Source of the DNA: a virus
DNA: 37,751 bases
Direction: 5' to 3' (one strand)
IMG/VR virus record: IMGVR_UViG_3300046087_000028
Coordinates: 1-37,751 of that record
Below the pieces are notes generated by a model, which was not told the DNA's origin, searched no databases, and saw only the letters and a list, made by a program, of their open reading frames with translations. Position numbers and translations under genes: made by a program. Below are positions 1-37,751 of this stretch, piece after piece; within the stretch, counting starts at the first letter, position 1; every line of letters starts with the position of its first letter.

Positions 1-30
1 TTCGTCGAAGTCACTGAGGACGCTAAGTAA
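1..30 (+). CDS. 3' end of an upstream gene (possibly small terminase)
   Basis: The first 30 bases read as nine sense codons and a TAA in frame 1. The TAA shares its last A with the ATG of the terminase gene (TAATG), the same stop-start coupling used elsewhere in this genome. A small terminase subunit usually precedes the large one, so that is the best guess, but nine residues cannot show it. If the window were circular, the base triplet just before position 1 would be a TAA stop, so the gene's body is not at the right end. Confidence 0.4.
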   Translation, partial: FVEVTEDAK

Positions 31-1751
31 TGTACAACGTCAAGCCATCCTGCGAGCTTGCAGTCGAAGCGTTGTACGACTACTGGTCGTTCATCGAAAT
101 GATTAAGTTCCAGGGTGGTATTGACGCTTGGGATGACTGTCACTTCGACTTCGTACTGCATTTGCAAGCACACCAGCTTTACCAGTCGGGACGCTTAACA
201 GGTAAGCTACTAGAACACTGGCGGCGCATTAACCGTTACCTGCCTGACAGTCCTCCGCGTAGCAACCGGATGCTAAAAATGCCGCGCGGTCATCGCAAGT
301 CTACCTTAGTTGTGGGGTACGTAATGTGGCGTATCTGGCGTAACCCGGACATCCGCATTATGCACTCTTGCAACGTGCTCGACCTCAGCGAATCTTTTAT
401 GCGTGAGGTACGCAGCTACTTTGAAGACCCCGAGATGCAGGAAAAATTCTGGAACAGACGCCCCCACATCAAGGGTAAGCTAATCCCTGACTTTAACGTG
501 TCACGTGCCAAGCGTATGGGCACTGAAGCTATCGACAGCAAAGTAGTTTGGAACAACGAAGCTATCCAGGTGTTGCGCCCCAGTAAATACAAAGAACCTA
601 CACTCAGTACGTCGTCAGTCGGTGCAAAGAAAACTGGACAGCATACAGACTTGTCAGTTATGGACGACGTTGTTGACTTTGACAATGCCAGCTCACCTGG
701 TAAAATCCAGAAAGTTAAACGATGGGCAGGTGACATCATGAGTATCGTCAACGACGTCGTTGTCAGTCGCCAAGTAGGTGTACTACCAGACGGTACCACT
801 GTATTCGATTCGGTCGGTAACGAGAAAGTAGTCACTGGTACGCACTACGACCCGCAGGATTACTACACATTCCTTGAACGTGAACGTGTTGACCTGCTGT
901 ACGACGTTTTCGAGCGTAACATTTACCGTAACGACATCGACAACAGCGAGGGATACATCCTTAGCGGCTTTACTGCTGAAGTCGAAAAACGTAAACGTGC
1001 TGAGCTTGCTGAGCTGCCAGGTGTATTTGACGCACAGTACCTCAACAAGGTACTTAACCCAGAGCTTCAGGTACTTAACACTCTCAACGTCAAATGGTAC
1101 AACGAAGGCGTACTACTTGAAGGACTTGCTGAACGTAACGTATCGTTCCGGTTGGGTGGTAGCGAGACTATCGACGTGTTTACCCCCATCATAACTGTTG
1201 ACCCAGCTATCTCGCTTAACAGCCGCGCAGATGATACAGCTATTATTGTTGGGGGTTGGTCACAGCACGGTTACCTCGTTGTCGCTGATGCTATTGTCGG
1301 GCACTTAACACCAGAGCGTACATGTACTGAGATTGTACGTCTCGCTAAGAAGTGGCACTGCAAGATAGCTTACGTTGAGAACGTTGGCTTCCAAGAGCTA
1401 CTGCGCCGTCAAGTGCTGAAAGCAATGCAAGACGACAGCATTCAGTGTTCAGTCCTTGAATACCGCCCAACAGGTAACAAGCACAAACGTATCGAGTACC
1501 AGCTTGCGACTACATTCGCTAAAGGTAAGGCTGTAATTGCTTCCCACCTAAAGATGAACCAGCGTTTTGTCAACCCAATTGACTTCTTCGGTAAGCTGAC
1601 AGCACGCGACGATGTACCTGACGCTATTGCTGTACTCGCCGAGAAGTCGATACCGCCTACTGAGGGTGGCAAGCTGCATAAACGCACACCGTGGGACATT
1701 GTAACGGCAGCCGGTAATAAGGTTAACACAACGTACGGAGGGTATTACTGA
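30..1751 (+). CDS. terL: Terminase large subunit (DNA packaging ATPase/nuclease)
   Basis: This is the packaging motor that pumps DNA into the prohead and cuts concatemers. The N-terminal ATPase shows a Walker A-like loop PRGHRKST at residues 85-92 and a Walker B ending in D212-D213 (LSVMDD). The C-terminal RNase H-fold nuclease shows D391 (TVDPAIS), E450 (YVENVG) and D531 (DVPDAIA). The length of 573 residues is close to T7 gp19 (586). The start ATG overlaps the upstream stop, with a GAGG Shine-Dalgarno about 10 bases before it. It is followed by the portal gene through an overlap. In T7 the large terminase gene lies near the right end of the genome, so its place at the head of the virion operon differs from T7. 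Confidence 0.93.
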   Translation: MYNVKPSCELAVEALYDYWSFIEMIKFQGGIDAWDDCHFDFVLHLQAHQLYQSGRLTGKLLEHWRRINRYLPDSPPRSNRMLKMPRGHRKSTLVVGYVMWRIWRNPDIRIMHSCNVLDLSESFMREVRSYFEDPEMQEKFWNRRPHIKGKLIPDFNVSRAKRMGTEAIDSKVVWNNEAIQVLRPSKYKEPTLSTSSVGAKKTGQHTDLSVMDDVVDFDNASSPGKIQKVKRWAGDIMSIVNDVVVSRQVGVLPDGTTVFDSVGNEKVVTGTHYDPQDYYTFLERERVDLLYDVFERNIYRNDIDNSEGYILSGFTAEVEKRKRAELAELPGVFDAQYLNKVLNPELQVLNTLNVKWYNEGVLLEGLAERNVSFRLGGSETIDVFTPIITVDPAISLNSRADDTAIIVGGWSQHGYLVVADAIVGHLTPERTCTEIVRLAKKWHCKIAYVENVGFQELLRRQVLKAMQDDSIQCSVLEYRPTGNKHKRIEYQLATTFAKGKAVIASHLKMNQRFVNPIDFFGKLTARDDVPDAIAVLAEKSIPPTEGGKLHKRTPWDIVTAAGNKVNTTYGGYY

Positions 1752-3652
1752 TGCTGATGAAACCGACACCGTTAATTATTGACAAAAGTAGCGTCAACTG
1801 CACTGAAGAAGAGTTTGCGCAGGACATCTTGATGCGGCTGACTGATGCAAAGTCAGTTCGACTGCACGAAGAGCCTCGCTGGAACGAAAGCTACGGGCTG
1901 TGGCGGAACTCTAACTACGATAAAGCTGCAATGAGAGGAGACGCTGTAGCAACAGCAGGTACTTCAAGTAGTTGGCAGCACCGTGTAAACACTGGCAAGA
2001 CCTACGAAGTCGTCGAAACGCTAGTAGCTTACCTAAAGAGTGCCACGTTCCCGTCTGACGAGTGGTTTGAGGTAGTAGCTAAAGAGCCTGAGCTGGGGGA
2101 CATCCTTAACTTGGTGCAGAAAGCCGTTAAGTACAAACTAGACGAAGCTGCTATCACTGCAAAGGTTGAAGTGTACCTTCGTTGGCTTATTTTATTTGGG
2201 ACTTGTACTTACCGCGTCACATGGGAAAGCAGCGTTAGGCGCAACACTACGCGAGTGTTCCAACCAGGAGGCGGCTCGTCAGTAAAAGTCGTTAATGAAT
2301 CAGCAGAAGAGCTTGACATCCAAGTTATGTCGCCTTTTGACGTATGGCTCGACGCTGACGAGAAAAGTACCTGGACGCGCCTACGCTTGAGTCGCTCAGA
2401 GTTCCTTGAGCTGGTGCACCGGGAGTATTACACCGTTAGTGATGAAGCTAAGGCAGCGTATAACCCACGTAAGCAGACTAAGAACTACCGAGCTGACAGC
2501 GGCACCAACACAAATGGTAAGTCAGACGAAATTATCGAGTTCTACGGTAGCGTGGTTATTCGTAACGTAGTCTACTGCGACGTACACGCGGTATTTCTGG
2601 GTGACGAGCTTGTACGGCTAGCTGATTCGCAGTACTGGTGTGGGTCGCCTTACGTATCGATGAGTATGTTCCCGGATATTCACAGCCCGTACGGTATCAG
2701 CATGCTACATCCTAACCTGGGTGCGTTGCACGTTACTAACGTGATGTCTAACTTACGACTTGACAACATGCTGTTGCACATGCACGGCATGTATGAGAAA
2801 GTTGAAGACGGGGTTCTAAACGATGACGACCTTCGTGTAGAACCTGGCAAGATATTTAAGGTAGCGCAGCGTGGTAACATGTCTCGCTTAGATATGGGTC
2901 CCCCGACGTTTACGGTAACTTACCAAGAAGCGGCTACTCAAGAAGCTAACATTGACAGGGCGATGGCTACAGGTCCTCTTATTGGTGGGGCGCAATCACG
3001 CGGCGGCGACAGGGTTACTGCTGAAGAAATTATCGCAGTACGTGACAGTGGTGGCAACCGGCTTAACCTGGTGCACACACACATCGAGCAGATGAGTACG
3101 CTGCCGCTGTTAGCTAAAGCGTTTAAGCTGGTCCAGCAGTACCAAGCAGAAGACATTATTGTCACTGCAATGGACACAGACGTTGAGATGTTAGCGTACT
3201 ACCCTGTACCAGCTGAGTCGTTTAGCTTGCCACTTGAGTTGCTGCCTATCGGTGCTAACTTCGTTATCGAGACTAGCCGCAACCTCGATAAACTACTGCA
3301 AGTTATGGACATTGCTGGCCGCAGCCCCGAGCTATCTGCCCGCGTTGACCACGAGCAGATGCTACTCGAAGTAATGAAGCAGCTCCGCGTTGACGACCCA
3401 CTGCGTTTCATCAAGAAAGCTGAAGAACAGCCGGCACTGGCCTCTGAGATGCCACCAGCACCAGCGATGCCAGAGGGTATGCCACCTGCGGGTGGTATGT
3501 CAATCGAAGACCAAGCAGCAATGCAAACAATTGCCACTGATGGTGGGGAGCAGCTACTTAACGCAGCTGAGATACCTACTGATGGCGTGCCTACTGACCA
3601 ACTGCAACAAATTATGACAGGAGCTTTAACCGATGTTGAACAACCAATCTAA
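1751..3652 (+). CDS. Portal protein (head-tail connector)
   Basis: It forms the ring at the packaging vertex through which DNA enters and leaves. The protein has 633 residues, somewhat longer than T7 gp8 (about 536). The call rests on position between terminase and scaffold, on size, and on a mostly alpha/beta core typical of the podovirus head-tail connector family. The last 90 residues are rich in Pro, Met, Ala and acidic residues, a likely disordered tail. Translation is coupled to terminase: the ATG lies in TGATG with GGAGG about 10 bases upstream. Its 3' end overlaps the scaffold start by 20 bases. Confidence 0.85.
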   Translation: MLMKPTPLIIDKSSVNCTEEEFAQDILMRLTDAKSVRLHEEPRWNESYGLWRNSNYDKAAMRGDAVATAGTSSSWQHRVNTGKTYEVVETLVAYLKSATFPSDEWFEVVAKEPELGDILNLVQKAVKYKLDEAAITAKVEVYLRWLILFGTCTYRVTWESSVRRNTTRVFQPGGGSSVKVVNESAEELDIQVMSPFDVWLDADEKSTWTRLRLSRSEFLELVHREYYTVSDEAKAAYNPRKQTKNYRADSGTNTNGKSDEIIEFYGSVVIRNVVYCDVHAVFLGDELVRLADSQYWCGSPYVSMSMFPDIHSPYGISMLHPNLGALHVTNVMSNLRLDNMLLHMHGMYEKVEDGVLNDDDLRVEPGKIFKVAQRGNMSRLDMGPPTFTVTYQEAATQEANIDRAMATGPLIGGAQSRGGDRVTAEEIIAVRDSGGNRLNLVHTHIEQMSTLPLLAKAFKLVQQYQAEDIIVTAMDTDVEMLAYYPVPAESFSLPLELLPIGANFVIETSRNLDKLLQVMDIAGRSPELSARVDHEQMLLEVMKQLRVDDPLRFIKKAEEQPALASEMPPAPAMPEGMPPAGGMSIEDQAAMQTIATDGGEQLLNAAEIPTDGVPTDQLQQIMTGALTDVEQPI

Positions 3653-4349
3653 CGCAACTGAGACTACTGCACCAACTGACGCCCTTGGACTTGTTAGTAT
3701 GAACCCAGGGATGTTGACAGACAATGTTGACACTGCTGACATTGTTGACACCGCTGACGCTGTTGAAGAAACTGCTAGCCTGCAAGACCAGCTTGCATTG
3801 CACGACGCAATGACTGAGACTGCTGCGCCTGCTGACGACGCTACACCTGTTGACGACGTTGCACCTGACTGGACGTCTGACCGCATGGTAAAAATGGACG
3901 CTGACTTCAAAGAAACTATGGGGGTAGGCGTCAAAGAAGCGTATGACATGTTCAATGAGATACGCGCTGAGTTAACTACTTTACGCGAAACAAAACAACA
4001 AGACAGCGTAACGCAAGCAGCGACCACGATTCAGAAAGCCTGGGGTGTGAATGACGCTGAGTTTACACGTCGCGCTTCTGAAGTCGCTGCCTACGTTAAG
4101 ACGCTACCTGAAGCAACGCAAGCAGCGGTTGATAATGTAGATGGGGTACAGCTTGTTTGGCAGCATTTGCAATCACGCCGAGCAACCAGCAACGCGACGG
4201 GCGGTAAGCAAGGCAACACGTCGAGCGGTACTCCGCAGTCGTTTAGTCGCGCTGACATCACACGGTGGATGATGACAGAGCCTGCAACGTACAACAAGTA
4301 CGCTACAGCGATTGCCGCAGCGCGTTTAGCTGGGCGTATCACTGACTAG
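3633..4349 (+). CDS. Capsid assembly scaffold protein
   Basis: It is probably the internal scaffold that guides prohead assembly and is then released. The 238-residue product is strongly acidic at its N-terminus (many Asp, Ala, Thr), with a helical, charged middle and a polar C-terminus, and it lies directly between portal and major capsid, as T7 gp9 does. A clear AGGAG precedes the ATG, which lies inside the end of the portal gene. Its TAG stop (4347-4349) forms the first bases of the repeat element that follows. No enzymatic motif is visible. Identification is by composition and position. Confidence 0.78.
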   Translation: MLNNQSNATETTAPTDALGLVSMNPGMLTDNVDTADIVDTADAVEETASLQDQLALHDAMTETAAPADDATPVDDVAPDWTSDRMVKMDADFKETMGVGVKEAYDMFNEIRAELTTLRETKQQDSVTQAATTIQKAWGVNDAEFTRRASEVAAYVKTLPEATQAAVDNVDGVQLVWQHLQSRRATSNATGGKQGNTSSGTPQSFSRADITRWMMTEPATYNKYATAIAAARLAGRITD

Positions 4350-4540
4350 TACAGCTGTACGCTACCGATCAAGCCCGCTGAGAATCGCCTGGGAGGCACG
4401 CTAACTACCAAGCATACAAACGTAGCTGAGCGACGTTAGCGTGTCTGCTACCCACCTTGTAAGCCCCTTAGCGGCTGTTCCTGATCGTGTAGCCGGCACT
4501 CACCTACGCTGTTACCGATCGTTAAAGTACGCGTGTACTA
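4347..4540. repeat. Dyad-bounded intergenic element, copy E1
   Basis: The outer arms 4348-4370 and 4517-4539 are largely complementary. The left arm contains the perfect palindrome GTACAGCTGTAC, and both arms carry GATC. Inside, 4397-4405 (CACGCTAAC) pairs perfectly with 4435-4443, 4387-4390 pairs with 4394-4397, and 4375-4381 can pair with 4468-4474. The element begins inside the scaffold stop codon and ends 43 bases before the capsid start. Related copies lie at 13597, 23249 and 31190. Its right-hand blocks match the other copies better when E1 is read in reverse, so its orientation is uncertain. Function unknown. Confidence 0.8.
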
Positions 4541-4550
4541 CTTAAGACTG

Positions 4551-4564
4551 CCCGCAAACGCGGG
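4551..4564 (+). other. Leader hairpin before the capsid gene
   Basis: CCCGC-AAAC-GCGGG forms a perfect 5-bp hairpin with a 4-base loop, about 20 bases upstream of the capsid start and 9 bases before its AGGAGA ribosome site. It lacks a T-tract, so it is more likely an mRNA-stabilising or leader hairpin for an abundant transcript than a terminator (inference). Confidence 0.5.
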
Positions 4565-4583
4565 ACACTTTTAGGAGACACAC

Positions 4584-5615
4584 ATGCCACAAGCACTATT
4601 TAACGGCGAGTCATTTAACCAGACTAACATCACCCGCTTTATCGCGGAGATCTGGCTGCCTGAGATGATGGAGTTCCGCGCCCAGCGGCTTCTCGTCCCC
4701 GAGCAGATTTGCCGAGTATTCAAGTCCAACGTCAAGAAGGGTGATGTATTCCACATCCCGCAGGTAAACGAGCTACAAGTTGAGACTCGCCAAATTGACC
4801 GCCCATTCACGTTGCAAACCGACGTCGATAACGAATACGTTATCCAGGTTGACTCGGATAAGGCTACTGCTATCGGTATCGACCGGTTTGCCGAGGCAAT
4901 GGCTTCTTACGAGTTTCGCTCTGCATACGTACGCGGTATGGGTTACGCGCTAGCAAAAGATATGTCTGGCGCTATTCTCGGTTTGCGTGCCGCGTTGTAC
5001 AACATCCCTGGCCGCAGTATCTTTTGTACGTCCGGCGCACCCAACGCTGGTACGCTTGCTGGTACCGGCGCCCCTCTGAATCTCGCGGCTATCCTTGCTG
5101 CACGACAGTTGCTGCTTGACGCTGACGCTGACGAATCTGACATCGTTATGTTAGTTAGCACTGCGCAAGAAACAGCGCTGCTGAGCATTTTGCAGTCTAC
5201 CAGTGGTGATTACATCAGCGGCAAACCAACCGAGACTGGTAAGATTGGCTCGTTGTTTGGTGTTAACTTCTGGCGCTCTACGTTGATTGGCAACAACAGC
5301 GCAACAGGTTGGCGTTTGCGTGGCGTCAACAACGCTGTTGAGCTTCTGCCTTCGCCTGGTTTTACTGGTAGCATCTACATGCCGAAGCAGAATGCCTTTA
5401 CTTCGCTACCTGCTACCTGGGGCACTGGCGGCGGTGCTGTACAGACTGCGCTGGTCTGCACTAAGGAGTGGGCTGCGGCTGTCATGCAAGGTGAGCTTGC
5501 ACCAACGGCTGATAGAATCCCTCAGCTTGACATCACGCAGATTGCTGCGCGTCAGGCTTATGGCGCTAAGCTGTTTCGTGAAGACCACGGCGTTTTGGTT
5601 CACACACTCGGTTAA
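4584..5615 (+). CDS. Major capsid protein
   Basis: This is the HK97-fold shell protein by position and size: 343 residues (T7 gp10A is about 345), directly after the scaffold. The ATG at 4584 has a strong AGGAGA site five bases upstream, as expected for a highly made protein, and it follows both the E1 element and a leader hairpin. No frameshifted longer form is obvious at its 3' end, where the gene stops cleanly with TAA. Tail tube A follows after a 47-base gap. No other capsid-like gene is present in the window. Confidence 0.88.
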   Translation: MPQALFNGESFNQTNITRFIAEIWLPEMMEFRAQRLLVPEQICRVFKSNVKKGDVFHIPQVNELQVETRQIDRPFTLQTDVDNEYVIQVDSDKATAIGIDRFAEAMASYEFRSAYVRGMGYALAKDMSGAILGLRAALYNIPGRSIFCTSGAPNAGTLAGTGAPLNLAAILAARQLLLDADADESDIVMLVSTAQETALLSILQSTSGDYISGKPTETGKIGSLFGVNFWRSTLIGNNSATGWRLRGVNNAVELLPSPGFTGSIYMPKQNAFTSLPATWGTGGGAVQTALVCTKEWAAAVMQGELAPTADRIPQLDITQIAARQAYGAKLFREDHGVLVHTLG

Positions 5616-5662
5616 TTGTCCACGCCTCCCAGTTTATTTTGGGGGGCTTACCACGTTTTTGT

Positions 5663-6259
5663 ATGCCGTCGTTTCTTTCCCAGGTTAATAAGCTGCTCGT
5701 GACAGTAAACGAGTTGCCAGTTGCAGACTTTGAAGGGTATGTTGCACAGAAAGCTGTCAACGCTTTCCAGAGTGCACTGACGTTTGTGTCAAGTTTGTAC
5801 CGCTGGCCCCATCTAAAGACAGAAGTAGCTGCAACTTCCTGGGTGGGCGACACTATTGCCGTACTACCTGAGTTTCAGTCTGTCATCAACGTGTACGACG
5901 ATACTACACGCGCCCAGCAAGTAGAGTACAGCCAACTCAAGCGTGACTACGGTGCGCTCCCTGTGTGGTGTTACCGTGACCAGCAATCGATATTATTCCA
6001 GCCACAGTCTGCCGCTCAAAAAGCTGCGTTACGGTTTCATCTGCTACTGATGCCAACGATACCGCAGACAATCAGTGACAACGTTACGTTAGATGCCCCA
6101 TTTCTTAGATGCGTGATGCTTTATGCTGAGAACGAACTTCACCGTACGCACACTACTGACCTCGCTGCTGGCAACGCTGCTAGTCGCCAGTTTGAAGTGG
6201 AGCTACAGACCTTACGAACACGACGCGAGTCAGACACCCCAACGCACTGGAGATTCTAA
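5663..6259 (+). CDS. Tail tubular protein A
   Basis: It is the adaptor ring between portal and nozzle (T7 gp11-like). The product from ATG 5663 has 198 residues, nearly the T7 size of 196, beginning MPSFLSQVNKLL. It has the family's character: a helical N-terminus and a second half that describes a beta-rich patch and ends in a basic, polar tail. A TTG codon at 5639 would add eight residues, but ATG 5663 gives the family-like start. No good Shine-Dalgarno is seen; the motif TTATTTTGGGG lies just upstream at 5635-5646. The stop overlaps the next start as TAATG. Confidence 0.8.
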   Translation: MPSFLSQVNKLLVTVNELPVADFEGYVAQKAVNAFQSALTFVSSLYRWPHLKTEVAATSWVGDTIAVLPEFQSVINVYDDTTRAQQVEYSQLKRDYGALPVWCYRDQQSILFQPQSAAQKAALRFHLLLMPTIPQTISDNVTLDAPFLRCVMLYAENELHRTHTTDLAAGNAASRQFEVELQTLRTRRESDTPTHWRF

Positions 6260-9200
6260 TGCCGCAAGACCAAGAGCACCAAGGTATCTTCACCAACAGC
6301 TTTTCAGGGCTAGACCTTTCGCTGAGTAACGGCGCAGTAGATGCCAGTGCGTCAACTGTATTCCAGAATTGTGACATCAGTGCTGACGGTGCTATCGTTC
6401 GTAGGGGCGGCACACGCTTACTGTTTACGCTTGACTTTACAACGGCAGCAAAGTCGTGGTCAACTGTAATGAAAACACGCGAGGGCACTGAGTACGTTGT
6501 TGTAGTACAAGACGGTGGCATACTTATTACGCGTACGTTAAACACCGCTGATAGTGAATCGACGAATATCGGCAGGTCGGTAGTCAAGTCTAACGTGTGG
6601 CTTAGACCTTTGACTGATGTTAATTTTGTGTTGCTGTCAGCACCTTACGATAGACTGCTAATTCTGACAGGCAACCACCCGCCTGTCGAAGTAGGTTTCT
6701 TGGAACGCACGCTAACGTATAACTGCATTGCGTCTCCGGCCCCAACAGACCGGTTTTGTACGTCACCGTTTAGTACTAACGACTACTTTGGGTGGCAGGA
6801 CACTAACGCTAGCTCTACATTAGTTTGGGACCCAGCGACGCAGATAGACTACGCGGTAGGTACCAAGTTTCAGGATTTTAACGTAACGCTGAACAATGCG
6901 GCGACGCTACCGGTAGGTACTAACAGACTGACGTTGGCATCAATTACGTGGCAATGGTGGGCTGAAGCAGCGTTCTACACAGGCGACGAGTTTAATCAGA
7001 GTGTAACGCGTGCTAACGTAACAAAAGCAGACCAAAACGTTGCAGTGCCACCTGAGTTGATTAGTGACTACCCACAAATATTATTTGGGGATACTTACAC
7101 GGGGCTTGAAGTGTCGAGCAACAGCGCTATGTGTGCTGACAACACTTACGTATTAGCCGCTAAGCCTCAGACTGCGCTAGAGTATAACTTTACAGCAGGT
7201 GGTGTCTACGACTATAACGTTGCCTACACCCCACAAATAGCACCGTACTTTGTAACGTTTGGCACCACACAGGCAGTTGGCGTGTTAACTGCTGTACACA
7301 TTAACCGCAGGCGGTTACTACCATTCAGAGGCAACTCGCCGCTACCGCTAAATGATTTACGTGTGTTTATCAACAACACGCCAATTGGTATCGGCTCAGG
7401 TAAGTGCCTTGGCCCAGGTAACATTGCTAGCGCTGTGGCTTTTTCAACATCCAGCGGGTTGTCACTCTACTCGTATGTTAACACTGCTACTAACCCACTG
7501 GTCAGCGCTTTAGACTTTATGGCAGGCAACTCACGCGTACAGGCGGACGCATACGTACGAGCTGTAGACTTGTTTGGTAAGAGTTATTTTGGGGCACTTG
7601 CGCAGGCCGTATGGGTAGGAGACTTAACGCAACAACCTCCGACGCTCGATGGTAGGTACGTTGCCGCTTATGGCCTAGGTCAGTTTTGTAACTACTTGTC
7701 AGGTAACTTCCCTACCCTCGGCACAGTGTACCGCAACCGTCTGATACTAAAGTGTGTCGCCGGTACCGACCAGCTAGTTGCTAGCGCCAACGCTGACGCC
7801 AACGTTGTTGGTGAGTTTTATAACTTTTTCCAGGTGACAGGCTCGTTGAAGGGTGCACCGACTGACCCGTTTACGTTTAACGTAGCAGCTGACACAAAGA
7901 ACACCGTAACGGCTCTAAGCTCCTGGCAAGAGCAGCTGTTAGTTTTTACGTCAGACAACGTGTACGCAGTACGTGGCGAGCCTTTTGCTGACGGTACTGT
8001 ACGCTCTGCATTGATTGCGTCACAAGGCGCGTTTAACAACAACTGCGTGGTAGTCAGCGAATTGTCGGTTATGTTTATGAACCGTTACGGTGTGTTTGAC
8101 CTAATTAACAAACAAAACACCAGCGACCTTGGCGTATTAGAACGCAGTCAAAAAGTACGCACACTGTTTAACACTGACGTGGCGTCGGCAGTTAACGACA
8201 AACTTCACTGGTTGCAATTTGACGATAACACCACATCACTATGGGTAGGGTTAGCAACTGACAACGCACTGTTTACTTCACGCCACCTAGTGCTCAACAC
8301 GACCTGGAACTCGTGGGCAACGTTTACAGGCGCTGTGCCTTACATGATGCGTAAACCTGTAAAGCTCTACAACAAAACAGTACTGTTTGTAACTGGTCCA
8401 ACAGAGCGCTGGCTACTCGCGCTAGTTGCTAACCAGCTGCACCACGTTGATATCGCAGTTTACACTAACAACAAGAAGTGGACAGACGACGCTATCACGA
8501 CGACGCCGATGAACATCCCGTTTGTTAGCACCCCACAAAAAGTGTACCGTACAGAGATGTCATTTATGCCGGGTGCACGCGACGCTGAAGGTACCGACAT
8601 CGTTAAGGTAGTCTCAAGCTGGGCAAACGAATCGCTCGTAATGACGCCGTTAGTGCCACGGCTGACGATAGCCGACTTACGTACAACACGGTGGTTAGTG
8701 GGTAACCCACTGGTAGCACCTACGCGGTGGTTACCTTTTGTTGGGGCTACGTCGCAGACACCGTACAACACGTACCCGCAAGCAGTCCCCGTTGCAGTCC
8801 CTGTCTCGTCGGAGCGGTACACGCTGTTACCCCCAACTACAGTAGACGGCGTAGTTCTCGCCGACGTAGTTAACGCAAAGCTGCGCGGCGTAGTTTACCC
8901 CAGTATAGTTGCATCACCGACATTCAATGCGTCTACTATGGGGCGCTACAAACGTCTTAAGCGTTTGCACTTGCAGTTTGACCCCACAGCAGCGTTAGGC
9001 AGCAAGTACAACTTCCCTGGGTTGTCTGACGTTAGGTTGCTCAACATGGCGACAACAGCAGTAGTGACAGACAACCGTGCAACGTCTCGTGCTGCTGTTA
9101 ACCAGGCGTTAACAACACAGCCGTTTGTTGACATTTCACAGTACAGCGCATCGACAGAAGCGATAGGTAACGTGCAGCATACTATCACGTTACAGGGTTT

Positions 9201-9312
9201 CTCTGCCAGCTACCGCTGGTTTGTGTCGTCAGTAGGCGCTGAGACTTTTAAACTGAACGGTTACGAGTTTGATGTTGAACAACAACGCAGTAAAACATAC
9301 CAGAGAGGTTAA
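6259..9312 (+). CDS. Tail tubular protein B (nozzle)
   Basis: It is the T7 gp12-like nozzle protein. The start ATG overlaps the tube A stop. At 1017 residues it is longer than T7 gp12 (794). The sequence is beta-rich with few charged clusters. Its N-terminus (GIFTNSFSGLDLSLSNGAVD, then GGTRLLF) resembles the opening of this family, in which the protein states its own repeated propeller-like strands. The middle stretch with KNTVTALSSWQEQLLVFTSD also fits a beta-propeller. The extra length may be an added domain in the C-terminal third. Identification rests on order, size and general composition. Confidence 0.8.
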   Translation: MPQDQEHQGIFTNSFSGLDLSLSNGAVDASASTVFQNCDISADGAIVRRGGTRLLFTLDFTTAAKSWSTVMKTREGTEYVVVVQDGGILITRTLNTADSESTNIGRSVVKSNVWLRPLTDVNFVLLSAPYDRLLILTGNHPPVEVGFLERTLTYNCIASPAPTDRFCTSPFSTNDYFGWQDTNASSTLVWDPATQIDYAVGTKFQDFNVTLNNAATLPVGTNRLTLASITWQWWAEAAFYTGDEFNQSVTRANVTKADQNVAVPPELISDYPQILFGDTYTGLEVSSNSAMCADNTYVLAAKPQTALEYNFTAGGVYDYNVAYTPQIAPYFVTFGTTQAVGVLTAVHINRRRLLPFRGNSPLPLNDLRVFINNTPIGIGSGKCLGPGNIASAVAFSTSSGLSLYSYVNTATNPLVSALDFMAGNSRVQADAYVRAVDLFGKSYFGALAQAVWVGDLTQQPPTLDGRYVAAYGLGQFCNYLSGNFPTLGTVYRNRLILKCVAGTDQLVASANADANVVGEFYNFFQVTGSLKGAPTDPFTFNVAADTKNTVTALSSWQEQLLVFTSDNVYAVRGEPFADGTVRSALIASQGAFNNNCVVVSELSVMFMNRYGVFDLINKQNTSDLGVLERSQKVRTLFNTDVASAVNDKLHWLQFDDNTTSLWVGLATDNALFTSRHLVLNTTWNSWATFTGAVPYMMRKPVKLYNKTVLFVTGPTERWLLALVANQLHHVDIAVYTNNKKWTDDAITTTPMNIPFVSTPQKVYRTEMSFMPGARDAEGTDIVKVVSSWANESLVMTPLVPRLTIADLRTTRWLVGNPLVAPTRWLPFVGATSQTPYNTYPQAVPVAVPVSSERYTLLPPTTVDGVVLADVVNAKLRGVVYPSIVASPTFNASTMGRYKRLKRLHLQFDPTAALGSKYNFPGLSDVRLLNMATTAVVTDNRATSRAAVNQALTTQPFVDISQYSASTEAIGNVQHTITLQGFSASYRWFVSSVGAETFKLNGYEFDVEQQRSKTYQRG

Positions 9313-9313
9313 C

Positions 9314-10453
9314 ATGGTAGCAGCATTACCGGCAATTAGCGCTGGGGTTAGCGTAGTACAAGGCGTTGCAGGTCTTGCTGCGAAGAACACAGCGGCATCC
9401 TCACAGCGTGAGCAGTTAGCAATCCAGCAGCAGCAGAACATGCAGGCGTCGGCAACAGTTAAGCAGCGGCTTTTCGTACAGCAAGAACAAGTTGAACGCG
9501 AGTACTCGCTGAACCGTATCGCCGCACAAGCAGCCGACCAACAACAGAAGTTTGGCTTACAGGCGCAAGGCTTGTTGGCGTCATTTGAGACGCAGCGCCA
9601 GCAAACTAACATCGAGCAGCAGTCACTACGAACGTCGCAAGATAGCCTGCAAGCTGTTGATGCATTAGCCCGTCAGGCAGCAAGCAACGAAGCAGGTGCT
9701 AGCACACAACGGCAACAGTCACTAAAACAAGAGGCGTCAACTGCCGACGAACTGTCCGGCGGCGAGCAACAGGTACAGAAACAAATCAGCGACACAGAGC
9801 GCCAGATGCTAATCAGACAAGCGTCGCAAGATAACCGCTCGTCATCAAGCGTGTTACGTGATGAAGCTGAACGCGTTAGGATGCTGGCTAATACACTGAG
9901 TGTGGGGCTTGACATGGACCGTGCCCAGGTCGAAGCAGCGTTACAAGGTGCTAACGAACGCGACATCACCACAATGATGGAACAGCTCAGTGCTGGCGAT
10001 ACAGAGTTTAACCAGCAACGCGTAGCAGCTAACCTACAACTTGCCCGTCAGCAGTCAGCTAATCAGTCGCAGACGTTACAGTTCAACGACGGCCAGCAGC
10101 AGCAAGCCCTCTCAATGAATCGTCAGCAGCAGGACATTAACGCTCGTATGGCTGACAACAATCGCACTTCGTTGGAGACTACGCAGCGTGCCGACTACAC
10201 GATACAGCAAGAGAGTAACGCTGATACAGCTAATAGTGTTAACGCATCATTACAGCAGCAGCAGCGCAGTGCAAAGAGTGCTTCACTACTAGATTATTTG
10301 GGGACAGGTCTAACAGGGTACAATGCAGTAGCACCGCTCTTTAAGAAGCAGCAGGCACCAGAGTACAAGAAGTTAAGCGGACCTAACGCGTATATGCCCC
10401 CACAATACGGCAACAAATCGGGCGAGTACACATCGCAAACAGGAGCAGCGTAA
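9314..10453 (+). CDS. Internal virion protein (T7 gp14-like position)
   Basis: The product has 379 residues. A short Ala/Gly/Val hydrophobic N-terminus (about residues 3-25) precedes long Gln-rich, coiled-coil-like helices. This matches the internal core proteins that T7-like phages eject to build a DNA conduit across the envelope. In T7 the protein at this place (gp14) sits in the outer membrane, and the hydrophobic N-terminus would suit that. ATG 9314 is chosen because AGAGAGG lies just upstream; an in-frame ATG at 9269 would overlap the previous gene by 44 bases. The 3' end overlaps the next start by one base (TAATG). Confidence 0.68.
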   Translation: MVAALPAISAGVSVVQGVAGLAAKNTAASSQREQLAIQQQQNMQASATVKQRLFVQQEQVEREYSLNRIAAQAADQQQKFGLQAQGLLASFETQRQQTNIEQQSLRTSQDSLQAVDALARQAASNEAGASTQRQQSLKQEASTADELSGGEQQVQKQISDTERQMLIRQASQDNRSSSSVLRDEAERVRMLANTLSVGLDMDRAQVEAALQGANERDITTMMEQLSAGDTEFNQQRVAANLQLARQQSANQSQTLQFNDGQQQQALSMNRQQQDINARMADNNRTSLETTQRADYTIQQESNADTANSVNASLQQQQRSAKSASLLDYLGTGLTGYNAVAPLFKKQQAPEYKKLSGPNAYMPPQYGNKSGEYTSQTGAA

Positions 10454-13400
10454 TGAAAATTCAACCTATTGGCTTCCAGTTCCCACAGCAGCAGCAAATT
10501 GACGTAGCCCCGGTAGTCGTCGATACCCCAGCAAGCGTTACAGCACTTGACATTACTAACCAGGGGTACGCTGCTGCCGAGCGTGCTAACCAGCAGTACG
10601 TGCAGACAACACAGCAAGCTACGCAAAGCACCCAACAAACAGCGCAGATACTGCAACAGAACTCGCAGTCTATCGCTCAGTCGCAAAACGCTGTTCTCCA
10701 GCAGAAGCAGCAATCAAGCAACAACTTTGCCGTGTCGCTGCAAAACATCCAGAAGGGTGTCGGTGACATGATGAATTACAACATAGAGCTTGCAAAGATT
10801 GACGACACCCGCTTCAAAGAAGCTGCCGACAAGTCTGCCAGGATGTTAGCTGCCCAGGATAAAATTGACCACGATGACCGCAAAGCCAAGGTAGTCGGCA
10901 AGCTAGAACAGCTGTCCGGCGCGTGGATCAAAAACGGCATGATTAGAGAATACGGCGCAACTGCTTACCTCGACATGGTAGCAAAAGAAGTAGCCGCTGC
11001 TAAGTTAGATGGGGACAGCACAACAACGCTGACGCAGAAATACGCACAACCAGCGCAAGACTACAGCAAAGAAGTCTACACCGAGGAACAGAAAGCAGCT
11101 GAGATAGTAGTTCTTAAGCAGCGTGAAGTAGACAAGCGGCAATTACTGGCCCCACTAAATGTTATCATTGCGAAGATCAAAACCAGCGAGGGTCGTGACG
11201 CTGGTGAAGTTGCGAAGCAGTGGGCAGAGCTGACAGCCGGGATGGAAACCATCATGGCCGACAAGCGCTTCTCGCAGGTGACACGCCTTGAGTCCGTCGC
11301 AATGGCACTCGAAGCCGGTACTGCTGGTATGTCAACGTCTAACGAAAACTACCAGAAGATGAACAACGCTGCCAGCGCGTACCGTAACGTTACTGCGTTT
11401 GCAGCACAGCAGCGTATCAAGGCTAACAACAGCGAAATCGGACCGCAAGAGTACGAAGACAGCGTACGACAAAAAGCACTTGAGTTGGGGGTAAGCGGCT
11501 ACCAACCGGCTGACCTCAACGCCGAGCTGAAGTTCGTCGAAGAGCGCCTGCGTGTCGATAACAGCATCACAACAATGCGCAAGAATGCCGTGCTCAGCGA
11601 GACAGAAGGCATCGAAGCTGACAACGCTATTGTTGGGGGGCTTGCTATCGACGCTGTGCTCGACCCTAGCGGAGCAGGCTCAACTATTCGTGCAGTAGCT
11701 AAAAAGGGCGCTGATAAAAATGCTATCGAAGCTACTCGTGTCGCTGACGATTTTATCAAGTTTCGCGCTACAGACAAACAACAGTACGACGCAGCCCGCG
11801 CTGCTAAACAAACTGAGATTAGTCGCGTCGGTGCTAACTTTAACAGTTGGTTTGTTAGCAACACAAAGACACCAGGCGCGTCAAGTCAGAATCCTGCTGT
11901 TGCTAAGCAGCTTGAAATGTTGCGTACGCTGAGCGGCATCACACCCGAACAAGTACAGGGAGGTCAGCTAACAGCCGAGCAAGTTAACCTCATGCAGCGT
12001 TCAGCGGAAGCTATTCAGCAGTCGCTAATTGCTGAGCAAGTAGTTGACGACAAAAACTTCGCTAACAAGCTACAAGAGTTTAGCCGCTACGGGTTGTTTC
12101 TCAACGAAGCCGACATGAAAACATCGCGTAAGTCGTTTACGCAAAAGATCGACGCGTACATGCAGCGTAAATCAGACATCGAAGCGCAGTCGGCTGTTAT
12201 TAAACCTGTGCAGGGAATGACGGGGACTTTTAAGCAGGGCACCATCAAGCAACTGGCGAAACGTAACTATGCAGGTTCGTCGATGGTGGTGCCTTTTACT
12301 GCTGCTGTGGCTAACTCGATGGCTGACGGCACTAGCGCAGCCGGTCAACTGTACGGCGACCCTCGTGGCGGCAGCAGGGTACACACTGGACTTGATTTTG
12401 GGGTACCTACAGGCACAGAAGTGTTGTCTACGATTGACGGCGTAGTACAATACGTCGAACCGATTACCACAGTAGGCTACGGGTTAAATGTTGGCGTCAA
12501 AGGAGCAGACGGTTTGATTCACTATTTTGCACACCTGTCGGCAGCTAACGTAGTTGTTGGTCAGCAAGTATCAGCAGGCGAAGTTATCGCACTCAGCGGC
12601 AATAGTGGCGGTAGCGCTAGCAAGTCAATGGACGAGCACTTGCACATTGGTGCGTACCGTGAAGGCGGCGAAGTGTTTAACCCTGCGCACATCCTGTCGA
12701 AAGCAGCAGTTAACAACGGCAGCGCTAAGGCTCCGCGTACAGCGGGTTACTCGCAAGCTAACATCCCACGCGGTGCTACCCCCATTGGTAAGAATCAGTA
12801 CTTGCTTAACGGCGTGCTATTCAAAACGCCCAGCGGGCCACCAGCGCGTACAACAACAGGCAGCAACTCGCCGTTGATGCAGCTCGGCGGACCGGCGCGT
12901 GCTGTAACGCCAGCCGCCGCTAAGCCGGTCAGTAACTCGTTTGCCAGCAACCGGGCGAGCGATTACGTTGCTAACATCGCACCGGACCACCATCACGGCT
13001 ACACGATACTTGCTAACGACAAACCGTTTGCCACTGCGATTAACCGGGTGGCCAACAAGTACGGTATGCCAGGACAGTGGCTAGCTGACGTTATCGCTTA
13101 CGAATCAGCTGGTACGTTCTCACCGTCAATTGACAACCAGATGGGCTTCGTTGGGCTAATCCAGTTCGGTGAAGCAGTAGCATCTGACATGGGGGTAACT
13201 AACTCGCAGCTACGCAACGCTACCCGTCTCCAGCAGATAGAGTACGTCGATAGGTACCTAGCGCTGCGCTTACGTCAATCAGGCGTTAAAGCCTACAAAG
13301 GACCAGAGTGGCTTGTCGCTGGTATTAACCAAGGTAACGTCGGCATCCAACAAGTAGACAAACACGGTGCAAAAGCTATTCTCGACCCAGCTAACAGTGA

Positions 13401-13599
13401 CGGCTACACAACACTCGAAAAGTACATGGCTAACCTGGGGAAGTACAGCGGCCGTAAGTACAACTACATGGGCAACCGCAAAGTACGTACCACTGCTGCC
13501 GTCCACGAGAAGCCTGCTCACGATTGCGCCTTCTGTGACAACCTAGTAGCCAACAATCTAAGCAGCGGTTTCATTCGTCACCAGGCTTCACTAGCGTAG
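10453..13599 (+). CDS. Internal virion protein with M23 peptidase and lysozyme-like domains
   Basis: This 1048-residue core protein probably opens peptidoglycan during DNA entry. Residues 1-600 are Gln-rich and helical. An M23 (LytM) zinc endopeptidase domain follows, with H644-x3-D648 (HTGLD), a FAHLS strand and H729-L-H731. Near residues 860-970 there is a lysozyme/SLT-like fold with candidate catalytic E884 (YESAGTFSP), then GFVGLIQFG. T7 gp16 carries only a transglycosylase, so having two different wall-cutting activities in one chain is notable. ACAGGAGC precedes the ATG. The TAG stop is the first three bases of repeat E2. Confidence 0.85.
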   Translation: MKIQPIGFQFPQQQQIDVAPVVVDTPASVTALDITNQGYAAAERANQQYVQTTQQATQSTQQTAQILQQNSQSIAQSQNAVLQQKQQSSNNFAVSLQNIQKGVGDMMNYNIELAKIDDTRFKEAADKSARMLAAQDKIDHDDRKAKVVGKLEQLSGAWIKNGMIREYGATAYLDMVAKEVAAAKLDGDSTTTLTQKYAQPAQDYSKEVYTEEQKAAEIVVLKQREVDKRQLLAPLNVIIAKIKTSEGRDAGEVAKQWAELTAGMETIMADKRFSQVTRLESVAMALEAGTAGMSTSNENYQKMNNAASAYRNVTAFAAQQRIKANNSEIGPQEYEDSVRQKALELGVSGYQPADLNAELKFVEERLRVDNSITTMRKNAVLSETEGIEADNAIVGGLAIDAVLDPSGAGSTIRAVAKKGADKNAIEATRVADDFIKFRATDKQQYDAARAAKQTEISRVGANFNSWFVSNTKTPGASSQNPAVAKQLEMLRTLSGITPEQVQGGQLTAEQVNLMQRSAEAIQQSLIAEQVVDDKNFANKLQEFSRYGLFLNEADMKTSRKSFTQKIDAYMQRKSDIEAQSAVIKPVQGMTGTFKQGTIKQLAKRNYAGSSMVVPFTAAVANSMADGTSAAGQLYGDPRGGSRVHTGLDFGVPTGTEVLSTIDGVVQYVEPITTVGYGLNVGVKGADGLIHYFAHLSAANVVVGQQVSAGEVIALSGNSGGSASKSMDEHLHIGAYREGGEVFNPAHILSKAAVNNGSAKAPRTAGYSQANIPRGATPIGKNQYLLNGVLFKTPSGPPARTTTGSNSPLMQLGGPARAVTPAAAKPVSNSFASNRASDYVANIAPDHHHGYTILANDKPFATAINRVANKYGMPGQWLADVIAYESAGTFSPSIDNQMGFVGLIQFGEAVASDMGVTNSQLRNATRLQQIEYVDRYLALRLRQSGVKAYKGPEWLVAGINQGNVGIQQVDKHGAKAILDPANSDGYTTLEKYMANLGKYSGRKYNYMGNRKVRTTAAVHEKPAHDCAFCDNLVANNLSSGFIRHQASLA

Positions 13600-13784
13600 T
13601 ACACCTGTACTCTACCGATCAAGCTGGTCATCAAGCGGGCAACTGATCAGACATGCGCTCAGCGGGGTCGCTAAGGTAGCTAGGAGGCACGCTACACGGC
13701 TATCTAACCAAACGTACACGCGTTACCTACCGTACGCTACAGGTCATCCTCAGAGGGCTTGATCGTTAGCGTACAGACGTACTA
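13597..13784. repeat. Dyad-bounded intergenic element, copy E2
   Basis: The outer arms 13598-13623 and 13758-13783 pair at 22 of 26 positions. The left arm contains GTACACCTGTAC and both carry GATCAAG or its complement. Internal blocks TCAGCGG, TCGCTA and AGGCACGCTA are shared with the reverse complement of copy E4 (about 32 of 41 positions by eye), as is CATCCTCAG near the right arm. The element starts in the stop codon of the upstream gene and ends 41 bases before the next gene. GTACTACCTATAGCAGC after the right arm resembles the sequence after E3. Confidence 0.85.
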
Positions 13785-13825
13785 CCTATAGCAGCGCTAC
13801 GGCAAACTACATCAGTGAGACAACT

Positions 13826-16800
13826 ATGGCAGACCTCATCACATCAACGAAACGTAAAGTAGCTACCGGCGAAGTACGCTTCGGTGCTACGCCAGCACCC
13901 CCTGACAGCTTACCGCCGCTACCTGCTGCACCTGTCGCACCGGCTGCACCTGTCGCACCGGCTGCACCTGTTGTACCTCCACAGCCTCCAGACCCGTTAC
14001 CACCTGAAGCGGCAGTTAGCGACCAACCCCCAAATATAGCACTAGCACCTCCTGCTGACATTGCTGCACCGGCTAACGACCCGATACCTGGTGACATTGC
14101 TGCTGACCCCACGTTAATGAGGAGCGTCTCTTTTGAGCGTGGCAGCGGGCAGCAGTTTGAACGCCCTGTTGAGATGGTTGGCAGCCAGATTGCTGCTGCT
14201 GTGCTGCGTCCTGCTGCTAACGCGGCGATTAACAGCGCACAGAACGAACGCGACATCAGCAACGCGTACATTGACAGCTTGAAGCCGGAGGATTACGTGC
14301 CGTACGTTATCAACCAACCGGGTCTGTCGTCGCTGATTGCTGATACAGCTGACCAGCGGCAGGCTATCTTCGGTCAGTACGTACGCGAGAATGAAACAGC
14401 TCGTCAATACGGCGACGCTGTGACAGCCGCAGCGCAAGCAGCTAAAGACAAAGCGGCTGCCAGTAGCAGTGTAGGCGACGGACTTGACTGGGTGCGTGAC
14501 ATCATGGGCAGGCCCAACGGCGCACGTAACTACTCCGCGCCTATCGCGCTTAACCAGCAAACGCAGCAATACGAGGCAAACTGGCTGGGTGCCGTGTTGT
14601 ACCCGCTTGGCGTCCTACAGAATACTGTGATGGGGGCAGCACTCGACGGGCGGCTGCTGTTACGTCAGCTGGGGAACGCGTTGCCGCCGCAGCACCGTGC
14701 TGACGCTGACAAGTTTTTACGCAACAGTCCTCTGCTGCGCGACAACGCCATCGTTAACTTCGTGCTTAACAAAAACAAGTACGACGACGGTAAAAGCAAC
14801 ACACTAGAGGCTATACGTGGGGCGCAGTACTCGTTTAGTGACGACCAGGGTGAAGGTCTCGGTATCGGGTTGCAGCCTACTAGGACTAATGTTAGCGTTA
14901 GAGGCGCTGGTCCGACTGCTGTCAGCGTGCCTGGTAAGCTACGTACCCCTGCGGTGGGATTCGGTCCTATGGGGTTTGTACTACCAGGCGTAGCGTTACC
15001 TGACAATTTCACTATACGTGGGGTGCCGTTTCTCAACAACGTCGATGTTAACCCATCAAAACTAGTTGGGTTTGCTGCTGATGTAGCTCTCGGTTTCAAA
15101 GTTGACAAGCTGCTCAGTGTCGCCGCTAAAAAGCTGGGCATCGGGGCACGCACATACAACAAAGCATCTCAGCAACTCACAGCCGCTGCAACGCCACCAC
15201 GACCTCAGCTAATGCTGCCGCCTGGACGTTCACTGCCGACAGGTAACGGTGTACCAGTTGGTGGCGCACTTGCTAGAACCAGGGCGCTGGTGACGCCTCC
15301 AGGTGCAAGCCGCACGCTTGTAGTACCAATTGCTACTCCACGATTATTATCGCCAGCGCAACAACTCCCCACTGTACTACCCGTACCACGTCGCCCTTTT
15401 CGTGCTGTGGAACAGTTGCAAGGCACACCCCCGCGACCTATGTTGATGCCGTCGCGACAGACTGAACTGACGGCGCTCGGCAAGCTACCCGAGGCCAGCG
15501 TCCGCAAACCGCTTGACGTGTTAAAGCCACTAGATGTGGGGCCATCTGAGTCGTTGCGTAGTCGCGTTGAAGACCTCGTTAGCAAAATGGACGACATCTT
15601 TAACGACCCTGACAATGCGGCGCTGCTAAAGAAGTACGACTTTCAGGCTGAGCCTATCGCTGACAAACTTGCTGCTGTCAACGACTACATCACCAAGGAA
15701 GTTATCAAGCGCCCCAACAAATTAATTAAGGCGATGTCTACTGAAACGAGTCCTATCGTGCGCGTCATCAAAGAACACCTGACGAATCCCAGCTGGTGGG
15801 ACGAGCCAGGTGGTGTACGCCTCGCCGAGCAGCTTGAAACGTTAATTACAGCTAAGCCTAAAGCGTTGACTAAAGCGCTAACTAACGCGGGGGTAGACGT
15901 TGACGAGCTGCTAGTTACCATCCGGGGCGCAGTACCTGAGCAAGAAGCTGGTAGTATTATCCGTGAGGCACAACAAGCGCTGCCAAAACTAGACCCTGTA
16001 CTTGACGCAGCTAACGAAGCTACTGTAGCGCAACATCTGAAGGACGGCATCAAAGGTAAGCTAGACGAAGTAGTTGAGCTGCAAGACGAGACAGTTGATA
16101 TGGGGCGTCGCACCGTTGACCCGGAGCTGTTACCTTCCCCCGTTGACGTAGCCGCTGACGCTGCGGTAGCAACAAAGCTACCGACCCGCGCTATAGCTAA
16201 CCAGAAAGCCTACCACGGCACCCGCGTAGAGAACCTCGACATCGCTGCTATCGACCCTACTATTGGGGGAGCACGCAACGAACTCGGTACCGGTGTCTAC
16301 ACTTACGGTAACAAGGCAGACGCGCTACGACCGGCAAAAGCTGACGTAGCCGCTAACCTACCTGACGTCGAAGGTCGTACATTTGGCGACGGGGTAATTC
16401 ACCAAGTTGAACTCAACGGTAATGTCATTGACGGCGCTGCCGAGCTACCCCAAATAAAACAACTAGCCGTTGACGCTGCGCCTAGCACGCTGCGTGATAT
16501 CGTTGCTGCCTCACCAAGCAATTCTATTGTGGGGATACTTGACCACGTTAGCGCCAACGCCTCAGAAGAAGCAGCATTAACTTTTCAGCGGATGTTCGCT
16601 AAGATGCTGCGACTCAAAGACGTACAGCACATTAACGTCGGCGGCATAACATCAACGATTGACACAAAAGGTGTCCTGACAGTTGGCGTCACCCCGGCAA
16701 AGGGTGCAGGTGCCAACATACCGCACGAAACTATGCTGCGTAACCGACTTAAAATGGAACAGCAGGCAGCTGACATCACTGGGTCGCAGTTTCTCCGTAG

Positions 16801-17440
16801 CGTGACAGCCGACACTGCTGTAGCTGCCGAGAGCCAAGCACTGCACGCTGCTAACGAGGCGTTGCAAGCTGCACAGCAAAAAACTTACAAAGCTGTTGTT
16901 GAAAGCAAGCTGCTGCAAGACGCACCGCCGCCGGTACACACGCCAGCACCACGTACAGGTGCAGCGCCTCAACAGGTAAGTGACGTTGCTTCGCGATACA
17001 TCAAAGGCGGCGTGCAGCAATCTGGTGACGACTACATCCAGGGCATCATTGACGGTAGCGTATTTCCTAAACGTGGCGAGCAGTTCTCTACTTTAGTTGG
17101 GGATATACTCGACGGCTACGTGACAGCACCGGCGCTCATTGCTAAGCTCGAAGGTAAGTACGCGAAGTTGTACGACCAGGTAGCTGATAAAATGTATGCT
17201 GCAAAGTACGTCGATGTGCTACCCGCTAGCGTCAAACCTGTAGCGTCTGCGCTTGACGACGTGATGGCTGAAATTGCTACGTACCCGCCTGACAAAGTAC
17301 CCGCAGAACTGCAACAGAAACTAGACGAGCTGCTTGATGCTATCGACGACGAAGCTTTTGACCGCAAGTTTGACGAGTCACTGAAAGGTGACACTCCACC
17401 TGCTAACAACGCTGACAACCCTTCATCACCATGCGAGTAA
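13826..17440 (+). CDS. Large internal virion protein with possible ADP-ribosyltransferase-like segment
   Basis: The product has 1204 residues. Residues about 20-90 are Pro/Ala-rich with a PVAPAA tandem, probably unstructured. The remainder alternates helical and Pro-rich linkers. At about 790-870 there is K-x-YHGT (Y796-H797-G798-T799), then GTGVYTYG (Y825) and a strand HQVELNG. This order resembles the H...Y...E arrangement of polyvalent ADP-ribosyltransferase domains found in large phage proteins. The C-terminus is acidic. It sits between the peptidase core protein and a second giant protein, where T7 carries ejected proteins gp15/gp16, so delivery into the host is plausible (inference). 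Its ribosome site is weak and repeat E2 lies just upstream. Confidence 0.65.
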   Translation: MADLITSTKRKVATGEVRFGATPAPPDSLPPLPAAPVAPAAPVAPAAPVVPPQPPDPLPPEAAVSDQPPNIALAPPADIAAPANDPIPGDIAADPTLMRSVSFERGSGQQFERPVEMVGSQIAAAVLRPAANAAINSAQNERDISNAYIDSLKPEDYVPYVINQPGLSSLIADTADQRQAIFGQYVRENETARQYGDAVTAAAQAAKDKAAASSSVGDGLDWVRDIMGRPNGARNYSAPIALNQQTQQYEANWLGAVLYPLGVLQNTVMGAALDGRLLLRQLGNALPPQHRADADKFLRNSPLLRDNAIVNFVLNKNKYDDGKSNTLEAIRGAQYSFSDDQGEGLGIGLQPTRTNVSVRGAGPTAVSVPGKLRTPAVGFGPMGFVLPGVALPDNFTIRGVPFLNNVDVNPSKLVGFAADVALGFKVDKLLSVAAKKLGIGARTYNKASQQLTAAATPPRPQLMLPPGRSLPTGNGVPVGGALARTRALVTPPGASRTLVVPIATPRLLSPAQQLPTVLPVPRRPFRAVEQLQGTPPRPMLMPSRQTELTALGKLPEASVRKPLDVLKPLDVGPSESLRSRVEDLVSKMDDIFNDPDNAALLKKYDFQAEPIADKLAAVNDYITKEVIKRPNKLIKAMSTETSPIVRVIKEHLTNPSWWDEPGGVRLAEQLETLITAKPKALTKALTNAGVDVDELLVTIRGAVPEQEAGSIIREAQQALPKLDPVLDAANEATVAQHLKDGIKGKLDEVVELQDETVDMGRRTVDPELLPSPVDVAADAAVATKLPTRAIANQKAYHGTRVENLDIAAIDPTIGGARNELGTGVYTYGNKADALRPAKADVAANLPDVEGRTFGDGVIHQVELNGNVIDGAAELPQIKQLAVDAAPSTLRDIVAASPSNSIVGILDHVSANASEEAALTFQRMFAKMLRLKDVQHINVGGITSTIDTKGVLTVGVTPAKGAGANIPHETMLRNRLKMEQQAADITGSQFLRSVTADTAVAAESQALHAANEALQAAQQKTYKAVVESKLLQDAPPPVHTPAPRTGAAPQQVSDVASRYIKGGVQQSGDDYIQGIIDGSVFPKRGEQFSTLVGDILDGYVTAPALIAKLEGKYAKLYDQVADKMYAAKYVDVLPASVKPVASALDDVMAEIATYPPDKVPAELQQKLDELLDAIDDEAFDRKFDESLKGDTPPANNADNPSSPCE

Positions 17441-17452
17441 TAGGATAACACA

Positions 17453-20400
17453 ATGGTATATTGCGCACCAAACCCCACAAATAACGTAGCGCCGCCTAAC
17501 CGTGCTGTAGTGTGGGACGCTGCTACGTTGACAACAATTAAAAAGCGAGCTGCTGACCGCGCGAAAGCTCTCAAGGCGTTAGCGCTAAGCACCCCAAATA
17601 ATAGAGCTAGCCAGACAGCGATGGCAGTGCAAGAATACTGGGAGTCTATCGTGTTCGACAGCGGCAAGCTCGCTAACCTACAACCAAACAAGCAAGCAGG
17701 TGCAGCGCAGTGGCTAGCGGACAATCTGGGCCAGCGCATCGGCCAAGTCGCAGACGTACGTGAGCCGCTGCTTAACGTGCGACGGCAAGTAGACGGCAAC
17801 CTTCGTGAAGCAGGCATCTACAATATGATGGGGGCACATGCCGCCTTTGTAGATGCAGTCAAAGCTACTGGCGTTAAACTAGACGCTGTTGACTTAGAAC
17901 GTTTCATCGAGGAAGGCTTAACGCCTCAGCGGCTGGCAGTCTACGGTAATTCCCCCATACAGCAGGCAGAGCTACTGTCGCGCTACAACAACTTTACGGC
18001 TGATATGCTGGGCAAGGGCTTCGACCAGCAGCAGTTAACTGACTTACTGGACAAGGCCAACGGCATCATGTCACATTGGGATGAGATGCGTGCTATCAGC
18101 CTGTCAACTGGTAAGGACGTTAGCGAGATGGTGAACATCGGCTACAAGCCACGCATCTTTACAGAACAAGCTGAAAGTATGCTGCAAGCAGCAGGCGCGC
18201 TTGACGACTTTGTTAGCAAGTCACGCGGCACCTGGGTTTACCTCGCCGAAGATCACGCAGTTGCAAGTAAGCTGTTAGGCGTTACGCCTGCTGAGCTAAC
18301 TAACTTCGTGGCAGCACCAGGACAGTTTGCTGAGTTCCTTTCAAAGAACGTTAGCGACGACCAGCTTGACCTGCTTATTGACAGCGGCATACTATCGAAG
18401 ATACCTATGTTGGGGTCTGACGTTGCAGAGTACCTAACGCTTAAGTACAAGATACCACTAACTAGCGCCGAGGTGTTTATCCATGACCCGGTAGCTGCCT
18501 CCAGCGGGCTTATCCGCAAGATGGAGCGTGGTGCGCAAGAGTCAGCGATGTTTAAGTACGCGTCAACTGAAGGCATCAAAGCAGGCTGGGCAGTAACTCC
18601 TGATGTCGCGGCAAGCAACAGCGTCTACAGCAAGTTTGTACCGCTGAGTAGCGTGACAAACAGAGCAAGCGACACTGCGTTTGTCCACCCCACAGTAGCA
18701 GCTAATATGTTGGGGCTTCTGCGAATTGCTGCATCGCCCGCTGAGATGTCAAAGGCGTCACTAGCGCTCAAGTGGCTACGTAGTAACTTCAGTAAGCAAG
18801 CGTTAGGCAACCCTATTGGTCTCTCAGTGTACCTCAGCGGCCAGATACTCAGCGGCATGGGATCTACTGTTGGGCGTGGCGCAGGTTTGACAGACTACTT
18901 TACGTCGCTGATGGACATCTCGTTGCTGACAACAAAAGGACTAGCAGCGTTTGACAACGTTAAGCCGTTCCGCATGTTAGACAATGGTCCTGTAACGCAC
19001 CGTGAGTTTGTAGCTCGTACACTGCGTATGTTCTCTCACGACATCTTACCCGGTATCGACGTCAGCGGCACAGGTAGTGGCCTGCTAGATTTCAAGCAGC
19101 TGTCCCCGGCGTACGCACGTAAGCAACTAACAGCCGTTATGTTTGCTGGGCAATACGGTGGCGTACGCGGTGCAGCAGGCGAAGCAGGTAAAGCGTTACA
19201 ACAGAAAGCTGACGCGTTGTTCTTACCTGGGCTGCGGTTAGCTTCGATGATTGACATGGCAGGACAACTGGCAGTCGCACGCGGTAAAGCTACACTGGGG
19301 TACGGCAGCAGTAAGTCGGCTGTTAAGCAAGCTGATCAGATGCTCTTCGGCTGGGACAACACTCGCTTCTCAACGTGGGAAGAAGTCAGCGGCGAAGTTA
19401 AAGCAGCGTTCCCCATGTTTGATGATGTGGGCAACATCCCGCGTGCTGTCAGTAGCGTTGCACCGTTCTCGTCGTGGGCTATGCAAAACCTGCCGTTACA
19501 GCTACGTGACATGTTACGTCAGCCGTCTAAGTGGCACAACTACGCTCGCATGACAGCTATGTGGAATGACTCACGGATGGGGAGTGACACGCTAGAAGCT
19601 GGCGGCATGCAAGACTGGGAACGTGACAAGTACGGTCTCGTATTGCACAACGACCCAGCCTCTAAACAGACGACTATGCTGTTCCACGGTGATTTCGACC
19701 CTCGCTGGGGTTCGTTAACCTGGGTGATGTCACTTGGGCCTGACAGCAGCGCATCTGCTAAGCGCAACGACCTCAACGGCAGCGCCCAACAAAAGAGAGT
19801 CAACGCACTTATCAGCAAGACAATGTTCGCCGGGGCTTACAAAGCTATTAGCGGCATCGACCCGCTAACCGGCGTTAAGCGTGACGACTCACCTATCGAG
19901 TTTGAGCAGTTTGGCGGAATGAACATGCCTCCTGTCGTAGCGTCTTTGCTCTCGATGATGCCAGTGCTTGCTGCTGCTGACCGGCTGCCAATTATCAGCG
20001 GCACGCAAGCGTTACTTGACCCTCGCACTAACGCTGTCATTAAACCCGCAGTAGACGGCTGGCTAGGCAACCAAGGCAAGCTGCGCCCCAAACAACTAGA
20101 AGGTATCGATGCTACGCTACAAGTCCTCGGCGGCAGGGTACGCGTCGTAGACCGGCTGGCTAACATGAAGATGACTTGGCGTGACACTGAAAGACTGCTG
20201 GGTACGCTAACTAAAGAGCAGTCAGTATCGCAGCAAAAGCTAGCAGCAGACCTTGCGGCAGGCCACGTCAAAGAAGACAGTGACAGTTACCGCCGACGCG
20301 TCGGTGCTATCAACCAGATGACTGACGCCGTATTGCAAATCAACATGGATTTGGGGCGCATTGAACGCTGGGCAGAAGCTAACAACTTGCCATCTTCTGA

Positions 20401-20518
20401 GGTGTTTGACCGCATAGCCAAAGAGAAGCTCGTTATGCGTGACATGCCACTACCCGGCGCAGATTACTACAAGCAACAACTAGATGAGGCGCTGAAAGCA
20501 AAATGGGAATCCAAGTAA
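17453..20518 (+). CDS. Large internal virion protein, probably ejected
   Basis: The 1021-residue, mainly helical protein has no catalytic motif that I recognise. It contains an LPG-rich middle and a segment near residues 540-760 (MFAGQYGGVRGA; APFSSWAMQNLPLQL; FHGDFDPRWGS) of the kind seen in the C-terminal parts of very large polyvalent or internal virion proteins of podoviruses. It is 12 bases downstream of the preceding giant gene, with TAGGATAA before the ATG. Its 3' end overlaps the fibre gene by 16 bases. Together with its two upstream neighbours it probably makes the internal core; the individual role is unknown. Confidence 0.62.
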   Translation: MVYCAPNPTNNVAPPNRAVVWDAATLTTIKKRAADRAKALKALALSTPNNRASQTAMAVQEYWESIVFDSGKLANLQPNKQAGAAQWLADNLGQRIGQVADVREPLLNVRRQVDGNLREAGIYNMMGAHAAFVDAVKATGVKLDAVDLERFIEEGLTPQRLAVYGNSPIQQAELLSRYNNFTADMLGKGFDQQQLTDLLDKANGIMSHWDEMRAISLSTGKDVSEMVNIGYKPRIFTEQAESMLQAAGALDDFVSKSRGTWVYLAEDHAVASKLLGVTPAELTNFVAAPGQFAEFLSKNVSDDQLDLLIDSGILSKIPMLGSDVAEYLTLKYKIPLTSAEVFIHDPVAASSGLIRKMERGAQESAMFKYASTEGIKAGWAVTPDVAASNSVYSKFVPLSSVTNRASDTAFVHPTVAANMLGLLRIAASPAEMSKASLALKWLRSNFSKQALGNPIGLSVYLSGQILSGMGSTVGRGAGLTDYFTSLMDISLLTTKGLAAFDNVKPFRMLDNGPVTHREFVARTLRMFSHDILPGIDVSGTGSGLLDFKQLSPAYARKQLTAVMFAGQYGGVRGAAGEAGKALQQKADALFLPGLRLASMIDMAGQLAVARGKATLGYGSSKSAVKQADQMLFGWDNTRFSTWEEVSGEVKAAFPMFDDVGNIPRAVSSVAPFSSWAMQNLPLQLRDMLRQPSKWHNYARMTAMWNDSRMGSDTLEAGGMQDWERDKYGLVLHNDPASKQTTMLFHGDFDPRWGSLTWVMSLGPDSSASAKRNDLNGSAQQKRVNALISKTMFAGAYKAISGIDPLTGVKRDDSPIEFEQFGGMNMPPVVASLLSMMPVLAAADRLPIISGTQALLDPRTNAVIKPAVDGWLGNQGKLRPKQLEGIDATLQVLGGRVRVVDRLANMKMTWRDTERLLGTLTKEQSVSQQKLAADLAAGHVKEDSDSYRRRVGAINQMTDAVLQINMDLGRIERWAEANNLPSSEVFDRIAKEKLVMRDMPLPGADYYKQQLDEALKAKWESK

Positions 20519-22620
20519 CACGCACCGGTACGGGCTGGACAGTTGACGTAACAGCGTTAGCGCTCGTGCCTGACACACTCGAAAAAGACTTTATTGTGTT
20601 GGCAGCTAACGTCGAGCAACCGCTAGCGTCGTACACAAAGACATCAGCTACAGTTCTAACTTATGTTGGGGTAGCACTCGCAGCCAACACTGTGCTGACG
20701 CTGTATCGCTACGGGTTACGCGATGTTGACCAGTTATTTTACGGCGAAGTTACATCACAGCTCGGCATGAACAAACGGCTGACGCAAATAGAACGGGCAC
20801 TAGACGACTTACGTGAGATTAAGCAATCACTTTGGGGTGGGGCACTCGCAGGCGATACAGCTGTAGCTGCTCACGTTGCGTTGGCTGATCCCCACACACA
20901 GTACCGACTAAAGACAGCCAGCATCCTAGGCTCTGACGTTACTGGGGTACTGTCTGACAGCGTAGTACCAGCTTCTATTGCGCGTGACAGCGAAGTAACT
21001 GCTGCTGTTGCTGCTCACGTTGCATTAGCTGACCCGCACCCTGTTTATACTACAGCGGCAGAGCTAACTACGGCACTTGCAAATTACCTACCAACGTCAC
21101 AGAAGAGCGCCGCTAACGGGATAGCACCACTTGACGTAACTAGTAAGCTACCCGCAATTAACAGCCGTCCATCGTTAGCTGCTTTTGCCCCAACTACAGG
21201 TACCTGGTCTTTTACTTGGGCAGACGGTACGATACAAACAATCGACACACCTGCTGAACTTGTTTTTCAGTCGGTTAACTACAACTCTGCTACGAAGCAG
21301 GTTACTTTTACTTTAGTTGGGGGTGCTACTACGTCGTTTTCGTTGAATGATCTCGTGGACCTGCCCGAAGTACAAGTTGCGACTGCCGCCCCTGTCGCTG
21401 CCCCAACTACAGGACAGCGTATTTACCTTCGTAGCGACAACGGTGACTACTACGTCTCTAACGGCACAGCTTGGACGGGTCCGTTTCTTGCAATGCTACC
21501 TGCTGAACGTGCACAGCTCGCAGCGCTACCGGCAGCGTTAGATACGAAGCAGCCGATTGACGCTGACTTAACAGCTATCGCTGGTATCACTACACTGGGG
21601 GTGTTAAACAGGACGGCAGCCGACACGTTCAACACACTTGCTGTAGGTGTCACTGGGGCGCAGCTACTAGCCGCTTCTAATGCAGCCGCAGCGTTATCAC
21701 TTGTCGGCATCCCGCTAGTAGGCAACGTTAAACTGCAGCTAACAGCAAGCAACGGTTTGTCTATAGTAACTCCTGCTGCGTCAACTGGTGTCAACTGGAC
21801 AGCGATAGGCAACCAAGCTGCTGCTAACAACACAACTGGTGCAGCGTTTATTGCTATCGGCGACAACGCTGGCGCTAACAACTTAACAGGTGGGGCATGG
21901 ACTGCTATAGGACAGTTTGCAGGTACTAACGCAAAGGGTTCTTACTGGACAGCTATCGGACAGTATGCTGGTTTCCAATGCATCGGTGACTACTGGTTGG
22001 CTATCGGTACGTCAGCAGGATACAGTACAACTACAGCAGCAAATTGGCTAGCATTCGGTCTTAACTCCGGTTACAGCAACGTATCAGGGTTTAATTGGCA
22101 AGCTATCGGTGTTGCAGCAGGCTACAATAATATTTCAGGTAGTAACTGGCTGGCGCAGGGCTTTGCAGCAGGTTACAGCAATACTACAGGTAACGACTGG
22201 ATTGCGCAGGGATTATACGCCGGGTACTACAACACTACTGGTAGCGATTGGCTAGCAGTTGGTTCTAACGCTTCAGGCAACAATACTACCGGTAGCAAGT
22301 GGTTAGCAATTGGTACATTTGCTGGGTACGACTCAACTACAGGAAGTAACAACATTTTTATCGGTTATAACGCAGGTCGGGGTGTAATTACAGGCAATGG
22401 TAATGTAGTAATCGGTGCTAACTCAACTGGCAACTTACCAACGCTAACAAATACGGTATTGTTAACATCTGGTGATGGAGTTGCTAAGCTAACTGCTGAC
22501 GCTACAGGCTGCCGCATCGGTAATAACAACGCTGACAGTAAGCTAAAGCTAATTTCCCCCAACGGTACTGTTTACCGCGTGTCTGTTACTGATGCTGGCG
22601 TACTAACTATCACCGTCTAA
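20503..22620 (+). CDS. Tail fibre protein with T7 gp17-like N-terminus
   Basis: It is the host-binding fibre. The first 110 residues (VTRTGTGWTVDV, then YRYGLRDVDQLFYGEV, TQIERALDDLREIKQSLWGG) match the pattern of the T7 gp17 virion-attachment domain and its following coiled coil. Two HVALADPH segments follow (residues about 128 and 170), as found in phage fibre shafts. Residues 431-638 are a run of 17-residue repeats (see separate entry), then a short C-terminal cap ending LTITV. No intramolecular chaperone or enzymatic motif is seen. The start lies inside the end of the previous gene. Confidence 0.85.
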   Translation: MGIQVTRTGTGWTVDVTALALVPDTLEKDFIVLAANVEQPLASYTKTSATVLTYVGVALAANTVLTLYRYGLRDVDQLFYGEVTSQLGMNKRLTQIERALDDLREIKQSLWGGALAGDTAVAAHVALADPHTQYRLKTASILGSDVTGVLSDSVVPASIARDSEVTAAVAAHVALADPHPVYTTAAELTTALANYLPTSQKSAANGIAPLDVTSKLPAINSRPSLAAFAPTTGTWSFTWADGTIQTIDTPAELVFQSVNYNSATKQVTFTLVGGATTSFSLNDLVDLPEVQVATAAPVAAPTTGQRIYLRSDNGDYYVSNGTAWTGPFLAMLPAERAQLAALPAALDTKQPIDADLTAIAGITTLGVLNRTAADTFNTLAVGVTGAQLLAASNAAAALSLVGIPLVGNVKLQLTASNGLSIVTPAASTGVNWTAIGNQAAANNTTGAAFIAIGDNAGANNLTGGAWTAIGQFAGTNAKGSYWTAIGQYAGFQCIGDYWLAIGTSAGYSTTTAANWLAFGLNSGYSNVSGFNWQAIGVAAGYNNISGSNWLAQGFAAGYSNTTGNDWIAQGLYAGYYNTTGSDWLAVGSNASGNNTTGSKWLAIGTFAGYDSTTGSNNIFIGYNAGRGVITGNGNVVIGANSTGNLPTLTNTVLLTSGDGVAKLTADATGCRIGNNNADSKLKLISPNGTVYRVSVTDAGVLTITV
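21793..22416 (+). repeat. 17-residue repeats in the fibre tip
   Basis: About twelve consecutive units follow the pattern (N/Y/D)WxAIGxxAGxxNTTGx, with a constant Trp or aromatic residue, an AIG-type strand and a TTG turn. Such repeats suggest a trimeric beta-roll or beta-helix similar in style to adhesin head repeats (inference). Unit sequences diverge at the base level, so this is an old expansion. Confidence 0.8.
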
Positions 22621-22667
22621 CCCGCCACCTGGGCGTTAAACAGACTAACAACTACTTACGAGGCGCT

Positions 22668-23144
22668 ATGTTTGACAATTACTTTCTATTGTTTACGCTT
22701 GACTGCTACCAGACTGACTCGCTGATTGCTGGGCGCTTGCTGCTGATGAACGGACCACACATCGTTGAACGGTTTATCGCAACTAGCGGCTTACCTGGCT
22801 TTCAGTTCAGTGGTTCTTACTCGCTGACGGCACGCGGACCTATTCCACGTCCTGACGTTGCAGGCTTGCCGTACTACGCAGTGACAACAGCAGCCGACTA
22901 CGTTACTGCTGAAGAACAACCCGGTATCGCTGGTAACTTCTATGCTGTAACACCTGACGAAGTACATCTTAACGGCGTAACGCGCGGCTTGTTTGGCATC
23001 CACCGTGACGCTAACGTACCTGGTACTAACGGTTGCATTGGCTTGCTAACAGCTAACGGCTGGGATGCTTTCCAAGCGCACATGTTGAAGCTACATGATG
23101 CAGGTGTTCAGTCACTACCGTTGCAAGTTGACTACTCACTGTAA
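22668..23144 (+). CDS. L,D-transpeptidase-fold protein, candidate endolysin
   Basis: The protein has 158 residues without a clear signal peptide. It shows TARGPIPRP near residues 54-62 and a catalytic-like stretch GIHRDANVPGTNGCIGL with H112 and C123, matching the H...G-x-x-GC-[IV] signature of YkuD-type L,D-transpeptidases and of the related DUF2778/Tlde1 enzymes. Those enzymes cleave or rearrange peptidoglycan peptides using Cys. Its place at the end of the late operon, after the fibre, and the absence of any other lysin gene suggest it is the lysis enzyme. Virion or superinfection roles are also possible. ACGAGGCG precedes the ATG. No holin is recognised nearby. Confidence 0.68.
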   Translation: MFDNYFLLFTLDCYQTDSLIAGRLLLMNGPHIVERFIATSGLPGFQFSGSYSLTARGPIPRPDVAGLPYYAVTTAADYVTAEEQPGIAGNFYAVTPDEVHLNGVTRGLFGIHRDANVPGTNGCIGLLTANGWDAFQAHMLKLHDAGVQSLPLQVDYSL

Positions 23145-23248
23145 CAACTCGCATCTACGTAATACTACTGACAGCTACTCTGCTACGCTGCTACTCTACT
23201 TTATTTGTGGGGCAGTATTGTGGGGTAGCTTTTGTTACGTCTAGCGTG

Positions 23249-23433
23249 TAGTACACCTGTACGCTACTGATCAAGTGCTGCTACTGGACTGTTGGCTAGC
23301 GTGATCGTACGTCGCCTACAAGGGGTCTACAAGGGGTCTACAAGGCACGCGGATAACTAGCCGGTACGTTTGTATGGTTAGCTACTAGCTGCTGTTACAG
23401 GGGCAGTGTGATCGTGCGCATACAGGTGTACTA
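23249..23433. repeat. Dyad-bounded intergenic element, copy E3
   Basis: Left arm 23250-23275 and right arm 23410-23432 pair over most of their length. They contain GTACACCTGTAC and ATACAGGTGTAC, and GATC occurs three times (23269, 23303, 23410). The interior has a short tandem GGGGTCTACAA and the shared core CAAGGCACGC. It lies between convergent operons, 105 bases after the lysin gene and just before the terminator. TACTACTATATAAG after the right arm looks like a -10 region. Confidence 0.85.
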
Positions 23434-23448
23434 CTATATAAGCAGCAT

Positions 23449-23495
23449 AAAGCCCCCTGGCAACTTACCACGCGGTAGGTCATCAGGGGGCTTTT
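23449..23495. terminator. Bidirectional intrinsic terminator between convergent operons
   Basis: AAAGCCCCCTG (23449-23459) pairs with CAGGGGGCTTTT (23484-23495), flanked by A and T tracts on the two sides, so it can stop both the rightward late transcript and the leftward early transcript. A TACC/GGTA inner hairpin sits in the 24-base loop. The minus-strand nuclease gene ends at 23500. Confidence 0.9.
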
Positions 23496-23499
23496 GTCG

Positions 23500-24408
23500 T
23501 TAATGTACCCCAGGGTTAATGTTTGCGCCGTCGTCTGTGCCTGCTACCGCGCGGTAACTTAACGGCTGTCTGTCAGCACGCTGGGCAACCAGCTCAGAGA
23601 ACCTCTCGATGATGTCGTCTGTGTCGCGTACCTGCCACCAGTTATCGTTACACTCGTACAAGTAGTTAGTCCACTTAGTCATCGTCATTGTCGTGGGTAG
23701 CTTACCCCCAATAACAGGAGGTGGTTGTACTACTCGCAGCAACCCAACAATATCGTAGTCGCTAACTGCTGCAAGCCTCGGGACAACCGTAGCGTACCGT
23801 GCAACGCGGCTTTCAATGACGTGTTCAGATATCCGCATCAGCGTAAACTGGTTTGTCCCCCTGTTGAACACCAGAAACGCAGGCACCACAGTTGCTGCAC
23901 TGCCTTCAGATGCTAACCGCTGCCGGTACGTATCCGTGTAGAACGCTAGCTGCGACAGATAACCGTAGTCGTCTGTCGGTTCGTTGCGGAACTTAGTCGC
24001 TAAGTGCGGGGCCATCGACTTGCATTCGATAACAACGTGGTCGTCACCTTGCTGCACAACAAAATCAGCGTGACCTGCTATGCCGTGTGCAGTTAGCCGC
24101 TCCTCCTGTAAGAACTCGATGGCTGCCAGTGACAGCGTTTCGGCGGCTACTTGCTGAATCAGCATACCGTTAACCATCGACAACACTCCGCCCGCAGTGA
24201 ACGAACGCTTACCACCGTACCAGCGTTCGACGGCCTGTAAAATAAACGGCCTGCCAATTTTACTAGCACGGTAGTGTACGTCCCCACTATCAACGTAAGC
24301 TGGGGCACTGACAACACGCTGCATGATGCGGTCGTAATACTCGTCAGGTACGTTGCGCTGGCCTGACAACTTAAAGAACTCAGCTAGCTGCTCAAAGAAC
24401 TCACTCAT
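23500..24408 (-). CDS. PD-(D/E)XK (RecB/Cas4-like) nuclease
   Basis: This 302-residue protein is probably the phage exonuclease that degrades host DNA or processes replication ends. It has the fold's core: HYRASKIGRP near residue 45 (motif I region), GHADF with D115, E128-C-K130, and Q153-L-A-F-Y157, the QxxxY motif of the RecB/Cas4 branch. No four-Cys cluster of a Cas4 iron-sulphur site is visible. It is the last gene of the leftward operon and its start overlaps the HTH gene by 8 bases, with GGAAAG upstream of the ATG. It may take the place of T7 gp6 exonuclease (inference). Confidence 0.85.
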   Translation of the reverse strand: MSEFFEQLAEFFKLSGQRNVPDEYYDRIMQRVVSAPAYVDSGDVHYRASKIGRPFILQAVERWYGGKRSFTAGGVLSMVNGMLIQQVAAETLSLAAIEFLQEERLTAHGIAGHADFVVQQGDDHVVIECKSMAPHLATKFRNEPTDDYGYLSQLAFYTDTYRQRLASEGSAATVVPAFLVFNRGTNQFTLMRISEHVIESRVARYATVVPRLAAVSDYDIVGLLRVVQPPPVIGGKLPTTMTMTKWTNYLYECNDNWWQVRDTDDIIERFSELVAQRADRQPLSYRAVAGTDDGANINPGVH

Positions 24409-24733
24409 TGTCGCTTTCCTCGTCGTCGTAACAGTCGAAGTCGTCGTCGTCGCTACTCGTGAGGTAGTTGTCGATTACCTCAGCAATGATTTCCTCAGCG
24501 ATGCTATCGAGTATTGCGTTTTGCTCTTCTTCTGTTAGTTGGGGCAGCGGGTCGCCTTGCGTATAGTCTGGTTCGTTGGGTGTGGCCACGTTGTAAACTC
24601 CTCTGTGTATTTTGCTGATGGTTGATTGCGAGATGCCTGTTCGCCGTGCGATAGCTGACTGCGATTCGTTAGCGGCTAACGCGTTACGTATCAGCGCGAC
24701 ATCTACGGGATGTATCGGTGTCCTGCCTACCAC
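24401..24733 (-). CDS. Small helix-turn-helix DNA-binding protein with acidic tail
   Basis: The protein has 110 residues. Residues about 4-46 form an invertase/resolvase-type HTH (SQSAIARRTGISQSTISKIH), and the last 20 residues are almost all Asp, Glu and Ser. It begins with GTG overlapping the upstream stop. It is the only clear sequence-specific DNA-binding candidate here, so it might bind the repeated GTACA-NN-TGTAC sites (inference without direct support). The acidic tail could mimic DNA or contact polymerase. Confidence 0.75.
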   Translation of the reverse strand: MVGRTPIHPVDVALIRNALAANESQSAIARRTGISQSTISKIHRGVYNVATPNEPDYTQGDPLPQLTEEEQNAILDSIAEEIIAEVIDNYLTSSDDDDFDCYDDEESDNE

Positions 24734-25056
24734 GGGAGTACCTGCCCGTCAGGTAACGTAACTGGAGGCTTGTCAACTGGCGTCGCTGGCTCGCTAGCCG
24801 TAGTGCTCTTAACTGTGATGGCACCTTCGTGTACGTACCGTGGGTCTCTCGCGGGCCACAGCGCCACATCAAGAAACATAACTGACTCGCCACTAGCAGT
24901 CAAGTGCGCAGCTAGCGCGCTGATACTGTCAGCGTCAACAGCAACAAAACCGTTTAACACAGGTGCTCGTGGGTTTTTGCTGTGGGGTTCTCGTGTCTTA
25001 AGCGTCATACGTAACGCAGGTAGTTCGTAACTCAGCGGTAAGAAATCGTTTGACAT
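24727..25056 (-). CDS. Hypothetical protein
   Basis: I do not recognise this 109-residue protein. ATG 25056 is chosen because AGAGAG lies 10-15 bases before it; an upstream start would run through the 25087-25111 hairpin side. The middle reads as an alternating strand/helix segment with VNGFVAVDADSISALAAHL, and the C-terminus is Thr/Pro-rich. Its end overlaps the HTH gene start by 7 bases, so the two are probably translated together, between the SSB-like and nuclease genes. Confidence 0.7.
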   Translation of the reverse strand: MSNDFLPLSYELPALRMTLKTREPHSKNPRAPVLNGFVAVDADSISALAAHLTASGESVMFLDVALWPARDPRYVHEGAITVKSTTASEPATPVDKPPVTLPDGQVLPW

Positions 25057-25086
25057 GTTGCGTCTCTCTGATGGTGAGTGGTATCG

Positions 25087-25111
25087 CCCCACAAATAAGT
25101 TAGATGTGGGG
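25087..25111. other. Intergenic hairpin formed by the CCCCACA motif
   Basis: CCCCACA (25087-25093) pairs perfectly with TGTGGGG (25105-25111) around an 11-base loop. The loop side completes one copy of the CCCCACAAATAA motif. No T-tract follows on either strand. It separates the SSB-like gene end from the 109-residue gene start and may be a processing or attenuation structure (inference). Confidence 0.55.
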
Positions 25112-25121
25112 CAGTGAACAA

Positions 25122-25679
25122 TTACATTACGTCAGGCAGCGCTTCTGCAACATCCGGAGATGCTTCACGCTTCTCGAATGCAAACTTAGCTAACGACGGC
25201 AACTCTTCGTGAATGATAGCAGCGTAACCTTCCTGCTCTGCGCCCGGTTTGACAGGTGTTGGCACCGTAGTGTACTTTGTCTTTAGCGCCTTGCCGATAC
25301 GACTAACACGAAAGCCGTTAGTACCGTTATTAAACGTATAGTCGCCAGTCGTAGCCAACTCTACAATTTGTCGTTGCACGCTAACCTGTGTAACTTCTAG
25401 CAGCTTTACTTCTTGTGTGTCAAGGTCGTATACGTTAAACAACAAGAACTTCTTAACGCTATCACCTTCTTTGATACCGGGTGTGTCATCGAATGGCGTC
25501 GCTGAACGGTGACACTTCTTGTCTTCTGTCCAGTAAAGTTGCCCGCTGATGGCTCGACCCAGCGGTACGAACCGAATGCTTGCACCGTCTTCGGGCATCT
25601 TGAGGAAGTCACCGCCACCTGCTGCTGCTGGCTCAAAGCCTACGGGTAGGAAACCAAAGTCTGTTGCTGCGTTAGTCAT
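25122..25679 (-). CDS. Probable single-stranded DNA-binding protein
   Basis: The protein has 185 residues. The N-terminus GGDFLKMPEDGASIRFVPLG followed by GQLYWTEDKKCHRS resembles phage SSB families that open with a 'fLKl.dG.s.rf' strand and a conserved Trp. A beta-rich middle follows (KFLLFNVYDLDT) and the C-terminus is acidic (SPDVAEALPDVM), as in proteins that recruit polymerase. Its place just downstream of DNA polymerase fits a replication role. ATG 25679 is chosen: it lies 17 bases after an ACACCCAAAATAA leader motif, with no clear Shine-Dalgarno. The call is by pattern, not by a diagnostic motif. Confidence 0.6.
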   Translation of the reverse strand: MTNAATDFGFLPVGFEPAAAGGGDFLKMPEDGASIRFVPLGRAISGQLYWTEDKKCHRSATPFDDTPGIKEGDSVKKFLLFNVYDLDTQEVKLLEVTQVSVQRQIVELATTGDYTFNNGTNGFRVSRIGKALKTKYTTVPTPVKPGAEQEGYAAIIHEELPSLAKFAFEKREASPDVAEALPDVM

Positions 25680-25744
25680 GTTGTGTCTCACGTTATTTTG
25701 GGTGTATTGCTAGCTGTGTCTTTACGGCGCACAGATTCCGAGGG

Positions 25745-26014
25745 CTAGACGTTACGTAGCTGGTCGTACATTGTTAGCGCTGTCTCGCCTTTGAAGTAGC
25801 GTGGTCGTGTGTCGCCTCTGACAAGTATATTAATAGCGTGTCGCTTATCTTCGCTGCTACTCGGCACCCACTGGTAATCGATAATGTCACTAATGCGTAT
25901 GCCGCAATATGCTGTCTCGCCAGTCGTAGCGTTAAAGTGTGTGTAAATTAAATACGCACTTTGTACTCGTACATCTGATTGATATGCTACGTCGTTTCTG
26001 ATTACTATTGACAT
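25745..26014 (-). CDS. Hypothetical 89-residue protein
   Basis: This small protein of unknown function has alternating short beta strands (YLIYTHFN; TAYCGIRIS; HAINILVRG). No motif is recognised. It lies 20 bases downstream of the DNA polymerase gene and 65 bases upstream of the SSB-like gene, within the replication operon. Its leader reads CTACCCCACAATAACACC directly before ATG, with no Shine-Dalgarno, one of the clearest examples of that recurrent leader motif. Confidence 0.7.
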   Translation of the reverse strand: MSIVIRNDVAYQSDVRVQSAYLIYTHFNATTGETAYCGIRISDIIDYQWVPSSSEDKRHAINILVRGDTRPRYFKGETALTMYDQLRNV

Positions 26015-26034
26015 GGTGTTATTGTGGGGTAGGT

Positions 26035-27933
26035 TTATACTTTGTCGGCCCAGCTTTTGCAGGCGCTGAACGATGCTCTCACTGGTACGCCGCCTTTCGG
26101 TGTGGGTATAGTGTACGAGCAGAACACCTCGTTGACAGCAGCGAGTACTTGGTCAGCTTCTGCATCAGGTACGAAGAAGTGCGCTTCGTCGTGCACTGTA
26201 GCTGCTACCCAGCCACCTGCTTGATGGACAATAGGCAGCGACAGGTTAAGCAGATGCGCAAATATTGAGAAGCACCCTGTTTGCATCAATGCGTTGAACG
26301 ACTTGCGTTCTGCTGACGACCGCTCGAAACGTTCCTTGCTGTTAAGCTCGGGGTAGAAGCCGCGTGTGCCCGTCGAATCGTACAAGAAGCCATCGTTACG
26401 TGCCTTACCGTGGTGCATCACAGGCTTAACACTACGTGGGGTACGCGCAGTAGCCCACACTTTTTGCTTCAGCTTATTAATTGTGGTGCGGTTATCTACT
26501 ACGTTGAGAATCTCGATAGCTTCTGATAGCGACACCCCCAAAGTAAGTGCTAGCCGCAGTGCCTTAGCGCCGTAGCTGCTAGCGAAGATGCCGTTTTTAG
26601 CGATGGCACGCTTAGCCTTCCACTCGGGGTCTGACTCGTCAATGTCAAACCAGTTAGCGGTGTTGGTACTATGGTGGTCAAGCCCAGCACGGGCACCATC
26701 AGCCATGTCGCTATCGTCGTTGACTATCTCAAGGTACGCTGCTAAGATACACAACTCAATCTGAGCAAGGTCACCAATCAACAGCGTGTAACCAGGTGGC
26801 GCGGCGAAGCAACTACGTACCCGTTTGCCCCACACCTTATTACGCACAGATAGGTTCTGACAATTCGGGGCGCTGCTTGTCAGTCTGTGCGACACTGCCC
26901 CGCATTGAAACCAGTTACCGTAGAGTGCACCAGTCTTGATGTCTACCACCTTGAGCAGTGTGGTCAACTGCGTGAGTATGCCCTCGCAACTCTTGAGGTC
27001 GGCCAGCTCGACGATAAGGTTCTTTAGCTTACCGTCTGGCAGCGTGGCAATCGAGTAGCGCAGCGTAGCTTGCGAAGTCTTCGGGCGGTTAGTCTTGTAG
27101 TCACGTTCTGTTGGCTCCCACCCGTTAGCCATCAGTAACGAGTTAACATCGTTAGGTGACTTTATGTTGGGGCAGTGCCGCTTGTCACCCTCTATCTGGT
27201 AGTCTCGCAGCTCTTTGTCCCACTTAATTTTGGCAACACTTGGGTACTTGCTGTAGAACGCGTTGAGTTTTACTTCTTGCGCTGCCAGCAACTCGTACAT
27301 CAAGGTGATAAGCGCCTGCCTGTCAACGAACATGCCACGTTGCATCGACATCATCACCTCGACAAACGGTAAGTGCACTGTCAAGAAGCTGCCACGCAAC
27401 CTCTCGTCTGCAAGTAGATGCATCTCACCTGCTTGCCACAGTAACCAACAGATGCGCGTGTCTTGTAGGCAGTACGTGTGCATCGCTTCGTTGTACGGTA
27501 CGTGCCAGATGTCTGACTTGTCAGCGTCTTTGTTACCCGAAGGTGTGAACAACCCAGCGTCAACAAGGTCTTGCATGTAGTCACCCTTCTGTACGTCGAA
27601 GCGCTTACCCAAGTTGTCGAGCGAATAGCTACCTAACGTGGGGTTGACTTTGTGCCACAACACCTGGGTGCAAATGTACTGGCCTTCGTTGATACGTAAC
27701 CCGAAGCCACGAAGCACAGCAACATCGTAGCCTGCGTTGTGGAATGCTAGCACCCACCCACTGTCAACCATGTCTTGCAGCTTGCACAGAACGGTGTCGT
27801 GCCCCACAATAACTTCTTGCGTATCGCTGTTGTACAGGCCGCAACAGTGTATCTTCGTAACCGTACGCTGTAGCCCGTCAGTCTCTAAGTCGGCAGCGAT
27901 AACGCGTAGCTCGTCTAACGGAGTAGTAATCAT
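26035..27933 (-). CDS. Family A DNA polymerase with 3'-5' exonuclease
   Basis: This is the replicative polymerase, 632 residues (T7 gp5 has 704). Exonuclease motifs: D15-L-E17, HN66xxxD70, and YCLQD. Polymerase motif A is D388-LAQIE393, motif B is K446-x3-F450-x3-YG (AKNGIFASSYG), and motif C is VH581-D582-E583. In motif A the usual Arg after IEL is Cys, and a Leu follows the catalytic Asp where a Tyr or Phe is common. An intact DxE suggests active proofreading. The ATG overlaps the upstream stop (ATGA). Thioredoxin-loop presence could not be judged by eye. Confidence 0.95.
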   Translation of the reverse strand: MITTPLDELRVIAADLETDGLQRTVTKIHCCGLYNSDTQEVIVGHDTVLCKLQDMVDSGWVLAFHNAGYDVAVLRGFGLRINEGQYICTQVLWHKVNPTLGSYSLDNLGKRFDVQKGDYMQDLVDAGLFTPSGNKDADKSDIWHVPYNEAMHTYCLQDTRICWLLWQAGEMHLLADERLRGSFLTVHLPFVEVMMSMQRGMFVDRQALITLMYELLAAQEVKLNAFYSKYPSVAKIKWDKELRDYQIEGDKRHCPNIKSPNDVNSLLMANGWEPTERDYKTNRPKTSQATLRYSIATLPDGKLKNLIVELADLKSCEGILTQLTTLLKVVDIKTGALYGNWFQCGAVSHRLTSSAPNCQNLSVRNKVWGKRVRSCFAAPPGYTLLIGDLAQIELCILAAYLEIVNDDSDMADGARAGLDHHSTNTANWFDIDESDPEWKAKRAIAKNGIFASSYGAKALRLALTLGVSLSEAIEILNVVDNRTTINKLKQKVWATARTPRSVKPVMHHGKARNDGFLYDSTGTRGFYPELNSKERFERSSAERKSFNALMQTGCFSIFAHLLNLSLPIVHQAGGWVAATVHDEAHFFVPDAEADQVLAAVNEVFCSYTIPTPKGGVPVRASFSACKSWADKV

Positions 27934-28388
27934 TTGCTTGTGGCAGTGTGACGTTGGTTCAGTATTCGGCGATGCTCGCTTTTTGTCAGTAGTTGGTACG
28001 CCTCTGGCGGTGCATCAGCGTAGTTACCGTCAGCATTCCACAATACATCGTACGGTGGCTTACAAGTAACACGCTGTGCAAGGCACCATAATATGTGATG
28101 ACGTGGCACCCATTTTATTTGGGGGTTACCTGTGTACCACGACGGTCTGATGTGACACACAACACCAGTCTTATGCACCCGGCGTTGACGACCTTGCCGC
28201 AAAGCACAATAATCTTCACGCTGCTGAACAGGGAGCTTGCCGTGTTCAACACACAGATGGTACCGTAACGCGTCAGCTGATATAGCGTGCTTGTTAGCAA
28301 CCCACGGTACTATCTGCGGGTAACTGCTAGTCATGAAGTCAGCAATTGCCATCTGCTGTACGTAAGTTAACTGTGTAAGCTGTGACAT
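27930..28388 (-). CDS. Hypothetical protein, faint HNH-like pattern
   Basis: The protein has 152 residues and is basic at its centre. WVPRHHILWCLAQ followed by a short loop, NADGNYADAPPEAYQLLT and SEHRRI is reminiscent of the 'H-hIvW...DHIDGN...NL...T...H' outline of HNH endonucleases, but the expected DH pair and Asn are not in register. I regard it as unknown or a diverged HNH protein. An ACAGGAGT site precedes the ATG, and its stop overlaps the polymerase start. Confidence 0.6.
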   Translation of the reverse strand: MSQLTQLTYVQQMAIADFMTSSYPQIVPWVANKHAISADALRYHLCVEHGKLPVQQREDYCALRQGRQRRVHKTGVVCHIRPSWYTGNPQIKWVPRHHILWCLAQRVTCKPPYDVLWNADGNYADAPPEAYQLLTKSEHRRILNQRHTATSK

Positions 28389-28504
28389 ACGTACTCCTGT
28401 GGTAATTGGTGGTAACGTCTAACGTAATCCCGGTGTTGCTTAGTAGTCAGCACTTGTAGCCACTGCTCGTAAGTGTACCGGTAGGTTGTATTGCAGTTAG
28501 CCAT
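28367..28504 (-). CDS. Small 45-residue ORF overlapping both neighbours
   Basis: ATG 28504 overlaps the end of the 163-residue gene, and the frame runs 45 codons to TAA at 28367, ending inside the next gene's start region. It fills an otherwise 108-base gap and its residues include a Tyr/Arg-rich stretch (YRYTYEQWLQV; HRDYVRRYHQ). The overlap pattern matches coupled phage genes, but the short length means chance cannot be excluded. Confidence 0.4.
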   Translation of the reverse strand: MANCNTTYRYTYEQWLQVLTTKQHRDYVRRYHQLPQEYVCHSLHS

Positions 28505-28985
28505 CTGTGTTCTCCGTGTTTATGTTTCTGCCGCAGTAATAGACTACGTTGCCGCACTTGAAGTGGTGACCACAATTGATAGCCACGTCGTACTCGATGT
28601 TACCCCACCCACTGAACTCGTAACCTGCCTCGAGCAAGCCAAGCAGTAGCCGCACACGTACGAAGCAGTCGCTTATAGGACCGTGCCGCCACTTGTTACG
28701 CTCAAAGAATGCTGCTGCTTTCATCTGGTAGTCAACAGCCCCGAGCAGTCGCGGTATTCCGAGGCCAACGTGCGGCCCGCCACCTCTAATCAGCGTGATA
28801 AACTTAGGCGGCTTGTCAGGTTGGTTAGCTAACATGTGGGCGTTGAGTGCACTGTGTGTGTCAAACCGGCACAGTACCAGGTTCTTAGTAGCGTAATACA
28901 TTCTGCGGTAAGCTGCCTCTGCTTTATCGCTGCTAAACGGTGTAGCCAGTACGTGGAATAGCGCTTCTTTCTGTTGCTGTGTCAT
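28497..28985 (-). CDS. Hypothetical protein
   Basis: This is a 163-residue protein of unknown function. The N-terminus is helical and Gln-rich (MTQQQKEALFHVL); the C-terminus has C/H residues (INCGHHFKCGNVVYYCG) that could bind a metal. ATG 28985 is chosen because it overlaps the endonuclease stop as ATGA; a GTG 24 bases upstream is also possible. It is translated with endonuclease I. I considered a Holliday-junction or zinc-ribbon partner role, without support. Confidence 0.65.
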   Translation of the reverse strand: MTQQQKEALFHVLATPFSSDKAEAAYRRMYYATKNLVLCRFDTHSALNAHMLANQPDKPPKFITLIRGGGPHVGLGIPRLLGAVDYQMKAAAFFERNKWRHGPISDCFVRVRLLLGLLEAGYEFSGWGNIEYDVAINCGHHFKCGNVVYYCGRNINTENTDG

Positions 28986-29317
28986 GCTTGTTGCCCTTCT
29001 GTGAGCCACTGCTGTGGTATTGTGTGACTGATACTGACTTTGAAAGTCTTACGTAACCGGGCCTCTACTTTACTGCTGCAACGGAGGATAAGAAACCGTA
29101 AGTCTAGCTGAGGGTTGCTGGCTGCAATGAACTCGTAGCGTTGACACTCTGCGTACGTCATGAACTCCTTGCATTCGAGGTAGATATTATTCCCCAAATA
29201 AAAGTCAGGCGTGTATCGGTGGGTCGTCGTGTAGTCGAAGCCACCGTACTCGTAAGGCAACTCGGGGTACACTTTACGTAGGTTAGCTTCTTGTCGTGAG
29301 CGATGTTGTATTACCAT
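28982..29317 (-). CDS. T7-type endonuclease I (Holliday junction resolvase)
   Basis: The 111-residue protein matches the T7 gp3 nuclease fold: E10 at the N-terminus, then RYTPD38FYLGNNIYLE48CK50. The D, E and K are spaced exactly as in T7 (D55, E65, K67), followed by the short basic/helical C-terminus. It resolves branched DNA and contributes to host DNA breakdown in T7. T7 gp3 has 149 residues, so this is shorter. Its ATG overlaps the lipoprotein stop as TAATG, and its stop overlaps the next start. Confidence 0.88.
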   Translation of the reverse strand: MVIQHRSRQEANLRKVYPELPYEYGGFDYTTTHRYTPDFYLGNNIYLECKEFMTYAECQRYEFIAASNPQLDLRFLILRCSSKVEARLRKTFKVSISHTIPQQWLTEGQQA

Positions 29318-29475
29318 TATCGTACCCGGTGATAGGGTGTAGCGTTACGTTGTGGTGGTACTACGGGCTGTGGGCTGCGAGGAGGTACCTGATTGCAACT
29401 AGATAGTAGCTTGAGCGTGCAAGTCAGCACAACAAGCGCTACAATTTGTAAGTTATTATTGGGGTGTTTGCGCAT
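29317..29475 (-). CDS. Small proline-rich lipoprotein (o-spanin-like)
   Basis: The protein has 52 residues. A charged MRKH start, a hydrophobic core (IVALVVLTCTLKLL) and lipobox L24-S25-S26-C27 predict export and lipid modification. The mature part is Pro-rich (VPPRSPQPVVPPQ), the composition of Rz1 outer-membrane spanins. I see no Rz-like inner-membrane partner in or around it, and it lies in the replication operon, 13 bases after the helicase gene, which is unusual for a lysis gene. It could instead be an envelope lipoprotein acting in superinfection exclusion. Confidence 0.6.
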   Translation of the reverse strand: MRKHPNNNLQIVALVVLTCTLKLLSSCNQVPPRSPQPVVPPQRNATPYHRVR

Positions 29476-29488
29476 AACTGTCTCGCTG

Positions 29489-30841
29489 TTAAAAGAACTT
29501 GCTTTCGTATTCGGTAAACCCTGAGCCAGACACAAACGTAAAGTTAACGCGGCCTACTTTACCTGTATCACGGTCAGGTGTGACACTGCGTAACTCTGTA
29601 ACGCCGTCTTCTAGCCGCTGTAACCCGAGCGTAACGCTTGCAACCTGACAGATAGCAGCGCTGCCGCGAAGATGCTGAACCTCTACGACGCCAGTGCAGC
29701 TGCTGTTAGTATGGCTAACGGCTATCATCGTAAGTGATAGGTCGTTAACTAAAGCTTTAAGCTGATACATTAGTGCGTCAATTGCGGTAGTCTGTAACCC
29801 TTCAGTAAAAGACGTACTCGCTGCCGTGATGTGGTCGATGACTACCATCGATACACCCAACTGTACGCATGACCTAACGTTGGTCTCGATGAATGCTGAA
29901 TCAGTAGCGCCGTAGTGCTTAACAAAGTACAACATCGGGTGGCAGTCATCGGGAAAACGCAGTAGTGTCTCATACATTGTCAGCTCAAGTGGGATAAACA
30001 ATACCGGCTTACCGTGTTCGCGAATGTACTTGACAACAAGGTCAACGCAGAACTCACTTTTGCCCTGCTTAGTAGTACCCGCCAACACTATTAACTTTCC
30101 CGGCTTGTAGCCCCCAATTAAATTGTCTAGTCCGAAGATGCCGGTAGTCAGCGCGTTAGATTTCTGCGATGTAGTCGCAGTGTCGATTACTTGTTGGGCA
30201 GTCAACACAGTACAGGGTATTTGGGGTAACGTTGCGAACTGTAAGTCACCGCCATCCATCAAGCGTTGCGCCGCATCTTTTATGTTGGAGGGTAACACCA
30301 ACCCGCAGATGTTAGTCACACCCCACAAAGCAACGAACTTGTCAGTGTACTCACGACCCTTGTCGTCAGCATCAAAGCAGAGGTACACGTTGCAATGCCC
30401 CACCATACGACGGATGTCAGCTAGCCAAGAAGTAAGCTGCTCGTCGCTGGGATTACCGCCGTAACAAACAGCTAGTCCACTATCGATGTGCTGCGATACA
30501 GCCATGCAATCTGTAATGCCCTCGCAAACATACACGTCGCATGGGTTGCCATCCCACAGTTGTGTACCGATGAGGTAGCGTTGACTACCAGCAGCCCACC
30601 AGTTGTAACGCGTACGCCCTGGTGTCCACCCGTCACGTCGCAACTGGTAGCCAACTGTCTCACCATCGCGGATAACAGCGGTAGCAATTTCAAGCGGGGT
30701 GCCTGTACTAAACGTTGAGTAGCGGGCGCAAGTTTCAGCTGTTATACCCCTCGTTGTTAGCGGTGGGGACGGCAATAGCAGCGACGGTACTTGCAACGTT
30801 TCTGCGTGCTCGATGACTGGTGTATCGTAAAGCGAACTCAT
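29489..30841 (-). CDS. Primase-helicase (T7 gp4-like, without zinc domain)
   Basis: The 450-residue replicative protein combines TOPRIM primase and DnaB/RecA-type helicase. TOPRIM: E107-GITD (acidic) and D157-A-D159. Helicase: Walker A GTTKQGKS 255-262, Walker B VVID 333-336, AVSHT 374-378 and HLRGSAAI 390-397. The N-terminal Cys4 zinc-binding domain of T7 gp4 is absent, as in the shorter gp4B form, and the protein begins about where that form would. ATG 30841 has GGCGGT upstream and the first 107 bases overlap the previous gene. A separate primer recognition factor or host primase may be needed (inference). Confidence 0.9.
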   Translation of the reverse strand: MSSLYDTPVIEHAETLQVPSLLLPSPPLTTRGITAETCARYSTFSTGTPLEIATAVIRDGETVGYQLRRDGWTPGRTRYNWWAAGSQRYLIGTQLWDGNPCDVYVCEGITDCMAVSQHIDSGLAVCYGGNPSDEQLTSWLADIRRMVGHCNVYLCFDADDKGREYTDKFVALWGVTNICGLVLPSNIKDAAQRLMDGGDLQFATLPQIPCTVLTAQQVIDTATTSQKSNALTTGIFGLDNLIGGYKPGKLIVLAGTTKQGKSEFCVDLVVKYIREHGKPVLFIPLELTMYETLLRFPDDCHPMLYFVKHYGATDSAFIETNVRSCVQLGVSMVVIDHITAASTSFTEGLQTTAIDALMYQLKALVNDLSLTMIAVSHTNSSCTGVVEVQHLRGSAAICQVASVTLGLQRLEDGVTELRSVTPDRDTGKVGRVNFTFVSGSGFTEYESKFF

Positions 30842-31190
30842 AGCAAACCGCCGGACATGGATAGTGTGGTGTAGTAACGCGGGCCATACGCATCGTGAGA
30901 TCAGCGCAGTTGAGAATGTGAGAGGCGCAAAGCAACAACGCTAGCCGGTCACCGTTGCACTGCATTGGGGGAAAGTACAGCTCACGGTAAACGTCAGGCC
31001 GGTACTGCTCAAGGTACGTTCGTGACATGCGTACCTCTACTGTTGACATGCCGTGCGCCGTATGTATTAGTGGGGCGCAGTGCACAATAAACCAGTAGCG
31101 CTTGCGACTAAGCAGTTGCAGGGCAGCTACTATCCAGTGCAACGGTTGTCGCCAATCAAACACGGTGAAGCAAACAATTGAATCTTTCAT
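30735..31190 (-). CDS. Hypothetical protein between repeat E4 and the helicase gene
   Basis: The 151-residue protein is rich in Cys, Tyr, Trp and His (CFTVFDWRQPLHWIVAALQ; FIVHCAPLIHTAHG), of unknown function. Its ATG at 31190 directly abuts repeat E4, with no ribosome site. The last 35 codons overlap the helicase start, so the annotated end could differ if the frame were broken; codon use looks ordinary to the overlap. Cys/His pairs in the second half hint at a hydrolase, but nothing diagnostic is present. Confidence 0.6.
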   Translation of the reverse strand: MKDSIVCFTVFDWRQPLHWIVAALQLLSRKRYWFIVHCAPLIHTAHGMSTVEVRMSRTYLEQYRPDVYRELYFPPMQCNGDRLALLLCASHILNCADLTMRMARVTTPHYPCPAVCYEFALRYTSHRARRNVASTVAAIAVPTANNEGYNS

Positions 31191-31392
31191 AGTACGCCTG
31201 TATTGTAGTGATCGTGCCCGCTGAGGATGCCCTGTGGCAGGCGGTAATTAGCTCTGGTATGTTTGCCTACTAACCGGGGTAGCGTGCCTTGTACCCACCG
31301 TAGCGATGCCGCTGATCACGTACTAGCAGGTGCCATGCCACGATCAGTCACCCGTTGGACTAGCACGCGATCACGAAGGTACAGGTGTACTA
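31190..31392. repeat. Dyad-bounded intergenic element, copy E4
   Basis: Arms 31191-31213 and 31369-31391 pair over most of their length. They carry GTACGCCTGTAT and GTACAGGTGTAC, and GATC occurs four times (31210, 31314, 31342, 31369). Read on the minus strand it shares ordered blocks with E2, ending AAGGCACGCTAC and then CATCCTCAGCGGGC. The stop of the first pentapeptide gene lies in its upstream arm and the next gene's ATG abuts its other end. Confidence 0.85.
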
Positions 31393-31895
31393 GTAGCAGG
31401 GTTCATTCTGATGGCGTCCTGTATCCACTGCTTATGGTGCGTCCACCAGTAGAGTGCACCGATGTCCATTACTTCAATGGTCTTGTCGTCGAATGCCATC
31501 CACTCAGTGATGGAGTGGTATTGACAACCTATCTGTAGGTGCGTGGCAGTGTAAGCAATACGGTACTGCGCAGTCTGTAAGCTGATAACTTCACGACTGT
31601 TACCAACTGTATCATATAGCTTCGTGCCATCTAGATTAGCACAGCATAGGTTAGCGCGAGATAGGTTTGCGAGTTTTAAGTCAGCACCCCGTAAGTCAGT
31701 ACCCCGTAAGTCAGTACCCTGTAAGTCAGTACGCTGTAAGTCAGCACCCCGTAAGTCAGCACTCTGTAAGTCAGCACCTCGTAAGTTAGCCCCGTGTAAG
31801 TCAGCACTCCGTAAGTTAACGCCGTATAAGTCAGCGTCCTGTAAGTTAGCACCCTGTAAATTGTCAGGATATTCTTTACCGTTAATTAGCCGCAT
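31371..31895 (-). CDS. Pentapeptide-repeat protein, copy 1
   Basis: The protein has 174 residues. After MRLINGKEYPDN, about 17 consecutive A(D/N)LxG units occupy residues 14-100 and should fold as a right-handed quadrilateral beta-helix. A conserved C-terminal domain (SREVISLQTAQYRIAYTATH, then IGCQYHSITEW and ALYWWTHHKQWI) follows. Proteins of this fold include DNA mimics that inhibit gyrase, but nothing here shows that role. It is a neighbour duplicate of the gene at 31931. ATG 31895 with GAGAGAG upstream is preferred over the in-frame ATG at 31937. Confidence 0.85.
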   Translation of the reverse strand: MRLINGKEYPDNLQGANLQDADLYGVNLRSADLHGANLRGADLQSADLRGADLQRTDLQGTDLRGTDLRGADLKLANLSRANLCCANLDGTKLYDTVGNSREVISLQTAQYRIAYTATHLQIGCQYHSITEWMAFDDKTIEVMDIGALYWWTHHKQWIQDAIRMNPATSTPVPS

Positions 31896-31930
31896 AGTAG
31901 TCTCTCTCAGTAGTGTTAGTGTGACGTTGA

Positions 31931-32470
31931 TTACCACACCATAGGTGTACTAGTAGCCGGGTCCATTTCGATAGCGTCTTGTATCCACCGTTTACGATGC
32001 GTCCACCAATCAAGTGCGTCGGTGTCCATTGCATTGATAGTGTCGTCGTCGAATGCCATCCACTCGGTGATAGAGTGGTACTGACAGCCTACCTGTAGAT
32101 GCGTGCCAGTGTAAGTAACAGCGTACTTCTTAGTCTGTAAGCTGATAACTTCACGACCGTTACCAACTGTACCGTGTAGCTTCGTGCCGTGTAAATTAGC
32201 GCGGTGTAGGTTAGCGCGGACTAGGCTTGCAAGCCCTAGGTTAGCACCTCGTAAGTCAGCACCTTGTAAGTAAGCACCCCGTAAGTCAGCATCCCGTAAG
32301 CTAGCCTTTTGTAAGTTAGCATCCCGTAAGTTAGCACGCCGCAAGTCAGCACCCTGTAAGTCAGCACCAGTTAAGTCAGCATCCCGTAAGTCAGCACTCT
32401 GTAAGTCAGCACGCCGTAAGTTAGCACCGCGTAAATTGTCAGGGTATTCTTTGCCGTTAATGAATCGCAT
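31931..32470 (-). CDS. Pentapeptide-repeat protein, copy 2
   Basis: The protein has 179 residues. The same architecture as copy 1 begins MRFINGKEYPDN, with A(D/N)L repeats to about residue 100 and the same IGCQYHSITEW...WW C-terminal domain. The leaders of the two genes are nearly identical for about 37 bases before the ATG, and the two start codons are 575 bases apart, so this is a tandem duplication including the regulatory leader. The 3' end of this copy retains a truncated arm of repeat E4 (CTAGTACACC). Confidence 0.87.
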   Translation of the reverse strand: MRFINGKEYPDNLRGANLRRADLQSADLRDADLTGADLQGADLRRANLRDANLQKASLRDADLRGAYLQGADLRGANLGLASLVRANLHRANLHGTKLHGTVGNGREVISLQTKKYAVTYTGTHLQVGCQYHSITEWMAFDDDTINAMDTDALDWWTHRKRWIQDAIEMDPATSTPMVW

Positions 32471-32509
32471 GGTAGTCTCTCTCAGTAGTGTTAGTGTGAC
32501 GTTAATAAC

Positions 32510-33115
32510 TTATCCGCGTGGTCGGTAGCTTGCAAACACATCAAGCATACTACGCATACAGCTGCTTGCCACCCAACTAGATGACGCTGTAACAGTAGTG
32601 GACATCAACGCAACAAAGTCAGCTAGCCTCATCATGTCAGTGTCGCGATGCTGCTGACAGACTTCGATGTCGTTCTCTGAGGTGTAACGGTTGATAGCAG
32701 TCCACGCAAGTGCCGTATCGTTATGCATCTTGCGGTTGTTAATGCTGTTTACTGCGTAACGTGAGTCACTGTAGATTGCAACAGGGCCGGCTAGATGTTT
32801 AGCAACGTGACGGCAAGCGTGTAATACAGCACGCATCTCAGCGAGGTTGTTGCTTATTGACTCGCCTACTAGGATGCTACCAAACATACCGTGGATAATC
32901 TCAGGACCGGCAACATCCCCGTTGTCGTCGATAGCTTGTGACGTGACAACTAAACCTGTAGCAGCGCGAGAACTAGGGTTACCCGCTACCGTAGCAGCGT
33001 CGCAGTAGATACTCCATACGCTATTAATTGTGGGGCAGTCGTGATGTGCAGAGTGTAGAGTGTACGTATCAGCGACAGACAGTTCACGTAACGTAGGCAG
33101 AGTAGCGTGTGGCAT
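32510..33115 (-). CDS. rnhA: Ribonuclease H
   Basis: The 201-residue RNase HI-fold protein degrades RNA in RNA-DNA hybrids, for example during primer removal. Catalytic residues are in place: D39 (IYCDAA), E93 (NNLAEM), D117 (YSDSRY) and D166 (LADF), with H156 near the last strand. An N-terminal extension of about 30 residues precedes the first strand, and about 30 residues follow the last helix. The ATG at 33115 has CCGGGA upstream. It lies downstream of the ParB-like gene, with a terminator-like structure in between. Confidence 0.85.
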   Translation of the reverse strand: MPHATLPTLRELSVADTYTLHSAHHDCPTINSVWSIYCDAATVAGNPSSRAATGLVVTSQAIDDNGDVAGPEIIHGMFGSILVGESISNNLAEMRAVLHACRHVAKHLAGPVAIYSDSRYAVNSINNRKMHNDTALAWTAINRYTSENDIEVCQQHRDTDMMRLADFVALMSTTVTASSSWVASSCMRSMLDVFASYRPRG

Positions 33116-33155
33116 AGTCCCGGTGTTTTGTTTGTAATAGTGTAGTGCTAAATAA

Positions 33156-33210
33156 AGCCCGCTGTCTTTCCCCCATGCTTACGTATCTGGTGTGTTGCCA
33201 GTCGCGGGCT
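33156..33210 (-). terminator. Leftward intrinsic terminator with inner hairpin
   Basis: On the minus strand AGCCCGC (33210-33204) pairs with GCGGGCT (33162-33156), followed by TTTATTT. The 41-base loop contains its own CTGG/CCAG hairpin (33187-33201), giving a branched structure. It would reduce transcription from the ParB-like gene into RNase H and later genes, perhaps as an attenuator. Confidence 0.75.
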
Positions 33211-33273
33211 GTAAGCAAGGCAGCCACCCCAAATAAACTACAGTAGCGTAGCTTACCGGGGCGACGTCAACTG

Positions 33274-34170
33274 TTAGGCGGGTAACGTCAAGCCGGCAGC
33301 AGTCATAGCAGCTTCAGCCGCTTGCAAGCGTGCCATCAAATCGCTAGTCGTGACCTTCACGGTTTTGACTGGCTTAGCTAGGTTGCTTGCCCACTCATTG
33401 ATAAGCGCCATAGATTCAGGTTCACCTTGTGCGTCGAATGCTTCAACTTCTTGGTAGCATACTGCATCGACGAGTACCTTGTATTCACGGGCCATGTTGG
33501 CAGGCACAGACTCTTCGTTGTTCTCGATGTACTCGACAAACTCAGCAGTCAGCAGCTCAAGCTGTGCGTCAGTAGCGTATTGCATACCAGCTGCCTTCGT
33601 GCCGACGGTAGTGGCAATCGATAAGCCAGTCTGGAATGTGCAGTCGATAGCATCAACAAGCAACCGGGCAAACTTCTGCTTGACAGCTTCGCCGGGTGTT
33701 AGCTTGGCGTAGCTAGCCTTCACTGTTAACTTCTCAGCCGGTGTCATTGAACGGCTACCGTTGAAAGACTCTTGCAAGTGGGCAAGTACTTCTTTGCTAG
33801 TGACTTCGATGTACTCACACATTACGTAGCCGTCAATTGCGTCGCCTTCAGCGGGCATCCCACCCTCGGGGATGAGTGTCAGCTTGCCAGTTGCATTGAT
33901 GTAATAGTTCTCGCAGATAGTAGCAATAGCAACGGCACGGTGACGACCGCTAACCAGGTGACCCGCATCGTTCATGATGGCAATCACAGGGTACTGCCAT
34001 AGTTGGCCTTGCTTGACAATGCCACGGACAATACTGTCAACGCGACTCTGAATGATTGGCTCTTGTGCAGTAGAGACAGCAGCGGCGGCAGCTTTAAGCT
34101 GTTCGACGGTAGTAACCGCAAAGTAACGGTTGTGCGTAGCGTCTTGAAACTTGAGGTTAAACTCTGTCAT
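33274..34170 (-). CDS. ParB-like nuclease/NTPase-fold protein
   Basis: The 298-residue protein is the first gene of the leftward operon. Residues about 58-84 (YPVIAIMNDAGHLVSGRHRAVAIAT) show the ParB/Srx-type pattern, with the G75-R76-H77-R78 loop. The C-terminal half is helical with conserved Ala/Thr stretches and no recognisable HTH. Several phages encode ParB-like proteins that act as nucleases or regulators; which applies is unknown. ATG follows the leader ACACCCCACAGGTAACCACC, and three leftward promoters lie upstream. Confidence 0.75.
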   Translation of the reverse strand: MTEFNLKFQDATHNRYFAVTTVEQLKAAAAAVSTAQEPIIQSRVDSIVRGIVKQGQLWQYPVIAIMNDAGHLVSGRHRAVAIATICENYYINATGKLTLIPEGGMPAEGDAIDGYVMCEYIEVTSKEVLAHLQESFNGSRSMTPAEKLTVKASYAKLTPGEAVKQKFARLLVDAIDCTFQTGLSIATTVGTKAAGMQYATDAQLELLTAEFVEYIENNEESVPANMAREYKVLVDAVCYQEVEAFDAQGEPESMALINEWASNLAKPVKTVKVTTSDLMARLQAAEAAMTAAGLTLPA

Positions 34171-34245
34171 GGTGGTTACCTGTGGGGTGTGTGCTACGTA
34201 ACGCAGCGGGTGGTTGTGAGTGGCAGCAGTTAAGCTGATGTATTT

Positions 34246-34274
34246 AATGTAGCGTGTATCAGTTGAGTTGTCAA
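34246..34274 (-). promoter_or_regulatory. Leftward sigma70-like promoter
   Basis: On the minus strand a perfect -35 TTGACA (34274-34269) is followed after 17 bases by TACATT (34251-34246). It lies 76 bases before the ParB-like start, so it should drive the early leftward operon. Confidence 0.7.
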
Positions 34275-34390
34275 GCAGTTAGCTAACTTTATTTTGGGGT
34301 GTTACTAACGTTGCTTGCGTTGCTAACGTTGCTAGCGGGTAGCAGGTAGCGGTTGATGTGCTTGTGGCAGTGATTCAACCTGTTGATAAC

Positions 34391-34419
34391 AGCATACCGT
34401 TCAGCAATGTAGTTGTCAA
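34391..34419 (-). promoter_or_regulatory. Leftward sigma70-like promoter
   Basis: On the minus strand TTGACA (34419-34414), a 17-base spacer, then TATGCT (34396-34391). It is the second of three leftward promoters in tandem. Confidence 0.7.
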
Positions 34420-34495
34420 GTAACAAGTGTCACATGTGCCGGCTAGCTTGATCGTGGGCGTCAGTTAACCGGTGCGTGATCGATGGTGCCTATAT

Positions 34496-34524
34496 ATTAT
34501 AGCGCAGTTAGTAGCAACACGCAA
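34496..34524 (-). promoter_or_regulatory. Leftward promoter with perfect -10
   Basis: On the minus strand TTGCGT (34524-34519), 17 bases, then TATAAT (34501-34496). The structured repeat copy A begins seven bases upstream of the -35. Confidence 0.65.
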
Positions 34525-34530
34525 CACACT

Positions 34531-34577
34531 TGTGGCTGGGTTCACTCGCTTCGCTCGTTCTCTACGCCACGGCTGGC
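34531..34577 (+). repeat. Structured repeat, copy A
   Basis: GTGGC...GCCAC outer stem encloses TGGGTTCACT, a short inner hairpin (CGCTTCGCTCG) and GTTCTCTAC. It shares its outer parts with copies at 34944 and 37656, but its inner hairpin is shorter. ACATAGCAGA follows, as after copy C. Confidence 0.7.
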
Positions 34578-34743
34578 GACATAGCAGAACCCCAAAATAA
34601 AGTAGAGTAGCAGCGCTGGTAGGTAACCAGGCGGCGAGGTGTGTGATCGGGTGCGTCGTTAAGATGGGTAGAAGGCGTAGTAACAGGGCATCAGGTATCA
34701 CAGGGTGGTAAGTGGGTAGCGTACGTGTGTGATCGGGGTAGCA

Positions 34744-34800
34744 GGTACGGTTATCCGTACCTCACTTGATCGTGGGTAACAGGTGTACTACTATCGGCTG
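34744..34800 (+). promoter_or_regulatory. Half dyad element with rightward promoter
   Basis: A perfect hairpin GGTACGG-TTAT-CCGTACC (34744-34761) precedes TTGATC (34766-34771), a 17-base spacer containing ACAGGTGTAC, and TACTAT (34789-34794). This is the right arm of the dyad family without its partner, arranged as a sigma70-like promoter facing the 35347 operon. Confidence 0.55.
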
Positions 34801-34883
34801 TAACGTATGCTGGGTAAGGGTTGTAGCGTTTACTGGCTTATAAGGCTACGTAGTTATACGGTATACACGAAATTCAGTAGGCT

Positions 34884-34900
34884 GTATGATAGTCTCATAC
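34884..34900. promoter_or_regulatory. Inverted repeat, operator-like
   Basis: GTATGA-TAGTC-TCATAC is a perfect 6-bp inverted repeat with a 5-base centre in the control region, which fits a dimer-binding site or small hairpin. Confidence 0.4.
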
Positions 34901-34912
34901 GCTTCACATGCC

Positions 34913-34939
34913 TTGCGGGTTGCGGGTTGCGGGTTGCGC
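34913..34939 (+). repeat. TTGCGGG tandem repeat
   Basis: Three and a half uninterrupted copies of the heptamer TTGCGGG in the divergent control region, directly before structured repeat copy B. Confidence 0.75.
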
Positions 34940-34943
34940 CTGG

Positions 34944-35000
34944 TGTGGCTGGGTTCACTTGCTAGCTTCGCTAGCTGCGTTCTCTACGCCACCGCTGGCA
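34944..35000 (+). repeat. Structured repeat, copy B
   Basis: Same outer stem and flanks as copy A, with a longer inner hairpin GCTAGC-TTC-GCTAGC. Almost identical to copy C at 37656. It is followed at once by ACACCCCAAAATAA. Confidence 0.75.
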
Positions 35001-35100
35001 AACACCCCAAAATAAAAGTTACTCAGGGCGGTAACACGCCACTGCATCGTGATCGTGAACAATAGGCTGGCTGCCTAGCAACCCAGCTAAACAAGTCAAC

Positions 35101-35121
35101 CAACAGCCAACAGCCAACAGG
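35101..35121 (+). repeat. CAACAGC heptamer repeats
   Basis: Three tandem heptamers CAACAG(C/G), then CAACAACGG, and a short inverted repeat AACAA/TTGTT leading into the AT-rich stretch. Typical of iteron-like DNA, but function is not shown. Confidence 0.6.
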
Positions 35122-35346
35122 CAACAACGGTTGTTTTGTTTATATACCAGCCTGTTGATCAGTACTCAGGGCGGTAGGGCGATCGCGGTAAGTGGCACAT
35201 GTGACAGTTGGTACCCCACAAATAAAGTGGTAGCGACACAGCAACAACAAACGTAACGACGTTGTGAACGGTGGTTTACACTGTGAGTAGCAATACAGCA
35301 ACGACGTTACGGTAACATCCCCCACAAATAAGTAGAGCAGCATCGC

Positions 35347-35874
35347 ATGTTAGAACAGACACGACATGGCAGTGATTACGAACACAGGCAGCGTGCTGAG
35401 GGAGGTCCAGTAACCATCACGTATGTTGAACCTACATATGTCGAACAGCGTAGCGTACAACAGTTACAGAAGTTGTACAATAAGCATACCACTGAACAGC
35501 AGTTACCATTCAGTACTCGGGAGAAGCGTGGTGTAGTTACTGCTAGCAAAGTTAACACTGCGTTAGCTAGTACACCTGTAAAAACCCACGGTAGGTACCT
35601 TAGCAGCAATCAGCAGCGTTCAATTGATAGGTTAATTAACAGGCTAGTACCTGGTAGCGAAGTCTACGAGTTAATACAAGTAGAAGTTAGGGCGTTGCTA
35701 GCAGAGTTCTCAATAGTCTCGTACAACAGGGTGTTAGCTACGTTACTAGAACATGCTGACTCAGTAGCCCCTAGACGTAGCACAGGTAGAAAGCCTAAGC
35801 CTAAGCTAACAGCATTACAGCTAGAGGTCATACGTAGTAACTGCTCGAGCTATACTTTACCACCAGTGGAGTAA
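35347..35874 (+). CDS. Hypothetical protein, first gene of the right plus-strand pair
   Basis: The 175-residue protein is unrecognised. The N-terminus is polar, the centre has basic residues (TREKRGVVTASKVN) and the C-terminus contains RRSTGRKPKPKL, suggesting nucleic-acid binding. The ATG lies 15 bases after the leader motif CCCCACAAATAA and has no clear Shine-Dalgarno. Codons at 35567-35580 spell CTAGTACACCTGTA, a copy of the dyad arm, read as STPV. Candidate early regulator, unproven. Confidence 0.6.
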   Translation: MLEQTRHGSDYEHRQRAEGGPVTITYVEPTYVEQRSVQQLQKLYNKHTTEQQLPFSTREKRGVVTASKVNTALASTPVKTHGRYLSSNQQRSIDRLINRLVPGSEVYELIQVEVRALLAEFSIVSYNRVLATLLEHADSVAPRRSTGRKPKPKLTALQLEVIRSNCSSYTLPPVE

Positions 35875-35879
35875 CGCAG

Positions 35880-36527
35880 ATGAAAACAGCAAGCGGTAAG
35901 CAGCGGCCAGCGAGACAGACAGAAGCAGAACGCGTAGCAGCACAGCGGGCAGCGTATATCCGCAAGAAGAACACAGTGCGGACAACTGCAAAGGAGGCAG
36001 CGTTGCGTGCCTACCAAGCGGGACGTAGCACATTCACGGTAGTGTTTAACGGAGACGACACTCTGATGGCTGACGTATTCAGTGAAGCAGTCAACAGAGC
36101 GGTAGCGGGTACGACTCGCAAGCTGACAACAGTAGCGCTGCAAGCTGCGTTGAGTAAGAGCTACGCGAAAGGCTACCGACAAGGAGAACCAGCAGGTCAC
36201 GCAGCGGGTAAGCGTAACGTCTACGTAGCAGCCGAAGAGCGGAGTAGCAGCGTACTACAGGACGGTGACTTCGATAGGGGTTATCTAATGGGGTACGTTA
36301 CAGGTTACCGAGATGCTGGCGGGCAGCGTTACAACGATGTAAAGCAACAAGGCGGCAATACAGGATGGCAACCCTGGGCAGGCATACCAAGCGGCGAGGC
36401 AGGCGTAGTCAGCAAGCAGTTACCTGAGCGCTGCCAGTGGCGACGCCCCCAGCTGACAGAAGGCGGGGATTACGTCAACAAGAAAGACACATTTACGGTG
36501 TGGGGTAGCGCAAGGGTGACAACGTAG
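35880..36527 (+). CDS. Hypothetical protein, second gene of the right pair
   Basis: The 215-residue protein has a basic N-terminus (SGKQRPARQTEAERVAAQRAA), a helical middle, then a glycine/tyrosine-rich stretch (YAKGYRQGEPAGHAAGK; FDRGYLMGYVTGYRDAGG). No known domain is recognised. It follows the previous gene by five bases with GTGGAG upstream, and a terminator-like hairpin comes 14 bases after its stop. The pair is probably one transcript. Confidence 0.6.
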   Translation: MKTASGKQRPARQTEAERVAAQRAAYIRKKNTVRTTAKEAALRAYQAGRSTFTVVFNGDDTLMADVFSEAVNRAVAGTTRKLTTVALQAALSKSYAKGYRQGEPAGHAAGKRNVYVAAEERSSSVLQDGDFDRGYLMGYVTGYRDAGGQRYNDVKQQGGNTGWQPWAGIPSGEAGVVSKQLPERCQWRRPQLTEGGDYVNKKDTFTVWGSARVTT

Positions 36528-36540
36528 CGGGAGGCAGCAG

Positions 36541-36568
36541 GCCGGGAGTGTAACAGCTACCCGGCTTT
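36541..36568 (+). terminator. Intrinsic terminator after the right pair
   Basis: GCCGGG (36541-36546) pairs with CCCGGC (36560-36565), followed by TTT. It is a short G+C stem directly after the plus-strand pair. The T-tract is short, so efficiency is uncertain. Confidence 0.6.
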
Positions 36569-36636
36569 GTTGTGGGTAGCATGTCACTGGGCGGTGACAG
36601 CAGTAAGCAGCAGCTGAGGACGTATGCGGTTAGCGG

Positions 36637-36698
36637 GTTAGCGGGTAGTTGCAGCAAGTGCAGGCAGACAGTTAGCGGATAGTTGCAGCAGGTGCAGG
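36637..36698 (+). repeat. 28-bp direct repeats in the right intergenic region
   Basis: Two 28-bp units beginning GTTAGCGG(G/A)TAGTTGCAGC start at 36637 and 36671 (period 34, few differences). Shorter GTTAGCGGG copies lie at 36629, 36717 and 36771. The stretch 36528-36772 holds no gene. Confidence 0.65.
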
Positions 36699-36772
36699 TG
36701 CAGCGGGCGGCAGGCAGTTAGCGGGTGGACGTATGCGGGGCAGTGTGATGCTACCCCGCGTAGGTTAGTCAG

Positions 36773-36952
36773 TTAGCGGGTAGCAACAGGCGGGCATTCA
36801 CCCTTGAAGTAGGCTAGCTGATGCTGGGTGACAGACATGCCGCACAGAGTGTAGTAGTCTTGCCAGGTGTAGCCGTTATTGCGTAGGTAAGCAGCAGTAG
36901 CGCGGGTAGCAGTAGCGTTGAGCAATGAGTCGATAGCAGTGGAATGCGACAT
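36773..36952 (-). CDS. Small hypothetical protein
   Basis: The 59-residue protein from ATG 36952 (MSHSTAIDSLLN) is unrecognised, helical, and ends in a Cys-containing tail (GECPPVATR). It has its own promoter at 36992-37020 and a leader CACCCCACAAATAACTCCC immediately before the ATG. The upstream in-frame ATG at 37054 is rejected because the promoter lies downstream of it. Confidence 0.6.
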   Translation of the reverse strand: MSHSTAIDSLLNATATRATAAYLRNNGYTWQDYYTLCGMSVTQHQLAYFKGECPPVATR

Positions 36953-36991
36953 GGGAGTTATTTGTGGGGTGAGTGATTCGTAACTGTTGTT

Positions 36992-37020
36992 ACCGTAGCA
37001 GGTTGCCAGCGTGTTGTCAA
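36992..37020 (-). promoter_or_regulatory. Leftward sigma70-like promoter
   Basis: On the minus strand TTGACA (37020-37015), 17 bases, then TACGGT (36997-36992). The flanking plus-strand bases GTTGTCAAGCAGC match those at the 34274 promoter. Confidence 0.65.
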
Positions 37021-37065
37021 GCAGCGTAACCGAGGAGCCGTAGGCGACACCCACTAGGGTGGAGC

Positions 37066-37296
37066 CTAAGAGGTGAGACGGACAGTGGCGTTGATAGCGG
37101 CGGTAAAGCGAGGACGGGAGGCGGCAACAAAGCGGGAAGCGTCAAGGTTGACGGGACAGCAGAGGTAGGCAACGTACTTCGTCTCCTGTTGCGTGCGTAA
37201 CGAACACAGGGCAGCCCATAGGGTGTGGCGTTCTACTGCGTGACGGTTGCTGAACTTCGTGCGTGTAACTGCTGGCGTGGCTGTGGTGGTTTGCAT
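37066..37296 (-). CDS. Small hypothetical protein
   Basis: The 76-residue protein is unrecognised: an N-terminal Thr-rich start, then Arg-rich helices (SNRHAVERHTLWAALCSL) and a possible short beta strand (YVAYLCCPVN). It follows a leftward promoter at 37327-37355 and ACCCACCCACCCAC before the ATG. It is probably an early gene of the right end. Confidence 0.55.
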   Translation of the reverse strand: MQTTTATPAVTRTKFSNRHAVERHTLWAALCSLRTQQETKYVAYLCCPVNLDASRFVAASRPRFTAAINATVRLTS

Positions 37297-37326
37297 GTGG
37301 GTGGGTGGGTGATTGACTACCTCTTT

Positions 37327-37355
37327 ATAATGCCACAGTTCCCGCTGGTTGTCAA
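37327..37355 (-). promoter_or_regulatory. Leftward sigma70-like promoter
   Basis: On the minus strand TTGACA (37355-37350), 17 bases, then CATTAT (37332-37327), 31 bases before the 76-residue gene. Confidence 0.65.
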
Positions 37356-37368
37356 GCTGTTTGTTATC

Positions 37369-37470
37369 GCTAGCAGCAGCAGCAGCAGCGCAGGGGCAGG
37401 AGCAGCAGCAGGGCGCAGGGGCAGCAGCAGGAGAAGCGGCAGGAGCAGGGGCGCAGGAGAAGCAGGGGGC
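37369..37470 (+). repeat. AGC/AGG low-complexity tract
   Basis: About 100 bases of AGC, AGG and GGC triplets, purine-rich on the plus strand. It is not convincingly coding: the long frames through it read as Ser/Gly/Ala or Leu/Pro runs. Confidence 0.65.
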
Positions 37471-37502
37471 GTAGAGGGGGGTAGCTCACCGGGTACAGTA
37501 TG

Positions 37503-37577
37503 TACGACGCTGGGTAAATTTTCTGCATGGCAGCTGTACACCGGCAACTACGACGTTGGGTAAATTTTCTGCATGGC
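37503..37577 (+). repeat. 46-bp-period direct repeat
   Basis: Two 29-bp copies beginning TACGACG(C/T)TGGGTAAATT start at 37503 and 37549. CAGCTGTACACC lies between them and GTACA-GTA-TGTAC overlaps the first copy's start. Confidence 0.7.
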
Positions 37578-37655
37578 GTCACGATGGCAGCTGCTACGAC
37601 GCTACGACGACGTTGGCTGCTACGGCCCTACCTCACGGCTCACTGCTCCCCTGCT

Positions 37656-37711
37656 TGTGGCTGGGTTCACTTGCTAGCTTCGCTAGCTGCGTTCTCTACG
37701 CCACCGGTGGC
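37656..37711 (+). repeat. Structured repeat, copy C
   Basis: Almost identical to copy B through TGTGGCTGGGTTCACTTGCT and the GCTAGC hairpin to GCCACCG. It lies 41 bases from the window's right end. Confidence 0.75.
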
Positions 37712-37736
37712 ACGCTACCCACATAGCAGATATAAT
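37708..37736 (+). promoter_or_regulatory. Possible rightward promoter at the right edge
   Basis: A perfect -10 TATAAT (37731-37736) is preceded after 17 bases by a poor -35, TGGCAC (37708-37713). It would transcribe out of the window, perhaps towards the gene that continues at position 1 in a complete genome. Confidence 0.35.
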
Positions 37737-37751
37737 TTATAAAAACCATAA

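Follow-up and report, generated by a model that had tools for sequence, protein, structure and literature searches.

Four related elements of 185-203 bp, 770 bp in all, lie at or near gene ends in a 37,751-base viral record (the whole stretch analysed, called the window here), and I read them tentatively, at a probability of roughly 0.45, as dispersed operators or roadblocks that would be bound by protein at the ends of transcription units regardless of orientation. An earlier note on this DNA had offered a structured RNA, a shared promoter or operator, or a MITE-like element; the shared operator fits best, given the conserved arm sequence, its LexA-consensus and YGATCR sites, and the purifying selection on the arms. 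Conserved palindromic arms set as inverted pairs, free orientation and placement at the ends of transcription units all fit a DNA boundary that protein would bind. From sequence I infer the binding at the DNA level, for which the support is good, the roadblock function and the link to repression.

The virus and its relatives

Judged by its gene matches, the window comes from a Saffermanviridae-like short-tailed cyanophage, its terminase being 48% identical to that of Leptolyngbya phage Lbo240-yong1 and that of Pf-WMP4; the record may stop short of the whole genome. A late block occupies the plus strand and a replication block the minus strand, with recognisable genes for head, tail, DNA polymerase, primase/helicase and a Cas4-type exonuclease. 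No RNA polymerase gene was recognised in the window, and no tRNA or tmRNA was found there. Between the divergent operons lies a noncoding control region (34449-35185, assigned to neither strand). Two IMG/VR contigs, G001 and G002, are close relatives (terminase identity of 98%), and G003 (hereafter G3; L146-L148) is a farther one at 81%. G001 and G002 are fragments, and ortholog comparison is therefore limited to a single one for E4 and none for E3.

Four related elements at gene ends

All four copies described in the earlier note, E1 to E4, are present at the coordinates it gave, and the outer inverted repeats that it saw to begin with TAGTAC are end arms of the form TAGTAC-N4-GTAY-N6-GATC in every copy. 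The arm-pair pattern TAGTACNNNNGTAYNNNNNNGATC-N125-155-GATCNNNNNNRTACNNNNGTACTA matches exactly these four places in the window, where 100 dinucleotide shuffles lead one to expect none, and E2 as query retrieves E4 (8e-14), E1 (3e-9) and E3 (3e-6). E1 (4347-4540, minus, reversed relative to transcription) occupies the junction of the scaffold and major capsid genes, and E2 (13597-13784, plus) that of the peptidase gene and the next virion-protein gene; both have orthologs in G001 and G002. E3 (23249-23433, plus) lies where the plus-strand late operon ends and faces the convergent minus operon, and E4 (31190-31392, minus) belongs to the minus-strand replication operon and has an ortholog in G002 (4062-4255). 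Of the copies, which are about 8-10 kb apart, one each follows the packaging/scaffold block and the capsid/tail block, one is where the late operon finishes and one precedes the primase operon.

Gene ends directly adjoin E1, E2 and E4. Two copies do begin inside the upstream stop codon, E1 in the TAG of the scaffold gene (4347-4349) and E2 in that of the peptidase gene (13597-13599). E4 is indeed in the minus operon, where it shares bases with the stop codon of the minus-strand gene upstream and reaches into the ATG of the following gene. E3 lies about 100 bp past the last late gene and ahead of a terminator-like hairpin read from the sequence, AAGCCCCCTG...CAGGGGGCTTTT (23450-23496, plus, just 3' of E3), which was missed by a consensus terminator scan that allows loops of 3-8 only. 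Two adjacent duplicated genes (31371-32510) show a 15-nt repeat period that suggests pentapeptide-repeat proteins, and the arrangement of their copies differs in G002 and G3.

Since capsid, virion-protein and replication genes lie directly downstream of E1, E2 and E4, the elements might be promoters of the modules that follow. I think this improbable, however: E3 is followed by the terminator-like hairpin and a convergent operon and, having no gene downstream on its strand, does not fit a simple promoter role, and E1 is oriented opposite to E2. Furthermore, a scan covering E1, E2 and E3 found no sigma-70-like promoter near them, although phage-modified or alternative promoters would escape such a scan. 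Scanning near the same three elements also gave a terminator-like match on the minus strand (4323-4300), inside the scaffold gene.

The shared core claimed earlier survives in part. The interiors are indeed homologous, but the true counterpart of the core in E1 is AGACACGC on the minus strand, not the AGGCACGC at 4392. E1 is homologous to E2, E3 and E4 (read on the minus strand) in reverse, the interior alignment reaching z 6.9 reversed versus 0.2 forward. The homology extends beyond the arms: pairwise alignments between the interiors of different elements score above shuffles, and an HMM made solely from the interiors of the nine copies in the window, G001 and G002 places each of them at its own site.

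Sites within the arms

An interior of 137-155 bp is framed by two arms, each with a palindrome, GTAC-N4-GTAY, on the outside and a YGATCR site 6 bp inward of it. Positions 1-6, 11-13 and 21-24 (TAGTAC, GTA and GATC) are invariant in 18 of 18 arms from the nine copies in the window, G001 and G002. For Nostoc, the LexA consensus is RGTACNNNDGTWCB (Mazon et al., quoted in PMC3091678). Read outside-in, window arms match it at 14/14 in five of eight cases and at 13/14 in three. Complete matches include one arm each of E1 (4347-4370, plus), E2 (13761-13784, minus), E3 (23249-23272, plus) and E4 (31369-31392, minus), and the plus arm of E2 (13597-13620) holds AGTACACCTGTACT, identical to a predicted LexA box of Nostoc punctiforme (Npun_F1842). 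One position fails in the other arms of E3 (23410-23433, minus), E4 (31190-31213, plus) and E1 (4517-4540, minus), the last of which is exact on the opposite strand. Over the nine copies, 12 of 18 arms score 14/14 and six 13/14 against this Nostoc consensus.

Every exact match to RGTACNNNDGTWCB in the window, G001 and G002 falls within an arm, and the motif is absent from G3, Pf-WMP4, Lbo240-yong1, LPP-1 and A-4L. A partial, diverged single arm, TAGTACACCTGTTACCCACGATC, lies in the control region (34767-34793, minus) with its GATC spacing off by one; its nhmmer score of 5.9 bits is near noise level. The LexA box accounts for the outer 14 bp only, and arm conservation reaches position 24. The arms resemble cyanobacterial LexA boxes (PMC3091678) in matching the 14-bp palindrome, exactly or at 13/14. 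They differ in coming as pairs inside long conserved elements, at the ends of phage genes, and in the additional conservation of YGATC, which lies outside the LexA box.

The inner site contains GATC, which is scarce in this genome (31 in the window, versus 103 expected from a trinucleotide Markov model and about 50 from dinucleotide shuffles). The elements hold 13 of the 31, all in the form YGATCR, which is also taken by all eight GATC in the control region and by only one of ten elsewhere outside the elements. Consequently 21 of the 22 YGATCR sites in the window lie in the elements (13) or the control region (8), the sole cluster apart from the elements; the total is not depleted (22 versus 16 in shuffles) but concentrated. 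GATC is wholly missing from Pf-WMP4, Lbo240-yong1, A-4L and TR020 (L141, L142, L195 and L198), where 97-142 are Markov-expected in each. This absence from four genomes suggests restriction avoidance in the family, in which case the GATC sites kept in the elements are probably needed there. The G3 end region has 11 YGATCR in 460 bp (bases 427-888, window orientation), resembling the control-region cluster of the window.

RNA structure

The elements might instead act as RNA, either structured or in the form of RNase III-type hairpins at which transcript boundaries are processed; a long hairpin would be indifferent to orientation. They are positioned between transcription units, and E2 as RNA folds better than its shuffles (z -2.67). 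However, this gain comes from the arms alone, the interiors giving z of -0.2 to +1.1 on both strands. When pairs were counted in the outer stem, the compensatory changes whose absence the earlier note took as telling against an RNA were not there: 79.1% of stem cells are paired, versus 80.4% with right arms shuffled among copies, and double-change pairs number 2 versus 3.8. The arms of E1 are complementary at only 18 of 28 positions, and a left arm often resembles the right arm of another element more than its own; there is no coupling within elements. E1 is moreover reversed relative to transcription in comparison with E2, E3 and E4, and Rfam gave no match for the window or for E2. With no arm covariation, no excess interior folding and an inconsistent orientation to transcription, I give the RNA option very little chance.

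The same counting does detect covariation in a positive control, the hairpin downstream of the capsid gene in Pf-WMP4, Lbo240-yong1, LPP-1, JingP1 and Dor1: 92.9% of cells are paired versus 84.4%, and the covariation score is 0.190 versus 0.074, a value reached in 0 of 500 shuffles. This element of about 98 nt (L141, L142, L199, L203 and L204), with its compensatory stem changes, is likely a real RNA element in its own right. Pf-WMP4 carries it at L141:32379-32480 and 15683-15784, and Lbo240 also has a second copy.

Mobile regulatory cassettes of T4-type phages, or promoter early stem-loops, are units of a promoter and a stem-loop. Like them, the elements are small, intergenic and placed between gene modules, but they show neither a promoter consensus nor RNA covariation.

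Distribution, selection and mobility

The earlier note named a lack of relatives in phage genomes as a refutation; three other phage contigs do hold relatives of the elements (G001, G002 and L158). The same junctions are occupied by E1 and E2 in G001 and by E1, E2 and E4 in G002. Among 2.9 million IMG/VR viral contigs, the arm-pair pattern was found, besides the window, only in these two, and it was found in none of 84,980 species genomes; relatives with different arms would escape the pattern. E2 searched directly by BLAST matched none of 50,697 phage records. L158, whose capsid protein is 42% identical, has a diverged copy at the peptidase junction, again starting in the peptidase stop codon (HMM score 21.1 bits, E 3.7e-5, versus a best score of 6.0 bits in 1 Mb of shuffles). 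Its orientation is tentative at best, since the reversed fit is the better one but the interior taken by itself scores no higher than noise. L073 and L120, also from IMG/VR, hold no relative of the elements; in these two unrelated viral contigs several TAGTACNNNNGTACTA palindromes stand close together (L073:627-1070 and L120:574-850), possibly as operator arrays.

The scaffold/capsid and peptidase junctions of Pf-WMP4 and Lbo240-yong1 lack an element. An HMM search found no copy of the E1-E4 family in LPP-1, a close relative of Dor1, and this counts against the operator reading. So does G3, which has at three of the shared junctions elements of unrelated sequence with no LexA-consensus site. 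These belong to a family of four copies in mixed orientations, CCTGTGCCTCTCAGAC ... CTGATCCAACGTAGG, lacking TAGTAC arms (L147:12329-12524, L147:3066-3241, L146:12169-12349 and L146:4827-5010); three stand at the E1, E2 and E3 junctions and one at another place. If regulatory, E1-E4 make a clean case of a dispersed family whose genomic places are filled in a related phage by an unrelated sequence family. A search of IMG/VR with the G3-type end returned matches, G3 included.

In the arms of E1 and E2, 8 of 192 positions (4.2%) differ between the window and G001 or G002, whereas 20% of fourfold-degenerate sites differ; these comparisons have the window branch in common and so are not independent. 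Interiors diverge by 5-9% in E2, 10-25% in E1 and 35% in E4. The arms are under purifying selection at orthologous positions, which a site for replication, partition or recombination would explain too.

These data bear on a reading of the elements as mobile and MITE-like, with the arms as terminal inverted repeats, the TA ends as a target duplication and gene ends as places where insertion does no harm. Like MITEs (PMC10969869), the elements are noncoding, about 190 bp long, and have inverted ends with TA at both. The TA-bounded ends are sharp, the four copies are dispersed in both orientations, E4 is present in the window and G002 and missing at the matching place in G3, and insertion at a TA within a stop codon would still leave a stop. 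The TA belongs to the invariant arm, however, so TA alone cannot demonstrate target duplication. Unlike MITEs (PMC10969869), the elements are constrained in their arms where they stand and lack relatives in cellular genomes, and no active copies were seen. E1 and E2 keep nearly unchanged lengths across three genomes, with at most one indel. Profile searches recognised no transposase among the window genes searched, and no clean empty site was found in the relatives compared. An inert MITE is thus disfavoured by the constraint and by the lack of arm pairs in genomes, whereas a mobile ancestry is possible; for the mobile reading as a whole I would keep a modest share of the odds, the most that I grant any rival.

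Candidate binding proteins

Under the operator or roadblock reading, each element would be a platform of double-stranded DNA on which one or more sequence-specific proteins bind at the two inverted arms. The bound protein would separate neighbouring transcription units in either orientation and may keep the late genes silent in a repressed state; it may act at the YGATCR-rich control region too. According to PMC11812291, most Saffermanviridae can lysogenize with no identifiable integrase, and mitomycin C treatment preceded the recovery of Dor1. Lysogeny of this kind in the family, together with the origin of Dor1, makes a repressor role reasonable if this phage is temperate too.

Among named proteins, LexA, the host's own SOS repressor that responds to DNA damage, leads as a plausible candidate for binding the arms, put forward only because of the match to its consensus site. 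In integrase-less temperate cyanophages, LexA on paired arms might form a roadblock to elongation that silences the late blocks in the lysogen and is lifted by DNA damage, a specific scheme that I consider unlikely as it stands. Two phage genes encode speculative candidates. One (24401-24733, minus) encodes a small HTH protein that matches a PHROG transcriptional repressor (4e-7), with a Pfam HTH_38 match (5e-5) below the cut-off. The other (33274-34170, minus) adjoins the control region, and its product contains LVSGRHR, which I take to be a ParB-like motif; this product has no significant match in Pfam, PHROG or PDB, and its structure model is too poor for use.

The second gene raises the prospect that its product, or another phage protein, binds the elements as iteron-like or centromere-like sites for replication, partition or DNA architecture. 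The elements and the noncoding region beside the gene both hold YGATCR clusters, with similar clusters in the G3 end regions, the integrase-less lysogeny reported for the family might require a maintenance system, and the copies are spaced out along the genome. On the other hand, ParB identity comes down to a short motif, the spacing simply tracks module boundaries, and placement at gene ends is not required for replication, so I hold this to be a slim prospect.

Two known systems of mycobacteriophages come close. The stoperators, loosely comparable under the operator or roadblock reading, are dispersed repressor-binding sites that halt transcription elongation (PMC9283540), and the elements too are dispersed intergenic sites in a phage genome. 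Stoperators, however, are asymmetric and bound by a monomeric repressor, whereas the elements have palindrome-bearing arms of 24 bp in inverted pairs that frame a conserved interior of 137-155 bp, in four copies of variable orientation with a putative binder. The ESAS of Cluster K mycobacteriophages (PMC3203893) are likewise dispersed and phage-specific, imperfect inverted repeats that are conserved at certain genes, but they have 17-bp arms and mostly 4-13-bp spacers and lie beside start codons and the 13-bp SAS, whereas the elements have 24-bp arms, measure about 190 bp and lie mostly at gene ends. The elements bear on repression and induction in Saffermanviridae with no identifiable integrase, and on late transcription in these phages; with four defined DNA fragments and a named candidate binder in LexA, the question of repression is directly testable.

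Other repeats in the window

The motif CCCCAMAAATAA has 13 matches in the window at no more than one mismatch, versus 0.22 expected, with exact copies at 17473, 23201, 25087, 35214, 35320 and 36958; some copies come a short way before start codons. Three copies of another repeat, GTGGCTGGGTTCACTTGCT...CGTTCTCTACGCCACC, are noncoding (34529-34577, 34944-35009 and 37656-37721) and are at most 92% alike over 66 nt. Near the right end, a two-copy tandem repeat with TTTTCTGCATG (37503-37594) resembles the two-copy repeat of the G3 end region (L147:19498-19590).
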